Shown here in pieces: positions 1 to 64,000 of a DNA stretch of 64,000 nucleotides (position 1 is its first letter; each line of letters opens with the position of its first letter). The notes under the pieces are model-generated. The model was not told where the DNA came from. It saw nothing but the letters and a program-made list of their open reading frames with translations, and did no database searches. Source of the DNA: Luteolibacter sp. Y139 (GTDB taxonomy: Bacteria > Verrucomicrobiota > Verrucomicrobiia > Verrucomicrobiales > Akkermansiaceae); the NCBI RefSeq assembly GCF_038066715.1, contig NZ_JBBUKT010000007.1:1-64000 (forward strand), given 5' to 3'. The position numbers and the translations under genes are program-made.

Positions 1-162
1 CGCTCGGGCTTGGCTTCACGCTCGGGCTTGGCTTCACGCTCGGGCTTGGCTTCACGCTCGGGCTTGGCTTCACGCTCGGGCTTGGCTTCACGCTCCGGCT
101 TGGCTTCACGCTCCGGCTTGGCTTCGCGCTCGGGCTTGGCTTCGCGCTCGGGCTTGGCCTCA
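1..162. repeat. 18-bp tandem repeat encoding R-E-A-K-P-E units
   Basis: Nine 18-bp units (consensus cgctcgggcttggcttca) start at 1, 19, 37 and so on to 145, and the array continues past the left edge. Read on the minus strand in the frame of the overlapping gene, each unit encodes R-E-A-K-P-E. Units differ by one or two bases (ctcggg/ctccgg, ttcacg/ttcgcg), mostly synonymous, so the peptide is conserved better than the DNA. A charged tail of this kind could vary in length by slippage. Confidence 0.9.
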
Positions 163-1649
163 CGCTCGCCTTGGCGATTCGGCGGCATCGGCTGGTTTTC
201 ACCCTTATCGCCCTTATTGCCTGGTCGCTGACGCTCGTCTGCGGTCTTCGGCGTTTCCTTGGTGGTATCACGATCCACCAGTGCTGGCTTCTCTTTCCGC
301 GCCGGCGGGGCGTCTTCCTTCTTCATTTCGGCGGCACGGCGGCCGAGGAACGGGGAACGTCCCTGTTTCACCTTTTCGGCTTTCTCAGGCTTGCCTTCAG
401 ACTTTGCGGCGGTTTCCTGCTGGCGTCGTTCCTGGCGGAAATCCTGCATCTCCTTGCGCCGGGTGATCGCTTGCTCGCGAGCCTGACCATCCAATTTCCG
501 GAATTGCTCGCCCTTTTCCGGGGCCTTCGCGAGTTGGGCTAGCGGGGTTGCGACCATGAGATCGCGGTCACGGACGCGTGCTCCACGACGGCCATCGCCG
601 AGGTCGCGAAGCTCACCCCAAGTGCGCGGCGGACGGGCATCGCGATTGTCGCGGAAATAGTCGAAGTCTTCCCGCTGGCGGCGATCCCAGTCGTGGTCAT
701 CGCGGTGACTCCAACGCGAATAGGCGTAGATCGGATCGTAGCCTCCCACGCTTCCGGCACCGTAGGAGAACGAAGCGACGAAGCCTTCCTGGCGATAACG
801 AGGTTCATAGTAGTCACCGAAGTAGTAGTGACCATAGCCCGGCCGGATGAAGAGGTGATCCACGACGGTAGTCACGCTGATCACGATTGAGGGCGTGTAA
901 TTGAAGCCGGAGCGGCCGTAGTAGTCGTGAGAGAAATAAACGGGCGCGAAGACGATGCCGCGGCGGACCGGAGCGTAGTCCCAATAGCCATCGACATAGA
1001 TGTACCCGCGCGGGGTCCAGCGATACTGGTCGGGCACGTAGGTCCAGTTTTCGCGCAAGGGTTCCCAGTAGCCGGCGCGCCAGCGATAGCGGGTATCGCT
1101 CCAGACCCAGTTTCCGGGAATCCAAGTGTGAGAGGAGGACGGAGCGTCCACATTCGGCCGAGACTCCAGAGGCTTGGGTGGCTCGGGCAGGTAGGATACC
1201 TCACTGGCGGTGGAGTCGGCCCAGTAGCCGGAGACCCACTGATAGCGGGAGCCACCGAGATCATCCCAGTAGCCCGGGACCCACTCGCGGTCGGGTGGAA
1301 GGTTTCGCCAAATGCCGCTGATCCAAAGGAAATCCGAGCGTTCCTCATCCCAAGCCCAGTAGCCCGGAATCCATGCGACATTGTCGCCTTCAAGTTGCTG
1401 CTCGGGCGGCAGCTCATCGATCAATTCGGGCGGCTTGGTCGAAATGGTGAGGCCTGGCTGAGGGTCAAAGGTGACCGCGGTCGCGAAAGCTTCGTGCACG
1501 GGGCCGCGCGTCAGGACTTCTTCCTCATTCGACTTTGCCTGGTCCGACCGCGCCGGCCGGTCTTCCTGTGCCCGGCACGGCAGGGGAGCCAAGCCGGTCG
1601 TGAGGAGTCCGGCGGCGAGTGCCGTGGTAATGATTCGTGGTGTGCTCAT
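1..1649 (-). CDS. Secreted WxxGxW-repeat protein with EAKPER tail (partial, C-terminus off window)
   Basis: The frame runs from ATG 1649 leftwards off the window edge, so about 549 codons are visible and the C-terminus is missing. Residues 1-28 look like a signal peptide (short basic start, Ala/Leu core, end near CRAQ). Residues 93-223 hold about seven W-x-x-G-x-W units (WIPGYW at 93, WVPGYW at 123, WVSGYW at 138, WRAGYW at 190). This is the hallmark of the YXWXPGYW/WxxGxW repeat family of envelope proteins in Verrucomicrobia and Planctomycetes, whose function is unknown. A Tyr-rich part follows, then a long Lys/Glu/Arg-rich tail ending in hexapeptide repeats. The family match is firm; an envelope or surface role is inferred. 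Uninterrupted frames on the opposite strand here are shadows of the repeats. Confidence 0.85.
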   Translation of the reverse strand, partial: MSTPRIITTALAAGLLTTGLAPLPCRAQEDRPARSDQAKSNEEEVLTRGPVHEAFATAVTFDPQPGLTISTKPPELIDELPPEQQLEGDNVAWIPGYWAWDEERSDFLWISGIWRNLPPDREWVPGYWDDLGGSRYQWVSGYWADSTASEVSYLPEPPKPLESRPNVDAPSSSHTWIPGNWVWSDTRYRWRAGYWEPLRENWTYVPDQYRWTPRGYIYVDGYWDYAPVRRGIVFAPVYFSHDYYGRSGFNYTPSIVISVTTVVDHLFIRPGYGHYYFGDYYEPRYRQEGFVASFSYGAGSVGGYDPIYAYSRWSHRDDHDWDRRQREDFDYFRDNRDARPPRTWGELRDLGDGRRGARVRDRDLMVATPLAQLAKAPEKGEQFRKLDGQAREQAITRRKEMQDFRQERRQQETAAKSEGKPEKAEKVKQGRSPFLGRRAAEMKKEDAPPARKEKPALVDRDTTKETPKTADERQRPGNKGDKGENQPMPPNRQGEREAKPEREAKPEREAKPEREAKPEREAKPEREAKPEREAKPEREAKPEREAKPE

Positions 1650-1796
1650 GGTATTCTGTTGGGTTCTTGTCGGCGTGTTCGGAGCGTTTTGCGTTCCGGG
1701 CCGGTAATCCCTGCCAAACAAGAGATTCCGCCCGGATAGATCGCTCCGGGGAGCGCGATTCGCAAGTAATTCGCGCAGGTTGCACGCTTTGCATTT

Positions 1797-1952
1797 TCAA
1801 GCGGCGCCCCCGTGGTCGGGGATATTCTCCGGCTTCACCCTCTCGGGCACCGGTGGGTGTGGCTCCTCCCGCCAAGGTTTTCGCTCGCAGCCCGCGAAAA
1901 CCCCGCAGGCGAGTAGGATGAGGAAGAACCTTTGGGTTTGCAGGGTAAACAT
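1797..1952 (-). CDS. Small lipoprotein, 51 aa
   Basis: Starts at ATG 1952 and ends with TGA at 1797. Residues 1-21 form a signal sequence with a lipobox-like LACGVFAG-C (Cys22). The rest is short, Pro/Glu-rich and charged. It should be processed by signal peptidase II and anchored in a membrane, where such peptides often act as structural or stress lipoproteins; nothing here tells its job. It is divergent from the gene at 2019, with 66 bp between them. A start further upstream would add a tail without a signal, so ATG 1952 is preferred. Confidence 0.65.
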   Translation of the reverse strand: MFTLQTQRFFLILLACGVFAGCERKPWREEPHPPVPERVKPENIPDHGGAA

Positions 1953-2018
1953 GGCGAGGGCGTTCCAGCAGCTCTCGCTCCATGTCGATCCGGGCACGCT
2001 CGCTGCGAAGAGCTCCCG

Positions 2019-2591
2019 ATGAACGACGCACACCGCAAGCACCTGGCAGCCTACATGAATGACATGCTGGCCGTAGAACGAGACCTTTCGCAGGCAGTTC
2101 GCGGTCAGCTGGAGGATGAACGCATCGACCGCCATGAGGGGCTGCGAGACCTCTTGCTTGATGTCGTAGCAGGCAGCGAAGGTCGCACCGACATCCTACG
2201 GAAGATTTCGCAGAGCGAGGGGGGCGTGTTGGGTGCCGCGGTGAAGGGAACCGTGATGGCGGTGGCGGGAACACTGGCGGGAATCTATGGCAGGCTCCGC
2301 GAACACCCGGTTTCGCGCATGGTCCGGGATGACATTATCGCACTTGATGTGGCGGTCACCGGATACGGAATGCTGCTGACCTTGGCTCGCTGTCTCGACC
2401 AGAAGGAGAGCATTGCATTCGCCCAGCTGGCCTTGCTTGGTTGCCCTCCGCTGGTGACCCGGCTCGATCACGTGTTGCCACTCATCATTGCCGCCGAGCT
2501 GGCAGAAGATGCTCCGGTTCCGGCTCCTGACGGTGCGGAGCTCGCTCAGGACGCGATCCGCCAGGTGTGGCAGCAGCTTCCCAGTCGCTAG
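2019..2591 (+). CDS. Helical protein, possibly ferritin-like (DUF892/DUF2383-type)
   Basis: 190 aa from ATG 2019. The N-terminus (HLAAYMNDMLAVERDL) starts with a helix rich in Glu/Asp/His, as in ferritin-like DUF892 (YciE/YciF) proteins, which have a four-helix bundle and may bind metal. A Gly/Ala-rich hydrophobic stretch near residues 70-90 interrupts the bundle, which is not typical of YciF. The remaining two thirds are predicted helical. I see no clear metal-ligand set, so a stress-related helical protein is the safest description. A clearer DUF892 protein lies at 31386-31886. An upstream in-frame start at 1932 would add 29 residues of poor composition. Confidence 0.6.
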   Translation: MNDAHRKHLAAYMNDMLAVERDLSQAVRGQLEDERIDRHEGLRDLLLDVVAGSEGRTDILRKISQSEGGVLGAAVKGTVMAVAGTLAGIYGRLREHPVSRMVRDDIIALDVAVTGYGMLLTLARCLDQKESIAFAQLALLGCPPLVTRLDHVLPLIIAAELAEDAPVPAPDGAELAQDAIRQVWQQLPSR

Positions 2592-2806
2592 CTTCCCTGG
2601 AGACCATTCTGCCAATTACGGCATTCATCGTAGTTGCCGCAATTCTGAAGATCGCAGGTCGATGAAGAATGCACACTTCGTCCCAGGGTGGGGAGAAATG
2701 CAACGCGCCGAATGCCTTTCAAGGGCGACGAAGGCGCGGAGCCCTTGATGACAGTAGGGGAATGCCTGCTCCGAGTGGACGGAACACGCTCTGCTACTGG
2801 AAAGCC

Positions 2807-3004
2807 ATGAAAGCAAATGTCGTCATCCGGTGCTTTGGAATCGTTCTTGGCTTATCGTGCTTCACCTCCTGCGTGGGGTCGCAATCCGCGGAGTTGCGGT
2901 CGGCACCCGGCGCGCAGGCCCTTGCCACCGGGGAGCCTGCCGGAGGTGAGTCTGCCCCGATTGGCGGACGCGTGGATCTCCCTCCCCAGCAGCCACGTCG
3001 CTAA
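2807..3004 (+). CDS. Small lipoprotein, 65 aa
   Basis: ATG 2807 begins a 65-residue peptide with a basic start, a hydrophobic core and a lipobox ending at a Cys around residue 22 (CFTSC). The mature part is Gly/Pro/Ala-rich and low in complexity. It lies 24 bp upstream of the DUF3309 gene and may be cotranscribed with it. No function can be assigned; envelope lipoprotein is inferred from the signal only. Confidence 0.55.
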   Translation: MKANVVIRCFGIVLGLSCFTSCVGSQSAELRSAPGAQALATGEPAGGESAPIGGRVDLPPQQPRR

Positions 3005-3028
3005 ATTTTTCAACAACCCAATAAAGCC

Positions 3029-3184
3029 ATGTTAGGAACCATATTGCTTATTATTCTCTTATTAATGCTCGTCGGAGCGCTGCCAACCTGGGGTCACAGC
3101 AAGTCGTGGGGATATGCGCCGAGCGGGGGGCTTGGACTGGTCCTTGTGATTGTGATCGTGCTTGTGCTGATGCGGATCATTTGA
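3029..3184 (+). CDS. DUF3309 family small membrane protein, 51 aa
   Basis: A 51-residue peptide from ATG 3029 to TGA 3184. It has one N-terminal and one C-terminal hydrophobic helix around a conserved centre with W-x-HS-x-SWGY-x-PSGGLGL, the signature of DUF3309. These peptides are widespread in soil and freshwater bacteria, often near stress genes such as CsbD, GlsB and DUF1328, and their biochemical role is unknown. It is too short for common ORF cut-offs and is easily missed. Family assignment rests on the recognised core motif and length. Confidence 0.88.
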   Translation: MLGTILLIILLLMLVGALPTWGHSKSWGYAPSGGLGLVLVIVIVLVLMRII

Positions 3185-3287
3185 GCACCGACAAGAAGCG
3201 TGTTTTTGCCGATTTTCCCCCTGACTTGTCCTCGCGAGGACTGCTCTAGGTCTTGTGGAGAATGCCGGATCTGGTAGCAAACCTGCC

Positions 3288-4463
3288 ATGCATTCGGCAT
3301 TGGCGAGCCTCGGGATTCTTTTCGATACCTCCGACTTCCCCGCGCGTTGGCATTGCGGTCATTGGACCCCGGTGCATGGCTGGTTTCATATTATCTCGGA
3401 CTTGGCGATTGCGGCCGCCTATTCGGTCATTCCGGTGGCGCTTGCAGGCTACTGGTGGCTGAAGCGGAGCGAACTCGCTTTCCCCCGCCTGTTCTGGTTG
3501 TTTGCGGCTTTCATTTTCAGTTGTGGAAGCACGCACGTGATTGAGGCGGTGATCTTCTATCATCCCATTTATCGGATTTCCGCGGTGATGAAGGTGATCA
3601 CCGCGATTGCTTCATGGGCGACAGTGATCGCGCTTTTGCGAATCGCGCCGCAGGCGATCCATCTTCCAGGTCTGCAGCGGGCGAACGCACGCTTGGAAGA
3701 ACAGCTCCAAAGGACCCGCTCGGCGGAGTTGGCGCTGGAGCGAAGCAACCGTGATCTGCAGGCCTTTACGGGATTGGTGACGCATGACCTGAGGAATCCG
3801 CTGACGAGTGCGTTATTCGCCACCGAACTCGCACGTGAGGCTGCCAACAAGGGGATGTATCCCGCTCTAACAGGTCAGCTTGCCCAAGCAGTCCAATCGC
3901 TGCGGCAGATGGAGGCGCTGATCCGAGAGCTGCATGGCGATGCTTTGCTCCGAAGCAATACCGGAGAAATGAAGAACGTGATGCTAGATGACGTCGTGAC
4001 CTCGGCTCGCCTGAATCTGGCCCCCCTCATCGCCGACCGTGAGGCGAACATTGAGGTGAAAGCCCTCCCACAGATCCAAGGAAGCTACACGATGCTGGTG
4101 CAGCTGTTCATCAATCTCTTCGAGAATGCCATCAAGTATGCCGGCGACACGGTGCCGAACATCCTCGTCGAAGAATTAGAGAGGAAAAATGGACATGTCG
4201 TGGTTCGTGTGTCCGACCAAGGGGTGGGGGTGCCACCGCATGCCTTGGAGGCCATCTTCGAATCCGGCGTCCGTGGGGATAATGCCCACCATTTGCCGGG
4301 GAGTGGTCTGGGTCTGGCATTTGCTCGACGGATCATGCAAGCTCACGACGGAACCATCTCGGCACTCTCCGTTTCGGAGGGAGCAGCGTTCGAATTGAAA
4401 TTCCCTTCGTTCCCCTCGGAAAGTTCTGTCTCTCCGGACTCCATCCAAAACACGGGAGCCTGA
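3288..4463 (+). CDS. Histidine kinase with ethylene-receptor-like membrane sensor domain
   Basis: 391 aa from ATG 3288; a GTG at 3255 would add 11 residues. Residues 33-120 form three hydrophobic helices that match the ethylene-binding domain of plant ETR1 and Synechocystis SynEtr1/UirS. The residues I recall as essential for ethylene or Cu(I) binding in ETR1 (D25, Y32, I35, P36, I62, C65, H69) correspond here to D38, Y45, I48, P49, I76, C79 and H83 with the same spacing. A helical linker (130-160) leads to a HisKA domain (THDLRNPLTS, His166). The ATPase has an N box (FENAIKYA, Asn280), G1 (DQGVGV, 310) and G2 (GSGLGLA, 338). No receiver domain is present and no response regulator is adjacent. 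The kinase call is firm; the ligand is inferred. Confidence 0.88.
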   Translation: MHSALASLGILFDTSDFPARWHCGHWTPVHGWFHIISDLAIAAAYSVIPVALAGYWWLKRSELAFPRLFWLFAAFIFSCGSTHVIEAVIFYHPIYRISAVMKVITAIASWATVIALLRIAPQAIHLPGLQRANARLEEQLQRTRSAELALERSNRDLQAFTGLVTHDLRNPLTSALFATELAREAANKGMYPALTGQLAQAVQSLRQMEALIRELHGDALLRSNTGEMKNVMLDDVVTSARLNLAPLIADREANIEVKALPQIQGSYTMLVQLFINLFENAIKYAGDTVPNILVEELERKNGHVVVRVSDQGVGVPPHALEAIFESGVRGDNAHHLPGSGLGLAFARRIMQAHDGTISALSVSEGAAFELKFPSFPSESSVSPDSIQNTGA

Positions 4464-4482
4464 GAGCGAGTGGGGCCCTCTC

Positions 4483-4746
4483 CTAGTGCATGGGAATCCA
4501 GTCGAATTTCGCGCAGTCTCCGACGCTACGATGAGAGACGTAGTGACCGAGAATAACCAACTCGAGCTCGTCTCCTTCCTTGAAGCTTTCCAAGTTATCC
4601 ATGGCGAGGAACATCGGCACCTTGCCGACGTCTTCAGCTTCCTCAGCGGTGACCATGGCGGGACACTCGCTGAGTTCGAGAATGCGACCGTCTTCCGGTC
4701 CGCCGACGAACTCGATCCGCGTAATGATGTTCTTTCGGATCTTCAT
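4483..4746 (-). CDS. Conserved hypothetical protein, 87 aa
   Basis: Runs from ATG 4746 to TAG 4483, convergent with the kinase at 3288 and only 19 bp from its stop. The product is acidic, with a beta-strand-rich start (IEFVGGPEDG) and a C-terminal segment ending FDWIPMH. There is no signal peptide or membrane helix. I do not recognise the family. A longer start at 4833 would add 29 residues of low quality. Confidence 0.5.
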   Translation of the reverse strand: MKIRKNIITRIEFVGGPEDGRILELSECPAMVTAEEAEDVGKVPMFLAMDNLESFKEGDELELVILGHYVSHRSVGDCAKFDWIPMH

Positions 4747-4928
4747 GGGAACCCGGGATGCAGCCACCGTGCCATCTGCTTGATCGAGGCCAATCCTGCG
4801 CTGAGGGAGCTGGTGGATTGCCTTGGATTCCAACGGAATACAGGGGCGTGAATGCCCGAGCTCGCGGAGCTAGAATGTCCCGATCCGGCGCGTCTGGCAT
4901 TCCGTTCCGGGCAACTTGCACGGGTTTC

Positions 4929-5276
4929 TCAAAGGCTGGCCTTCAGCGCATCGAACTGGGCTTTCAGCCGCACAACGGTCCGTTCTTGCTCCACGATACG
5001 GTCATGAAGTTCCTGCATTTGCGCGAGCGCCCGACCTACGGGCAGGGCACCTGAGGCAGGCCGGTATGAGGAGATCGAGCCGTTCCGGATGGCCAGCTTG
5101 CGCCAAGAGGAAATGCTCAGGGGAGACAGCTGGAACTTCTTGGTGGCTGCTGTCTGGCCGCCGCGCCCGTTCTCCGCATTGTAGCGATCCACAAAATCCA
5201 AGACCTCCGCTTTTTCCTGCAAGGTATATCGCCGACCTCTCATGGACTTCGCGGCACTCTTCGATTTCTTGTTCAT
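4929..5276 (-). CDS. Putative HTH (transposase-OrfA-like) DNA-binding protein
   Basis: 115 aa from ATG 5276. A basic N-terminus leads to RRYTLQEKAEVLDFVDRYN, then a second part with TAATKKFQLSPLSISSWRK. This resembles the helix-turn-helix of IS3/IS630-type OrfA proteins and of small verrucomicrobial DNA-binding proteins. The C-terminal third (Q-E-L-H-D-R-I-V-E-Q-E-R) looks like a short coiled coil suited to dimerisation. No inverted repeats or OrfB partner are present, so it is more likely a domesticated regulator than part of an active insertion sequence. Confidence 0.55.
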   Translation of the reverse strand: MNKKSKSAAKSMRGRRYTLQEKAEVLDFVDRYNAENGRGGQTAATKKFQLSPLSISSWRKLAIRNGSISSYRPASGALPVGRALAQMQELHDRIVEQERTVVRLKAQFDALKASL

Positions 5277-5519
5277 TACTTAGCGTTCTTAGGTGAGTGC
5301 TCAGAAGGATAGCAAGAATCATGTTAGATGAGTGCATCATGCATGGTTGCGGTTTGGCTCGGGAGAAATGGGTGTTAGACACTTTGAACCAAAACATCCG
5401 CGCAGATTGCAGAAGTTGGCGTGGCATTTTGGCATGGGGCTAAGAGCAGAGAGTGACGGAATCCCGAGATTCGGGGCTTGGAACGCCAGGGCATGGGCGT
5501 TGCTTGGTGAGATGGCACT

Positions 5520-6212
5520 ATGAAAAACTGCTATCTGAATACCATGCCGCTTCGCCTTCGCCTTCCCGCCCTGTTGGCCTTCGCCTCGTCGCTTGCGTGC
5601 CTGCCCGCCCATGGGCAAGTGGACAACAATGCGATCTTCGTGGCTGCGGATATTGACGTGTCAGGCAGTCTGAGCTTGGGCGAGTTCACCACGACCCTGA
5701 AGACCGGTATCGGTGCGGCGGCCGCGCTGAAAAAGTTCCGTGCCGCGGACCGGAACCTAAACGGATCGGTCCAATTGAACGAGTTTCTCATCTTCACGGG
5801 AACCATCCCGGCGCCCAGCAAGGCGGAAACAGAGTTCGAGATCATCGACGACAACGCCAATGGGTCGGTGACCTTCGAGGAGTTCACCGACAACTCGAAG
5901 CCGAAGTTCTCGATCGTGAAGATTCGCAGGGATTTCTTGCGCGCTGATGCGAATGCGGACGGCTCGATAACCTTGGCAGAATATCTTTCGTTCAAGAGCG
6001 GGGCGTATGATCACACCCCGATTTCGATCTTCACTCTCGCCGACGTGAATGAGGACGATGAGATCGATCCGATCGAGTTCGGCTACTCCTATCCGCGAGG
6101 AACGTCTGAGGCGAAGATCATCGCGCGTTTTCAAGCCAAGGACCAGAACGACGATGGCGTGCTGACGCGTCTTGAATGGAATCCCGGTGTGCGCGGTCGG
6201 GTTTCGATGTAG
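5520..6212 (+). CDS. Secreted protein with six EF-hand calcium-binding loops
   Basis: 230 aa; ATG 5520 is used, and ATG 5544 (MPLRLRLP) would give a cleaner signal peptide. The signal ends near HGQ (about residue 32). Six DxDxDG-type loops follow: DIDVSGSLSLGEF, DRNLNGSVQLNEF, DDNANGSVTFEEF, DANADGSITLAEY, DVNEDDEIDPIEF and DQNDDGVLTRLEW. Most have acidic or Asn/Ser residues at positions 1, 3, 5 and the invariant Glu at 12, so they should bind Ca2+. The last ends in W rather than F or Y. It stands alone, 52 bp before a CBS protein gene. A calcium-dependent periplasmic or surface role is inferred. Confidence 0.85.
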   Translation: MKNCYLNTMPLRLRLPALLAFASSLACLPAHGQVDNNAIFVAADIDVSGSLSLGEFTTTLKTGIGAAAALKKFRAADRNLNGSVQLNEFLIFTGTIPAPSKAETEFEIIDDNANGSVTFEEFTDNSKPKFSIVKIRRDFLRADANADGSITLAEYLSFKSGAYDHTPISIFTLADVNEDDEIDPIEFGYSYPRGTSEAKIIARFQAKDQNDDGVLTRLEWNPGVRGRVSM

Positions 6213-6264
6213 GCTAAAGTGAATCATCATCCCGGACAAATGTCCTCCGGGGAAATCCAATCCA

Positions 6265-6687
6265 ATGAAAGTCTCAGAAATCATGAGCCGGGAACCGATT
6301 GTGGTCGCACCCGGAACCACCCTTGGTGAAACCGCGCAGCTGATGCGTGATCTCGATGTTGGCATGATTCCCGTCTGCGATGGCAACACGCTGCTGGGAA
6401 TGATCACTGATCGTGACATCGCCATCCGTGGAGTCGCTTCCCAACTCGATCCGGCATCCGGCGTCGAGGAAGTGATGACCAAGAATGTCCTCTATTGCTT
6501 TGAGGATGATCCGATCGAGAAGGCTGCCAAGCTGATGGAGGATGCGCAGGTCCGGCGCTTGGTGGTGCTCACTCGAGACAAGAGTCTGATCGGCATCCTC
6601 TCGCTTGGTGATCTCGCGACAAGGACCGAAGAGCGAGCGACCGTGGCAGAAGCGGTGAAGGCGATCTCGGAGCCGGCATTTCACTGA
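6265..6687 (+). CDS. Tandem CBS-domain protein
   Basis: 140 aa consisting of two CBS motifs only (about residues 1-62 and 70-132). Visible signatures are VSEIMSREPIVVAPGTTL, GMITDRDIAIRG, VEEVMTKNVLYC and IGILSLGDLA. Stand-alone CBS pairs bind adenine nucleotides (AMP, ATP, SAM) and act as energy sensors on partner proteins. The length is normal for the family. A strong terminator follows 42 bp after the stop, so the gene is probably monocistronic. Confidence 0.92.
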   Translation: MKVSEIMSREPIVVAPGTTLGETAQLMRDLDVGMIPVCDGNTLLGMITDRDIAIRGVASQLDPASGVEEVMTKNVLYCFEDDPIEKAAKLMEDAQVRRLVVLTRDKSLIGILSLGDLATRTEERATVAEAVKAISEPAFH

Positions 6688-6729
6688 CGCGTGAAGTCGA
6701 CTGGAGGAGCGTAGGTTACCGACAAAAAT

Positions 6730-6760
6730 GCGGGTGCCCTTGGGGGAGGGCACCCGCTTT
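6730..6760 (+). terminator. Rho-independent terminator after CBS gene
   Basis: A perfect 10-bp stem (GCGGGTGCCC at 6730-6739 pairing with GGGCACCCGC at 6748-6757) with an 8-nt loop, followed by TTT and a T-rich stretch. Upstream AAAAA makes it potentially bidirectional, which would also serve the convergent gene at 6805-7011. Confidence 0.85.
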
Positions 6761-6804
6761 GCTCGGGTTTGGCTGTCCTTTGGGGGGCCGAGGGGAAATC
6801 CAAG

Positions 6805-7011
6805 TCAGTGGGCGTGAAGCAGCCCTTCCGCGACAGCCACCAGTCGCGGCCGGTTGACCATGGGGGCGATCAGCACGGACGCGAGGCGCAAGGCACCGGC
6901 GATTTCCGCGTTGGAGGACTGGGGAAGCTTGCGCTTGATCTCAGCGACCAGTTGGGCGCGCTCGGGGCGGGGAAGTGAGACGGTATAATGCGGGCGATGA
7001 CTTTTCTGCAT
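6805..7011 (-). CDS. Hypothetical protein, 68 aa
   Basis: ATG 7011 to TGA 6805. A small basic protein with a helical, Arg/Lys-rich middle (PERAQLVAEIKRKLPQSS) and an Ala/Leu-rich C-terminal part. No signal, membrane helix or known motif is recognised. It is convergent with the CBS gene and shares its terminator region. The start is plausible but unsupported by a ribosome binding site. Confidence 0.4.
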   Translation of the reverse strand: MQKSHRPHYTVSLPRPERAQLVAEIKRKLPQSSNAEIAGALRLASVLIAPMVNRPRLVAVAEGLLHAH

Positions 7012-7178
7012 GGCGACCAGAAGGCGAGAAGATGAATCCGGGAAATGTTTGGATTCCGGACTCTAGTGAAGTCTGGGCTGCCTGTCTTTTGTCAGATGTA
7101 CCATTGCTTCGGTACGCCAAAGTCTTAGTGGCCAAGCGAACCTTAAAGATTCGCGAAGTAGCCAGTGTAGTCCATTTG

Positions 7179-8069
7179 CTAGCAGTGTCCCGGCTTGTCC
7201 TCGCCTGCCAGTATCTCGAGCGCGGTCATCACCTCCTCGGAGGGATCTCGCTTGTTGAAGAGCGCGTAGATTTCGAACTTGCGGCTCAAGGTTGCCAGCA
7301 CGTGGAAGCGCTTCCGATCACGCGATTCTTCGATCACCGAGCGGGGTAACACACCGGCTCCGATGTCAGCTGCGATCGCATCTCGGATCACGTAGACGTC
7401 GTCCGCCTCGGCCACCACGCGTGGTTCGATCCTTTGCTCCCGGAAGTATTGGTCGATCTCGAAGCGATACGCGCTGTGGCTGGTGTAGTGGATGAAACCG
7501 CGGCCATGCAGTCCCTCCACCGTGGGCTCCTTGAGGCTGGCCATGAACTTGCGACCGGCAGCGATCACGAATTCGGGGGAGCTGAGCTTGCGGCAGTCGG
7601 TGCCGCGTTCCTTTCGGCGGTGCGGCAGGCTGTCAGTGATCAGCAAGTCGAGACCGGTGGCGAGAAGCTCATGGAAGAGATACTCGTGATCGCCCTGTCG
7701 CACCCGGGTGAGAATCCGCTGGCTCTTGAAGAGCGTGATGAAGCGCTCCACGGCAAAGGAGCGCCCGACCGTGGTGGCGATGCCGACCTCCAGACGCGTC
7801 CGCGGTTCGGATTGGCGAGCGGGAAAGAGTTCCTCGAATCGAGCAGAGAGCCGGAACATCTCCTGAGTCACCTCGAAGGCCTTGCGGCCGTTCGAATTCA
7901 GGCGGAGGGCACCGCTAGCACGGTCGAAGAGCTTGTGGCCGAAATGCTCTTCAAGCTGCTTCAGCTGTCCGCTCAGGGTTGGCTGGGTGATGTTCAGCCG
8001 CTTGGCCGCGCGGGCCAGTGTGCCCTCCTGAGCCACCACGTGGAAATAGTGGAGATGGTTGAAGTTCAT
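7179..8069 (-). CDS. LysR-family regulator, NhaR-like
   Basis: 296 aa from ATG 8069. The N-terminal winged HTH (NHLHYFHVVAQEGTLARAAK, then TQPTLSGQLKQLEE) is closest to NhaR, the LysR-type activator of Na+/H+ antiporter genes, which also starts with an N-HL-YF motif. The substrate-binding domain follows (about 90-290). No nhaA antiporter gene lies next to it, so the target is unknown. An in-frame start 66 codons upstream would put unusual sequence ahead of the HTH and is rejected. The 349 bp upstream carry no gene. Confidence 0.88.
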   Translation of the reverse strand: MNFNHLHYFHVVAQEGTLARAAKRLNITQPTLSGQLKQLEEHFGHKLFDRASGALRLNSNGRKAFEVTQEMFRLSARFEELFPARQSEPRTRLEVGIATTVGRSFAVERFITLFKSQRILTRVRQGDHEYLFHELLATGLDLLITDSLPHRRKERGTDCRKLSSPEFVIAAGRKFMASLKEPTVEGLHGRGFIHYTSHSAYRFEIDQYFREQRIEPRVVAEADDVYVIRDAIAADIGAGVLPRSVIEESRDRKRFHVLATLSRKFEIYALFNKRDPSEEVMTALEILAGEDKPGHC

Positions 8070-8418
8070 GGGAGGTAGTCCCCTGTCCGGGACAAGACAG
8101 GATCTAACAAGAGGGAGGCGCCTGCAATCCGATTCTGGGGCATGGAAAGCCATCGGAAAAACCGAACGGGCCCTTCGGAAGGCTCTTGTTGCGAGCTTTT
8201 CGCCGAAGTGGCTATCCTCGCGGTCTCTCTTTTTTCCGCGCAGCCATCCGCCGCGCGACTTCAGCAATCCGGATCATGATCATTCCCCGCGTCTTGCTCA
8301 CCGCAACCTACGAGGTTTGTCGTTGCTTGCCGGAATGCGCCGTGTTTGCCGCTCCCCGGCCGCAGCCTGAATCCTCGGGCACTGCTGTTCCCTCCACCGG
8401 AAGACATAGCGGCCGTCC
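8070..8418. other. Intergenic stretch, no gene seen
   Basis: 349 bp between the divergent LysR gene and the phytochrome remnant. Open frames on both strands have no recognisable protein features. A TCTAACA heptamer lies at 8103. LysR autoregulatory sites would be expected next to 8069, but I cannot point to a convincing one. Intact bacteriophytochromes often follow a heme oxygenase gene; no trace of one is visible here. Confidence 0.6.
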
Positions 8419-9227
8419 ATGAGGGAGGAATTTTCTGAACAGGCCACCGGCATTCAGCCACACGGATTACTATTCGCGCTGCACGGGGACGATTTTCTGA
8501 TCGGCCAGGTGAGCGCGAACGTTGCCCGGGTGATTGGTCGGGATTCGCAGGAGCTTGTAGGCAAGCCCTTCCTTGATCTGGTGGAGCCCTCCACACGCGC
8601 TTCCGTGGAAGCGGCCCTGCGAGGCGGGTGGAGAGCAGATGGCGATTCCTTCCATGTGACCGTCCGCACCCAAGGGCAGGGCGGAGGGGTGATGTCGTTC
8701 GAGGGCATCGTCCACCTCTTGCCGGGCGGTATCAGGGTGGTGGAAATGGAGCGGGACCCGGTGCTCCACCAAGGTGGGGCCTCTCCCTCGCCGGGTTCCG
8801 ACTCCAGCCTCCGTCTCGTGAGTCGTTCGCTCGCTGCCGTGGCTGACCTCACGTGTCCAGATGAAATCGTCCGTGTGCTTGCCCGTGAGATCCAGCGCTT
8901 CACCGGCTTCCACCGGGTGATGGTGGAGCGGCTGGACGAGGACGACCGCGGCGAAATCGTGGCGGATGAGCATGTGGCCGGCATCGAGTCGTTCCTGGGC
9001 CTTCACTTGCGGGGTTCTTCGCTACCCGCGATCTCGCCCGAGCATTTTCCGGCGGGGCAGCATCGCCATTTTTACGATGCCGCGACATCGCCGGTAATGC
9101 TAGTGCCGCCGCTTTGTCCCCTGGGGTGGAGTCGGTGCCGGGGGAGGGGGCCACGTTCTACTTCTCGGTATCTGTCGCCGATGAGGTTCCCGGGCAGCCG
9201 GGTAGAGTTCCTCAAGGGGACTCGTAG
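8419..9227 (+). pseudogene. Remnant of a bacteriophytochrome histidine kinase (internal deletion)
   Basis: The first ~220 codons encode the start of a bacteriophytochrome. A PAS_2 domain begins with GIQPHGLLFAL, and a GAF domain begins with the typical TGFHRVMVERLDEDDRGEIVA but stops about 70 residues in, near a degenerate S-LP motif. About 30 codons later the homology moves to another frame: at 9135-9180 a different reading frame encodes VPGEGATFYFSVSV. This is the extreme C-terminus of a kinase ATPase domain, and it stops at TAG 9227. The rest of GAF, the PHY domain, the HisKA domain and most of the ATPase are gone. The original frame stays open to 9345 but reads as nonsense. The N-terminal Cys that binds biliverdin is also not visible. 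I call it a pseudogene. Confidence 0.8.
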
Positions 9228-9368
9228 ATCCCACACCTGCCGGGCAGTTGCATTTTTCCGATTCCGGCGGATCGGTAGCGGCGAGTGCGGAAACGCACGG
9301 GTGCCTGCGGTTCGGGGAGGGGCCGCGGGCACCACCATTTTCTGAGGGTATTAGTGTTGGTTGCTGAT

Positions 9369-9406
9369 GCCCGCGGCTGAAAAAAACACCCGATGAAGCC
9401 GCGGGC
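9369..9406. repeat. Inverted repeat, possible terminator
   Basis: GCCCGCGGCT (9369-9378) pairs perfectly with AGCCGCGGGC (9397-9406) across an 18-nt loop. Only a weak T run follows (GTCTT). It lies downstream of the phytochrome remnant and may be the terminator of the original gene. A related GCCGCGGGC word occurs just upstream at about 9325, allowing alternative pairing. Confidence 0.5.
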
Positions 9407-9571
9407 GTCTTGATTCGGTCGGGCTCTGGATGGCCCAAGTGGCGTTGAGCCGGGCCGTGAGTTGTTAGAATGTTAGAGCGATTTCGGTTTGCCTTTCGCG
9501 CGGATTCCGGCATTTAGCACGCGGATTCCGGGGAGGATGGGTCTCCCACGGCAACCGTTTTTTTCCCGCAC

Positions 9572-10399
9572 GTGAAAAAATTCCACCGCCTGATCCACCA
9601 CCTCTTTGGCGGCGCGCTGCTTCTGGCAGGCGTCTCCTGCACCAGCATCGAAGTCCGGAGGGACGAGCCGGTCTCATCCTGGGTTTCCCGGGATTCGATG
9701 AAGCGGAAATCGGAAGCCTCGATGAGGATTGCCGGCGATCACATTGGCGGTCGCACGATCGAGCAGTTCTTCCAACGTCACAGCGCGATCCTGTCTGATG
9801 GCGGCATGCCGGAGCTTTCGAAAGCCAGTCGAGAAACGCGTCTGATCATGCCTGCGACCGAAGGGTATGGCTCGGCGGTTTCGCTGGGTGATGGTTACTT
9901 CCTTACCGCCGCGCATGTGCCGGTGAAGGGTCATGGCGGACTCTTTTGCTTGGAGCGTGATGGAACTCCGGTGGTTCGTCCCTATCGGGTCGTGTGGAAG
10001 GAGAAGTCTGCGGACCTCGCCTTGCTTCACGCGGATGTGGATGTCCCGGCTGTGAGGTGGGCTTCGGAGAATGCCCTCGCCAATGGCGCGAGCGTTTTCA
10101 CCTTTGGCTTCGGAGGCGGCGAGTGGAAGCCCAGTGAGGGCCAGATTCTCGGTCGCCGGTCCACGGGCGAGGAAGATCGCCACTTCGATCTGAAGCTCAC
10201 CGCGCCCGTGGTGGCAGGTGATAGTGGAGGTCCGGTGGTGACAGCCGATGGCAAGCTGGTCGGTATCGTGACCCGTGCCGACTACCGCTGGGTGCAGGCT
10301 TTCGGCCGCGCCTGGATGCGCTCCGGCTCTCATACGACTCGTCCGGACGTCGAATTTTTGGAAGAGATCATTGCTAAGGATCAAGCAACTCGCGGATGA
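9572..10399 (+). CDS. Trypsin-like serine protease, lipoprotein
   Basis: 275 aa from GTG 9572. The signal sequence ends in the lipobox LAGVSC (Cys23), so the mature protein should be lipid-anchored. The chymotrypsin-fold triad is visible: His in TAAHV (about residue 115), Asp in SADLALL (about 149) and Ser in GDSGGPVV (about 218). There is no PDZ domain, unlike DegP. Substrates are unknown; a periplasmic quality-control or processing role is inferred. It is followed 8 bp later by a strong terminator, so it forms its own transcription unit. Confidence 0.88.
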   Translation: MKKFHRLIHHLFGGALLLAGVSCTSIEVRRDEPVSSWVSRDSMKRKSEASMRIAGDHIGGRTIEQFFQRHSAILSDGGMPELSKASRETRLIMPATEGYGSAVSLGDGYFLTAAHVPVKGHGGLFCLERDGTPVVRPYRVVWKEKSADLALLHADVDVPAVRWASENALANGASVFTFGFGGGEWKPSEGQILGRRSTGEEDRHFDLKLTAPVVAGDSGGPVVTADGKLVGIVTRADYRWVQAFGRAWMRSGSHTTRPDVEFLEEIIAKDQATRG

Positions 10400-10407
10400 C
10401 GAAAAGA

Positions 10408-10435
10408 CGCGCCGGCGGAACCGGCGCGCCTTTTT
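10408..10435 (+). terminator. Bidirectional Rho-independent terminator
   Basis: CGCGCCGG (10408-10415), loop CGGAA, CCGGCGCG (10421-10428), then CC and TTTTT. On the other strand the stem is followed by a CTTTTC run. It therefore serves both the protease gene (+) and the convergent DUF6799 gene ending at 10454. Confidence 0.9.
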
Positions 10436-10453
10436 CGAAATGTGGCAGGAGGG

Positions 10454-11128
10454 TCACTCGGTGCCGCCGTCAGCGCGGAGGATGGTGCCGTCGGTCTTGA
10501 CGATGTCGCCTTCTTTGAGCGCGGTTTCACCGCCGCCGTCCTTCTTGGTGACGGCGAGATCTGGGCGGACCTTGGATCCGTCGAGAGAGACCTCTTTCTT
10601 GATCGGTTCGCCCATACATTCCTTCACCAGAAGAGGCTTGCCGTCCTTCACGATTACGGAGCCCTCGAGCAGCACGCGGCCGTCGCTCAGAATAGCGTCC
10701 TCGTCCTTGAGGCTCCACTTCTTGCCCTCCTTCGAGATGACGGTTCCATCGGTCATGACCTTGGTCCCATCTTTCAGGGTGGTTTCGCTCGTGAGCTCGG
10801 CTTTTTCGCCGTTGTGGATGGTCATGATCTTGCCGTCCTTTTTCACGATGCCGTCGGTGATGACGTGCGCTTGGAAGGTGCCGTCATCGGATATTCTGTC
10901 GCCCTCTTGAAGCTTCCACGTGGTGCCATCGGTGGAGGTGACGTCGCCGGCACGAGTAACCTTGGTCCCGTCCTTGAGGGTGACCTCATCCATGGCTTCG
11001 GTGTTCTCGCCGTCCTTGTGGGACATCAGCTTGCCGTCTTTCATGACGACGCCGTCCTTGTCGGCGGCTGCGAGTGGAGTGATGGCCGCGAGAAGTGCTG
11101 CGGCGAGGATGCATTGGATTGCTTTCAT
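10454..11128 (-). CDS. Secreted DUF6799-repeat protein
   Basis: 224 aa from ATG 11128. A signal peptide ends at AAA around residue 22. The mature protein is built from repeats of the form DGxVxKDGKxMxxKDGE...LKDGTKVxxDGTV. The clearest units are near residues 24-62, 92-130 and 136-175, and this is the DUF6799 pattern. Such proteins have beta-rich KDGK/DGT repeats and are common in Verrucomicrobia and Bacteroidetes; the function is unknown. It is highly charged, Lys/Asp-rich, with one Cys. Confidence 0.82.
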   Translation of the reverse strand: MKAIQCILAAALLAAITPLAAADKDGVVMKDGKLMSHKDGENTEAMDEVTLKDGTKVTRAGDVTSTDGTTWKLQEGDRISDDGTFQAHVITDGIVKKDGKIMTIHNGEKAELTSETTLKDGTKVMTDGTVISKEGKKWSLKDEDAILSDGRVLLEGSVIVKDGKPLLVKECMGEPIKKEVSLDGSKVRPDLAVTKKDGGGETALKEGDIVKTDGTILRADGGTE

Positions 11129-11535
11129 GTCGTTTCAATCGTGTTCATTGCGGTGGCTTGGCCAGAGAGCACGTAGCCCATCGCTGCGATGCGCACGGCG
11201 CTTCCAGAATCAAGCCGGAGTGACGGGCTTGTTCGCAGGCACCGTGCCGTAGCGGAGAGCGCGAGTAAGTGACGCAGTAGCAAAGGTGATCAAAACCGTG
11301 CGGTGGCAACGGAGCGACGAAGCGTGGGCGGAGTGCATCAAAGCGGGCGCAACGTGCAAGGAAAGCATCCCAAGGATGCCACCGGCGTCTTTGCTTGAGG
11401 GGAGCCACGTAGAAACCCCCGGCCCGGTTAGATTGCAGGTGATTCGTTTTAAGGAAAAGTGCGGGCGCCAAAACCGGCACACCCCGTCGCGATGGTTCGC
11501 GATGTTTTTCAAAGCCGGCTGGCAATCACCCATAC
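11129..11535. other. 407-bp stretch without a supported gene; possible structured RNA or interspersed repeat
   Basis: Both strands stay open for over 100 codons here, but neither translation resembles a protein: they are rich in Arg, His, Cys and Trp with no domain. Short hairpins are visible, for example GCATCC-CAA-GGATGC near 11367. A TCGCGATGGTTCGCGATG direct duplication lies near 11490. It precedes the CAP gene at 11536. See the findings for how to test it. Confidence 0.4.
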
Positions 11536-12099
11536 ATGAAAAAACATATCCGTCTTTGGTTCGCCCTCCCGGCATTGGGGGGGCTTCTGGCACCATGCGC
11601 GCCCGGGCTTGAATACAAAAACAACACGGTGCTTCCTGCTGCGACGTCGTCCGCAGTTCACGGCCGGCTGGCGGGAAACATCCATGCGCAGGTCAACGCG
11701 TATCGCCAGTCACTCGGCAAGCCGGCATTGCAACGTCATGCAGGCCTCGATCGTCTCGCTCAACAACACGCGGAATTCATGCTCCGGAATCGCGGCAAAT
11801 TCGGCGACAAGAGCACGCACTATGGATTCGAGGAGCGAACGCTGATGGCCCAGCGAGGAATGGGAATTAGCGACGTGGGAGAGAACGTGGGCACCTGTCG
11901 CGGGGCAGCCCGTCCTGCGGACATGCTCGTAGAGGCGTGGAAGAAATCGAAGGGCCACCAGATGAATTTGAAGGGAGGCTGGACCCAGACCGGCATCGGC
12001 GTGGCGGTGGATAATGACGGTGCCGTTTTTGCGACCCAGCTTTTCGGCAATGTCGATCACTCGCACCTGAGCCTGACGAACCGGATGCGGTCGTTTTGA
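11536..12099 (+). CDS. Secreted CAP (SCP/PR-1) domain protein
   Basis: 187 aa from ATG 11536. The signal peptide covers residues 1-24. The CAP domain spans about 46-175: HAQVNAYRQSLGKPALQRHAGLDRLAQQHA, then the motifs ENVGTC (about 118), W-K-K-S-KGHQMNL (about 134) and TQTGIGVAV (about 151). Bacterial CAP proteins are secreted; some bind lipids or divalent metals, and the role here is unknown. The conserved His and Glu of the CAP cavity appear present. Length is typical for a single-domain bacterial CAP protein. Confidence 0.88.
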   Translation: MKKHIRLWFALPALGGLLAPCAPGLEYKNNTVLPAATSSAVHGRLAGNIHAQVNAYRQSLGKPALQRHAGLDRLAQQHAEFMLRNRGKFGDKSTHYGFEERTLMAQRGMGISDVGENVGTCRGAARPADMLVEAWKKSKGHQMNLKGGWTQTGIGVAVDNDGAVFATQLFGNVDHSHLSLTNRMRSF

Positions 12100-12358
12100 T
12101 TTGTTTCCTGTTTCGGCAGTCGCTTCGGTTCCCGATCTAACCGGTAGCGTGCAGAGTGCGTTGCCACCCCAGCGTTTTGCATTTCGCCCGATCGTGGGGA
12201 TGACGTTTCCTACGCGCAGGCCGGTTAGTTTGAGTATGGCGTAAGTGTCGGGATATCAGGCGATTGTCGGAGATGAGTTCTTATCGTCAGTCTGCTCAAG
12301 AAGGCTTGGCACCACTGTTGCAATCCAAGTGGTGGGTGAAATTAACCCCATCAACATT

Positions 12359-12517
12359 ATGCTTCACTGGTCATTGGTATTCCTTGTTGTCGCCATCATC
12401 GCAGCGGTCCTCGGCTTCGGCGCCCTTGCCGGTGCTGCGGCTACTATCGCGAAGGTGTGCTTCGTTCTGTTCCTGATCGTCTGGTTGGTCTCGATGCTGA
12501 CCACGCGTCGCGCCTAG
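12359..12517 (+). CDS. DUF1328 (YtjA-type) small membrane protein, 52 aa
   Basis: The peptide from ATG 12359 begins [20 protein letters not shown] and continues with [19 protein letters not shown]. This is the two-helix DUF1328/YtjA signature of general-stress membrane peptides. A start 38 codons upstream would precede the conserved MLxW motif, so the internal ATG is chosen. It is followed by an 11-bp hairpin at 12537. Related small stress proteins in the window are DUF3309 (3029) and GlsB/YeaQ (40841). Confidence 0.92.
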
Positions 12518-12536
12518 GGACGTTACATCGAGTGAT

Positions 12537-12562
12537 CCTGCCCGCCGCTCGCGGCGGGCAGG
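12537..12562 (+). terminator. GC-rich hairpin after DUF1328 gene
   Basis: An 11-bp perfect stem (CCTGCCCGCCG 12537-12547, CGGCGGGCAGG 12552-12562) around CTCG, 20 bp after the stop codon. No T run follows, so it could be an mRNA-stabilising 3-prime hairpin or a weak terminator. Confidence 0.55.
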
Positions 12563-12577
12563 CCTCGCCGATCTCAG

Positions 12578-12769
12578 ATGAAGGAAGCGAAAAGGAACGG
12601 ACGCTTTCTGGTGATGGCGCTGGACTTGGATGACAGCGTCAAAATTTTTGGTGTGTACGAGTCGGCGGAGTTGGCGCTGGCTTCCATTTCTCACTTTGAA
12701 AAGATCCATTGGCGATTCAGTGATTGGCGGGTGCAGGCATGGGAGCCTGCGCTGGACTCAGGACGATGA
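12578..12769 (+). CDS. Hypothetical protein, 63 aa
   Basis: ATG 12578 to TGA 12769. The sequence is balanced and soluble-like, with an alternating strand/helix pattern (GRFLVMALDLDDSVKIFGVY, then a helix). It resembles a small alpha/beta domain, but I cannot name a family. Its last 12 bp overlap, tail to tail, the glycine-zipper gene on the other strand. Confidence 0.45.
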   Translation: MKEAKRNGRFLVMALDLDDSVKIFGVYESAELALASISHFEKIHWRFSDWRVQAWEPALDSGR

Positions 12770-13264
12770 AGTGAATCCCGATGCGCCATCCAGCCTGTGC
12801 CAACTGGCACGAGCGGCATCGCGAGCTTGGGTCCAAGACAGGCGGGATTCGCCCCGGCGTTGTTCCCACGCGTGTTCCATGTCCGCTTCCGCTTCCGCTT
12901 CCGCTTGCTCGAAGTCGACGTCGCGGCGGTAATAGTCCAATCCAAAGAGATATGCTGGCCAATAGTCGGCGAAGGTGAAGCCGCTGTGGAAGTAAGGTTC
13001 TCGCCGGAAGTGCTGTTCCCAGTGGACAGCCTCGTCAGGGAAATCCCCGTCGCCGGCAAATGCCTTCCCCGCAAATCCTCCGACGAGGGCTCCGACGGCA
13101 CCTCCCACCACGGCGCCGATGGGGCCGCCTCCAACCGCGCCGATGCCGGCCCCAACCGCCGCTCCGCTGGCGGCGCCCACTCCGGTGGCCACAGGGTGAT
13201 AATCCGGCTCGCCGCTCAAGGGATCCTGAAGGGCTTTGTCGTCCGGGCTGGGCTGATTTTTCAT
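12758..13264 (-). CDS. Glycine-zipper protein, paralogue of 33612-34100
   Basis: 168 aa from ATG 13264. Residues 26-70 form a Gly/Ala-rich region with GxxxG spacing (glycine zipper) that can insert in or associate with membranes. The C-terminal half is hydrophilic, with Y/F/W-rich segments (HWEQHFRREPYFHSG, YWPAYLFGLDYY) and an ending SRLSWTQARDAARASWHR. The same layout and a matching C-terminus (SRLKWEQAKLAARAAWEQ) occur in the protein at 33612. Function unknown; a stress or envelope role is inferred. Confidence 0.75.
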   Translation of the reverse strand: MKNQPSPDDKALQDPLSGEPDYHPVATGVGAASGAAVGAGIGAVGGGPIGAVVGGAVGALVGGFAGKAFAGDGDFPDEAVHWEQHFRREPYFHSGFTFADYWPAYLFGLDYYRRDVDFEQAEAEAEADMEHAWEQRRGESRLSWTQARDAARASWHRLDGASGFTSSS

Positions 13265-13398
13265 GCGGTTGATCTAGCGGCTGCCGTGCCGGGAAATCAT
13301 TTGGCGAGGTTGGCAAGGCAGCTGCGAAAGAAGGAATCCTCAATGCCGGTCGCCGACGGATTCGGGTACGGCCGGCATGGGGAAGCGTAGAACAAACA

Positions 13399-13432
13399 AG
13401 CCGGGCAGGTGGGGGCACCTGCCCGGCTTTTT
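13399..13432. terminator. Bidirectional terminator, 13-bp perfect stem
   Basis: AGCCGGGCAGGTG (13399-13411), loop GGGG, CACCTGCCCGGCT (13416-13428), then TTTTG. The left flank AACAAACAA gives a T-rich run on the other strand. It lies 126 bp downstream of the minus-strand GH130 gene (stop at 13558), which it probably terminates. Confidence 0.85.
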
Positions 13433-13557
13433 GTTTGCAGGCGAGAGCTCCTCGTCGCTGCTCTGCCGCGCAAGACTCCGGCGGCGGCGCTGGGATGAGC
13501 GTGAGCGTCCTGCAATGCCAGATCTCAGAATGCAGAGCGACCATCCGCGAGAGGCGG

Positions 13558-14697
13558 TCAGATGAGGTTCGCTTCGAGCCCGAGGTCCCGCTTCGGGATC
13601 CGCGTGATGCGGCAGGCCAGGTCGTCTTCCCCGGACGCCACGATGAAGTGGTCTCCGCCATCCACCAGGCCGGTAGTGAAGACGACATTTTCCAGGTAGC
13701 GGAGGTCACGAAGATGCGAGGTGAGATCCGGCCGGGACTCTAACAGAGGACGTTCATCGTGAACGGAGAGAACGCGTGCGGGATCATCGGCACCAAGGAA
13801 GGCGTGGAACGTGCGATAAGTGCCGACGACGGTGCCGGGCTGTACGCCGTGATAAAGCATGAGCCAACCGCGAGAAGTGAGGATCGGCGCTGTGCCGCCT
13901 CCGATGCGCATGACAGAGCTGGAGCCGCGGCGTGGGCGAATGAGGGGAGTATCGGCAGGCTTCCAATGGAGGGCATCCGGTGAGGAGGCGAGATTGATGG
14001 AGGGGCCAGCTTCGAACTCGCTAGAGGGCGGATAGGCGAAGTAAAGATCCCCGGTGGGTCGAGTGAGTGCATGAAACTTTCCGCCGGGCTTCCCTTCGAA
14101 GATCAGCATGTCCTTGTTCTGGTGATCCAAGACGATTCCCTGTAGCTCATAGTTCAGGCCGTCCCGAGAGGTGTAGAGCGTCGTGCATTGGCGTTCGGCG
14201 CTGACGGAGCAAGTGGTCATGTACCAGGTGTTCTCCACCTTTGAGATGCGGGCGTCTTCGACGCCGTATTCCTGGAAGCTGGCGGCGGGACCGATGGACT
14301 TGTCGTAGTGGATGCCGACGATTTCGAGACTGTCGGGATGGAGCTCCACCGGAAGCAGCCATGAGAGCGAGGTGAGGGCCATGACCTTCGACGAATGGCT
14401 GCGGATGCGGAACTTTCGTGGATCGGAGGCGTCGACCAGCGCGAGCTCGTGGGGATCGGTGAGATAGCCGCGTTGAGGGTCCCAGCGAATCGCGTGGATC
14501 TCATTTCCGGTCACCGGTTCCTTCAGGGCTTCGGCGATGCGGACCATCATCAGCAGGTTTCCGTTCGGGAGTCGGGTGAAGCCGGGATTGAAGGCGCCGA
14601 GAACATAGGTTTCGCTGTCGATGCCTGCGCGCAGTGGTGAGCAACTCAGGTCGACATCAAGCGGAGAGAAGACGATGGCGTCGGGATCCCAAGTCAT
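13558..14697 (-). CDS. GH130-family glycoside phosphorylase/hydrolase
   Basis: 379 aa from ATG 14697; a GTG at 14754 would add 19 residues. It shows the five-bladed propeller signatures of GH130: NPGFTRLPNGNLLMMVRIAE near the start, EYGVEDARI with the proposed catalytic Asp, and W-L-M-L-YHGV near the end. GH130 enzymes phosphorolyse or hydrolyse beta-mannosides, for example mannosyl-glucose or mannooligosaccharides; the exact linkage cannot be read from sequence. There is no signal peptide, so it acts in the cytoplasm. It has no transporter or other glycan gene beside it. A second, more distant GH130 lies at 36380. Confidence 0.85.
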   Translation of the reverse strand: MTWDPDAIVFSPLDVDLSCSPLRAGIDSETYVLGAFNPGFTRLPNGNLLMMVRIAEALKEPVTGNEIHAIRWDPQRGYLTDPHELALVDASDPRKFRIRSHSSKVMALTSLSWLLPVELHPDSLEIVGIHYDKSIGPAASFQEYGVEDARISKVENTWYMTTCSVSAERQCTTLYTSRDGLNYELQGIVLDHQNKDMLIFEGKPGGKFHALTRPTGDLYFAYPPSSEFEAGPSINLASSPDALHWKPADTPLIRPRRGSSSVMRIGGGTAPILTSRGWLMLYHGVQPGTVVGTYRTFHAFLGADDPARVLSVHDERPLLESRPDLTSHLRDLRYLENVVFTTGLVDGGDHFIVASGEDDLACRITRIPKRDLGLEANLI

Positions 14698-14903
14698 GGC
14701 GATAGGGGCTTTGCGTGAGGCGTGCCAAGCATGCGGCCGGTAGGTAGACGGCACATTGCAGATTGCGGCTCAGGGGAGCGCCTTGCAGTGTAAAAGAGGC
14801 GATCCCTCACGGAAAACCGGGGTTTTTATCAGGTCCGAGCAGGGCACACAATCTGCGAGATTCGTCTGGCCCCGGTTTCCTTTCCAGCCGGGCGATACAA
14901 GCC

Positions 14904-15239
14904 ATGGACATTCCCCACTATTCAACCCAACCCGATTCAGAAGAGATCCGCAGGGCGATCCGCGAACATCGTCTCGTGGAGTTCTATTACATTGGCGAAC
15001 TCCTCACCGTGGAGCCTTACATCCATGGGATGGGGAAGCGATACCAAGCTCCGGTTCTCTTGGCGTGGGACGCCACGAATGGGTGGAAGGAATACAGCTG
15101 CATGCGGATCCGCCGCCTGCAAGTGCTCGATGATCGCTATGAAAAGTCCCGCGAGGACTACGATCCTAAGGACCCGCGGATCAAGAAGGTGGACGTGGCT
15201 GCCAAGGTGATCGGAAGGCGCGCTGCGGCGGTGCAGTAA
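14904..15239 (+). CDS. WYL-like domain protein, 111 aa
   Basis: From ATG 14904, the product shows IRRAIREHRLVEFYYIGELLTVEPY and then LLAWDATNGWKEYSCMRIRR. This resembles the WYL ligand-sensing fold (strand pattern, R-x-YxIxR-like ending) without the HTH that normally precedes it. Stand-alone WYL-like domains are found in Verrucomicrobia and Bacteroidetes. Ligand and partner are unknown. An upstream start at 14763 exists but adds 47 residues of poor quality. Confidence 0.6.
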   Translation: MDIPHYSTQPDSEEIRRAIREHRLVEFYYIGELLTVEPYIHGMGKRYQAPVLLAWDATNGWKEYSCMRIRRLQVLDDRYEKSREDYDPKDPRIKKVDVAAKVIGRRAAAVQ

Positions 15240-15243
15240 CGGC

Positions 15244-15744
15244 TCAGGTTCGCCAGTAATCGAAGAGAGGACCGCCTGCACCGTGCACGGGGTCTGCGTC
15301 TGGCAAGGGCACGGAAGCGATGCGTTCGCGATCCGAAGCGCTGCTGGAGGACTTCATCAAGTCCGGGTGTTCGCCCCTGGGGTAAGCACCGACGACCATG
15401 AAATTCCCGGAGGCTTCAAGGCATTTGTGGCCGACTCCCGCAGGGATCACGATGACATCGCCGGGACGCACGATGAACTCTTCACCATGCTCTCCGCCGA
15501 GCATCAGCCTCGCTTGGCCGATGACCACGCCGAGCACCTCGTGATTGGTGGTGTGGAAGTGGTGGTAGGCATACACTCCCCAGCGCCAGGCCGAGGTCCA
15601 TCCGTGAGAGGCGAAGCGCTCCTCGAACCAGCCGGCGGGATCGTCTTTCGCGACGACGCCGGATCCACGCATCAGAACCAGGGGGAGCGTGGGATTGTTC
15701 GGCGTTTCGCCGTCGTCTGCGAAGAGGCGGGTTTCGATCTGCAT
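15244..15744 (-). CDS. Cupin-domain protein (YjlB-like)
   Basis: 166 aa from ATG 15744. A cupin beta-barrel is visible: an H-x-H-type motif in YAYHHFHTTNHEVLGV, then RPGDVIVIPAGVGHKCLEAS, giving the His/Glu/His metal set. The start (FADDGETPNNPTLPLVL) matches the B. subtilis YjlB family, whose function is unknown. It follows the hybrid kinase on the same strand with an 11-bp gap and may be the last gene of that operon. Confidence 0.82.
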   Translation of the reverse strand: MQIETRLFADDGETPNNPTLPLVLMRGSGVVAKDDPAGWFEERFASHGWTSAWRWGVYAYHHFHTTNHEVLGVVIGQARLMLGGEHGEEFIVRPGDVIVIPAGVGHKCLEASGNFMVVGAYPRGEHPDLMKSSSSASDRERIASVPLPDADPVHGAGGPLFDYWRT

Positions 15745-15754
15745 GGAGTGGGGG

Positions 15755-17922
15755 CTATACAGTTGCGGCCTCCGGCTTGCCAGCCGACTTGCCGCATTCC
15801 TGAAGCACTTCTTCCAAGCGTCCGACGTCCACGGGTTTCACGAGGTGGTGGCGGAAGCCGAGGGAACGGCTTCGTTCGAAATCCTTTTCCATGCCCAAGC
15901 CGCTGAGGGCAATCCCGATCGTATTGTTGCGAGCCGCCACGACCTTCATCACTTCGCCGGGGCTGCCGTCGGGAAGACCAAGGTCGCTGAGCAGCAAATC
16001 GAAGTCCTCGCGTGCGGCGATCTCTAGGGCGGATGAGACGTTGAGCGCAGAGGACACGATATAGCCGCGGAGTTCCAGCAACATGGTCAGAGCCTCATTG
16101 GTGTCGGCGTGATCTTCCAAGAGTAGCACGCGGAGCTTCTTGCCCTGTTCGATCGTGGCCGGCCGGCGTTCCGGGGCAGGTACCGGCACTTCGTGGGCAA
16201 GCGGAAGTGACACCGTGACCGTGGCACCGTGGCCATGCCCGCGGCTTTCCACGCTGATATGACCGGAGTGGAGTTCGACCAATGCCTTGGTAATGGCAAG
16301 TCCGAGGCCGAGGCCTCCCTGCACACCACGCTCGGCCTGCTCGAATGGATGAAAGACCCGGGAGAGAAGGGCGGGCTCGATGCCGACGCCGGTATCGCGG
16401 ACGGTGATCGTGATGGAGTCCCCGTCCGAGGCGGAGGTGCTCACTTGGATGGAGCCCTTTGAAGTGAACTTCACCGCGTTTTTCACGATGTTCCAGAAGA
16501 CCTGCTGAAGGCGTGCCGGGTCGGCATTCACGTGGGCATCCTCGGCGGAAAGGTCCAAGCGAAGTTGGAGCTGCTTTGCAGCGATGTCCGGCTGGCAGAT
16601 CTCCAAGGCGTTTTTCAGCAGTTCGTGGATATCCACCACCGTGGGTTCCAGGTGGAACTTGCCGCTGCCGACACGGGTAAGGTCTAACAGGTCGTCGATC
16701 AGCCGGGCCTCAAGCTCGACATTGCGGCGGATGACATCGAGCGAATGATGGAGCTCCCGAGGCATCCGCTCGTCCCCGGAAAGATTGAAGAGGTGGGTGA
16801 TGACAGGAGTCAGCGGCGTGCGCAGCTCATGGCTGAGCATCGCGAGGAAGCGATCCTTCGCGCGGTTGGCGGTTTCGGCTTCTTCCCTTGCGCGGTTGGC
16901 GCGGCGGTAGAGTTCCACGTTGTCGAGAGCGAGGGCGGACCGGTGGGCAAGTTCGTCGGCAAGCCAGAGATCATCGTCGTCGAACTCATCCTGTGGATCG
17001 GTCCTTACCATGGTGATCGAGCCAATGACCCGGCCGCGAGCAGTAAGTGGCACGGCGGCGAAGGCGGCGGGTTTCAGGAGCCGGAGCACCGGCCGGTCTG
17101 CTTCCGGAGCGATTTCGTCGAGGATGCTGTCATCGACCCGGTTTCTCACGAAGGGAGTGCCGGTCTGGAAGACACGAAGAGCGCCGTGAGAAGTCTCTCC
17201 TGATTCGGGGTAGCGGATTTGCCTCAGAACTGCCTCCTGGCGCGGATCGCGATGGGCGACGGCGACCTGGTGGAGATGGCCGGCGTCGTCGAGACGGTCG
17301 ATGATGCAGAACTCGGCGAGCCGAGGTACGATCAAGCGGGCTAGATTGGAGAAGGTCTGCTCATAGTCGAGCGAGCCGGCGAGAACATTGCTGGCGTCCG
17401 CGAGGAAGGCCATGCGTTCCTTTTCCTCTTCTGCCCGGGCGCGTGCCGCCTGCTCCTGGAGAAGCTGGGAGTGTTCTTCCGCCTGACGCTTCACCTGCTC
17501 GGTCTTGAGGTGGAGGTCCACGAAGACCGCCACCTTGGCGCGGAGGATTTCGGGAATGACCGGGCTAAGGATGTAGTCGACGGCACCGAGCGAATAGCCG
17601 CGGGAAACGTGGTTCTCCGTGTCATTGATGGCGCTGATGAAGATGATGGGAGTGGTTTCGGAGCGTCTGCGTTTGCGGATTAGCGCAGCCGTTTCGAAGC
17701 CGTCCAACCCCGGCATGTTCACATCCAGCAGAATGACCGCGAAGTCCTGCAAGAGCAGTTGGCGCAGGGCCTCATCGCCCGAACGCACCTTCACCAGATT
17801 CTGGTGAAGCCCTTCAAGGGTCGCTTCCAGCGCAAGCAGCTTGTCCGGCCGGTCATCGACAAGAAGGATGCTTGCAGTCTGGGAGGTCTCCTGCATGGGG
17901 CGGTCGTTGCGGACGAAGTGGG

Positions 17923-17926
<4 letters not shown>
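15755..17926 (-). CDS. Hybrid histidine kinase REC-GAF-HisKA-HATPase-REC
   Basis: 723 aa from ATG 17926, whose ATGA overlaps the TGA of the upstream giant kinase, so translation is probably coupled. Order of domains: receiver (residues 18-135, acceptor Asp68 in ILLDVNMPG), helical linker, GAF (about 185-340), HisKA with [11 protein letters not shown] (His366), ATPase with DTGVGIEP (511) and GLGLGLAI (538), and a C-terminal receiver (598-715, acceptor Asp648 in LLSDLGLPD, Lys in VKPVD). There is no membrane segment. The N-terminal receiver could accept phosphate from the giant kinase made just before it. Confidence 0.93.
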
Positions 17927-24276
<6,350 letters not shown>

Positions 24277-24442
24277 GCCTCCGGCCTTGCTTGATTGCCA
24301 AGCATTGCCTCCGCTCTAGCAGATGAGAAATCCTGAGCAAAATGTGCAAACCGCACTGGCGGTGCGCATTTCGCACGGTTCCGCGCTGCCTCTTTGCACG
24401 CAGTTTCTCTTGAAATGAACGGATCTTCGACGACATCAGCGG

Positions 24443-24709
24443 TTGGTGAGCCAGCCCTCCGATACCGATCCAGTTACCATACCGTGGGAGAAGATTGTCC
24501 GGCAGGCCGTGCATGACATGCGAACGCCCCTGTCGTCGATGCTCACCACGGTGGCGGTACTTCGCCAACTTCAGGGAAACGCGGCGGCCCCGCCACAGTG
24601 GGAGCGGATGATTGATTTGTTAGAGCGCCAGGTGCAGACGCTTTCAGCGCAATTGGTCCAGCTTCACGAGTCTCCTGAAAGCTACCTCAAGGTGGAGGAG
24701 AGCGCGTAG
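24443..24709 (+). CDS. Stand-alone histidine kinase dimerisation (HisKA) domain protein, 88 aa
   Basis: Begins at TTG 24443 or GTG 24446, divergent from the giant kinase. Residues 18-75 form one HisKA/DHp helical hairpin with the H-box AVHDMRTPLSSMLTTVAVL; the phospho-acceptor His is about residue 24. No ATPase domain, sensor or receiver is attached, and the protein ends after the second helix. It could accept or pass on phosphate, like a histidine phosphotransfer protein, or form mixed dimers with a kinase. It may also be a relic. Its position next to the poly-HAMP kinase suggests a link. Confidence 0.7.
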   Translation: MVSQPSDTDPVTIPWEKIVRQAVHDMRTPLSSMLTTVAVLRQLQGNAAAPPQWERMIDLLERQVQTLSAQLVQLHESPESYLKVEESA

Positions 24710-24886
24710 AAGGAGGAGAGGGGGAGAGGAAATTGCAGGAGTCCCCTGCGGGCCTGTGCAAGTTGCGCGGGTTGAGGGAGCAGGGTATGAGCGCCTCATT
24801 CGAGAGGTTCTTGTAACTCTCTTAGAAAGAGGCGGGGGAATGGTGTGCGTGAGACGGGGCACCGCGCCTGCTCCTGGAGAGCCACC

Positions 24887-25084
24887 ATGAGAATCATGCT
24901 CTATATCCTCGGCTCCCTGATTCTGTTGGGAGCGCTCTGTTACGCCGCCACCCTGATCGGAATTCCTTCCGTGTGGGTCGGTGTGATGGGAGCGGTTATC
25001 CTCGCTCTTGGCATCATGGGTGCCGCCCGCACGGGCGTATCCCGTTCCGGCGGCGGAGGAACAGTCATCAACAAAGTCGATTGA
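24887..25084 (+). CDS. Small two-helix membrane protein, 65 aa
   Basis: ATG 24887 has a rare clear ribosome binding site for this window (GGAGA, 7 bp upstream), which fixes the start. Two hydrophobic helices (about 4-21 and 30-47) are followed by a Gly/Ser-rich tail ending in TVINKVD. Family not recognised. It lies 20 bp ahead of a small lipoprotein gene and probably forms a two-gene unit with the terminator at 25292. Confidence 0.6.
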   Translation: MRIMLYILGSLILLGALCYAATLIGIPSVWVGVMGAVILALGIMGAARTGVSRSGGGGTVINKVD

Positions 25085-25104
25085 ACGCCAACCCTGAAAC
25101 CACC

Positions 25105-25275
25105 ATGAAAACCATACTCAAACTCGCCTGCCTGTCTCTTGCAGCTCTCGCCTTCGGCAACTGCACCTATGTGCAACCGACCAGTGGCGAAAGCTCGTCG
25201 TCGACGACTACGACCACCGAACGCGATGGTTGGGGAAACACCGTGACAACGGAGGAGTCCACCACCTATCGCTGA
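25105..25275 (+). CDS. Small lipoprotein, 56 aa
   Basis: ATG 25105. The signal ends at the lipobox-like LAFGNC (Cys20); the mature peptide is Ser/Thr-rich (a run of S and T) with a final GNTVTTEESTTY. Likely a membrane-anchored small lipoprotein of unknown role. A terminator begins 17 bp after its stop codon. Confidence 0.6.
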   Translation: MKTILKLACLSLAALAFGNCTYVQPTSGESSSSTTTTTERDGWGNTVTTEESTTYR

Positions 25276-25291
25276 GCTTATCGGCGTGAAC

Positions 25292-25328
25292 CGGCGTTCC
25301 GCAGTTTGCTGCGGTGCGCCGTTTTTTT
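25292..25328 (+). terminator. Rho-independent terminator
   Basis: A hairpin from 25292 to 25321: outer arm CGGCG with CGCCG, an internal TT/TG mismatch, inner arm CCGCAG with CTGCGG, loop TTTG. Seven Ts follow (25322-25328). It ends the small membrane protein/lipoprotein unit. Confidence 0.9.
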
Positions 25329-25336
25329 GGGGCTCG

Positions 25337-27052
25337 CTACCCGACGTGAGGGACACAGGCCTGAATGCGGGTGCCGTGGTTCGGACTGGCGTCGATGACC
25401 AAGGTGCCACCGACGATGTCCAGGCGCTCCTGCATGCCCAACAATCCCAACCTCCGTTTGACAGTGGCTGGGTCGAATCCAACGCCGTTGTCCCGGATCG
25501 AGACGCAGACCGACCTTCCGACTTCCAATTCCACGGAGACGTGAGTCGCGTGGGCGTGCCTCGCGACATTTGTGAGAGCCTCCTGAGTGACCCGGTAGAG
25601 AGCGATGACTTGTTCAGGATGCATGTCCCGTGTCTCCCGATCCGTGGCATGGAAGTCGACGGGGGTGCTGGTTTTTTCGCTCCACTGGTGGACATAGTTC
25701 TCAAGGGCGACTTCGAGACCCAGTTCGTCCAGTTCGGCCGGGCGAAGTTCCCACGATTGGCGGTGAGTGGCCCTGATTAATCCATCCACGACCTTTCGGA
25801 ACTCTTCGAGGTCGTTGCTGGCTTCCTTGTTGCCGGCTTGCAAGAGCTTCCGCTGGAAGCCCTCCACATGCATCAGGACGGCCACCATGTGCTGTCCCAG
25901 ATTGTCATGAAGCTCGCGGGCGACCCGAGTACGTTCCGCCTCTTGCAAATGGACGATGCGTTGGAGGAGCTCGCGTCGCTCACGTTCAATTTTCTTTCGC
26001 TCGTCGACTTCGTCTTGGACCCGCTTCAGCGCCGAGGCCAATTCCAGCGTCCGTTCCTTGACCCTCGACTCGAGGGCATCGCGGGCATGGCGGAGTTCCT
26101 CTTCTGTATGAACGCGGTGGGTGACATCATTGAAGAGCACTGCGACGTGATGCAGTTCCGGCTCATCCACCCGGGATGCATACACGTCGTACCAGCGCTG
26201 CAGTTGCTGCGCCCGTGCCACAAAGCGCTCGGGTTCTCCGGTCTTTACGATACGGCCGTAAGTTTCAAACCAATGGGGTTCGTGATCTGTGGTGATCTCC
26301 CGCATGGTTCGTCCCACGGCATCATTAATGCCGGTGAGTCGAACGAACGAAGGGTTTACCTGAAGGAACCGATAGTCGATAGGATGGCCGGCTTCGTTGA
26401 AGATCACTTCGATCGTGCAGAAGCCTTCGTCGATGGAATCGAACAAGGTCCGGTAGCGCCGCTCTGAAGTTTGTAGTGCTTCTTCGGACGACCGGCGCTC
26501 GATGAGATCAGCCGCTTGTCTTGCCAGCAGATCAAGGAACCGAAGTTCACGGTCGGCGGGCCGGTGATGCTTGGTCCAATGGGTGGTGATCATGCCGATC
26601 AAGTTGCCGGCCCGGCTGACAAGCGGCGTTGATTGTGCCGACCTGAAGCCCGCTTCAAGGAGCAGCTTGAGTGCGGGATTGGGTTCGCCGGGTCCATCGA
26701 AGTCGACGAACGCACGCTTGTTCGAGGTCAGGGCGAGGCCACAGGAGGTTGGCGAATTGGCATCCACTCGCCGGAAACGGATCACGAGGGCTTCATCGAA
26801 GCCTTTGGCGGAAAGCACGGAGAGGCCGCCACTCCTGGGGTCGAGAATCTGCACCACTCCGGCGGCTGCGCGGGTGAGCGTGATTGCAGCCGCCAGGATC
26901 TCCTGATAGATCGCGTCAATGTTGTCCTCATCCACGAGACGGGCACCCAGTTCCTGCAGCAGGCGGGTATCCTCGAGATCGGCCGCGATCGACCGTCGCG
27001 ACGTGACGAGGGCCGATGGGGTCAGCTCAGGTGATTTCGGGGCGCTGGACAT
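25337..27052 (-). CDS. NarL-type sensor histidine kinase, GAF-PAS-HisKA_3
   Basis: 571 aa from ATG 27052; an in-frame start at 27157 would add 35 residues. No membrane helix. A GAF domain (about 35-185 of this start) senses an unknown small molecule; a PAS domain follows (about 195-315, with NPSFVRLTG and a PAC-like end). A coiled coil leads to the HisKA_3 motif TRVARELHDNLGQH (His382). The ATPase shows the EALTNVARHAHA N box, DNGVGFDP and LGLLGMQERLDIVGG. Kinases of this type usually phosphorylate LuxR-type regulators; none is adjacent, but orphan regulators lie at 29993 and 32803. Confidence 0.92.
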   Translation of the reverse strand: MSSAPKSPELTPSALVTSRRSIAADLEDTRLLQELGARLVDEDNIDAIYQEILAAAITLTRAAAGVVQILDPRSGGLSVLSAKGFDEALVIRFRRVDANSPTSCGLALTSNKRAFVDFDGPGEPNPALKLLLEAGFRSAQSTPLVSRAGNLIGMITTHWTKHHRPADRELRFLDLLARQAADLIERRSSEEALQTSERRYRTLFDSIDEGFCTIEVIFNEAGHPIDYRFLQVNPSFVRLTGINDAVGRTMREITTDHEPHWFETYGRIVKTGEPERFVARAQQLQRWYDVYASRVDEPELHHVAVLFNDVTHRVHTEEELRHARDALESRVKERTLELASALKRVQDEVDERKKIERERRELLQRIVHLQEAERTRVARELHDNLGQHMVAVLMHVEGFQRKLLQAGNKEASNDLEEFRKVVDGLIRATHRQSWELRPAELDELGLEVALENYVHQWSEKTSTPVDFHATDRETRDMHPEQVIALYRVTQEALTNVARHAHATHVSVELEVGRSVCVSIRDNGVGFDPATVKRRLGLLGMQERLDIVGGTLVIDASPNHGTRIQACVPHVG

Positions 27053-27169
27053 GGCTCGGAGCAGTGGAATGGTCCCCTCGGCCGCGCTGGAAGGCGAGGT
27101 CGCGGCTTTTCCCACGACAAGGAGATCGCGCCTTCCCGGCCCCGAATCAAGAATCAATCGGGCTGAAGC

Positions 27170-27847
27170 ATGATGAAGGAACTGTCAGGCGACCTTTGGG
27201 TCATGCGCTACCCGCTGAAGATTCTCGGCACTTCACACGGACGCACGGTGACCGTGATCCGCCTCTCTTCCGGCAAGCTGGTGATCCACTCGATGGCGCC
27301 ATTTTCCCCTGACGATCTGGATGCGATCCGCCGGGTGGGTGAGCCGGGATGGCTGGTGGAGGCGATGCTCCTTCACGATACGTTTGCAAAAAGCGGACGG
27401 GAGCTCTTTCCCCAGCTGCCTTTTTTGGGTCCGCCGGGTTTTGACAAGGTGGTGGGTTTCCATACCTCGTCCCTTCTGCCGACTCCGCCGGAGTGGGACC
27501 AAGAGCTGAAGGTGATCCGGCTCAAAGGCGCGCCGAAGCTGGAGGAACACGCCTTCCTCCACGTGCCTTCCCGCACGCTCATTGTGGCGGACCTTGTCTT
27601 CAATTTTCCGCCGGACGAGGGGCCATGGAACCACCTCTTCCACCGGCATGTCGCGGGCTTAAAGCGATATCCCGGCATGAGCCGCATCTTCCGCTGGTGC
27701 ATCGCGCACCAAGCGGCATTCCGGGAATCCGTCGCCGAACTGATGAGCTGGGACTTCGATCGCATCATTCCGGGGCATGGATGTGTGATCGAAACGGAGG
27801 GCAAGGCCAAGCTCGCGCGCGCGCTTGGCGATGCCGGGCTCGTGTGA
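27170..27847 (+). CDS. DUF4336 (metallo-beta-lactamase-like) protein
   Basis: 225 aa from ATG 27170. It matches DUF4336: an N-terminal strand with LKILGTSHGRTVTVIRLSSG, then LIVADLVFNFPP and a C-terminal IIPGHG-C. The fold is that of the metallo-beta-lactamase family, but the canonical HxHxDH zinc motif is not seen, so hydrolase activity is uncertain. There is no signal peptide. It diverges from the GAF-PAS kinase, with about 117 bp between the starts. Confidence 0.8.
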   Translation: MMKELSGDLWVMRYPLKILGTSHGRTVTVIRLSSGKLVIHSMAPFSPDDLDAIRRVGEPGWLVEAMLLHDTFAKSGRELFPQLPFLGPPGFDKVVGFHTSSLLPTPPEWDQELKVIRLKGAPKLEEHAFLHVPSRTLIVADLVFNFPPDEGPWNHLFHRHVAGLKRYPGMSRIFRWCIAHQAAFRESVAELMSWDFDRIIPGHGCVIETEGKAKLARALGDAGLV

Positions 27848-27857
27848 AGTTCCAGGA

Positions 27858-27986
27858 TCAGGTGCAGCCGCGCATCAGGAAGAGGATGAGCAGGATCGGG
27901 ATCGGAATGCCGACCAACCAGAGGAAGATCCAGCCGAGCTTGCCCGGGGCTGTGTTCAGCCGCGCTTTGGGTCGATGGGTTTTCAT
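27858..27986 (-). CDS. Tiny membrane protein ending MRGCT, 42 aa
   Basis: ATG 27986 to TGA 27858. It has a basic start, then one hydrophobic helix (GWIFLWLVGIPIPILLILFL) and the ending MRGCT. This form recurs in many small bacterial hypothetical membrane proteins, but no function is known. It lies tail to tail with the DUF4336 gene (10-bp gap). It is below common ORF length limits and easily missed. Confidence 0.65.
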   Translation of the reverse strand: MKTHRPKARLNTAPGKLGWIFLWLVGIPIPILLILFLMRGCT

Positions 27987-28127
27987 ACCCGTTCTTCCTC
28001 GCACTCCCCGTGCCGGATTCATGGAGTCGGAGCGCTGATCTAACAATTCGAATGCGCCTCTTGCAAAAGGGATGAAGCAGCCGAGACTGTTAGCCATTGG
28101 GCGGGATTTCCCCTCCTCGAAACAACG

Positions 28128-28170
28128 AGCGTTCCCATGGCCGATTCGCCGGGGAACGCTTCTTCTTTTT
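28128..28170 (+). terminator. Terminator without an upstream gene; possible end of a small RNA
   Basis: AGCGTTCCC (28128-28136) pairs perfectly with GGGAACGCT (28152-28160) across a 15-nt loop, followed by TCTTCTTTTT. It points rightwards, but the genes to the left (27858) are on the minus strand and no plus-strand gene ends nearby. See findings. Confidence 0.6.
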
Positions 28171-28229
28171 CCAGTGTCCTTTAAAGCCGTTGCAACGCGC
28201 AAACGTGAGAGGGCAAACGGCAGAGGCGC

Positions 28230-28418
28230 TCAATCAGGTTTGTGCGGACGGCCCTTTTGCCCGGCCTTGGCATCCGGCGAGCCTACGGTCTGATCGCTGC
28301 CCGGCGGTGGAATGGCGACGTCCTTTTCGGCGGGAAATGCGTCGGTCGCCGGGTCGGGAAGCGGCTGCCGGTTGGCGGCCTTCTTTTTCCCTGCGGTAAA
28401 TCGTGGTTTTTCTGCCAT
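28230..28418 (-). CDS. Hypothetical Lys/Pro-rich protein, 62 aa
   Basis: ATG 28418 to TGA 28230. A small basic, Pro- and Lys-rich peptide (AEKPRFTAGKKKAANRQPLP at the start, QKGRPHKPD at the end) that looks disordered. No motif is recognised. It diverges from the pyridoxamine-oxidase-like gene at 28498. Coding status rests only on composition and the lack of a better frame. Confidence 0.4.
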   Translation of the reverse strand: MAEKPRFTAGKKKAANRQPLPDPATDAFPAEKDVAIPPPGSDQTVGSPDAKAGQKGRPHKPD

Positions 28419-28497
28419 CTTTCACAGTCGCCGCGTTCGGATGGCAACGCAACGAAATGAAGCCGGGCGGCGGCACGAGGTCTGCAAAAGCAAAGCC

Positions 28498-29004
28498 ATG
28501 TCTACCATCGAAGACCTTGATGCCTCGCGCGCGGTTGCAAAGATGCGCGAGATCATCCTTGCGGCTCCCACCTGCTTCTTTGCATCGGGGCTCGGGCAGG
28601 TGCCATTTCACCTGTGCCCGATGTATGCCCAAGACGTGGATCGGGAAGGTTGCATCTGGTTCTTCAGCGGGGCTGACAGCGTTCACAATGAGCTTCTCGA
28701 AAAGGATGCACGGGTAGAGCTGATGTTTTCCAATGACAGCAAGCACGAGTATCTGGCGGTCTACGGTCGCGCGGAGATCAGCCGTGACATCGACAAGGTC
28801 GACGATCTGTGGGGGGCGATGGTCAAGGCGTGGTTTCCCGGCGGGAAGGATGATCCCAACCTCACCTTGATCCGGGTGGCGCCGGAGAAGGTTCACTATT
28901 GGGACACTCGTGAGAACAAGCTGGTGGCACTCGGCAAGATCCTACTCAGCGCGGTGACGGGGCGTGCCCTGGAGGCCGGGGTGGAAGGCGACCTGCGTCC
29001 GTGA
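28498..29004 (+). CDS. Pyridoxamine 5-phosphate oxidase-like (general stress protein 26) protein
   Basis: 168 aa from ATG 28498. It has the split-barrel flavin-binding fold: FHLCPMYAQDVDREGCIWFF, S-N-D-SKHEYLAVYGRAEI, then a helix with LWGAMVKAWFPGGKDDPNL and VHYWDT. These match the general stress protein 26 group, which binds FMN or FAD and whose reaction is mostly unknown. Its TGA overlaps a GTG start of the following kinase gene, suggesting a three-gene operon with a two-component pair. Confidence 0.85.
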   Translation: MSTIEDLDASRAVAKMREIILAAPTCFFASGLGQVPFHLCPMYAQDVDREGCIWFFSGADSVHNELLEKDARVELMFSNDSKHEYLAVYGRAEISRDIDKVDDLWGAMVKAWFPGGKDDPNLTLIRVAPEKVHYWDTRENKLVALGKILLSAVTGRALEAGVEGDLRP

Positions 29005-29996
29005 GCTTTTCCCGCAGGCCGTCGATGTTAGTATCAGGGATGATGTCGACAAGGAGTGAGGCGCAGGTGGAGGCCCGGTGGCCGGATGTGATGCCCCGGC
29101 CTGAGCTCAGGATCACGGTGGGATACCTATTGGCTGCCGGATTGTGGGTAGTGCTGTCGGATCAGGTGGTCCGCGTGGTCCTGCCGAATTCCTCTGCTTC
29201 CGTGCAGACGCTGAAGGGGCTGAATTTCGTCCTGACCACATCGCTGCTGCTGTTCTTTGTGCTGCGCCGCGCGTATCGCGGATGGCGGAGCGCGGAACGT
29301 CTCAACCGGGAACTCATCATGGAGATGAGCGATGGCTTCCGTCTGCTCTCCGCTCGTTCAGAGCGGTTGCGCGAGGAGGAGCGAACGCGGCTTTCCCGCG
29401 AGTTGCATGACCAGTTCGGCCAGGCGCTCACCAGTTTGACCATGGAACTTCGCTGGGTGGAGGGGCGCTTGGAGCGAATGGAGGATCAAAATGTGAATCC
29501 ACTGATCGACCGTCTGGTCGAGGCTGAGGAACAGGTGGCGCAATTGCTCACGGGAGTGCAGTCGATCGCCGCGGACTTGCGGCCCGATGCTCTCGACCGG
29601 CTGGGTCTCCAGGAGGCGCTGATGCAGGAAGCGGGTCGCTTTCAGGAGCGGACCGGGATCGAAGTGACGGTGAATGCCGGGGAATTGCCTGGCGACATCC
29701 CGCCGGCGGTCGCCACCGCGGCGTACCGGATTTTCCAGGAAGCCATGACGAATGTGGTCCGCCACGCCGGTGCCGCGCACGTGGCCGTGCGGTGCACGGC
29801 TGACGGCTCTGCGCTCAGGCTGACGGTGGCTGACGATGGAAAGGGGATGCCGGCCGAAGCGGAGCGGGGGAGGCAGGCGATCGGCCTGCTCGGCATGCGT
29901 GAACGGACGGAATTGTGCGGCGGCAGTTTTCGTGTTTGTTCTTCTGAAGGAGAAGGCACCGAAGTTTCCGCCATGATGCCATGGAAACAGGCATGA
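29001..29996 (+). CDS. NarL-type membrane histidine kinase
   Basis: 331 aa from GTG 29001; ATG 29040 is an alternative. Two membrane helices lie at about 38-60 and 72-89, with only a ~12-residue loop between them, so there is no periplasmic sensor domain. HisKA_3 has the motif LSRELHDQFGQAL (His136). The ATPase has an N box EAMTNVVRHAGAAHV, DDGKGMPA and IGLLGMRERTELCGG. Its TGA overlaps the ATG of the response regulator at 29993 (ATGA), a typical cognate pair. Confidence 0.92.
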   Translation: MSFSRRPSMLVSGMMSTRSEAQVEARWPDVMPRPELRITVGYLLAAGLWVVLSDQVVRVVLPNSSASVQTLKGLNFVLTTSLLLFFVLRRAYRGWRSAERLNRELIMEMSDGFRLLSARSERLREEERTRLSRELHDQFGQALTSLTMELRWVEGRLERMEDQNVNPLIDRLVEAEEQVAQLLTGVQSIAADLRPDALDRLGLQEALMQEAGRFQERTGIEVTVNAGELPGDIPPAVATAAYRIFQEAMTNVVRHAGAAHVAVRCTADGSALRLTVADDGKGMPAEAERGRQAIGLLGMRERTELCGGSFRVCSSEGEGTEVSAMMPWKQA

Positions 29997-30622
29997 ACAT
30001 CCTGATCACCGACGACCATGAACTGGTTCGTCGCGGCCTGCGCGGGCTCTTGCTCGACGAGTTTCCGACGGCGCGGATCGTCGAAGCGGGATCGGCCCGT
30101 GAGGCGCTTGAGATCGCCGAGCGAATGGACTGCCATCTTGCCCTGGTCGACATCAACCTCCCGGGACGGGACGGTCTCGAACTTTTGCGCGACCTGAAGC
30201 GCCTGTATCCCTCGCTGCCGGTGCTGATGGTGAGCGCGCACACCGAGGAGGAGTTCGCGATCCGCGCGCTGAAGCTGGGCGCGGCCGGCTATGTTTCGAA
30301 ACAGAGTGCCGCCGATGTTCTGGTAGCGGCGGTAAGGAAAGTGCTGGCCGGTGGCCGGCACATCAGTTCGGTGGTGGCCGAGCGACTGGCACGGGCTGCG
30401 GCGGAGGGCTGGGCGGGGGAACCTCATGAGACGCTATCTCATCGGGAACTTCAGGTTCTGAAGAAGATCGCGGACGGGCGTTCGATCAAGGAGATCGCCT
30501 CCGAATTGGCCCTGAGCGAGAAAACCATTGCCACCTATCGCAGCCGGATTTCGGAGAAGCTCCAGCTTTCGAGCAACGTCGAGATCACCCGTTACGCGCT
30601 GCTGCATCATTTGGCCGGTTAG
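29993..30622 (+). CDS. LuxR/NarL-family response regulator
   Basis: 209 aa from ATG 29993; the start overlaps the kinase stop. The receiver has the acidic pair in ITDDHELV, the acceptor Asp in ALVDINLPG (about 54) and Lys in VSKQSA. The C-terminal LuxR HTH (about 145-205) has LSHRELQVLKKIADGRSIKE and LSEKTIATYRSRISEKL. It should be phosphorylated by the kinase at 29001 and control transcription of unknown genes. A 22-bp palindrome follows 5 bp after the stop. Confidence 0.93.
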   Translation: MNILITDDHELVRRGLRGLLLDEFPTARIVEAGSAREALEIAERMDCHLALVDINLPGRDGLELLRDLKRLYPSLPVLMVSAHTEEEFAIRALKLGAAGYVSKQSAADVLVAAVRKVLAGGRHISSVVAERLARAAAEGWAGEPHETLSHRELQVLKKIADGRSIKEIASELALSEKTIATYRSRISEKLQLSSNVEITRYALLHHLAG

Positions 30623-30626
30623 GTTC

Positions 30627-30648
30627 TTGTCGGTAAAATTACCGACAA
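30627..30648. repeat. 22-bp palindrome downstream of the response regulator
   Basis: TTGTCGGTAA-AA-TTACCGACAA is perfectly symmetric and starts 5 bp after the stop codon. With no T run and a 2-nt centre it is a poor terminator. It could be an operator for the secreted-protein gene at 30703, possibly for the LuxR-type regulator next door. Confidence 0.5.
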
Positions 30649-30702
30649 ACGAATCAGCAAGACCACCACTGTTGGGTACGCAGTCTCTCGGCATGGTTCG
30701 AC

Positions 30703-31314
30703 ATGCCTTTTATCAGAACCCAAATTCTCACTTGGCTTGGACGTTTACCTTTCCTTGCCATCGCAGCATCTCCGTTCGTGGCATCGGCCGCGGTGATCCC
30801 TTCCAACGGAGTTTCCCTGGAGTGGAACGCCAATCCCGAGTCCGATGTGGTCGGCTACAAGGTCTACTTCGGCACCACGAGCCAGAACTACACCGCGGTG
30901 ATTGATGTGGTGGGTGCCACGAAAACCCAACTGCCTGCGGTCAGCCTCGGTTCGACCTACTACCTTGCAGTGAGCGCCTACAACGCGAAGGGCGATGAGA
31001 GCCCTCGCTCGGCGGAACTGAAGGTCACGGCGGACGTGCCGGCACCCGCTGCGAACACTTCCATGAGTTTCAGTGCGCCCGGCCAAGCGCAATTGCAGTG
31101 GCGCTACCCGAAGGCGAATGTCCCGGTCGCAGACAAGTTCACCATTTACGCTAGCGAAGATCTCAAGACGTGGTCCTCAGCGGGCACCGTGGCGGCTTCA
31201 GCTTCGTCGAGTTCCGATGCGAACTGGACCTACTTCAAGTTCCCCTACTCGGCAGACAAGAAACGAATGTTTTTCAGGGTGGGTGCCTCGAACGCCTTCG
31301 GGGAATACCAGTAA
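30703..31314 (+). CDS. Secreted fibronectin type III-like protein
   Basis: 203 aa from ATG 30703. The signal peptide (about 1-29) ends in ASA. Residues 36-110 form an Fn3-like domain (VSLEWNANPESDVVGYKVYF, then TYYLAVSAYNAKGDESPRS). A second, beta-rich domain follows (about 118-203), with QLQWRYPKA, FTIYASEDLKTW and FFRVGASNAFGEY, an arrangement common at the end of verrucomicrobial secreted proteins. An extracellular binding or scaffold role is inferred; there is no enzymatic motif. Confidence 0.8.
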   Translation: MPFIRTQILTWLGRLPFLAIAASPFVASAAVIPSNGVSLEWNANPESDVVGYKVYFGTTSQNYTAVIDVVGATKTQLPAVSLGSTYYLAVSAYNAKGDESPRSAELKVTADVPAPAANTSMSFSAPGQAQLQWRYPKANVPVADKFTIYASEDLKTWSSAGTVAASASSSSDANWTYFKFPYSADKKRMFFRVGASNAFGEYQ

Positions 31315-31385
31315 CGGCTAGCAAGGTAGTGTGTGCCCCCGGAGATCGCGGCAACCCGATCTCCGGGGGATACCTGCGGCAGCAG

Positions 31386-31886
31386 TCAAACGGCGGCCTT
31401 GTTCACGCCAGCGGCAAAGAGCCCGCCGGTAGCGATCTTGGTGAGCTTCTTGTCGGCCGCGCCTTCTTCCTCGATCGATTGGTCGAGCAAGTCCACGTCC
31501 TCACTGAAGCCGAGCACCTCGGCGAAGGCCTTCGCAGCGCCGTAGCCGGCGATTTCATAGTGTTCCACGCGGTTGCCGCAGGCGATGATGGCGGCATCCC
31601 GCACCTCGCCGGGATCCACCGAGAGGGCGTGGCTGGAGGCTTCCTTGACGAGGCCGCGCATCGCTTCGCAGGTGGTTCCCTCGGGAGCGATGTCATGGCG
31701 GCTGCAGATGCTGGCGAGCCGCTCGCGTTGTTTGCGGGTTTCGGCGAGGTGGCCGGTGAGAGCCTTCTTCAGGTCGTCGTTGCTGGCAGCATTGCAGAGC
31801 CCGGGCAGGGCGTCGATCAGTTGGGTCTCCGCGCTGTAGAGGTCGCGGATTTGATCATAGTACAGGTCTTCAAGATTGCTGATCAT
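31386..31886 (-). CDS. Ferritin-like DUF892 (YciE/YciF family) protein
   Basis: 166 aa from ATG 31886. The start NLEDLYYDQIRDLYSAETQL is the DUF892 signature, and the second half has NRVEHYEIAGYGAAKAFAE with the Glu/His metal ligands of the four-helix ferritin-like bundle. YciF-type proteins are induced by stress in enterobacteria, and the catalytic role is unknown. An upstream start 52 codons further would add unrelated sequence. A gene of similar size on the same strand (32073) lies upstream and may be its partner. Confidence 0.9.
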   Translation of the reverse strand: MISNLEDLYYDQIRDLYSAETQLIDALPGLCNAASNDDLKKALTGHLAETRKQRERLASICSRHDIAPEGTTCEAMRGLVKEASSHALSVDPGEVRDAAIIACGNRVEHYEIAGYGAAKAFAEVLGFSEDVDLLDQSIEEEGAADKKLTKIATGGLFAAGVNKAAV

Positions 31887-32072
31887 GGTCGTGTCTGGTT
31901 CGGGTTGAGGGCGGCTCCTGCCGTCCGTGCCAGCGGTCTCGCAACCCGCGTGCCGCATGGCGGCGATTGGGGAATACGCCATGGTGGCCAGATTGCCTTT
32001 CCCCGGTGGTTGCAGCGTGCGTTTCGGGCTCGCGAAATGCACAGCCCAAGCTGATGGCTTAGGCTGTTAGAA

Positions 32073-32540
32073 TCAGCCGGCGATCGTTTCCAAATCGAGG
32101 CGACTTTCTTCGGGCGTCCTGCAGCATGGAAAGCTGTCGGACATCCGGGACAAAAGCAGATCGATCCGCTCGGCGTGAAGGGGATGTCCCAGGCGGTGCG
32201 CCAGTTCGCGGGCGATGCGGTATCCATTGATGAGGTGGTGATGCACGCGCGCGCACATTCCCAAGGCAAGGACCCGCCGCTCGGTATTTCCGCGGGCGTG
32301 GCGCACTTCCGCCAACTCTCCGTCCCCAAGAGTGGACGCAGCCGTGGCCGGTGGGACAGAAGTCAGCAGCAACCGCAGGCAATCCTCACGGTGCCGCGAG
32401 TCGCTTTCAATTCCTCCCAAGTAGCTCTGCAGCGATGGAAGGAAGAGCTGGAGCTCGTTCAGCAAGGACAGAAACTGGGTCTCGGTGGCTTGAAGCGCGG
32501 CGAGTTGCAGCCCGTAGTGGGGATGTAGGGGGTGTTTCAT
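32073..32540 (-). CDS. Conserved hypothetical helical protein, 155 aa
   Basis: Start ATG 32540; ATG 32576 would add 12 residues. The protein is almost all helical with several His and Cys (VHHHLINGYRIARELAHRLG, SFPCCRTPEE). Family not recognised; the His-rich second helix could bind metal. It sits upstream of the DUF892 gene on the same strand, which hints at a related role but does not prove one. Confidence 0.5.
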   Translation of the reverse strand: MKHPLHPHYGLQLAALQATETQFLSLLNELQLFLPSLQSYLGGIESDSRHREDCLRLLLTSVPPATAASTLGDGELAEVRHARGNTERRVLALGMCARVHHHLINGYRIARELAHRLGHPLHAERIDLLLSRMSDSFPCCRTPEESRLDLETIAG

Positions 32541-32802
32541 TACCAAAGGGTCGAGCCCCTCTCTTGCAAGCTTCATGCCGCTTGCACGGAACGCAAGAGC
32601 CCTTGTGTTTCCTTAAATAGCGGCTCACTGCCCGGCCGCCTGTCGGTGTCCACATCCCTCAATTGCACGATGCGGATTGCAGCGGGCAATGCGGTCCGCG
32701 CCGTAGGTAAAGAAGGTGGCGCACGCCCTGCAAGTCGTGCAGAATGGGAATATCCGAAACGGATTTGACCGGCTCGGAGGTTCCCCATAAACCCTTCCCA
32801 GA

Positions 32803-33459
32803 ATGCATAGGATTTTCGTCGTCGATGATCACCCCATGTTGCGGGGAGGATTGCGGCACTCGATCGGTGCGGAAGCCGAGTGGACGGTGTGTGGAGAAGC
32901 AGCCAATGCGGCGGATGCCCTCGCCTCGATCCCGCATGTTCAGCCCGATTTGGTGATCATGGACATCACGCTGCCCGACAAGAGCGGCTTGGAGCTGATC
33001 AAGGATCTGCAGGCGCTTTGTCCGCAGATCCCGGTGCTGGTGTTTTCAATGCACGACGAAATGCTCTACGCCGAGCGCGTGATCCGGGCGGGCGGCCGGG
33101 GATACCTGATGAAGGGATCGTCCACGGATCAATTTCTCAAGGCGATGACGGAAGTGCTGCGTGGCTCGCTGTTTCTCAGCGAGCGCGTTGCCGGACAGAT
33201 CCTCAATCGTCTTGGCCGTGGGAATTCCCGCTCGGGCCTTTCCAGTCTCACGGATCGCGAATTGGAAGTCTTCGAGCTGATTGGCCGGGGCGTGCCCATT
33301 CCCCAGATTGGAGAAACCCTTCATATCAGCCCAAGAACGGTGGATGCCCATAGAACGAACATTCGCTTGAAGCTGGGCCTTCCCGACGCGGCAGCGGTGA
33401 TGCGTGAAGCGGTTGTTTGGGTGGAGATGGGGGGAGCGGCGAAACGGGTGGTGTCCTAG
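32803..33459 (+). CDS. Orphan LuxR/NarL-family response regulator
   Basis: 218 aa from ATG 32803. Receiver: acidic pair in FVVDDHPML, acceptor Asp in LVIMDITLPDKSG (about 54), Lys in LMKGSS. LuxR-type HTH about 148-205 (LTDRELEVFELIGRG, then ISPRTVDAHRTNIRLKLG). No kinase gene is adjacent. The nearest unpaired NarL-type kinase is at 25337, making it a candidate partner. It resembles the regulator at 29993 in layout but not closely in sequence. Confidence 0.92.
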   Translation: MHRIFVVDDHPMLRGGLRHSIGAEAEWTVCGEAANAADALASIPHVQPDLVIMDITLPDKSGLELIKDLQALCPQIPVLVFSMHDEMLYAERVIRAGGRGYLMKGSSTDQFLKAMTEVLRGSLFLSERVAGQILNRLGRGNSRSGLSSLTDRELEVFELIGRGVPIPQIGETLHISPRTVDAHRTNIRLKLGLPDAAAVMREAVVWVEMGGAAKRVVS

Positions 33460-33611
33460 GAATTTTTGGCGACGCGATATGCAAGGGTGTTGCGGTCTTT
33501 TGCACCCGAGCATGAGGGGGCGATGCGGCGGCTGGGGAGTAAAACGTCCGTAGTTCAAGGTGTTAGGCAACGGGCCTCCCCGCGGCACGTGACACGCTGG
33601 GAAGCGGGTCC

Positions 33612-34100
33612 ATGAATGCGGACCAGAAGTTGGATAAGGAGAAGCAGGAGGAAGATGGACTAAGAGCAGATCCCGAGGGCAAGGACTTCGGAACGACCTT
33701 TGGCGCGGCACACGGTGCGATTGCCGGAGGGGTGATCGGTTCACTGGTGGGACCCGGTGGAACAGTCGTTGGAGCCATGATCGGCGCCGGAGCGGGAGCA
33801 GCCATCGGCCACGTGGTGGGAGCTGGAGCGAACAATGACGAGAGCTATTGGAGGAAGAATCTGGAGCACCAGCCTTTCTACGACCGCACCTACAACTACG
33901 AGGACTTTGCAACCGCATTGCGGCTCGGAGCAGAGGGTTGGCGCGCTTCAGAGGGGAGGAGCTTTGAGGAAAGCGAGGACCACTTGCGCGAGCGGTGGGA
34001 GCAGACGAGGGGTATCTCTCGTCTGAAATGGGAGCAGGCCAAGCTGGCGGCTCGCGCCGCTTGGGAGCAGACCGGACGTGAACAAACTTCCAACGATTGA
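33612..34100 (+). CDS. Glycine-zipper protein, paralogue of 12758-13264
   Basis: 162 aa from ATG 33612. A charged start is followed by a Gly-rich zipper (about 30-75: AGGVIGSLVGPGGTVVGAMI and GAGAGAAIGHVVG). The C-terminal part has a conserved WRKNLEHQPFYDRTY and the ending SRLKWEQAKLAARAAWEQ shared with the protein at 12758. The tail has further repeats of W-x-x-x-R. It lies 30 bp upstream of the GT4 gene; they may be cotranscribed. Function unknown. Confidence 0.75.
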   Translation: MNADQKLDKEKQEEDGLRADPEGKDFGTTFGAAHGAIAGGVIGSLVGPGGTVVGAMIGAGAGAAIGHVVGAGANNDESYWRKNLEHQPFYDRTYNYEDFATALRLGAEGWRASEGRSFEESEDHLRERWEQTRGISRLKWEQAKLAARAAWEQTGREQTSND

Positions 34101-34130
34101 TCCACCCGGAGTTTTACCGCTTCCCCGCCC

Positions 34131-36383
34131 ATGAAGACACTTTCTCGAATCGCATTTCTCGGTGGTTACGTTCCCCGCAAGTGCGGCATCGCCACTTTCA
34201 CCCACGATCTTTTCAGTGCAGTCAATGCCGGCTCCCCTGGATCCGAGGCATGGGTGGCTGCCGTGACCGATCAAGCCGATGGCTACAACTATCCGCCGGA
34301 GGTTCGTCTGAAGTTGGATGAGGGAGACCCTGATTCCTACCGACGCGTCGCCCGTCATCTGAATTTCAGCCGTCCAGACGTGCTCTGCGTCCAGCATGAG
34401 TTCGGCATCTATGGCGGTCCCGCGGGCAGCCATTTGCTGGCCTTGTTGAAGGAGGTCAACGCACCGGTGGTAACCACGCTTCACACGATTCTGGCAAAGC
34501 CGGACATCGACCAGCGCCGGGTCATGGACGAACTCATACGCCGCAGCTCTCGACTGGTGGTGATGGCCGGCCGTGGGGCTAAGATCCTCCAAGAGGTCTA
34601 CGGAGTGGATTCGCAAAAGATCGATGTCATTCCGCACGGCATCCCGGATGTGCCCTTCGGAGGCGGCAAAGAGGCGAAGAAGGAGCTGGGCTACGAGGGG
34701 AATCGCCTGCTGCTTACCTTCGGTCTGCTCGGTCCTGGGAAGGGAATCGAACACGCGATTCGCGCCATGCCCGCCATCGTCGAGCAGGAACCCAATGCCG
34801 TCTATGTGATCCTCGGCGCGACCCATCCTCATCTGGTGGCGCGGGAAGGTGAGCGATACCGGCTCGGTCTGGAGGCCTTGGCAGAGGAATGCGGAGTCTC
34901 CGACCACGTAATCTTTGATAATCGCTTCGTCTCTCCGGAAGACCTCGATCGATTCATGGCCGCGGCGGACATTTACCTCACTCCGTATCCGAATGAGGCT
35001 CAGATCACCTCGGGCACGCTGGCGCGGGCGTTTGGTGCCGGCAAGGCAGTGGTATCCACGCCTTACTGGCATGCCCAGGAATTGTTGGCCGACGGAGCAG
35101 GAGTGCTAGTGCCGGCGGGTGATGCGGACGCGATTTCCCGCGAAGTCTGCCAACTCATGGGAGACCCGGAACGGATGGAAGCCATGTGTCGCAAGGCTCA
35201 TCAAGACGGAAGGGCGATGATCTGGCCCGCGGTGGCCGAGCGCTATCTAGAGTCATTCGCGAAAGCGGAGTCAAAGGTCGCTCCCGCGGTGGGATATTCC
35301 TCTCGCATGCCCTTGCCGCCGGTGGTGCGGCTCGAGCATGTGGAGCGGATGAGCGACGGGACCGGCATCTTCCAACACGCGACCTACAATGTGCCGAATT
35401 TTCACGAGGGTTATTGTACGGACGACAATGCCCGGTCCTTCCTGCTTTGCCTGCAACTCGACAGCCATGGCGTTCCCGCACCGGAGAACGTGGAGCGGTT
35501 GGCGACGACTTACCTCGCCTTCCTTGCCGCTGCCTTCAATCCGGCCAATGGCCGATTCCGGAACTTCATGACCCATGGAAGGGCATGGTTGGAAGAGACC
35601 GGCAGCGAGGATAGCCATGGTCGCGCCCTGTGGGCACTCGGTACCGGATGTAGTCGCACACGGAATGACGGGCATCGCATGCTATGCATGCACGTTTTCC
35701 AACAGGCGATCGGTGCGGTGGAGGGCTTCACCTCGCCGCGTGCCTGGTCCTTCGCGATGCTCGGCATCCACGAGTATCTGAAGGCGTTTCCGGGCGACCT
35801 GGGGCTGCATCGTTTGCTCCAGTCGTTAGGGCAGCGGCTGATGGTGCTGTGGAAGAGAAGTTCCCGCCGCGACTGGCGTTGGTTCGAGGACATCCTCTCC
35901 TACGACAATGCCCGCATCGCGCAGGCTCTCATCGCGAGCGGCAGCCGCATGCCGGGGAGCGAAAGCCTGAAGGTGGGGCTGGAATCGCTGGCGTGGCTGG
36001 CGGAGATCCAGACTGCGAGTGCGGGGCATTTCCGCCCGATCGGAAGCGATGGCTTCTATCCGCGGAAAGGCGAACGGGCCGAATATGACCAGCAGCCCGT
36101 AGAGGCGCAGGCGATGGTGTCCGCCTGCCTCGAAGCCTGGCGGGTAACGTCCCGTCCGATGTGGCTCAAGGAAGCAAGACGCGCTTTCGATTGGTTTCTC
36201 GGAGGCAATGATCTCGGACTGCCTTTGTTTGATGCCGCCACCGGCGGTTGTTGCGATGGACTCCAGCCCACCCGCCTGAATGCGAACCAAGGGGCCGAGT
36301 CCTCACTGGCCTTTTCGCTTTCCCTGGCGGAAATGCTGGCGGCTGAAGCCAGCTCGGCGGAGACTGTGAAACAAATCGCATGA
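34131..36383 (+). CDS. GT4 glycosyltransferase fused to an alpha/alpha-barrel-like domain
   Basis: 750 aa from ATG 34131. Residues 1-390 are a GT-B, GT4-type transferase. The first Rossmann half has FLGGYVPRKCGIATFTHDL and VQHEFGIYGG. The donor-binding half has VIPHGIPDV, LTFGLLGPGKGIE and an E-x(7)-E-like acidic pair. Residues about 395-745 are mostly helical with conserved acid/His clusters (YCTDDNARSF, EDSHGRALWALG, WFEDILSYDNARIAQALI). They resemble the (alpha/alpha)6 barrels of glycosidases and phosphorylases. Its stop overlaps the ATG of the GH130 gene (ATGA). Together they suggest synthesis and phosphorolysis of a mannose-containing saccharide; the substrate is not known. Confidence 0.85.
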   Translation: MKTLSRIAFLGGYVPRKCGIATFTHDLFSAVNAGSPGSEAWVAAVTDQADGYNYPPEVRLKLDEGDPDSYRRVARHLNFSRPDVLCVQHEFGIYGGPAGSHLLALLKEVNAPVVTTLHTILAKPDIDQRRVMDELIRRSSRLVVMAGRGAKILQEVYGVDSQKIDVIPHGIPDVPFGGGKEAKKELGYEGNRLLLTFGLLGPGKGIEHAIRAMPAIVEQEPNAVYVILGATHPHLVAREGERYRLGLEALAEECGVSDHVIFDNRFVSPEDLDRFMAAADIYLTPYPNEAQITSGTLARAFGAGKAVVSTPYWHAQELLADGAGVLVPAGDADAISREVCQLMGDPERMEAMCRKAHQDGRAMIWPAVAERYLESFAKAESKVAPAVGYSSRMPLPPVVRLEHVERMSDGTGIFQHATYNVPNFHEGYCTDDNARSFLLCLQLDSHGVPAPENVERLATTYLAFLAAAFNPANGRFRNFMTHGRAWLEETGSEDSHGRALWALGTGCSRTRNDGHRMLCMHVFQQAIGAVEGFTSPRAWSFAMLGIHEYLKAFPGDLGLHRLLQSLGQRLMVLWKRSSRRDWRWFEDILSYDNARIAQALIASGSRMPGSESLKVGLESLAWLAEIQTASAGHFRPIGSDGFYPRKGERAEYDQQPVEAQAMVSACLEAWRVTSRPMWLKEARRAFDWFLGGNDLGLPLFDAATGGCCDGLQPTRLNANQGAESSLAFSLSLAEMLAAEASSAETVKQIA

Positions 36384-37837
36384 AGAAAGTGAAGTGCCAG
36401 CGTCATGAAGCGACCCTTTTGCCAGAGAGCAACCGGGTGATCGTACGGCCTTTCATTCCGTCGGACGGACAAAAGGTGACGACCATCATTGCCCGGGCGC
36501 TAGCCCTTACCGAGGAGGAGGTGGAACAGGAGCTGGCGGGCGTGAAGGAGGAGTTCCAAGGGCGTCACTTCGACATCGACTCGGTGCTGCAAGCCCATTT
36601 CGAGAAGGTCTCGCCAAAGCTCTTTACCCAGCGGCCGCTATCGCGTTCGAGGCAGTTGTTGATCGGGGCACTGTTCTCCGGGGAGTATGCCTTGGAGTCG
36701 GCGGCGCTCTTCAATCCCTCGATTGTTCCTCATCCCGACCAGGAGGGTGTTCCCGAGGGAGCGCTGCGCTTCATCATGAGCCTGCGGGCCACGGGTGAAG
36801 GGCACATTTCCTCGATTGAATTCCGTAGCGGCCTGATCCTGGCGGATGGAGGCATTCATCTGGACCCGGTGTCGCGATTCGTAACGGTGCCGGAGGTGCT
36901 GACAAATCCAACCTATCGGAAGGAGAGCTTTGTCATGAAGCTCCACGAGATGGGCTTCGACAACGAGTGGACGCCGGGAGTGATGGAGGAATTGGGAGAA
37001 GAGTTCAGCCGCGAGGACTTGAGGAAGAGCGTCCGCCTCATGAGGTCGCGTAACCGGAACGGGTCCCGCGATCTTTCCCGCACGCTGGAATGCATCCAGT
37101 GGCTTGCGGATTCGAACTACGAGCTGCGCTTCTCAGAGAAGCTGGCGGTGAGCGAGCGCATCATCTTCCCGGTCTCGGCGAATGAAAGCAACGGCATTGA
37201 GGATGCACGGTTCGTCCGCTTCACCTGCGATGACGGTTCCTTCATCTATTACGCGACCTATACCGCCTACAATGGCCGGGCGATCCTGCCGCAGCTCATC
37301 GAGACGAAGGACTTCCTTCACTTCCGCATTCTAACATTGAACGGGTCGGCGGTTCAGAACAAGGGAATGGCGCTCTTTCCCAGACGCATCGATGGCCAGT
37401 ACGCCATGCTGTCGCGACAGGACGACGAGAACCTGCTGATCATGTTCTCGCCGGATCCTCACTTTTGGAACGATCCGCAGGTATTGCTCCGCCCTGCCGA
37501 AATGTGGGAGGGCGTGAAGATCGGAAACTGTGGCTCACCGATCGAGACCGAGGAAGGCTGGCTGGTCATCACCCACGGCGTGGGACCGATGCGGAAATAC
37601 TGCATCGGTGCGGCTTTGTTAGATTTGAACGATCCGACGAAGGTTCTCGGCCGTCTCAAGCGGCCGCTTCTTTCGCCGGAAGGAAACGAACGCGAGGGCT
37701 ATGTGCCGAACGTGGTCTATAGCTGCGGAGCGCTCATCCATGGCCGGCGCCTGGTGCTGCCCTACGCGATGAGTGACAAGGCGTCGGCGATCGCGACGGT
37801 GGATCTCGATGAACTTCTGGCAGCTCTGAAAGAGTGA
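36380..37837 (+). CDS. GH130-family glycoside phosphorylase
   Basis: 485 aa from ATG 36380, overlapping the GT4 stop. The beta-propeller body shows NESNGIEDARFVRF with the catalytic Asp, YYATYTAYNGR, NKGMALFPRRIDGQYAMLSR and MFSPDPHFWNDP. The C-terminal half has NCGSPIETEEGWLVITHGVG. It is about 100 residues longer than the GH130 at 13558, with an extra N-terminal helical part (1-130), and belongs to a different subgroup. The GT4-GH130 coupling is seen elsewhere and points to cytoplasmic turnover of a mannoside made by the transferase. Direction and linkage are open. Confidence 0.88.
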   Translation: MKKVKCQRHEATLLPESNRVIVRPFIPSDGQKVTTIIARALALTEEEVEQELAGVKEEFQGRHFDIDSVLQAHFEKVSPKLFTQRPLSRSRQLLIGALFSGEYALESAALFNPSIVPHPDQEGVPEGALRFIMSLRATGEGHISSIEFRSGLILADGGIHLDPVSRFVTVPEVLTNPTYRKESFVMKLHEMGFDNEWTPGVMEELGEEFSREDLRKSVRLMRSRNRNGSRDLSRTLECIQWLADSNYELRFSEKLAVSERIIFPVSANESNGIEDARFVRFTCDDGSFIYYATYTAYNGRAILPQLIETKDFLHFRILTLNGSAVQNKGMALFPRRIDGQYAMLSRQDDENLLIMFSPDPHFWNDPQVLLRPAEMWEGVKIGNCGSPIETEEGWLVITHGVGPMRKYCIGAALLDLNDPTKVLGRLKRPLLSPEGNEREGYVPNVVYSCGALIHGRRLVLPYAMSDKASAIATVDLDELLAALKE

Positions 37838-37926
37838 ACGTAGGCTGACTGCAAGACGATGGTCCAGCCACGGTGAGGCAATCGGCGCTTGTATGGTTCT
37901 CTCCGGCCGGGTCTTGTTCGTCGGCC

Positions 37927-38784
37927 ATGGATCATTGGCAGGAAGAACGGCAGCGTCTGGAGAAGGAGCTCGGCGAGCGCATCACCCTCGATGCACTCAC
38001 GGGGCCGAATGGTCTCGATCGCGGGCCGAGGCGGGACGACGCGGGTGGGGAAGCGGGCTGGTTGATCGCGCAGCGGAAGAAAGGCCACCGGCACTCCGCG
38101 GACGACGTTCTGACCGCTTGGTATGCGCTGCAGGTTTCTCCAAAGGTGACCGAACATCTGGATCTGGGCACCGGCATCGGGACGGTCGGGCTGTTGACCC
38201 TGTGGGGCATGGGGCCTCAGGCGCGGCTGACCTGTGTGGAAGCACAGGAGATCAGCTACCGGCTGCTTCAGTCGAATCTGGATGCGAATGGCCTTCGCCA
38301 TCGCGTGGAGTGTTCCCACGGTGACTTGAGGGATCTGGCCTTGGTAAGGAAGTTCCCGCTGATCACGGGGAGTCCGCCGTATTTCCCGACGAGTGCCGGG
38401 GTGGTGCCTCAGGACTCGCAGAAGGCGCATGCCCGCTTTGAGTTGCGTGGAGATGTCTCGGACTATGCCAAGGCGGCGGTGAAACATTTGGCGCCGGGCG
38501 GTTGGTTTGTGCTGTGCTTTCCTTCACCGCAGAAGCAGCGGGCCCTGGATGGAATCGCCGCTGCCGGGCTTGCCGTGGTGAGGCTGCGCGATGTGATTCC
38601 GCGGGAGACTTTGCCTGCGCTGTTCACGCTTTTCGCCTGCCGCCATCGGGATGAAGTCAATCAGCCGATGCTGGTAGAGGAGCCGCTGATCGTGCGCGAG
38701 GAAAGCGGTCGTCTCACGGCGGAGATGGCCGCGGTAAGGCGCGGGTTCGGTTTCTCCGATGGCATCGCCCATGGCGGGCACTGA
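37927..38784 (+). CDS. TrmN6-like N6-adenine methyltransferase
   Basis: 285 aa from ATG 37927 (MDHWQEERQR). A class I SAM-dependent Rossmann fold: motif I HLDLGTGIGTVGLL at about 78-91, acidic residue in CVEAQ, and the catalytic GSPPYFP, a variant of N/D-PPY where Ser replaces Asn. The YfiC/TrmN6 family methylates adenine 37 of tRNA-Val; the N-to-S change at the first motif position makes the exact target less certain. No partner gene is adjacent. Confidence 0.8.
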   Translation: MDHWQEERQRLEKELGERITLDALTGPNGLDRGPRRDDAGGEAGWLIAQRKKGHRHSADDVLTAWYALQVSPKVTEHLDLGTGIGTVGLLTLWGMGPQARLTCVEAQEISYRLLQSNLDANGLRHRVECSHGDLRDLALVRKFPLITGSPPYFPTSAGVVPQDSQKAHARFELRGDVSDYAKAAVKHLAPGGWFVLCFPSPQKQRALDGIAAAGLAVVRLRDVIPRETLPALFTLFACRHRDEVNQPMLVEEPLIVREESGRLTAEMAAVRRGFGFSDGIAHGGH

Positions 38785-38791
38785 ACTCTTC

Positions 38792-39022
38792 TCAGGCGCT
38801 GTCTTCGTTCTTCGCGCCCTTCAGCAGGGCATAGATGGCCATCGCGTGCCCGTGCCCCATCTCGAAATCGTCCTTGAGCCACTTGACGATGTCGCCTGCC
38901 TTGATGCTGGCGGCGAGTTGGCCGGCGCGAGTGAATCCTTTGGCTTCCGCCAGTTTGCGGAAGTCGGCGGGTGATTTGCCGGTGTTGGTCTCGATGTTCC
39001 GGAGGTAGGCTTGGAAGGACAT
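38792..39022 (-). CDS. DUF4287 family protein, 76 aa
   Basis: From ATG 39022. The start MSFQAYLRNIETNTGKSPAD, followed by the TRAGQLAASIKAGDIVKWLK helix and GHGHAMAIYALLKG, is the DUF4287 signature. It is a small helical protein of unknown function, often annotated with a C-terminal DUF5655 partner, which is absent here. Convergent with the methyltransferase (8-bp gap). Confidence 0.88.
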   Translation of the reverse strand: MSFQAYLRNIETNTGKSPADFRKLAEAKGFTRAGQLAASIKAGDIVKWLKDDFEMGHGHAMAIYALLKGAKNEDSA

Positions 39023-39034
39023 GGCAGTGGGTTG

Positions 39035-39466
39035 TTAGACTGAGGCAGGGCGCTTGAACATCCAGCAGGCGATCCTTGGATCACGAAGCGCCAGTCCGAG
39101 CCAGACCAGCACCCCGAAGCCGAAGGCGAAGATGATGGGGAATGTCCCGCTGTGCTGGAGCACGTGCGTTGCCACTGCTCCGCCCAGATAGCCGGTCAAC
39201 AGAACCGCGCCGAGAATGGCGGTTCTGGGGATGACGTAGAGCGCCGTGCAGAGGAGTAGTAGCAGGCCGATGCCGACGGCCATGTCCGGGCTGATGCCCA
39301 TCTTTTGGCAGGCCTCCATTACGGGCGCCAGCCGGATGACCTTGGTGATTCCGTCGAAGGCTAGGAACAGGACGACCATTGATTTAATCACAGCCGCGGT
39401 CTTCGGCATGGCCTTGCAGGACGGGGCGCAATGGCCGGAGGGTTGGAGGATTGTGTCTTGGTTCAT
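39035..39466 (-). CDS. DoxX-like membrane protein
   Basis: 143 aa from ATG 39466. Four hydrophobic helices follow a short Cys-containing start. Conserved features are FLAFDGITKVIR, a central helix with LLLLCTALYVIPRTAILG and GYLGGAVATH, and a C-terminal LRDPRIACWMF. This is the DoxX/DoxX-like 4-TM family; the role is generally unknown, and some members are linked to oxidative stress. It lies 12 bp from the DUF4287 gene. Confidence 0.85.
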   Translation of the reverse strand: MNQDTILQPSGHCAPSCKAMPKTAAVIKSMVVLFLAFDGITKVIRLAPVMEACQKMGISPDMAVGIGLLLLLCTALYVIPRTAILGAVLLTGYLGGAVATHVLQHSGTFPIIFAFGFGVLVWLGLALRDPRIACWMFKRPASV

Positions 39467-39489
39467 GATCACAATCAACCTGTAGCGGA

Positions 39490-40215
39490 TCAGGCCTGCT
39501 CCCTATTGTATAAAAGCGACAGCTGCTCCTGCTCACGCATGATCTTGGCCGGGCTCAGTCCGATGAAACGTTGCAGTGAGCGGGTGAGATGGGCTTGGTC
39601 GTAGTAGCCCGCTTCATGGACTACGTCGAGGATGGACGCGCCTTGCCGCAGGCGGAGGGTGGCCTGCCGCGCGCGCTCGATCTGGTGGATGGTTCCGCAA
39701 GTGAGGCCGGTGATCTGGACTACACGCCGCTGTTCGGTGCGGGTGGTGACGTCTTGAGGTTCTCCATGAATGGCGGCCTTTGCGACGCGGTCTTCCTGGA
39801 TCACTCCGCGGCGCACCAAACGGTTCACGAATGTTTCCGCGTTCTCAAAAGTCGGAATTTCCCATACTGATCCATTCAGCCAGAATGACCGGCTCGTGGC
39901 GTTCGGAAGGATGATGTCGTTGCGGTCCCGGAATTCACTGCTGCGAAACTGGGGGATGAAGGTGCCGACCTTGAAGCGCAGGCCAAACCAATCGCCGTCC
40001 GGTGGTAGATCGGCCATGGAAGCCACGGTTTCCGGGCCGTGCACGACGATCATGGTCTTGCCCTCCACCTTGGCGAAGACGAGGTCCCAGTAGCAGGACG
40101 CGATGGAACGGAAAACCCCTGCCTGATCACTGCGGCTCCGCCACACTCTCTCGATGAAGGGAGAGTCGGAAGGACGATCCTCGAAGGTGATCAGCGCTGA
40201 CAAAGAGGCACTCAT
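39490..40215 (-). CDS. AraC-family transcriptional regulator
   Basis: 241 aa from ATG 40215, whose ATGA overlaps the stop of the cupin gene at 40212. The N-terminal two thirds are a ligand-like domain (DUF6597-type, with FIERVWRSR and FGLRFKVGTF). The C-terminal HTH is less complete than usual: YYDQAHLTRSLQRFIGLSPA is the second helix-turn-helix, and LRQGASILDVVHEAG belongs to the first. The effector is not known. It is placed just after a cupin gene and before DoxX on the same strand. Confidence 0.85.
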   Translation of the reverse strand: MSASLSALITFEDRPSDSPFIERVWRSRSDQAGVFRSIASCYWDLVFAKVEGKTMIVVHGPETVASMADLPPDGDWFGLRFKVGTFIPQFRSSEFRDRNDIILPNATSRSFWLNGSVWEIPTFENAETFVNRLVRRGVIQEDRVAKAAIHGEPQDVTTRTEQRRVVQITGLTCGTIHQIERARQATLRLRQGASILDVVHEAGYYDQAHLTRSLQRFIGLSPAKIMREQEQLSLLYNREQA

Positions 40216-40673
40216 TCCTTCGGCGGCCACGTCAATCCAGCAAGTTCCTTCGGCAATTGCTTCGGGTCCTCCGGATAGATCAGGGAGAGGTCCATGTCGG
40301 AAAGGGAGCCTTTGAGGAATTCCATCTCCTCCGGCGCGCCGATGATCAGCCACAATACTTCCTCGTCGGTGTCGTTGAAGACTTGCCGGAGCTGGTCGGG
40401 GCCGACGAGCACGCCGCCATGCTTCGGCACGGTCACGGTTTCCGCGCCGATGCGGATGCGGCCGGTGCCTTCGAGGACGAAGTAGAATTCCTCCGCGCGG
40501 ATGTGCTTGTGGAGGGTGTTCGCGCTCTTCGGCGGCATCCTCCAGAGCCGTGCGCCCATGTTCTCGCTGCCGGTCCGTTCAAGGAAGTCGGCATTGGGAA
40601 TCTTCATCAGGTTCGACGGCCGCCAGTGGAGGTCGCCGGGGGTGATGAGCTGGAAGCCGGAGAAGGTTTTCAT
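40212..40673 (-). CDS. Cupin-domain protein
   Basis: 153 aa from ATG 40673. The cupin motif 1 is TLHKHIRAEEFYFVLEGTGR (His-x-His, Glu) and motif 2 is VPKHGGVLVGPDQLRQVFND, with the usual His replaced by Gln in part. Probably binds a metal and a small molecule. The TGA stop overlaps the start of the AraC regulator, so the two are translationally coupled. Function not known. Confidence 0.82.
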   Translation of the reverse strand: MKTFSGFQLITPGDLHWRPSNLMKIPNADFLERTGSENMGARLWRMPPKSANTLHKHIRAEEFYFVLEGTGRIRIGAETVTVPKHGGVLVGPDQLRQVFNDTDEEVLWLIIGAPEEMEFLKGSLSDMDLSLIYPEDPKQLPKELAGLTWPPKE

Positions 40674-40771
40674 GGCGGATGACCATGGGGTAATCCGTGC
40701 CGTCCCGTCCGGCAATCGCTTTGATCCATAGTCGCTTCGGACTTGGGAAATAAGCGGGTGTCGGAATTATA

Positions 40772-40814
40772 AAATATGCGGCAAAGTGGCGAGGAATCCA
40801 CTTGCTGCATATTT
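40772..40814 (+). promoter_or_regulatory. Long imperfect palindrome in the leader of the GlsB/YeaQ gene
   Basis: AAATATGCGGCAAAGTGG (40772-40789) pairs with CCACTTGCTGCATATTT (40798-40814), with one mismatch and one bulge, loop of 8 nt. A TATAAAAT box (40768-40775) overlaps its left edge, with a weak TTGGGA 19 bp upstream. Transcripts would start within or just after the left arm. It could be an operator or a leader hairpin controlling the stress gene at 40841. Confidence 0.5.
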
Positions 40815-40840
40815 ACCAACGAGATATCACGGCTGGTCTT

Positions 40841-41098
40841 ATGGGGATTATCTCTTGGGTTTTTCTCGGGCTCGTTGCAGGGGCGCTTGCCAAGTTCATT
40901 ATGCCGGGCAAGGACCCCGGCGGTATCCTTGTAACGATCATCCTCGGGATCGTCGGTGCGATCCTCGGCGGCTTTCTCGCATCCTTCATGGGAATGGGGA
41001 AAGTCGAATCATTCGATCTCGGTGGCATCTTCATTGCCACCGTGGGAGCCATCCTGCTGCTCGTTGGGTATCGCATGTTCCGGAAGAAGCAGGCCTAG
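40841..41098 (+). CDS. GlsB/YeaQ/YmgE family (transglycosylase-associated) membrane protein
   Basis: 85 aa from ATG 40841. Three hydrophobic helices carry MGIISWVFLGLVAGALAKF, MPGKDPGG, IILGIVGAILGGFLAS and GIFIATVGAILLLVGY. This is the classic signature of these stress-induced proteins. The name transglycosylase-associated is historical. Family members are cold-, osmotic- or stationary-phase-induced in many bacteria. An upstream start 13 codons earlier would place extra residues before the conserved MGII. Confidence 0.94.
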   Translation: MGIISWVFLGLVAGALAKFIMPGKDPGGILVTIILGIVGAILGGFLASFMGMGKVESFDLGGIFIATVGAILLLVGYRMFRKKQA

Positions 41099-41132
41099 CC
41101 GGACTAAATCCGAACTGTCCATTCCCCCCATC

Positions 41133-41230
41133 GGAGCCCCCGGGCTCCTTGCCGAAATCATAGACAAGATTTCCGGCACTGCGCCCGAAGGCTCGTCACC
41201 GGCAGCCGTTGCAACTTTGCGACGGCTGCC
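41133..41230 (+). terminator. Two hairpins after the GlsB/YeaQ gene
   Basis: GGAGCCC-CC-GGGCTCC (41133-41148) is followed by TT 34 bp after the stop codon; with its 2-nt loop it is a weak terminator. GGCAGCCGT (41201-41209) pairs with ACGGCTGCC (41222-41230) around a 12-nt loop. No long T run follows either, so termination is inferred only. Confidence 0.45.
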
Positions 41231-41362
41231 CGGTCTACAACACACACATGTTTCAGATGCAGGTTCCCGCGTGACCCCGGGCATCGCGGGAGCCTCGTGT
41301 GATGGTTCGGTATCGGGCCGGCCAATTGCAAAAATGTTTCGGGGCGGGTCCCAAGCCGGGAT

Positions 41363-42154
41363 TCAGGCTTTGGTGGTGGGCAAGCGCAGCCAATCGGCGA
41401 ACCAGATGCGGCCGAGGCGGGCACCGGGTCCGGGAGTGAGGCTCTGGTCATCGATGGGCGTGCCAAAGTAGGGCTCGCTGCGGTCACCGATGACTTTCCG
41501 CGGGTCACCCTTTGCCTCGAAGAAGCGACGAACGATTTCATCCATCGGCGCAGCTTCCGGCCCGGCGATTTCTACGATGCCGCGAAGCGGGCCGGACACG
41601 GCGACGTCCGCGAGGGCTGCCGCCACATCGTCCGCAGCCATCGGCTGAAAGCGGGATGACGAAACCCGCACGGGCCCGCCGTCCGGCGAAAGGGCGGCGA
41701 TGGCTCCGACGAACTCGAAGAACTGGGTGGCGCGCACGATGGTGAAGGGGACCGCTGACGCTTTGATCAGGCTTTCCTGGATGAGCTTGGCGCGGAAGTA
41801 GCCATTCGTGGCGGTGCGGTCGGTGCCGACCACTGACAGCGCGATGAAGTGCTTCACGCCTGCTTCACTGCATGCGGCCAGGATATTGCGGGTTGAAGTG
41901 TCGAAGAACTCACGCACCGCGTTTTCCTCGAAGGAGGGCGAATTGGTCACATCAACCACGACTTGCGAACCTTTGACTGTGTCCGCGAGGCCCTCGCCGG
42001 TGAGGGTGTTCACGCCGCGGGACGGTGAGGCGATGACGATCTCGTGGCCTTGTTCTTCGAGCAGTGGTGCGAGCTTGCGACCGATTAGGCCGCTGCCGCC
42101 GATGAGGGTGATTTTGAGAGGGGATCCGTTGATTGTGGAGGTGTTGGCATTCAT
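41363..42154 (-). CDS. NmrA/SDR-type NAD(P)-binding protein
   Basis: 263 aa from ATG 42154. The dinucleotide-binding motif is LIGGSGLIGRKLAPLL (Gly-x-x-Gly-x-x-Gly). The rest matches NmrA-like atypical short-chain dehydrogenases (FIALSVVGTDRTATNGYFRAK with Tyr and Lys, PFTIVRATQFFEF, FQPMAADDVA). These proteins often act as quinone or NADPH-sensing reductases. It diverges from the LysR gene at 42220 (65-bp gap), the usual layout of a LysR-controlled target. Confidence 0.88.
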   Translation of the reverse strand: MNANTSTINGSPLKITLIGGSGLIGRKLAPLLEEQGHEIVIASPSRGVNTLTGEGLADTVKGSQVVVDVTNSPSFEENAVREFFDTSTRNILAACSEAGVKHFIALSVVGTDRTATNGYFRAKLIQESLIKASAVPFTIVRATQFFEFVGAIAALSPDGGPVRVSSSRFQPMAADDVAAALADVAVSGPLRGIVEIAGPEAAPMDEIVRRFFEAKGDPRKVIGDRSEPYFGTPIDDQSLTPGPGARLGRIWFADWLRLPTTKA

Positions 42155-42219
42155 AACGGCAGCAGCATTCCACCAGTGGTCGGTTTGCGGTAGCCACCGG
42201 CTTTGTATTACGGCTATGC

Positions 42220-43152
42220 ATGGAGCGTATGAGCGCCTTCGACGATCTCTCCCTGCTGCGCGCGTTCGTGGCGATCGTGGAGGCCGGTAGTATTTCCGCC
42301 GGGGCGCGGCGACTGAAGATTCCGCAGCCGACGCTCAGCCGCTCCCTGCAGAGTCTTGAAGAGCGCGCCGGGGCAGTGTTGCTGCTGCGGGACACACACC
42401 GTATGAGCCTGACGCCCACCGGGCGGATTTTGTTAGAGGATGCGCAGCGGATTCTGGCGCTGGCCGATGGTGCCCAGCAGCGCATTCGCGAGGATCAGAC
42501 GTCGTTGAGTGGCCACCTGCGGATTTTCGCGACCATCGACCTTGGCCAATCCATCGTGACGAGGCTCGTCAGCGAGTTCCTGATGAAGCATCCGGAGGTT
42601 ACCGCTTCGCTGTCACTGACGAACCGGCCGCTCCAGATGATCCAAGAGGGCTGCGACGTCGGTGTGGTGCCGGGCAAGATCACGGATGAAAGCGTGATTG
42701 CGCGCCCCGCCGGGTCGATCGAGCTGGAACTCGTGGCGGCACCCTTGCTCGTGGCCAGCCGACCGGCTGTGAAAAAGCCATCGGATCTGGAAGCTTGGCC
42801 GTGGATCGGTCTCGCCGGTTCGCATTTCTGGAATGCATCGGAGATCCCTTTGTTTGGTCGGCGCGGAGCGGAGCATGTGCTGAGGCTTTCGCCGGTCTTG
42901 GTCTCCGAAGGCGTGACCAGCATGCGAGAGGCTGCGCGCACGGGGCTGGGCGTCACGGTCCAGCCACATTGGCTGATCCTCGAAGACCTCGCTGAAGGGC
43001 GCTTGGTTCGCATTCTGCCATCGTGGCGGCCAGCGAACTTGCCGGTCCACGTGGTGTATGCCGGTCATCGTCTGCTACCGACTCGCGCCCGGGCTTTCGT
43101 CGACTTCGCCGTCGATTTCATGAAGCGGGAGCTCGAAGGCACTGCCGGTTGA
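42220..43152 (+). CDS. LysR-family transcriptional regulator
   Basis: 310 aa; ATG 42220 or ATG 42229 (MSAFDDLSLL). N-terminal winged HTH: LRAFVAIVEAGSISAGARRL and PQPTLSRSLQSLEERAG. The effector domain is typical (FVDFAVDFM near the end). Probably regulates the divergent SDR gene; the 65-bp gap holds a short CCACCAGTGG palindrome (about 42174) of the kind LysR proteins can bind. Ligand unknown. Confidence 0.93.
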   Translation: MERMSAFDDLSLLRAFVAIVEAGSISAGARRLKIPQPTLSRSLQSLEERAGAVLLLRDTHRMSLTPTGRILLEDAQRILALADGAQQRIREDQTSLSGHLRIFATIDLGQSIVTRLVSEFLMKHPEVTASLSLTNRPLQMIQEGCDVGVVPGKITDESVIARPAGSIELELVAAPLLVASRPAVKKPSDLEAWPWIGLAGSHFWNASEIPLFGRRGAEHVLRLSPVLVSEGVTSMREAARTGLGVTVQPHWLILEDLAEGRLVRILPSWRPANLPVHVVYAGHRLLPTRARAFVDFAVDFMKRELEGTAG

Positions 43153-43246
43153 TCCCTGATAAGGAAACTCGGGAAAGTGCGCGTCGGGCGCTTTCCGGAG
43201 GTAGACTGCCTCGTGGGCTCCGGGCTGCGAGGGACAGCGATGAGAC

Positions 43247-43714
43247 TCACGTTTTCCACTCAGTCCACGGATGCTCGGCAAGATTGGCATTGAAGTAGCG
43301 CGGTTCGTCCGAGACCTCGCGACCGAGCCAATCGGGTCGCTCGAAGGATTCGTTTGCATCCGAGAGTTCGATTTCGGCGACAATGAGTCCGGCATTGGGG
43401 CCTAGGAATTCATCCACTTCCCACAAGTGGCCGCCGTGCTTGCGTTCGTGCCGGATTTTGTCGACCGGTAGAGGCAGGCAGAGATCGAGCAATGCCTGCG
43501 CCTCCTCTGGAGGGATGGCGTACTCGAATTCCTTTCGCGAGATGCCCGAGGTGGCTCCCTTGATGGTGAGGAAGGCTTTCTCGCCGGCGAGACGGACGCG
43601 GACGGTGCGCTCTTTATCGCGGCACAGGTAGCCTTGGCAGATGCGCACGCCGGGCGGGCCATTGCGCCATGCGTCAGAGCTGACCAGGAATTTGCGTTCG
43701 ATTTCGTCGGCCAT
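43247..43714 (-). CDS. CYTH-domain protein (inorganic triphosphatase/adenylyl cyclase fold)
   Basis: 155 aa from ATG 43714. It begins with ADEIERKFLV, the E-x-E-x-K signature of the CYTH tunnel, and has RLAGEKAFLTIKGATSG, KIRHERKHGGHLWEVDEF and AEIELSDANESFE in the expected order. Most bacterial single-domain CYTH proteins hydrolyse tripolyphosphate or related triphosphates using Mg2+/Mn2+. There is no HD or CHAD domain and no partner gene. A longer start at 43765 adds a low-complexity leader. Confidence 0.9.
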   Translation of the reverse strand: MADEIERKFLVSSDAWRNGPPGVRICQGYLCRDKERTVRVRLAGEKAFLTIKGATSGISRKEFEYAIPPEEAQALLDLCLPLPVDKIRHERKHGGHLWEVDEFLGPNAGLIVAEIELSDANESFERPDWLGREVSDEPRYFNANLAEHPWTEWKT

Positions 43715-43827
43715 GGAATGTTGCGGTGGATCGGGCGCTGGTGGACTTGCGGCGAACAAGGACACCAGCGAGACGATGCCCGCAAGAAATGAAAGCGTGG
43801 TCGGCCGACGAGAGCAGGATTTGCGTC

Positions 43828-44253
43828 TTACACAGCCGCTGCCGCGAGGGATCTACCCAGGATGCGGTGAAGGTGCGGGCAAGAGCTGGAGGTCGGGCGG
43901 ACTTCGGTGGTCAGGCCGTAGTCGTGCATCGGATTGGATTTGGCGATGGCTACCGCTTCCGCGAGGTCGGTCACCGAGAGCAGCACGTAGCCGCCGACCG
44001 CTTCCTTGGCCTCCACAAAGGGTCCGTCGGTGACGGTGCTGCCACCATGGCCGGTGATGACGACGGACTCTTCCATCAGCGGCTGCGCGCCGAGCATCTT
44101 GCCTTCGGAGGTCAGCTTATCGAACCACGCGTTGACGCGGTCCATGACATTGCGGAGTTCGTCTTCGGAAAGGCCCTGCTCTGCCCAATCGGTTTTGCGG
44201 AAAAGCAGCAGGTGGCCAGTGACTTTAGGTTCGGCGGTGAGTTCGAGGCTCAT
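43828..44253 (-). CDS. YCII/DGPF-domain protein
   Basis: 141 aa from ATG 44253. A YCII-like ferredoxin-fold domain with VTDGPFVEAKEAVGGYVLL, the DGPF motif. These proteins occur as partners of ECF42-type sigma factors. It is the last gene of the operon starting at 47214. The fold may bind a small molecule; the function is unknown. Confidence 0.88.
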   Translation of the reverse strand: MSLELTAEPKVTGHLLLFRKTDWAEQGLSEDELRNVMDRVNAWFDKLTSEGKMLGAQPLMEESVVITGHGGSTVTDGPFVEAKEAVGGYVLLSVTDLAEAVAIAKSNPMHDYGLTTEVRPTSSSCPHLHRILGRSLAAAAV

Positions 44254-44361
44254 GGTTGGGATGGGGAATGAGGTTTGTTTCGATACAATAACGAACGGGC
44301 GGATACAGCGAGGACAGGATTGCAGAAAAAATTTCGCGATCCGTCCGGCCGGGCCGGAGGG

Positions 44362-45006
44362 TCACTCCTTCATCAGGACCAGGTGCATTGCACCCGGGGT
44401 GGAAGCATGATCGGTGCATTTGTAGCCCAGTTTCAGGAGATCGATCCCGGCGAAGAGGCTTTCGCCGCTGCCGAGGACGACCGGGGAAATGGCGATGTGC
44501 AATTCGTCAATCAAGCCGGCCTGAAGATACTGCCGGATGGTCGCCGCGCCGCCTCCGATGCGGATGTCCCGCCCGCCGGCCGCTTCCCTGGCCCGCTCAA
44601 GGGCGGCGTGGATGCCATCCGTGACGAAGTGGAAGACGGTGCCGCCTTCCATCTGGATCGATTCGCGCGGGTGGTGGGTGAGGACGAAGACTGGCACGTG
44701 ATATGGCGGATTCTCACCCCACCAGCCTTTCCACTCATCGTCGGGCCAGTCGCCGCGGATGGGCCCGAACATGTTACGGCCGAGGATCCATGCGCCGAGG
44801 CCGTCCATTCCGCGTTCGGCGAAGTCGTCGTCGACGCCGGTGGTGCCGTCGCCGCTGCCATGTGTCTTCTGGAAAGCATTCGTGGGGATGAACCACTTGT
44901 GAAGGTCCATGCCGCCGGCTCCCAAGGGCTGATCGAGGCTTTGGTCCGGGCCTGCGCCGAAACCGTCGAAAGAGATGCTGAAACAATTCACGCGTACTTT
45001 GGACAT
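44362..45006 (-). CDS. RibD C-terminal-like (dihydrofolate reductase fold) protein
   Basis: 214 aa from ATG 45006. The start SKVRVNCFSISFDGFGAGP and the motifs NMFGPIRGDWPDDEWKGWWG, PVFVLTHHPRE and GGAATIRQYLQAGLIDELHI match the RibD C-terminal (DHFR-like) family. It likely reduces a substrate with NADPH. RibD-like proteins are frequent in ECF42/DGPF operons. There is no deaminase domain and no other riboflavin gene, so a role in riboflavin synthesis is unlikely. Confidence 0.88.
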   Translation of the reverse strand: MSKVRVNCFSISFDGFGAGPDQSLDQPLGAGGMDLHKWFIPTNAFQKTHGSGDGTTGVDDDFAERGMDGLGAWILGRNMFGPIRGDWPDDEWKGWWGENPPYHVPVFVLTHHPRESIQMEGGTVFHFVTDGIHAALERAREAAGGRDIRIGGGAATIRQYLQAGLIDELHIAISPVVLGSGESLFAGIDLLKLGYKCTDHASTPGAMHLVLMKE

Positions 45007-45034
45007 GGTCGTGTTCGTTGTTGGTTGGGCGCTT

Positions 45035-45427
45035 TTACTTGGTGCTGGAGCGGCGTTGTTCGCTCTGGCGGATCATTTCGCTGAGGTCGGCGGCGGGGCG
45101 GATTTCAAAGGGGCCGGCCTTCACGCCCGGGTGCTTTGACATGATCTGGATGGCGTGATTCAGGTCGCGGGCTTCCAGGATGAGGATGCCACCGATCTGC
45201 TCCTTCGTCTCGGCGTAGGGACCGTCGGTGATGGCGACCTTGCCGTTTTCCCAGCGCAGGGTCGCGGCGGTTTGCGGCGGCTGGAGGGCTTCGCCGCCGG
45301 CGAAGTGGCCTTTCTCCCGGAGCTCGTCGTCGTAGGTGAAACACTCGTCCATCATGGAATGGAGCTCGGTTTCCGAGAAGTTGGGGAGTTTGTTAGGATC
45401 GATGTAGCCAAGACAGATGTATTTCAT
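45035..45427 (-). CDS. YCII/DGPF-domain protein
   Basis: 130 aa from ATG 45427. The start [14 protein letters not shown] and [19 protein letters not shown] mark a YCII/DGPF protein with Tyr in place of Phe in the motif. It lies 44 bp downstream of the third YCII gene (45472) and 28 bp upstream of the RibD-like gene. A longer start in an upstream frame is rejected because the conserved N-terminus begins at this ATG. Confidence 0.9.
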
Positions 45428-45471
45428 GGCGGGAAAGGGAAGAGGTTGGAGTGTAGGTGGGAAGGATGGGA

Positions 45472-45861
45472 TTACTTCTGGGCTTCGAGGTCCGAGATGT
45501 CCCAGATGGGGCGAAGCTCGATGACGTCGCCGGGCTCGGCGGGGACGCGCTGGGCCCACTTGAGGGCTTCTTCACGCGATTCGATTTCGAAGATCCAGTA
45601 GCCGCCGATAACTTCCTTCGATTCGATGAAGGGGCCGTCGGTCAGGACCGGCTTGCCGGTGTCGAAGGTGACGCGGGCGCTTTCGGAAGGGGGACGCAGG
45701 CCATCGATGTCGAGGATCTTGGCGGCCTTCGCGAACTCGTCGTTGAATTTCCCCATTTTATCGAGGTCTTCGAGTTGAAGGTCGGTCTTTTCGTCGATGC
45801 GTTCGGCTGGCGGGGTGCCGGGCTGGTAGCCGTGGGGAATCATGAGCATGAGGAATTTCAT
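45472..45861 (-). CDS. YCII/DGPF-domain protein
   Basis: 129 aa from ATG 45861, a compact YCII protein with [12 protein letters not shown] and [19 protein letters not shown]. It follows the sigma factor gene (105-bp gap) and is the most likely direct partner; DGPF proteins are thought to replace classical anti-sigma factors in ECF42 systems. The exact interaction is not known. Confidence 0.9.
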
Positions 45862-45966
45862 CGTTCGGTGCGTGTTGGTGGTTGGTTTGACGCCGTCTCA
45901 GAATGGACGGTTCACTACATGGTCGAACGGGGCATCCGGATTTCGACAGGGGGCTCAAATTTTTTC

Positions 45967-47214
45967 TCACAATTCGTGGAGACGCTTTTCGAGGAAGCGT
46001 TTCTCCGGCTCCTGCCGCGTGAGAGCCAGGGCTTTCTGGTAGGAATCGCGGGCTTCATTGGTGCGTCCCAAACGGCGGCAAAGGTCCGCGCGGGCGGCGT
46101 GGGCGAGGTGGTAGTCGGTTAATTCGCCGCGGGCGAAGATGGCATCGATCAAGGCGAGGCCGGCTTCGGGGCCATCGCGCATGGCTACGGCGACGGCGCG
46201 ATTGAGTTCGATGATGGCGGAGGGTTCTGTCCGTGCCAGCAGGTTGTAGAGGGCGACGATCTGGGGCCAGTCGGTGGAGGCGGCGTCGGGAGCCTCGGCG
46301 TGAACGGCGGCGATTGCTGCCTGTAGTGTGTAGGGGCCGAAGCATCGTGACACGAGGGCGCGCTCGACGAGTGCCACGCCTTCCGCGATTTGTCCGCGAT
46401 TCCAGAGAGAGCGATCCTGGTCTTCTAACAAGATCAGTTCACCGGTGGAAGTGGCCCGGGCGGCGCGGCGGGATTCTTGCAGGAGCATCAATGCGAGCAG
46501 GCCCATCACTTCGGGCTCGGGCAGGAGTTCCAACAGCAAGCGGCCGAGGCGGATTGCCTCCGCTGATAAATCCGCTCGCGTCAGCGAGCTTCCGGAGGAG
46601 GCGTAGTAGCCTTCATTGAAGACCAGATAGACGACTTGCAGCACCGTGGCCAGGCGCTCGGGTAATTCTTCTGCCGACGGGACCTGATAGGGGATTTTCG
46701 CGTCGCGGATTTTGGCTTTCGCGCGGACGATGCGTTGGGCGAGGGTTGCCGGGGTTGTTAGGAAGGCGCGGGCGATTTCCTCGGTTGTCAGGCCGCAGAC
46801 TTCGCGCAGGGTCAATGCGACGCGGCCTTCCGGAGCGAGCGTGGGATGGCAGCAGGTGAAGATCAGTCGAAGGCGGTCGTCTTCCAGGTTCTCGTCTGTT
46901 TCGGGCGTGGTGTTGTTGGGTTCGAGTCCGAACTCTTCGACGATCTTGTCTTGGGCGGCATCGAAGCGCTCGCGGCGGCGGATGGTATCGATGGCCTTGA
47001 AGCGTCCGGTGGAAACGAGCCAGGCGCGTGGATTTTCCGGGACGCCGTCCTGAGGCCAGCGTTGGAGCGCGGCGGCGAAGGCGTCCTGCATGACGTCCTC
47101 GGCCAGGTCGAAGTCGCCGAGCAGGCGGATGAGTGTCGCGAGGATGCGGCCGGATTCCTCGCGATAGAGGGTATCGAGACGTTCCTTCACCTGCTCGATG
47201 GCGCATTCTGGCAT
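45967..47214 (-). CDS. ECF42-type RNA polymerase sigma factor
   Basis: 415 aa from ATG 47214. Region 2 (about 15-85, FDLAEDVMQDAFAAALQRWP and RFKAIDTIRRR) and region 4 (about 110-170, GLTTEEIARAFLTTPATLAQ) are followed by a ~210-residue helical C-terminal extension (DUF6596-type TPR-like, ending YQKALALTRQEPEKRFLEKR). Such extended sigma factors belong to ECF42, which lack an anti-sigma gene and are encoded beside DGPF/YCII proteins, exactly as here. The C-terminal domain is known in other bacteria to be needed for activity. It is the first gene of the operon. Confidence 0.93.
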   Translation of the reverse strand: MPECAIEQVKERLDTLYREESGRILATLIRLLGDFDLAEDVMQDAFAAALQRWPQDGVPENPRAWLVSTGRFKAIDTIRRRERFDAAQDKIVEEFGLEPNNTTPETDENLEDDRLRLIFTCCHPTLAPEGRVALTLREVCGLTTEEIARAFLTTPATLAQRIVRAKAKIRDAKIPYQVPSAEELPERLATVLQVVYLVFNEGYYASSGSSLTRADLSAEAIRLGRLLLELLPEPEVMGLLALMLLQESRRAARATSTGELILLEDQDRSLWNRGQIAEGVALVERALVSRCFGPYTLQAAIAAVHAEAPDAASTDWPQIVALYNLLARTEPSAIIELNRAVAVAMRDGPEAGLALIDAIFARGELTDYHLAHAARADLCRRLGRTNEARDSYQKALALTRQEPEKRFLEKRLHEL

Positions 47215-47285
47215 GGGACGAAAGCTACTCGCCGGTCCCTGCTAGAGCGCAACACGAAATCCAGCCCTGGAATGGGCCTTGGTCT

Positions 47286-48329
47286 CTACTTTGCTTTGTC
47301 CGGCGGCAGGACTTCCGGCCAGCCGTCTTCGGTCCACTGGATCGGCATCACGCCGAGGGTGGCTCTGCCGTCCATGCGGTCGTCCGCTTCGAAGTGGCAA
47401 CTGAACCAGCTCTTGCCGTCCTTTTCGACGATGCCGGCATGGCCCACTCCGGTGAGCGGTCCAATTTTCTGGTCGACCACCAGTGTCCCGCCGCCGTCAG
47501 TCAGGAGCGCGCCGTCTTTGGCGAGGTAGGGTCCCTTAATGCTTTCGCTGCGGCCGACGACAATGTGATAGGTACTCTTGTTGCCAGAGCAGCAAGTGCC
47601 GCGGTTCACGAATAGGTAGTAGTGGTTCTTGCGCTTGTAGATGTAGACCGCCTCGATCGGAGAGACGGCGGCGAGCGGAACCATTGGCTCGTCGGGTTTG
47701 AGGCGCTTGCCGGTTTTGGGGTCGAGTTCGACGAGCTTCAGGCCGCTCCATTGCGAGCCGAAGGCTAACCAGAGCTTGCCATCGTCATCGAGAAAGACGG
47801 CGGGATCGATGGTGTTGAAGTCGCCGCCGTCGCGGGACTGGACGACGGGTCCTTGATCGGTCCATTTGAAGGCGGGGTTCTTGGGATCGAGCGTGGGATT
47901 CGTTGCGAGGCCGATCGCCGAATGCATGGCGCCGAAGCTGGAGACCGAGTAGTAGAGGAAATACTGGCTGCCGACTTTCATGAGGTCGGGCGCCCAGTAT
48001 ACGCCGTCGTTCTTTGGCACTTCCTTGGCGATCCATTCCGGGGCCTTGTCGAAGACGCGTGGGCCGCGTTCCCAGGTGACGAGGTCTTTGGAGTGCAGCG
48101 TCGGCACGCCGCGGCCGGTGTAGAAGCACCAAAAGGTCTCGCCTTCGTGGATGATGGTGGAAGGGTCGCGAGCGGTGACGCCGCGGCTGGCGGTGACTTC
48201 GAGCGGACCGCCGGGAGCGGATTTGATGGGTTCTTGCGCTTGCGCGAGACCCATCAGTGAAACCACCGCGAGTAGCATGACGGGGTGAACAGAGTAAACT
48301 TGATCAAGGGCGCTGCTGATCTTGTGCAT
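47286..48329 (-). CDS. Secreted GH43 family enzyme (arabinanase-like)
   Basis: 347 aa from ATG 48329; ATG 48278 would give a shorter signal. The signal peptide ends AQAQ near residue 32. The five-bladed propeller shows the three acidic residues of GH43: Asp in TARDPSTI (about 54), Asp in FNTIDPAVF (about 172) and Glu in SPIEAVYIYKR (about 225). It resembles the endo-1,5-alpha-arabinanase group. It should act on plant arabinan or related polysaccharide outside the cell. No transporter or other arabinan gene lies beside it. Confidence 0.86.
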   Translation of the reverse strand: MHKISSALDQVYSVHPVMLLAVVSLMGLAQAQEPIKSAPGGPLEVTASRGVTARDPSTIIHEGETFWCFYTGRGVPTLHSKDLVTWERGPRVFDKAPEWIAKEVPKNDGVYWAPDLMKVGSQYFLYYSVSSFGAMHSAIGLATNPTLDPKNPAFKWTDQGPVVQSRDGGDFNTIDPAVFLDDDGKLWLAFGSQWSGLKLVELDPKTGKRLKPDEPMVPLAAVSPIEAVYIYKRKNHYYLFVNRGTCCSGNKSTYHIVVGRSESIKGPYLAKDGALLTDGGGTLVVDQKIGPLTGVGHAGIVEKDGKSWFSCHFEADDRMDGRATLGVMPIQWTEDGWPEVLPPDKAK

Positions 48330-48486
48330 GGGATGAACTCAAACCACGACCACAGTGCGAACAATGGAAAACCCGGTAGTTTCATCGGCAACGATGCATG
48401 ACAATATTTGATGTCTTCTAAAAATTTTCGGGTTTTTTCAAAATTCGATTGGCGATCAGACATCGATAATGTTCATTTGAACAGCT

Positions 48487-49110
48487 ATGAAACTACTCGA
48501 TTTGAATTCGCCGCTTTCCAGTCCTCAACCACGGCGAGGCTCCGACAATCTCGTTTTGTTGCTGCTTCCGCCTCGCGAGATCGCCGAGAAGCTCCGCTTG
48601 CTGGGGGAGACAATGCGCTCGCATCATTCGCCTTGGGGCAGTCTGCGTCCTACAGATCACCTTCACGTGACGCTTTTTCATTTCGGTAACTTTGCCGGCT
48701 TGCCGGCCGACATTGTGGCCACCGCAATGCAAGCTTGCGCCGCTACGGCAGTAGCAAGTCAGCCATTTGTTGTTCGGATGGACCAAGCGGCGTGTTGGGG
48801 GAAAGAAGGAGGAAACATTCCCCTCGTCGTTTCGGTTCGTGGGCGGAATTCCTCTTTGGATCAACTCCATCAGCGCGCGACCATCCAGTGCTCGATAAGG
48901 GGCCTCAGAAGTACCAAGAAATCGAAGTTCAATCCGCACGTCACTTTGGCCTACCTCAAGGATAGCTTCAGCACCGAAACCATCGAGCCAATCTCGTGGA
49001 TGGCGGAGGAGATTGTTTTGATCCACAGCTTGATGGGGCAGACCAAATACATCAAGCTTGGTCGCTGGAATCTTGGAACTCAGTCGCAAGCTCCGACGCC
49101 AATGGTCTGA
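48487..49110 (+). CDS. 2H phosphoesterase (2-5 RNA ligase superfamily)
   Basis: 207 aa from ATG 48487. Two H-x-T motifs are visible: DHLHVTLFHFG near residue 60 and FNPHVTLAYLKD near residue 150. These define the 2H phosphoesterase fold that opens 2,3-cyclic phosphates or hydrolyses 2,5-linked RNA. It is somewhat longer than typical ThpR proteins, with an N-terminal leader (1-20). A second family member lies at 51112. Confidence 0.85.
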   Translation: MKLLDLNSPLSSPQPRRGSDNLVLLLLPPREIAEKLRLLGETMRSHHSPWGSLRPTDHLHVTLFHFGNFAGLPADIVATAMQACAATAVASQPFVVRMDQAACWGKEGGNIPLVVSVRGRNSSLDQLHQRATIQCSIRGLRSTKKSKFNPHVTLAYLKDSFSTETIEPISWMAEEIVLIHSLMGQTKYIKLGRWNLGTQSQAPTPMV

Positions 49111-49337
49111 CCTACAGCATGCAGAGCCAAAATACGCACGAAATTCGCGATTCCAAGGCGGCAACGGTGATGCTGGTCTTGACCGGCAGACCGTCCTTGT
49201 CCGTTGCTCAATCCTGTTGGCCGATAGCACCAATGGGGGAGTCAGTGGCTATGGATTGCTGTTATTTGCCGGTGCGGCCGGGCCTTGATCTCGGAGATGG
49301 CCCCGGTCTCTGTTGGGAGGGCGGTTCTTGGCTTTCC

Positions 49338-49598
49338 TCAGGGGTTGCGAGACGATCTCGTGTGGCCATCTTTTCGGGCGAGCAATGCTCGAGAGAATAC
49401 GAGCAGCGAAATGATGAAGCACGCAATCACCGTAGCCTGCAACCCGCGGGCCACGGCTAAGGACAGCCCGGCACCGGTGAAGATGGTGACGTAGCCCGCG
49501 AGGCAGAACGGGCACTTCGGCATCAGCACCAGCAGCCCGCCGGGCAAAAGCCACCCGGCAAGGCTGCGGGATTTCAGCCTCTGACAGCAGGATTTCAT
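49338..49598 (-). CDS. Small membrane protein with CPFC motif, 86 aa
   Basis: From ATG 49598. A hydrophobic start (LAGWLLPGGLLVLM) precedes PKCPFCLAGYVTIF, a CxxC motif that may bind metal or form a disulfide. A second helix (VIACFIISLLVFSRALL) follows. This resembles a family of small CPxC membrane proteins in Verrucomicrobia and other phyla; function unknown. Its ATG is 1 bp after the stop of the DUF899 gene, indicating cotranscription. Confidence 0.7.
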   Translation of the reverse strand: MKSCCQRLKSRSLAGWLLPGGLLVLMPKCPFCLAGYVTIFTGAGLSLAVARGLQATVIACFIISLLVFSRALLARKDGHTRSSRNP

Positions 49599-49599
49599 T

Positions 49600-50355
49600 T
49601 CATTTGTCGTTGGAGCAGCAGCAGGCGGCCCTCGCTTCTTCGTAGCGATCGTGATGGCGCACCCAGCTCATGGTGCTCTCTTCGTTTCGGCCGAGCGGGA
49701 CGAGGTCGAGGTAGATCAGCGCGCCGACGGTCTGCTCGCAGCCGCGTGCGTAGCACGAGTAGGTGTGGAAGATTTCACCAGCATCGTTCTTGTAAAAGAC
49801 GCTGGTGCCGTGCGCTTCCTCGCCCCAGGGCTCGCCTTCGGTGTAGTTGTATTCGACCTTGCCGGAAGCGACTTGCTCGGGCGTGAAGGAGACGTGGTAG
49901 TCGAAGTTGAAGTCGTTGGTGGCGGAGGACACCCAGTTGAACTTCCAGCCCATGCGCTTCTTGAAGGGCGTGAACTCGGCGAGCGGTGCCCGGGAGACCG
50001 CGACGAAGGAAGCACCGCCATGCTCGAAGTGCTGGCGTGCGCCATCGACGTGGTCGCAGAGGAAAGAGCAGCCGGGGCAACCTTCCTTCCAGCCGGGGCC
50101 GAACATGAAGTGATACACGATGAGCTGCTTCCGGCCGTCGAAGAGCTCGGACAACGTGACAGGACCATCGGGGCCTTCGAAGATGTAGTTCTCTTCGACT
50201 TTCACCCACGGCAGTTCGCGGCGCGCGGCATTCAGGGCATCGCGCTGGCGGGTGAGTTCTTTCTCGCGGGCGAGGAATTCCTTCCGCGCGGCAGTCCATG
50301 CTTCGCGGGAGACGACGGGATGATTCGTGGGGTCGGGAATGGCAGGGATACTCAT
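49600..50355 (-). CDS. DUF899 (thioredoxin-fold) family protein
   Basis: 251 aa from ATG 50355. The first part (W-T-A-A-RKEFLAREKELTRQRDAL-AARREL-PWV) and FMFGPGWKEGCPGCSFLCDH with a CxxC are the DUF899 signature; the body has a thioredoxin-like fold. Such proteins are thought to be redox-active or to bind quinones, but no activity is proven. The small CPFC membrane protein gene follows immediately. DUF899, DGPF and VOC proteins often accompany ECF42-type sigma factors. Confidence 0.88.
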   Translation of the reverse strand: MSIPAIPDPTNHPVVSREAWTAARKEFLAREKELTRQRDALNAARRELPWVKVEENYIFEGPDGPVTLSELFDGRKQLIVYHFMFGPGWKEGCPGCSFLCDHVDGARQHFEHGGASFVAVSRAPLAEFTPFKKRMGWKFNWVSSATNDFNFDYHVSFTPEQVASGKVEYNYTEGEPWGEEAHGTSVFYKNDAGEIFHTYSCYARGCEQTVGALIYLDLVPLGRNEESTMSWVRHHDRYEEARAACCCSNDK

Positions 50356-50562
50356 GATAGTGCGATGAGGTTCAGCCAAACAACGAACGCGGATATGATC
50401 CCGGGACAAGGACGGGAAATTTTTTTGGAGCTCGGTGCCGGAAGGAGTTTTCCGAGAGAAGCGGAAAAAGCATTTGCCCTGTCCTGAATCGTACGGCCCG
50501 TTCGTCGGTTGTTGTAGAGGCCCCGTTGTTGGGGGCCGGTTAACCTCATACTACCAACCACC

Positions 50563-51063
50563 ATGAGTACCACTACCGAGAAGCCCGCTGCGAAGAAGCC
50601 TGCCGTGCAGGCGGTGCCGGAGGGCATGCATACGATTACCCCGCACCTGGTTTGCGCCGGGGCGGTGAAGGCGATGGAGTTTTACAAGAAGGCCTTCGGA
50701 GCCACCGAGCTGATGAAGCTGGAAGCGCCGGATGGCCGCTTGATGCACGGCAGGGTCCAGATCGGTGATTCGATCCTGATGCTGTTCGATGAAATGCAGG
50801 AATGCGGCGCGGTGTCCCCGATTGGCTTGAAGGGATCGCCGGTGGTCATTCACCTGCAGGTGGAGGATGTCGATGCGGTGTTTGCGCAAGCTGTGGCCGC
50901 GGGAGCCACGGCCAAGATGCCGCCGGCCAATATGTTCTGGGGCGATCGCTATTGCGTGCTGCAAGATCCCTTTGGCCACCAATGGTCGGTGGCGACCCAC
51001 ATCGAGGATGTTTCGCCCGAGCAGCTCAAGGAAGCGGCGAAAACCGCTTGTGGCGGCGCCTGA
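50563..51063 (+). CDS. PhnB-like VOC (glyoxalase fold) protein
   Basis: 166 aa from ATG 50563. After a Lys/Ala/Pro-rich leader (1-20), a VOC domain: TPHLVCAGAVKAMEFYKKAF, H-G-RVQIGDSILMLFDE, VIHLQVEDVDAVFAQAV and MFWGDRYCVLQDPFGHQW. This is the PhnB/YdhR-like VOC group, with likely metal binding, and the substrate is unknown. VOC proteins of this type are often near DGPF and ECF42 genes. Confidence 0.92.
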   Translation: MSTTTEKPAAKKPAVQAVPEGMHTITPHLVCAGAVKAMEFYKKAFGATELMKLEAPDGRLMHGRVQIGDSILMLFDEMQECGAVSPIGLKGSPVVIHLQVEDVDAVFAQAVAAGATAKMPPANMFWGDRYCVLQDPFGHQWSVATHIEDVSPEQLKEAAKTACGGA

Positions 51064-51111
51064 ATGGCATAACTCGAAATGCAGATCCGCTTCGCCGTGC
51101 TATGTTGTAGC

Positions 51112-51663
51112 ATGGTGAAGCGTTTGTTTGTCGCGCTCGACCTGCCGGAGAATCTGGCTGGTCGCTTGGTGGAGCTTGATCCGGGAATGGAAGGGCTCCG
51201 GTGGACGCCGGCGGAGCGGCTTCATGTGACCCTGTGTTTCCTCGGCGATGTCGATGAGCAAGCGCACGCTAAACTTGTCGAGTCACTGGCGGAAGTTGCC
51301 TGCGGGCCATTTGCACTGCGCGTGAAAGGCTGCGGGTGCTTCGCGAAACACGGTGGGCTCGTATTGTGGGCTGGAGTGGATGATCCCGCGGAGGCTCTGC
51401 CCTTGTTGCACCGGAGAGTTGCGAGGGCGGTCAAGGCTGCGGGTCTCGATCCGGGGCCGTCACGGATTCAGCCGCACCTTACCATCGCACGGGCACGTCA
51501 TGGGAAGCCAGCGATGGTCCGCGAGTTCCTGGACGCCCACGCGGGTGAGGAGTTCGGCGAGTTCACGGTCTCCGGCGTCACGCTTTACTCCAGCGTGTTG
51601 AGGTCGGACGGACCGGATTATCATAAGGAATACCGGAGGAGCTTTTCGGCGCCGCCGGCTTAA
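51112..51663 (+). CDS. thpR: RNA 2,3-cyclic phosphodiesterase (2H phosphoesterase)
   Basis: 183 aa from ATG 51112. The order is typical for ThpR: VKRLFVALDLPE at the start, then RLHVTLCFLGDV (first H-x-T) and RIQPHLTIARARHG (second H-x-T, L for V), with a C-terminal SSVLRSDGPDYH. It cleaves 2,3-cyclic phosphate in RNA. It is the closer match to E. coli ThpR; the protein at 48487 is a more distant relative. An inverted repeat starts 2 bp after its stop. Confidence 0.9.
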   Translation: MVKRLFVALDLPENLAGRLVELDPGMEGLRWTPAERLHVTLCFLGDVDEQAHAKLVESLAEVACGPFALRVKGCGCFAKHGGLVLWAGVDDPAEALPLLHRRVARAVKAAGLDPGPSRIQPHLTIARARHGKPAMVREFLDAHAGEEFGEFTVSGVTLYSSVLRSDGPDYHKEYRRSFSAPPA

Positions 51664-51664
51664 G

Positions 51665-51738
51665 ATCGGGAGCGCGGAATTCATCCAGCTTCACTGGCGA
51701 ATCTATCGTCCAAGCGGGATGAATCCCGCGCTCCCGAT
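51665..51738. repeat. 22-bp inverted repeat with 30-nt loop
   Basis: Left arm 51665-51686 (ATCGGGAGCGCGGAATTCATCC) pairs with right arm 51717-51738 (GGATGAATCCCGCGCTCCCGAT) with one mismatch. It lies exactly between the convergent thpR and DUF1579 genes. There is no T run. The sequence GGGATGAATCCCGCGCTCC looks like a genome-wide interspersed hairpin, perhaps a small mobile or REP-like element or a bidirectional terminator. Confidence 0.75.
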
Positions 51739-51741
51739 GGA

Positions 51742-52290
51742 TCACTTCTTCCTTACGGAGGTGGCGGTCATCATTTCCTTCCACTTGCCGTCTTCGCCCT
51801 GGATATTGCTCGTGAAGGTTTTGTGATCCTTGTCCTTAAGCACGATGACTTCCTTGAACTTGCAGGTCTTGCCGGGCTCCATCGGGCTGGGGCCCTCGGT
51901 TTCGAGCGTTAGCGTATTCGTCGCCTCGTCGAGGGTGCCGGTGTATTGCCACATGGTGCTGGTCATCGAGTCCACCCAGGTGCCGATGAACTTCTTTTTC
52001 TCCGGATCGTAGCCGAGGGTGAGGATGCTGGAGAACTTGCCGCCCATCATTTCACCCTGGCCATCGGAGACGATCCAGAAGCCGCCGAGCATGCGGGCCT
52101 TTTCGCTGCTCTTGCCCTCGATCGTTTTGCCAGGTTCGGCCTCGCATTTCATGGTGGATTCCCATTCGCCGGCGAGTTGGGCGAGCCACTCGTGCTCTTT
52201 CACGGGTTTGGGCATTTCCGGCATGTCCTGGGCTTGGACAGAAAGCGGCAGGAGCAAGAGTGCGGAGGCAATGAAGGCTTTGAGTTTCAT
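51742..52290 (-). CDS. Secreted DUF1579 family protein
   Basis: 182 aa from ATG 52290. A signal peptide ends QAQ (about 20). The mature part has LAQLAGEWEST, KARMLGGFWIVSDGQGEMMG, TLGYDPEKKKFIGTWVDSM and TLDEATNTLTLETEGP. It matches DUF1579, a lipocalin-like or beta-barrel family of unknown function. DUF1579 proteins often accompany DGPF/ECF42 genes. It is convergent with thpR. Confidence 0.9.
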   Translation of the reverse strand: MKLKAFIASALLLLPLSVQAQDMPEMPKPVKEHEWLAQLAGEWESTMKCEAEPGKTIEGKSSEKARMLGGFWIVSDGQGEMMGGKFSSILTLGYDPEKKKFIGTWVDSMTSTMWQYTGTLDEATNTLTLETEGPSPMEPGKTCKFKEVIVLKDKDHKTFTSNIQGEDGKWKEMMTATSVRKK

Positions 52291-52381
52291 AATGTCGGTG
52301 GGTTGGTTCGATGATGAGACGAAGGAACCCCTCGCATCGGGACCGCCGATGCGCAAAAAGAAGTCATTCCGGCAGGTGTGT

Positions 52382-55186
52382 TCAGGGATCCTCGAAGAAG
52401 ATCCGCATGAAGCGTTTTGAACTACCGGCGAAGGGAGCGCTGATCCGCCAAGTGTTGCCGGTCTGATGCACAGGCTGCTGATTTGTCCACACTCCGGCGA
52501 GGCCTGATTGAGTCTGTCCGGTCAATCTCAAGGGTGCGCCGCCGTGGCTGTCGCGGAGTTCCATGAAGGTGCCGTTCAAGGTCAGGATGAGTGACGGATC
52601 GACGGTGAAATCGTAGTTGAGATGCGTGGCGTTGCGACTCAGCGCGAAGGCTCCGGTGCCTCCGTCCGCGGGATTGGTGGGATCGGTGCCGGTCAGCAGT
52701 TCGATGACATTGCTCCGGCCATCGTGATCCGGATCGGCATTCGGCAGAGCATTGTTTCCGGTGAGCGAGTGGCTCGAAACAAATGCCTGGAAGAGTGACG
52801 GAGCCAGGCCGCTCACGGTGAAGATGCCATCGCCGACCTCGGGGTAGGGACTGTAGTCAAAGCCATAGAATCTCGTGTGGCCGACCTTGTCGCGGAGGTA
52901 CACCCGGATGATCCAATTGCCTGGCATGGCTCCCTGCGGGATTGTGCGCGTCACCTGATAGGTAGCGCTCACGTCGTCGCCTCCTGGGAGGCGATTGGAC
53001 TCATTGAGGTCGGCGAAGAAGCCACCCTGATAGACATCGGTGGGATCGTAGAAAAAGAGGTAGGCATCGCGCTTGCCTGCGATGTCGTCCTGGAGCGAGA
53101 CGGTGATGTGGATGTCCTGCGGGCCTGCGGAAACATCGATGACGTTTGGCGTGATGTCGATCGAGGTTACTATAGGCGCGGTCTGGTCGACCGGGCCGGT
53201 ATTGATGACGGTGATGCGTTCATCGATGGCGACATCGAAGCCTTCGCCGTTGTCGTGGTTGCCCTCGTTGAGGTCGAAGTCGAAGAGGCCGGCTCCGACC
53301 CGCCAGGTGCCGGGTTCAGCATATTGAGGCACGGGAACCTCCACCTGATAGATGCCGTCATATTCATCGCCTTGGATGCGGCGGTAGGCCTCGAAATAGG
53401 TCGAGCCAGTCCATTCGCCGTCCGGGTTATACATGTCGAGGTTGCCGGAATTGAAGCCGGAGATGGGATCGGTGATTCGTACGGTCACCAGTGCGGTGGC
53501 TGCGCCGGTGGTGACATCCACGGTCGGCGGATCGATGGACATCTGGCGGAACTCCGGTGGTGCGGTGTCTTCCAGCATGCCATCGGTGACCAGCACCGCA
53601 TTTGAATCTGTCACCGGGAAGCGCTCGCCGCCCGGGCCGTAGATGCGCGGGGTGGGATTGGAATACTCCATCGTCTCGACCCGCACGTGCCACAGGCCGA
53701 GATCCGGCGTGGGATTGAAGGGAAGCGACACGACATAGGTACCGGAGAACTCGTCGCCCTTGACCCGGTTCGAGGAGTCAAAGGAGGTGCTGACCTGTGG
53801 ATCGCCGTTAGGATTGTAGAGTTCGATGCGGCCGGACTCGAAGCCGTTGAAGTCGTCGGTGATCTCGATGGTGAAGTCTACCAGTTGTTCGCCTCCGGAG
53901 ATGTCCACCTTGCGCTCGGACGGGTAGATGTCCTGGACTTGTGGCAGCGCGGTGTCTTCGTCATCTCTGGTGAATTTCACCTGATCCACATAGCCGCGGT
54001 CCTCACCGGATGAAGTGCTGCCGTCCTTGGTGTAGCGCCAGATCACTGTCTGCTCGCCGGGCGGGATATAAAGGCTCACCTGCTCCCAGCCGACGTCTCC
54101 GCTGATTTCCTGCGAGTCGCCATCGACGACTTCCACCGACAGCACGTCGGCGAATTCCTCAGAGCTTACCCGCCACATGAAGGACAAGGTGCCGGGACCG
54201 GTTACTGTGGTCTGCATCACGCACTCTTCGCCATCGTCGATGTCGGCGCTGGCGGCAGCATCCCGCTCGTCCCAATTTTCCTCCGTCTGGAAAATCCAGC
54301 GGCCGCCCGAAGTGGTCCATGGCAGTTGCACCGCGTCGACCGCCTGGGCGAGGAAGCTGGCATCGTGCGCGATTTCTTGCACATTGAAGAAGTGAATGCC
54401 CTCGCGGTAGGCGCTGTTGCCAGTGCGATCCGATAGCAACACGCGGAACTCCCATTCACCGAAATCGCTGCCTTGGGGCAGGGTGACTTCGACTTCATAG
54501 GTGCCGTCGTTGATGGTGCCGCCGGGTGCCAGGTTGCCGGCACCGAACGATCGGAACATGTCGTAGATCTCATCGCCATTCGGCTTGTGGACCCACAGGA
54601 AGCCGCGGTCGATGCCGCTCAGCGCGTCGGTGGCATGGATGCTCAAGGTCACAGTGGCATCGTCGCTGATGGTGCTGGTGGGATCGGGAGTGACATTCAC
54701 CGACACGAACTCCGGTGCCGAGCTGTCGACCTCGCCGGTGTTCACGACCGTGAACTTGGCATCGTCCGGCACGGGCAGGTCGACGTCGTTTTCAAGCGGG
54801 CCGTAGGTCTTTGCATTGCCCGCGTGGTCGAAGACCAGCACGTCCACCCGCCAGTCACCCGGTTCGCCATACTTCGGCACTTCATTCAGCGTGAGCTGAT
54901 AGGTGCCGTCCAACTCGGTGCCGCCGGGTTGCAGGGTGTCCGGGCCGAAGTAGAAGGATTTGATGTAGCCTCCGCTTCCATTGTAGAAGAGGAAATTGCC
55001 GAAGCTAAAGCCGCTCTCGTTATCGGTGATGTGCACCGAGATGGTGACGGAGTCGTCGCCGGAGGTGACATTCACGGTCTCCGGGGAGACCGAGATGGAA
55101 GTGACCACGGGATACGCCGTATCAACGGCGAGAACCGGGCAAATGGACGCGAGGATCGTAGCCAAGAAGAAGGCGAACGCTTTCAT
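52382..55186 (-). CDS. Large secreted protein with repeated Ig-like domains, 934 aa
   Basis: From ATG 55186. A signal peptide is at 1-20. Five Ig-like units of about 120-130 residues follow a pattern such as PETVNVTSGDDSVTISVHIT, LSGFxSGxL, SGTYQVxxPxP and WRVxVxLxDxAGNxxxYG. A jelly-roll-like insert (about 270-405), common in verrucomicrobial secreted proteins, lies between units 2 and 3. Near the C-terminus (about 805) is NADPDHDGRSNVIELLTGTD, a thrombospondin type 3-like calcium motif. A final domain ends FMRIFFEDP, with no PEP-CTERM anchor visible. An extracellular or surface-adhesion role is inferred. Confidence 0.85.
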   Translation of the reverse strand: MKAFAFFLATILASICPVLAVDTAYPVVTSISVSPETVNVTSGDDSVTISVHITDNESGFSFGNFLFYNGSGGYIKSFYFGPDTLQPGGTELDGTYQLTLNEVPKYGEPGDWRVDVLVFDHAGNAKTYGPLENDVDLPVPDDAKFTVVNTGEVDSSAPEFVSVNVTPDPTSTISDDATVTLSIHATDALSGIDRGFLWVHKPNGDEIYDMFRSFGAGNLAPGGTINDGTYEVEVTLPQGSDFGEWEFRVLLSDRTGNSAYREGIHFFNVQEIAHDASFLAQAVDAVQLPWTTSGGRWIFQTEENWDERDAAASADIDDGEECVMQTTVTGPGTLSFMWRVSSEEFADVLSVEVVDGDSQEISGDVGWEQVSLYIPPGEQTVIWRYTKDGSTSSGEDRGYVDQVKFTRDDEDTALPQVQDIYPSERKVDISGGEQLVDFTIEITDDFNGFESGRIELYNPNGDPQVSTSFDSSNRVKGDEFSGTYVVSLPFNPTPDLGLWHVRVETMEYSNPTPRIYGPGGERFPVTDSNAVLVTDGMLEDTAPPEFRQMSIDPPTVDVTTGAATALVTVRITDPISGFNSGNLDMYNPDGEWTGSTYFEAYRRIQGDEYDGIYQVEVPVPQYAEPGTWRVGAGLFDFDLNEGNHDNGEGFDVAIDERITVINTGPVDQTAPIVTSIDITPNVIDVSAGPQDIHITVSLQDDIAGKRDAYLFFYDPTDVYQGGFFADLNESNRLPGGDDVSATYQVTRTIPQGAMPGNWIIRVYLRDKVGHTRFYGFDYSPYPEVGDGIFTVSGLAPSLFQAFVSSHSLTGNNALPNADPDHDGRSNVIELLTGTDPTNPADGGTGAFALSRNATHLNYDFTVDPSLILTLNGTFMELRDSHGGAPLRLTGQTQSGLAGVWTNQQPVHQTGNTWRISAPFAGSSKRFMRIFFEDP

Positions 55187-55291
55187 CGGGGGATAGGGGA
55201 GGAAAAGAGCCGGAAAAGGAGGGACGATTTCCCGGCAGATAGAAGGACGCTAAGGAGTCCCTACCTCATGGGCAAGCGGATCTCTTGGCAG

Positions 55292-55954
55292 TCAGCGGGG
55301 CAAAATGCCACGGAGCTTGTCGGCCAAGCTTCGCTTGGGAGGCTGATGGTCCTGATCCTCGGATGAAGATCGTGCCCAGACCGAATTCCCAACAATAAAC
55401 ATCGAGGTTCCGGCAGCCCTGTATTTGCGGGTTGCTGAAATCAATTCCCCGCAGGTTGTAGTCTTACCAATCTCCACATAAACGTCGGCTTCCTGATTGA
55501 TCCCAGGAATCCGGGATTCGCCGAGCTTAATTAGCTGTTGCGTCGCTCCGGTGCGATAGGTTCGGCCGTAAAACACTGGCAAGTGGAAGTTCATCGTTTC
55601 GTTGGGAATTCGGAGCTGAAAGTCAACGTATCCGCGTTTCTCCAGCTCGGAGATGACCACATCCCATTCGCAGACTTTGGTGCTCTCGAAGCAGTCGAGT
55701 ATGAGGTGACCGGATGCTGCTTGATGATCGGCCGTGCGCCAATGCTTGATCTCGGAGGACGACAGCTTCTCTCCACCCTGGCGATCATAAGAGAACGTGC
55801 CGTCGTGATCGAGGAACAACGTCAGTGGCTCGGGGTTCGAAGGTGGTTTTAAGACCCACGCCACCGTGGTGGCGATGGCCGCAAAGAGGAACAGTCGGCA
55901 GACGGACTGGAGAGTGCGTTGTTTCCTTGTGGCGCTGGCGGGGGCCTCCTCCAT
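55292..55954 (-). CDS. Membrane-anchored hypothetical protein (possibly ExbD-like)
   Basis: 220 aa from ATG 55954. One N-terminal helix (about 19-36: FLFAAIATTVAWVLKPPSN) anchors a periplasmic part with a weak ExbD-like pattern (LTLFLDHDGTFSYDRQGGEK, then strands and the IKHW helix). A second Cys-bearing region (ILDCFESTKVCEWDVVI) may form a disulfide. No ExbB or TonB partner is adjacent, so the ExbD link is only a suggestion. It ends 13 bp from the NUDIX-like gene. Confidence 0.5.
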   Translation of the reverse strand: MEEAPASATRKQRTLQSVCRLFLFAAIATTVAWVLKPPSNPEPLTLFLDHDGTFSYDRQGGEKLSSSEIKHWRTADHQAASGHLILDCFESTKVCEWDVVISELEKRGYVDFQLRIPNETMNFHLPVFYGRTYRTGATQQLIKLGESRIPGINQEADVYVEIGKTTTCGELISATRKYRAAGTSMFIVGNSVWARSSSEDQDHQPPKRSLADKLRGILPR

Positions 55955-55966
55955 CGGTGCTATTTC

Positions 55967-56584
55967 CTATAAATTGGCGATGTCCTCGATCACGAACTTC
56001 GACCAGCTCTCCAGGTTCCCGAGCAGCGGACCTTGGAGTTCGGCGAGTTCGCTGAAGCAGAGATTGGCCAAGGCGTCTTCGCGGGCTGCGACCTGGGTGT
56101 TGTCCAAGTCGATCACGTGGACGATGCCGAGGTGGACTTGGCCGACTTCGTTGCTGTCGTCATTGAGCAGCGCGGCGATGCGGTTGGTGTGGGCGGTATC
56201 GAAGATGAGCTCTTCATTCAGCTCGCGCTCGACGGCAGCGAAGTAGGCATCACGACCGGTGCGGCCGCCGCCGGTATCGACGGGATTGATGTGGCCGCCT
56301 ACGCCGACGGAGAGTTTGGCGTGGAGGCGATCTTCACCGCCGGACTTGCCGCGGGTGTAGTTGAGGATGGAGGTGCCGCAGCGGATCAGGCAGTAGGGGA
56401 TGAGCTGCTTGTGCGTGGGGTCCGCTTCGGCCTCTGCGCGGTCCATGAAGAAGTGATTCTCGGGATCGAGCAGCTTCGCGAGGGCTTCATCCAAGCCGTG
56501 GGTGCGAATGCCGTGGAACGAGCCGATGGCATCGAAGAGAGGGCGGGGGACCACGAGGACTTGCTCACCGGCATACTTGGACAT
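55967..56584 (-). CDS. NUDIX-like hydrolase
   Basis: 205 aa from ATG 56584. After an N-terminal part (VLVVPRPLFDAIGSFHG), a Nudix-type segment is visible: GVGGHIN, then AYFAAVERELNEEL, which carries an R-E-x-x-E-E-like core (x4-RELNEE). The Nudix box deviates from the consensus. It resembles a group of phosphoesterases (NUDIX) found in Verrucomicrobia and Firmicutes that act on nucleotides or signalling molecules; the substrate is not known. Confidence 0.72.
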   Translation of the reverse strand: MSKYAGEQVLVVPRPLFDAIGSFHGIRTHGLDEALAKLLDPENHFFMDRAEAEADPTHKQLIPYCLIRCGTSILNYTRGKSGGEDRLHAKLSVGVGGHINPVDTGGGRTGRDAYFAAVERELNEELIFDTAHTNRIAALLNDDSNEVGQVHLGIVHVIDLDNTQVAAREDALANLCFSELAELQGPLLGNLESWSKFVIEDIANL

Positions 56585-56642
56585 GCGGGGAAGGCTGGAG
56601 AGCCGGGTCGGACGTGCCAAGTCAAGAGAGGCACAACGGGTG

Positions 56643-57719
56643 TCAACGGATCCCGGCCTCGGTCATCCGCTCGGCCATTTCGGCCTTTTGCAGCTCGGCG
56701 GTGAATTCGCTGAGGTCGCCGGCCATGATGCCGTTCAGATTGTGCGAGGTGTGGCCGATCCGGTGGTCGGTCACGCGGCTTTGCGGGAAATTGTAGGTGC
56801 GGATCTTTTCCGAGCGATCACCGGAGCCGATCTGGGCGCGGCGGTGGGCGCTGTGCTTCTCCTGCTCTTCGCGGAGCTTCATTTCATAGAGGCGCGTGCG
56901 CATGATCTGCAGCGCGCGCTCCTTGTTCTGGCCCTGCGAGCGGCCGTCTTCGCAGCGGACGTAGAGGCCGGTGGGAAGGTGGAAGACCTGCACGGCGGAT
57001 TCGGTCCGGTTGACGTGCTGGCCACCGGCGCCACCGGCGCGGCAGACTTCGATGCGGAGGTCGTCCGGTTTCAGCTCGACGTCGACTTCCTCGGCCTCCG
57101 GCATGACGGCTACGGTGACGGTGGAGGTGTGAATGCGGCCTTGGGTTTCGGTGGCGGGAACGCGTTGGACGCGATGGACGCCGGACTCGTATTTCAGGAT
57201 GCGGAAAACCTCGTCGCCGGTGACGCGGAGGAAGACTTCCTTGAAGCCGCCGACTTCGGAGGGGCTGCTGGAGAGGTGTTCGGTCTTCCAGCCGCGGGTC
57301 TCGGCGTAGCGCTGGTAAACGCGGAGCAATTCCCCGGCGAAGAGCGAGGCCTCGTCGCCGCCGGCACCAGCGCGAATTTCCACGATGGCGTCGCGGTCCT
57401 CGTTCGGATCGGCGGGGAGCAGGGCGTACTGGAGGTCCTCGGAAAGCTGGGCGATTTCGGTTTGCAGGCCGGGGATTTCCTCGCGGGCCATTTCGGCCAT
57501 TTCCGCATCGTCGCCGCGGGAGAGCTCGTCGTTTTCCTCAAGCTGGCGCTTGGCGGTTTCCAAGCGCTCCCAGAGGTCGAGCATCTGCTTGGTCTTGCGG
57601 TGCTCGCGGACGACATCGCCAGCCTTCTTCGGGTCGCTGAAGAACGACGGGTCCGCCATCATGTCGTCGATCTCGCCGAGACGGCGGCGGCGCTGGTGGA
57701 TGAGGGCGGAGTAGTCCAT
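56643..57719 (-). CDS. prfA: Peptide chain release factor 1
   Basis: 358 aa from ATG 57719. It reads UAA and UAG stop codons and triggers peptide release. The GGQ loop is RAGGAGGQHVNRTESAV, in which the Gln would be methylated by PrmC, and the PxT tripeptide is PAT in RVQRVPATETQGR, marking RF1 rather than RF2. N-terminal helices (LIHQRRRRLGEIDDMM) and the final NLNGIMAGDL match the family. It is downstream of rpsP and separated from it by a terminator. Confidence 0.97.
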   Translation of the reverse strand: MDYSALIHQRRRRLGEIDDMMADPSFFSDPKKAGDVVREHRKTKQMLDLWERLETAKRQLEENDELSRGDDAEMAEMAREEIPGLQTEIAQLSEDLQYALLPADPNEDRDAIVEIRAGAGGDEASLFAGELLRVYQRYAETRGWKTEHLSSSPSEVGGFKEVFLRVTGDEVFRILKYESGVHRVQRVPATETQGRIHTSTVTVAVMPEAEEVDVELKPDDLRIEVCRAGGAGGQHVNRTESAVQVFHLPTGLYVRCEDGRSQGQNKERALQIMRTRLYEMKLREEQEKHSAHRRAQIGSGDRSEKIRTYNFPQSRVTDHRIGHTSHNLNGIMAGDLSEFTAELQKAEMAERMTEAGIR

Positions 57720-57758
57720 GGGGCGGTCCTTGGGAAACGTAGGCAGGATGAGGGCACG

Positions 57759-57788
57759 AAAAAGCCGCAACTCCGGAGAGCTGCGGCT
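57759..57788 (-). terminator. Rho-independent terminator downstream of rpsP
   Basis: On the minus strand: AGCCGCA (57788-57782) pairs with TGCGGCT (57769-57763), an inner CTCC/GGAG step strengthens it, then TTTTT follows (57763-57759). It lies 24 bp after the rpsP stop and before prfA, so prfA needs its own promoter or read-through. Confidence 0.85.
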
Positions 57789-57812
57789 CGGAAAATCAAT
57801 ACCGGGGAAGGA

Positions 57813-58064
57813 CTAAGCCTTCGCAGCGGTGCGGGCCTTGCGAACAATGCTGTTCACGGTCTCGGAGACCTGGGCGCCGACGCCGATCCACTTGTCGGCC
57901 TTTTCGAGGTCGATGGTGTAGTTCACGCCTTCCTTGAGCGGGTCGTAGGTGCCGACTTGCTCGATGTAGCGACCGTCACGGCGCTTGCGGCTGTCGACAG
58001 CAACGATCTTGTAGTAGGGACGGTCCTTGGTTCCCTGGCGGTTGAGGCGGAGTGCGACGGCCAT
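57813..58064 (-). CDS. rpsP: Ribosomal protein bS16
   Basis: 83 aa from ATG 58064. The start [20 protein letters not shown] and the [16 protein letters not shown] motif identify bS16 of the small subunit. Length is normal. The usual neighbours in other phyla (rimM, trmD, rplS) are absent here. Confidence 0.97.
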
Positions 58065-58161
58065 GTGCGTGAAATACGTTCTGAAAAGTCACCTGCCGGG
58101 TGGCAGGGGCGGGGAAGCTGCATGACGGGCGAAGGCTTGCCAAGCAGAATCTCGGGGAAAT

Positions 58162-58662
58162 TCACCGGCTTTTTTCCTCCCACGACACGGAGGAGAGCAC
58201 CCAGTCGCCCTCGATTTTCTTCCACTCCATGTCCAGATGGAGGATTCCATCGGCCGGGCGCTCGGTGCTGCTCACCTCGACGATGGCGTCGACCCGGGCC
58301 TTGGCCTGGGCGGTGTCGCCGGAGACGGTCACCTCGTCGATTTCCGGTGTTTCAAAGGAAATCCGGCGGCAGTTTTTCGCGGCGATCGTGTAATTCGACA
58401 CGAGGCTGTCCCGGGACTGGGGGCCGTCCGCGTATTCCCGGGTGTCCTCCGGGCCGTTGATGGTGACGTTCGGAGCGAAGAATTTCGCGAGGGAGCCGCC
58501 GCGGGTGGTGCGGGAGATGTCGCTGGCGGTCTCCTCGACATCCGCCGCTTCGAAGAAGGCGACGATGCGCCGGCCGATGACGCGCTCGGGCTGATACCAC
58601 CACCAGCCGAAGCCACCAGCGAGGACGAGAAGCAGGAGAAGGGGAACGAGCAGACGGCGCAT
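58162..58662 (-). CDS. Membrane-anchored NTF2/SnoaL-like protein
   Basis: 166 aa from ATG 58662. An N-terminal helix (RRLLVPLLLLLVLAGGFGWW) is followed by a soluble part with RIVAFFEAADVEETASDI, FFAPNVTINGPEDTREYADG and LHLDMEWKKIEGDWVLSSVS. This resembles an NTF2-like (SnoaL/DUF4440) cone fold used for ligand or protein binding. The role is not known. It diverges from rodA at 58740 with 77 bp between them. Confidence 0.65.
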   Translation of the reverse strand: MRRLLVPLLLLLVLAGGFGWWWYQPERVIGRRIVAFFEAADVEETASDISRTTRGGSLAKFFAPNVTINGPEDTREYADGPQSRDSLVSNYTIAAKNCRRISFETPEIDEVTVSGDTAQAKARVDAIVEVSSTERPADGILHLDMEWKKIEGDWVLSSVSWEEKSR

Positions 58663-58739
58663 GACCGGGACCATTGCGAGGTCTGCGGAGATTCGCAAGT
58701 CTGTGAGGGACTCCTCTTGTCACGCGGGGTGGGGACGGT

Positions 58740-59966
58740 ATGGTCGCCGGGCTCTCGATGACGCCGCTGCTCCGGAAACTGCTCGGTCTGAACTGGCCGC
58801 TCATCCTCACGATGTACGGGCTGCTGGCGTTTGGCGTGTTTTCGATCGAAAGCGCCGCCCGCCACCTGCCGCATGGCGGGGCGTATTATGCGGACCGCCA
58901 GAAGATGTGGGTTTTGCTCGGCACGGTGGTCTATTTCAGCACCGCCCTGATCGACTACCGCTGGTACCGCTGGCTCGGCCTGCCGCTCTGGATCGCCGGC
59001 ATGGGGCTGATGGCGATGTCCTCCAAGGTCGGTCAGGTGAATGTCGGCGGGGTTGAATTCCAGCCGGCTCAGATCGTTCTCGCGGGCGGGCTGGTGCTGA
59101 TCGCCTGCCTGTTGCAAGACCTGCCGCGGCTGGGGAACAGGATTCCGAAGATAGGCTGGCTGCTGAATGAGCCGTTTTTAAAGATCGCGATCATCGGGAT
59201 CATTGCCGGGGGATCGTTCCTGCTGGTGATGAAGAAGGGCGACATGGGCTCGGCGCTCGTCTGGCTGCCGCTCGCGGGCGTGCTGCTGTTGATCGCCGGG
59301 ATTCCGTTCCGCTACCTTTCCGCGATGGGATTGCTCGGGGTCGCGATCCTGCCGATTGCCTTCTACGTGATCCTGCCGGCTGTGTCCGATCGCGGCCCGC
59401 AGCGCCTGGATACCTACTGGCGGATGCTGCACCACAAGGAGGTGGACATTCTCGACGAAGCCTACGCCGCGCACCGCGTGTCGGTGGCCGTCGGGAAGTC
59501 AGGCTGGATGGGCACGGGGTGGTATGCGGATGCCTACAAGGGCGACTCGCTTCACGCCAGCGGCTTCATTCCCAAGGCCACGGCGCACAATGACTACATC
59601 TTCGCCGTCATTGCTGAGGAACAGGGCTTCCGCGGGAGCCTGCTGCTGATCACCTCCTTCGCGCTGCTGATGGTGCTGTGTCTATTCATCGGGGCCTATG
59701 CCCGCGATCCGATGGGGCGGCTGGTCGTCGGAGGGGTGGTGTCGATTTTCTTCGCGCACATTTTCGAGAATATAGGGATGTGCGTACTTCTGACGCCGAT
59801 CACCGGCATTCCGCTGCCATTCATCAGCTACTCCGGCACCTTCGCGGTGATCAGCATGTTCCTGCTGGGTATGGTGCAGAGCGTGTGGCTCCACCGCGAC
59901 GTGGACCGCCTGCGTGCCGAGGAAGAAGAGGCCGCCGCGGCGCTCAAAGCGATTTCCACGCGTTGA
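58740..59966 (+). CDS. rodA: SEDS peptidoglycan glycosyltransferase RodA
   Basis: 408 aa; ATG 58740 or ATG 58758 (MTPLLRKLLGLNWP). About ten membrane helices. Signature segments are GGVEFQPAQIV, VMKKGDMGSALVWLPL, SASGFIPKATAHNDYIFAVI-type (here HASGFIPKATAHNDYIFAVIAEEQG), FENIGMCVLLTPITGIPLPF and SYSGTFAVISM. This is the FtsW/RodA/SpoVE family; RodA is favoured by the TAHNDYIFA and NIGM motifs. It polymerises lipid II during cell elongation with a PBP2. Its stop lies inside the tail of the convergent MoeB-rhodanese gene (23-bp overlap). Confidence 0.92.
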   Translation: MVAGLSMTPLLRKLLGLNWPLILTMYGLLAFGVFSIESAARHLPHGGAYYADRQKMWVLLGTVVYFSTALIDYRWYRWLGLPLWIAGMGLMAMSSKVGQVNVGGVEFQPAQIVLAGGLVLIACLLQDLPRLGNRIPKIGWLLNEPFLKIAIIGIIAGGSFLLVMKKGDMGSALVWLPLAGVLLLIAGIPFRYLSAMGLLGVAILPIAFYVILPAVSDRGPQRLDTYWRMLHHKEVDILDEAYAAHRVSVAVGKSGWMGTGWYADAYKGDSLHASGFIPKATAHNDYIFAVIAEEQGFRGSLLLITSFALLMVLCLFIGAYARDPMGRLVVGGVVSIFFAHIFENIGMCVLLTPITGIPLPFISYSGTFAVISMFLLGMVQSVWLHRDVDRLRAEEEEAAAALKAISTR

Positions 59967-61056
59967 TGCCGCCTTCCACGTTCACTGCCTGAGGGAATCC
60001 GGCTTCGTGGAGGAAATTGACCGCGCGGGCCGAGCGACCGCCGGACCGGCAGTGGACCAGGATTTCCCGGTCGGCGGGGAGTTCGCCGAGCCGCTCGGGC
60101 AAGGTGGCGAGCGGGATCAAAATGGCACCGGGAATGGTGCCTTCCGCCTCTTCCTCAGGCTGGCGGACATCGAGGATGTAGGGCGTTTCGCCTGCGGCGA
60201 GGCGAGCGGCGAGTTCTTCAACGGTGATGGTGGACATGCCGGGAATGGAGCAGGAGTCTGAGGCGGTGGTTTCGTCGTTTTTGACGGAGGAGATCGAGGG
60301 ATGGTCGCCGCACAGGCGGCAGGAGGGATCGCGGCGCAGGCGGAGGTTGCGGAAGCTGGTATTCAGCGCGTCATAGCAGGTCAGCTTGCCCAGCGGTGGC
60401 TCGCCGATGCCGAGGAGGAGCTTGATGGTTTCCATCGCTTGGAGCGAGCCGATCACGCCGGGCAGCACGCCGAGCACGCCGGCTTCCTCGCAGGACGGTG
60501 CGGCGCCAGGTGGTGGCATGGTGGGCAGCATGCAGCGGTAGCAGGGGCCGCCGAGGTGGGGTGCGAAGACGGTGACCTGGCCCTCGAAACGGAAGATGGA
60601 GCCATAGACGCAGGGCTTTTTCAGGAAGAAGCAGGCGTCATTGGAGAGGAAGCGGGTGGGGAAGTTGTCGCAGCCATCCAGCACCACGTCGTAGCGGGAG
60701 ACGAGGTCGAGGGCGTTGTCCGGGGTGAAGCGGATGGGGAGAAGCTCGAGTTCGATGTGGGGATTGATCTCGCGCAGGCGGTCGGCCGCACTCTCCAGCT
60801 TCGGTTTTCCGACCCAGGATTCGCCATGGAGGATTTGCCGCTGGAGATTGGAGCGGTCCACGGTGTCAGGGTCGATCAGGCCGATCCGGCCGACACCTGC
60901 CGCCGCGAGGTAAAGTGCTGCGGGTGAGCCGAGACCGCCGGTGCCGATCATGAGGACGGAGGACGCCTTCAGCTTGAGCTGGCCTTCCTCGCCCACGTTC
61001 GGGATCGAGAGGTGGCGGGCGTAGCGCTGGCGTTCTTCCGGGGTCAGGTCGGGCAT
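59944..61056 (-). CDS. moeB: MoeB/ThiF-type adenylyltransferase fused to rhodanese
   Basis: 370 aa from ATG 61056. Residues about 1-245 are an E1-like domain: RYARHLSIPNVGEEGQLKLK, nucleotide loop GTGGLGSPAALYLAAAG, R-x-x-R in SNLQRQILH, Cys pairs CYRCM and CRLC for zinc. A linker (about 250-275) leads to a rhodanese domain (about 278-370) with the active Cys in VHCRSGGRSARA. This MoeZ/MOCS3-like fusion activates a sulfur-carrier protein (MoaD/ThiS) for molybdopterin, thiamin or tRNA thiolation. The partner genes are not in view. Its end overlaps rodA tail to tail. Confidence 0.92.
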   Translation of the reverse strand: MPDLTPEERQRYARHLSIPNVGEEGQLKLKASSVLMIGTGGLGSPAALYLAAAGVGRIGLIDPDTVDRSNLQRQILHGESWVGKPKLESAADRLREINPHIELELLPIRFTPDNALDLVSRYDVVLDGCDNFPTRFLSNDACFFLKKPCVYGSIFRFEGQVTVFAPHLGGPCYRCMLPTMPPPGAAPSCEEAGVLGVLPGVIGSLQAMETIKLLLGIGEPPLGKLTCYDALNTSFRNLRLRRDPSCRLCGDHPSISSVKNDETTASDSCSIPGMSTITVEELAARLAAGETPYILDVRQPEEEAEGTIPGAILIPLATLPERLGELPADREILVHCRSGGRSARAVNFLHEAGFPQAVNVEGGINAWKSL

Positions 61057-61155
61057 CGCGGGGGGAAGGTAGCGGGAGGTATCCGACTGGCAACAGCCCA
61101 TGTAGCCGCCTCATTGCGTTCTTGACCCACCGCTCCATTCCGGAAAGGCAATGTC

Positions 61156-61737
61156 ATGGCTGAAGTCCGTTCCACCTTTTCCCTGCGTCCCGGCGATGCT
61201 GCTCCGCCGTTCCAATTGCCGGCTCCCGATGAGACGGTGCATGATATTCACGATATCCGCGGCAATGAGGGTCTGCTGGTTGTGTTTGCCTGCAATCACT
61301 GCCCCTACGTGATCCACCTCGCCGATCAGGTTGGCGGGCTTGCTTCGGAGATCGAGACCGAGGGGGTGAACACGGTGGCGATCTCCTCGAACGATATCGA
61401 GAAGTACCCGCAGGACGCGCCGGAGCACATGGCGACCTTCGCCGAGCAGCATGGCTGGAACTTCCCGTATCTCTTCGATGAAACGCAGGAAGTGGCGAAG
61501 GCCTACGGAGCTGCTTGCACGCCGGATTTCTTCCTCTTCGACCGCGAGCTGCGGCTCTACTACGCGGGCCAATTCGACGACTCGCGTCCGAAGTCCGGGC
61601 AGGTCGCGACTGGTGCAGACCTGCGTGCTGCGGTGAAATCGATGCTCGCGGGCGAGGAGGGCCCGGAGCGGCCATTCCCTAGCAGCGGCTGCAACATCAA
61701 GTGGAAACATGGCAGCGAACCGCCCTATTTTGCCTGA
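61156..61737 (+). CDS. Thioredoxin-like peroxiredoxin family protein
   Basis: 193 aa from ATG 61156. The start FSLRPGDAAPPFQLPAPDE is AhpC/TSA-like. The active site region is VVFACNHCPYVIH with a single Cys pair CxxC (CNHC), and TPDFFLFDRELRLYYAGQFD follows. This matches the thioredoxin-like/redoxin family. Likely reduces peroxides or disulfides in the cytoplasm. It lies divergent from the MoeB gene and 58 bp before the symporter gene. Confidence 0.88.
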   Translation: MAEVRSTFSLRPGDAAPPFQLPAPDETVHDIHDIRGNEGLLVVFACNHCPYVIHLADQVGGLASEIETEGVNTVAISSNDIEKYPQDAPEHMATFAEQHGWNFPYLFDETQEVAKAYGAACTPDFFLFDRELRLYYAGQFDDSRPKSGQVATGADLRAAVKSMLAGEEGPERPFPSSGCNIKWKHGSEPPYFA

Positions 61738-61795
61738 AACGTTTCGCATTTCGCCATTGTCGCCCTGCCCCTATGGCAGCTAACAACCCATCCAC

Positions 61796-63700
61796 ATGGC
61801 GCTTTCCATCTTCTTGAACCCAGCCCTGCTCGGCGTGATCCAGCTTAGCACGCTCGACTGGGTGATCATCGTAGGCTCGATTCTAGTCTGCTTCGTTCCG
61901 GCGCTGTTCTATGGAAAGAAGTCGGGCGAAAGCACCTCCGAGTTCTTCGCCTCCGGCCAATCGGTGCCGTGGTGGCTGGCCGGCCTGTCGATGGTGGCGA
62001 CGACCTTCTCGTCCGATACCCCGAACTGGGTCACCGAGCAGGTCCGCAAGTTCGGTGTCGCTGGAAACTGGCAGTGGTGGGCCTTCGTCCTGACGGGCGT
62101 GGCGACCGTCTTCTTCTTCGCCCGCCTGTGGCGCCGCTCCGGGGTGATGACGGATCTCGAATTTTACGAGTTGCGCTATTCCGGCAAGGCCGCGTCCGTC
62201 GTCCGCGGCTTCCGAGCCGTTTACCTCGGCCTGTTCTTCAACTGCTTCATCATGGGCATGGTGACGCTCGCCGCGTGCAAGATCGCCAACATTCTCTTCG
62301 GCCTCGACAACTGGCAGACGATCCTGATCTGCGGTGTGCTCAACGTCGTCTTCGCCGCGCACTCCGGCCTGTGGGGCGTGCTGATCATCGACATGGTGCA
62401 GTTCTTCATCAAAATGACCGCTGTCTTTGCCGCGGCCTATTTCGCGCTGAAGGAAGTGGCTCGTCGCACGGGTGTGGGGGAGACGGCATTCGCCGGCCTA
62501 CACAAGCTGGTGGAAGTCTTGGGCACCCAGCAGGTCGTGACGCCGAAGGGTGCGCAGCCCGTAATGTCAGTGGCGGATGGCACCGGCCAGCCGATCCTCG
62601 ACGTGCTGCCGAACTTTGGCATGTGGGATCTCGCGCTGATGATCTTCCTCGTTCCTATCGCCATCGGCTGGTGGGCGAACTGGTATCCTGGTGCCGAGCC
62701 TGGCGGTGGCAGCTACATCGCTCAGCGCATGCTCGCCTCGAAGTCAGAGAAGGACTCGCTCGGCGGCACCCTGTTCTTCAATATCGCCCATTACGTTCTC
62801 CGCCCGTGGCCGTGGATCATCACCGCTCTCTGCTCGATCATCGTCTATCCCGACCTCGCTTCGATCAAGGAAGCCTTCCCCGATGCCAATCCAAATCTGA
62901 TCGGCCACGACAGCGCTTTCCCGGCGATGCTCAAATTCCTGCCGGTCGGGTTCATGGGTCTTATGGTCGGTGGGTTGATCGCAGCGAACTCGTCCACTAT
63001 CCTAACCCACCTGAACTGGGGTGCCTCCTATCTCGTCCACGACTTCTATCGCCGTTTCATTAAAACGGATGGGACCGAAAAACACTACGTGTCGGTTGGC
63101 CGAGTCTGCACTCTTCTCCTGTATGTGGTTGCGGCTTCCCTCAGCTATGCGCTCACCTCGGCCCAGGAAGCATTTGAAGCTTTGATCAACATCGGTGCGG
63201 GCACCGGACTCCTTTACATCGTCCGCTGGTTCTGGTGGCGGGTGAATGCATGGTGCGAAATCGTTGCCATGGCTGCGGCGGTAGTGACCTCGGTAACTCT
63301 CTTCGCACTGAAAAAGACCGGTCACGAGATTCCTTTTGCACCCGGCGTCATTTGCTCAGTCGCCTTTACCACGGTTTGCTGGCTTTCGATGGCCTTCCTG
63401 GCTCCTCAGACGGACCGCAAGACGCTGATCTCTTTCTTCAGGAAAGTGCAGCCGGCCGGTCCGGGTTGGAATTCCGTCCGCCGCGAAGCCGGAGTGCCCG
63501 AAAGCACTGTGAAAGCCTCCGGAGACCACATGGGTCTCGCCACTCTCGGCTGGGTTTCCGGCTGCGCGCTCATCTGGTCGTCTCTTTTCGCCATCGGCAA
63601 ATTCCTCTACGGCGAGATGACCATGGCGTGGATCCTCACCGGCGTTCTCGTCGTGAGCGGCCTCGTCCTGCTTCAGGTGATCCGCAAGCTCTGGAGCTAG
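61796..63700 (+). CDS. Sodium:solute symporter (SSS family)
   Basis: 634 aa from ATG 61796. About 13-14 helices in the LeuT-like SSS arrangement. Characteristic segments are STSEFFASGQSVPWWLAG, FSSDTPNWVTEQVRKFG, FNCFIMGMVTLA, and the SSS signature near FMGLMVGGLIAANSSTILTH. Takes up an organic solute (sugar, proline-like or other) driven by Na+. There is no sugar-catabolic gene beside it. The substrate cannot be read from sequence. An inverted repeat lies 16 bp after its stop. Confidence 0.9.
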   Translation: MALSIFLNPALLGVIQLSTLDWVIIVGSILVCFVPALFYGKKSGESTSEFFASGQSVPWWLAGLSMVATTFSSDTPNWVTEQVRKFGVAGNWQWWAFVLTGVATVFFFARLWRRSGVMTDLEFYELRYSGKAASVVRGFRAVYLGLFFNCFIMGMVTLAACKIANILFGLDNWQTILICGVLNVVFAAHSGLWGVLIIDMVQFFIKMTAVFAAAYFALKEVARRTGVGETAFAGLHKLVEVLGTQQVVTPKGAQPVMSVADGTGQPILDVLPNFGMWDLALMIFLVPIAIGWWANWYPGAEPGGGSYIAQRMLASKSEKDSLGGTLFFNIAHYVLRPWPWIITALCSIIVYPDLASIKEAFPDANPNLIGHDSAFPAMLKFLPVGFMGLMVGGLIAANSSTILTHLNWGASYLVHDFYRRFIKTDGTEKHYVSVGRVCTLLLYVVAASLSYALTSAQEAFEALINIGAGTGLLYIVRWFWWRVNAWCEIVAMAAAVVTSVTLFALKKTGHEIPFAPGVICSVAFTTVCWLSMAFLAPQTDRKTLISFFRKVQPAGPGWNSVRREAGVPESTVKASGDHMGLATLGWVSGCALIWSSLFAIGKFLYGEMTMAWILTGVLVVSGLVLLQVIRKLWS

Positions 63701-63716
63701 GCACCGGGGAGTTTTT

Positions 63717-63794
63717 AACCGCAAAGAACGCAAAGATCGCAGAGAAAAGGCTCTGATCGTCTTTCCTTTGCGAGCTTTGTGCTCTTTGCGGGTT
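63717..63794. repeat. Imperfect palindrome of the AACCGCAAAGAACGCAAAG type
   Basis: AACCGCAAAGA (63717-63727) pairs with TCTTTGCGGGTT (63783-63794) with one extra base, and inner words ACGCAAAGATCGCAGAG and CTTTGCGAGCTTTGTGC extend the arms. Such CGCAAAG-rich palindromes are widespread between genes in Verrucomicrobia and Planctomycetes. It may end transcription of the symporter gene or be a dispersed repeat. Confidence 0.75.
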
Positions 63795-63888
63795 AGTCGA
63801 TCTTTGGCGCCGATCCGGGAGCTTTGTTGGTCCCGGGAAGAGAATCCCTTGGCAAAATCGGTGCGATGCGTGCTACTATCCTCCGCTC

Positions 63889-64000
63889 GTGGACGCACTG
63901 ATTCATCATCTGGAACGGAAAGAGGAGCTCTCGCCCCGTGAAATCACCGTGGCTGCCGAGCTGCTGCTCGATCCGCATGCGCCGGATGAGAAGAAGGTGG
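63889..64000 (+). CDS. trpD: Anthranilate phosphoribosyltransferase, N-terminal part (cut by window edge)
   Basis: About 37 codons from GTG 63889 to the right edge. The peptide starts MDALIHHLERKEELSPREIT and continues with VAAELLLDPHAPDEKKV, which fits the N-terminal helices of TrpD. A related glycosyl transferase family 3 protein (YbiB or thymidine phosphorylase type) cannot be excluded from so short a piece. Confidence 0.7.
   Translation, partial: MDALIHHLERKEELSPREITVAAELLLDPHAPDEKKV

Follow-up and report, generated by a model that had tools for sequence, protein, structure and literature searches.

The DNA analysed here, referred to as the window, comprises the first 64,000 nucleotides of contig NZ_JBBUKT010000007.1 of Luteolibacter sp. 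Y139. An open reading frame on its forward strand, running from an ATG at 3288 to a TGA that ends at 4463, encodes a histidine kinase of 391 amino acids, in agreement with the coordinates, strand and length given in an earlier interpretation made from the nucleotide letters (the sequence-only reading). An alternative GTG start at 3255 would give a longer frame; of nine proteins compared from the genus, that of the window among them, six have an ATG 29 codons ahead of the domain match. In a Pfam scan, residues 30-125 (3375..3662, forward strand) matched the ethylene-binding domain PF25487 (ETR1_N) over profile positions 2-96 of 97, with an E-value of 1.6e-29, which ruled out a chance match, and a score of 102.4 bits against a cut-off of 27; this was the ETR-type profile search by which the sequence-only reading had proposed that it be checked. 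The output part consists of a HisKA dimerisation domain (residues 158-215, 3759..3932, forward strand; E 3.5e-7) and a HATPase_c catalytic domain (residues 268-373, 4089..4406, forward strand; E 7.6e-19) with its N, G1 and G2 boxes, the latter overlapped by a weaker HATPase_c_2 match (E ≤ 0.001). All kinase motifs are there, namely HDLRNP at 166, whose histidine is the phospho-acceptor H166, NLFENA at 276, DQGVGVP at 310 and GSGLG at 338. GAF, PAS, phytochrome and receiver domains gave no match in the protein at E ≤ 0.001 in Pfam, a threshold at which the earlier statement that the kinase has no GAF or receiver holds. With NCBIfam, the best 25 of 77 families all fell on the kinase part and below their own cut-offs. 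Across the 7.1 Mb genome (97% complete) this was the single PF25487 match at E ≤ 0.001, and none was found in 14 control genomes. The host had been taken for a member of the Verrucomicrobia, as is supported by the placement of same-genus relatives in Verrucomicrobiales, Verrucomicrobiaceae by NCBI.

The predicted ethylene-binding site was examined by alignment with AzoEtr1 of Azospirillum brasilense and with what we take to be the sequence of plant ETR1. Helix 1 carries D38, Y45, I48 and P49 (3399..3434, forward strand), corresponding to D25, Y32, I35 and P36 of ETR1, and helix 2 carries I76, C79 and H83 (3513..3536, forward strand), corresponding to I62, C65 and H69, so that all seven residues named in the sequence-only reading are kept. 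Its claim of exact spacing stood for positions 25-32-35-36 of helix 1 and 62-65-69 of helix 2, whereas from one helix to the next the spacing differs by one residue, the step from 36 to 62 being 26 in ETR1 and that from 49 to 76 being 27 here. In ETR1 all seven are needed for ethylene binding. D25, C65, H69 and K91 are named as functional residues in the excerpt of PMC11819568 on which we draw, and C79 and H83 would, from the role given there, be the Cu(I) ligands. The same excerpt assigns an output role to the counterpart of K102 (3591..3593, forward strand; ETR1 K91), which lies in helix 3. Ahead of helix 1, C23 (3354..3356, forward strand) is invariant in 38 aligned sequences; one N-terminal cysteine of this type is noted for cyanobacterial receptors in the excerpted part of PMC6682694, and C23 is probably its counterpart.

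Conservation of these positions was followed in relatives of the protein. Among 57 genomes, its own included, 18 had a match to the domain and 17 of these were above the Pfam cut-off; the seven residues and K91 are kept in all 17 proteins, that of the window among them. The eighteenth, G032 (22.9 bits, below threshold), keeps only Y32 and I35 of the seven and was rejected as a receptor, and the residue test is therefore able to discriminate. A wider alignment contained ETR1 and 98 further rows, three loci being entered twice under different names. The aspartate and the histidine were present in 98 rows each, the tyrosine and the proline in 97 each and I35 in 95. I62 and C65 were found in 98 of 98 rows, but these counts are circular for 80 of the loci, as the search pattern that retrieved them contained both residues. 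K91 was kept in 77 of the 98 rows; arginine replaces it in 18, and leucine or phenylalanine in three. By record title, 17 of the 18 arginine-bearing rows are from Bacteroidota, a phylum to which we take some of the genera concerned to belong. A replacement by R, L or F at the K102 position, with D and H retained, perhaps reflects a different coupling to output. The proposal of a candidate ethylene sensor is thus supported by the family assignment, by seven of seven residues plus K91, by their conservation in relatives and by 39.7% identity to the AzoEtr1 domain, and ethylene is strongly suggested, on these grounds of likeness, as the ligand of the window protein.

An AlphaFold model computed with 38 sequences (mean pLDDT 91.1, pTM 0.65) placed helices at residues 28-58, 66-88 and 95-124, block pLDDT being 92-98 as far as residue 120 and falling to 86 in residues 121-130. 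The best 19-residue hydropathy values of the three helices were 1.94, 1.72 and 1.98, compared with at most 1.13 beyond residue 130, and stretches of 19 residues reaching 1.6 or more were confined to these three helices, which are probably transmembrane. A further model helix (residues 127-187) takes in H166 and is followed by the catalytic domain. The intervening linker (residues 126-157, 3663..3758, forward strand) has no GAF or PAS match, and the earlier claim that a helical linker joins the sensor to the kinase was borne out by this helix and by the lack of any intervening domain match; as modelled, the sensor would couple to the kinase through a helix alone. When the model was compared with the PDB by Foldseek, the best 50 of 551 rows were kinase or kinase-regulator entries. 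A profile search of the PDB returned no solved relative of the sensor domain, the lone match being a synthetic protein at E 0.35.

Plant ETR1 and ERS1 share with the window protein the three-helix copper-type domain and its seven residues, and 33 of 92 aligned residues are identical to the ETR1 sequence assumed here. Plant receptors carry a GAF domain, and ETR1 also has a receiver. They differ further in having two N-terminal cysteines (PMC6682694, in excerpt) and in that a Ser/Thr kinase is the main recipient of their signal (PMC11819568, in excerpt). SynEtr1 (slr1212) of Synechocystis resembles the window protein, by its description in PMC6682694, in joining an ethylene-binding domain to a kinase in a bacterium, but in it a cyanobacteriochrome photosensor separates the two, and its downstream regulator is known. 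The window protein does not share the ETR1/SynEtr1 layout, in which a GAF or phytochrome domain separates the sensor from the kinase. The closest comparison is provided by AzoEtr1, the first 130 residues of which bind ethylene and of which the D35A and C75A mutants, predicted to be non-binding, have been used (PMC11819568). Its gene was recovered from plasmid record NZ_CP012915.1 as a frame of 525 amino acids whose start agrees with the paper's primer, and D35, C75, H79 and K98 fall at the numbering used in PMC11819568, which provides a check independent of the assumed ETR1 sequence. Both proteins are non-hybrid kinases, and their domains, 39.7% identical over 116 residues, have all eight positions in common. 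AzoEtr1 differs in possessing a PAS domain and, downstream, a receiver gene that overlaps its own, both of which the window protein lacks; a receiver gene overlapping the kinase gene or directly downstream of it, as in the AzoEtr1-type two-component pair, is not found for the window kinase.

The domain is not confined to these organisms. In a sample of Verrucomicrobiota, 24 of 387 genomes, the present one included, had a match, 23 of them above the cut-off. A scan of one genome per species gave at least 528 relatives, of which the best 80 belong, by title, to Verrucomicrobiales, planctomycetes, Bacteroidota, Hydrogenedentota, Acidobacteria, Sandaracinaceae, a gammaproteobacterium, a cyanobacterium and others. 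Proteins of this sort occur in many proteobacteria and cyanobacteria, where their outputs range "from simple to complex" (PMC7700396), and putative ethylene receptors occur in further phyla (PMC11819568); as the excerpts of these two papers already report bacterial receptors, the kind is a known one. Among titles and abstract openings, no paper on such receptors in Verrucomicrobiota, planctomycetes or Luteolibacter was found, although a two-component survey (PMC4558063) might mention them.

Layouts were compared in 94 distinct loci, made up of the best 80 of the at least 528 relatives and the 17 proteins above the Pfam cut-off from the 57 genomes, minus three duplicates. By kinase and receiver profiles these comprise 52 non-hybrid kinases, 27 hybrids with a fused receiver and 15 proteins without a kinase call. 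A minimal layout, judged from length and kinase position (a Pfam scan was made for the window protein only), was initially assigned to 24 non-hybrid proteins shorter than 430 amino acids; G051, in which a truncated frame is succeeded by another that matches kinase and receiver, was dropped, leaving 23. Ten of these form the clade of the window protein, and the 13 others are G027, G045 and proteins from Verrucomicrobiia/Verrucomicrobiales, planctomycetes, Hydrogenedentota, Hymenobacter, Sandaracinaceae and three records titled only "bacterium". The minimal layout, which the sequence-only reading had singled out, is therefore not special, being present in 23 of 94 loci from several phyla. G027, G045 and L079 have the same domain order and a similar size but differ from the window clade in having a receiver gene that overlaps the kinase gene or directly adjoins it.

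Other arrangements were seen among the relatives. Five loci (L048, L049, L053, L056 and L060, at about 5960-6610 in each) encode stand-alone ethylene-binding proteins of about 190-210 amino acids in which the kinase is absent and which have a coiled-coil-like end with a common tail resembling RExRVIELKxExxxLL. A frame with PAS, HisKA and HATPase_c domains (in L048 also CHASE) overlaps or abuts the 3' end of each of the five genes, and the products look like split receptors of planctomycetes and Verrucomicrobiales. Five further proteins of about 270-290 amino acids (L061, L070, L091, L101 and L102; four of the five Phycisphaerae-type by title) also have no kinase, and in L070, the single protein of these that was scanned, the C-terminal part matched no Pfam family. 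In a planctomycete record (L078:2942-4972) the domain is fused to PAS-GGDEF-EAL, a possible ethylene input to cyclic di-GMP.

Downstream of the kinase gene, the next frame (4483..4833, reverse strand) encodes 116 amino acids without a Pfam match and has homologs in G008 and G011 among 11 other loci; a frame of 115 amino acids, likewise downstream on the other strand, is also present in these two genomes. Pfam further identified an EF-hand gene at 5520, a CBS-pair gene at 6265 and a LysR regulator at 7179-8267 (reverse strand). A phytochrome remnant at 8419-9345 contains PAS_2 and part of GAF; residues 7-252 of a relative match it and the rest, including PHY, does not. G011 has a 606-residue frame with PHY at the corresponding place, and the one PHY match of the window genome lies at C6:349542. 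A link to light through this frame was rejected, the frame being a remnant without PHY. A 51-residue hydrophobic frame, which by eye resembles a DUF3309-type membrane peptide, lies close upstream of the kinase gene on the same strand (3029-3184). In the stretches compared, no neighbour was conserved beyond the window species, G008 and G011.

Given that no ethylene-linked gene was found among the Pfam-named neighbours and no ACC deaminase in the window genome at E ≤ 0.001, nothing local points to ethylene. This, together with the frequency of the domain in bacteria without an obvious link to plants (planctomycetes, Bacteroidota, Hydrogenedentota and marine genera, by title), would suit a protein that binds copper but reports on membrane copper or redox state, or on some other small gas or alkene, with ethylene binding being incidental. 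Every tested pocket residue is kept, however, and not the copper ligands alone, as in the Azospirillum and Synechocystis receptors, for which ethylene responses have been measured (PMC11819568 and PMC6682694, in excerpt), and this alternative is considered unlikely.

The opposite side of the locus is interrupted by the contig end. The window contig opens with an 18-base tandem repeat (positions 1-140), which codes for AKPERE on the reverse strand, and its start shares 95 identical bases of the same repeat with the end of contig C15. C15 also carries the PAS hybrid kinase and the small gene found ahead of the receptor in G008 and G011. The two contigs therefore probably adjoin in the genome, the assembly having probably broken at the repeat. 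The kinase might then belong with this PAS hybrid kinase (C15:163067-165097), passing phosphate to it or pairing with it: a PAS-kinase-receiver gene on the same strand ends 2.1 kb ahead of the kinase gene in G008 and 1.3 kb ahead of it in G011, and the window species has a counterpart, 78% identical, near the C15 end. The 95 shared bases are a tandem repeat, though, and a frame on the opposite strand separates the hybrid kinase from the kinase with the ethylene-binding domain. Furthermore, the counterpart is missing from the stretch compared in G002, G003, G009, G012 and G014, while G015 has only a more distant hybrid kinase, located downstream, and the contig of L036 ends too soon upstream for the comparison. 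Such a partnership is accordingly thought improbable.

Receiver genes directly downstream, defined as a same-strand frame starting within 300 bases of the kinase end, were sought for the 48 non-hybrid kinases whose downstream sequence extends over 700 bases or more, using a profile built from seven receivers, those of G027, G045 and AzoEtr1 included. A receiver was found in 25 of the 48 and not in 23. None of the ten members of the window clade (nine of the genus plus L036) had one, compared with 25 of 38 elsewhere, or 24 of 37 once G051 is set aside, the "receiver" there being the latter half of an interrupted hybrid kinase. As 13 of the 38 outside relatives also lack a direct receiver, its absence is not peculiar to the genus; three of the 13 (L094, L098 and L107) have one somewhat further down, and in another three of them (L084, L093 and G049) a receiver lies on the other strand or upstream. 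Two outgroups, G027 from the family of the window species and G045 from its order, have receiver genes of 151 and 145 amino acids, respectively, whose start codons overlap the kinase gene. The absence of a receiver beside the kinase throughout the clade is a feature on which the sequence-only reading had not remarked. For the window kinase, no receiver frame was detected within 2.5 kb on either side, and the nearest Pfam receiver domain on the contig lies at 15803, more than 11 kb away. The genome contains 85 receiver domains (Pfam), too large a number for one to be singled out as the partner. A search for the partner by resemblance to the G027 receiver was unsuccessful, as no close relative occurs in the window genome (best row 31% identical, with one shorter row at 38%).

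A tree built from 24 minimal proteins united the ten clade members in one branch (100/98), joined by L059 (98/94), which also has no downstream receiver, and the fewest changes of receiver state on this tree were three. A single loss of the receiver gene in the clade is the simplest reading, although the root of the tree is not fixed, and a gain of the receiver elsewhere may be the alternative. Since the clade has no receiver fused to the kinase or encoded directly downstream of it, phosphate would go in trans to a regulator encoded elsewhere, and the window kinase looks like an orphan ethylene receptor signalling in this way.

Loss of a partner might also mark a gene in decay and on its way out, as might be read from the missing downstream receiver in all ten clade members and from the absence of the gene from nine of 17 other genus members (two genomes less than 75% complete and seven 90-99% complete). 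Against this, the kinase motifs are all present, and the sensor and kinase parts of the gene each have a dN/dS far below 1. Compared with G008, Nei-Gojobori estimates were dN 0.059 and dS 1.36 for the domain and dN 0.168 and dS 1.76 for the kinase, giving dN/dS of about 0.04 and 0.10, respectively; only the G008 ratio is quoted, as synonymous change was saturated or undefined in most pairs and the second method, YN00, gave values for one pair. Compared with G011, dN was 0.079 for the domain and 0.222 for the kinase, and in all five pairs the domain value was about one third of that of the kinase. The sensor is the more constrained part, and decay is regarded as very improbable.

It is therefore considered likely that the product of the 3288-4463 gene is a homodimeric, membrane-bound histidine kinase which senses ethylene through a Cu(I) site and passes phosphate in trans to a regulator encoded elsewhere. 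Three membrane helices would hold Cu(I) between C79 and H83, with D38, Y45, I48, P49 and I76 shaping the pocket. Ethylene on the copper would move helix 3, where K102 lies, and the helical linker would then shift the balance of autophosphorylation and phosphatase activity at H166. By analogy with ETR1, SynEtr1 and AzoEtr1, ethylene would probably lower kinase output, and the phosphate would pass in trans to the separately encoded response regulator. More tentatively, and with less than even confidence, an ancestral ethylene pair in the Luteolibacter/Haloferula group may have lost its dedicated regulator once, the kinase now feeding a regulator shared with other kinases, so that ethylene would act as a modulating input to a general network and not through a private pathway.

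Such receptors are not rare and their kind is already known. The present analysis places a well-conserved, simple candidate ethylene receptor in Verrucomicrobiota, and finds its domain to be widespread in planctomycetes, Bacteroidota and others, beyond the cyanobacteria and proteobacteria covered in the excerpt of PMC7700396. With 391 residues and nothing between sensor and kinase, the protein would be convenient for studying how ethylene binding switches a kinase, and its missing regulator raises a testable question on orphan kinases.
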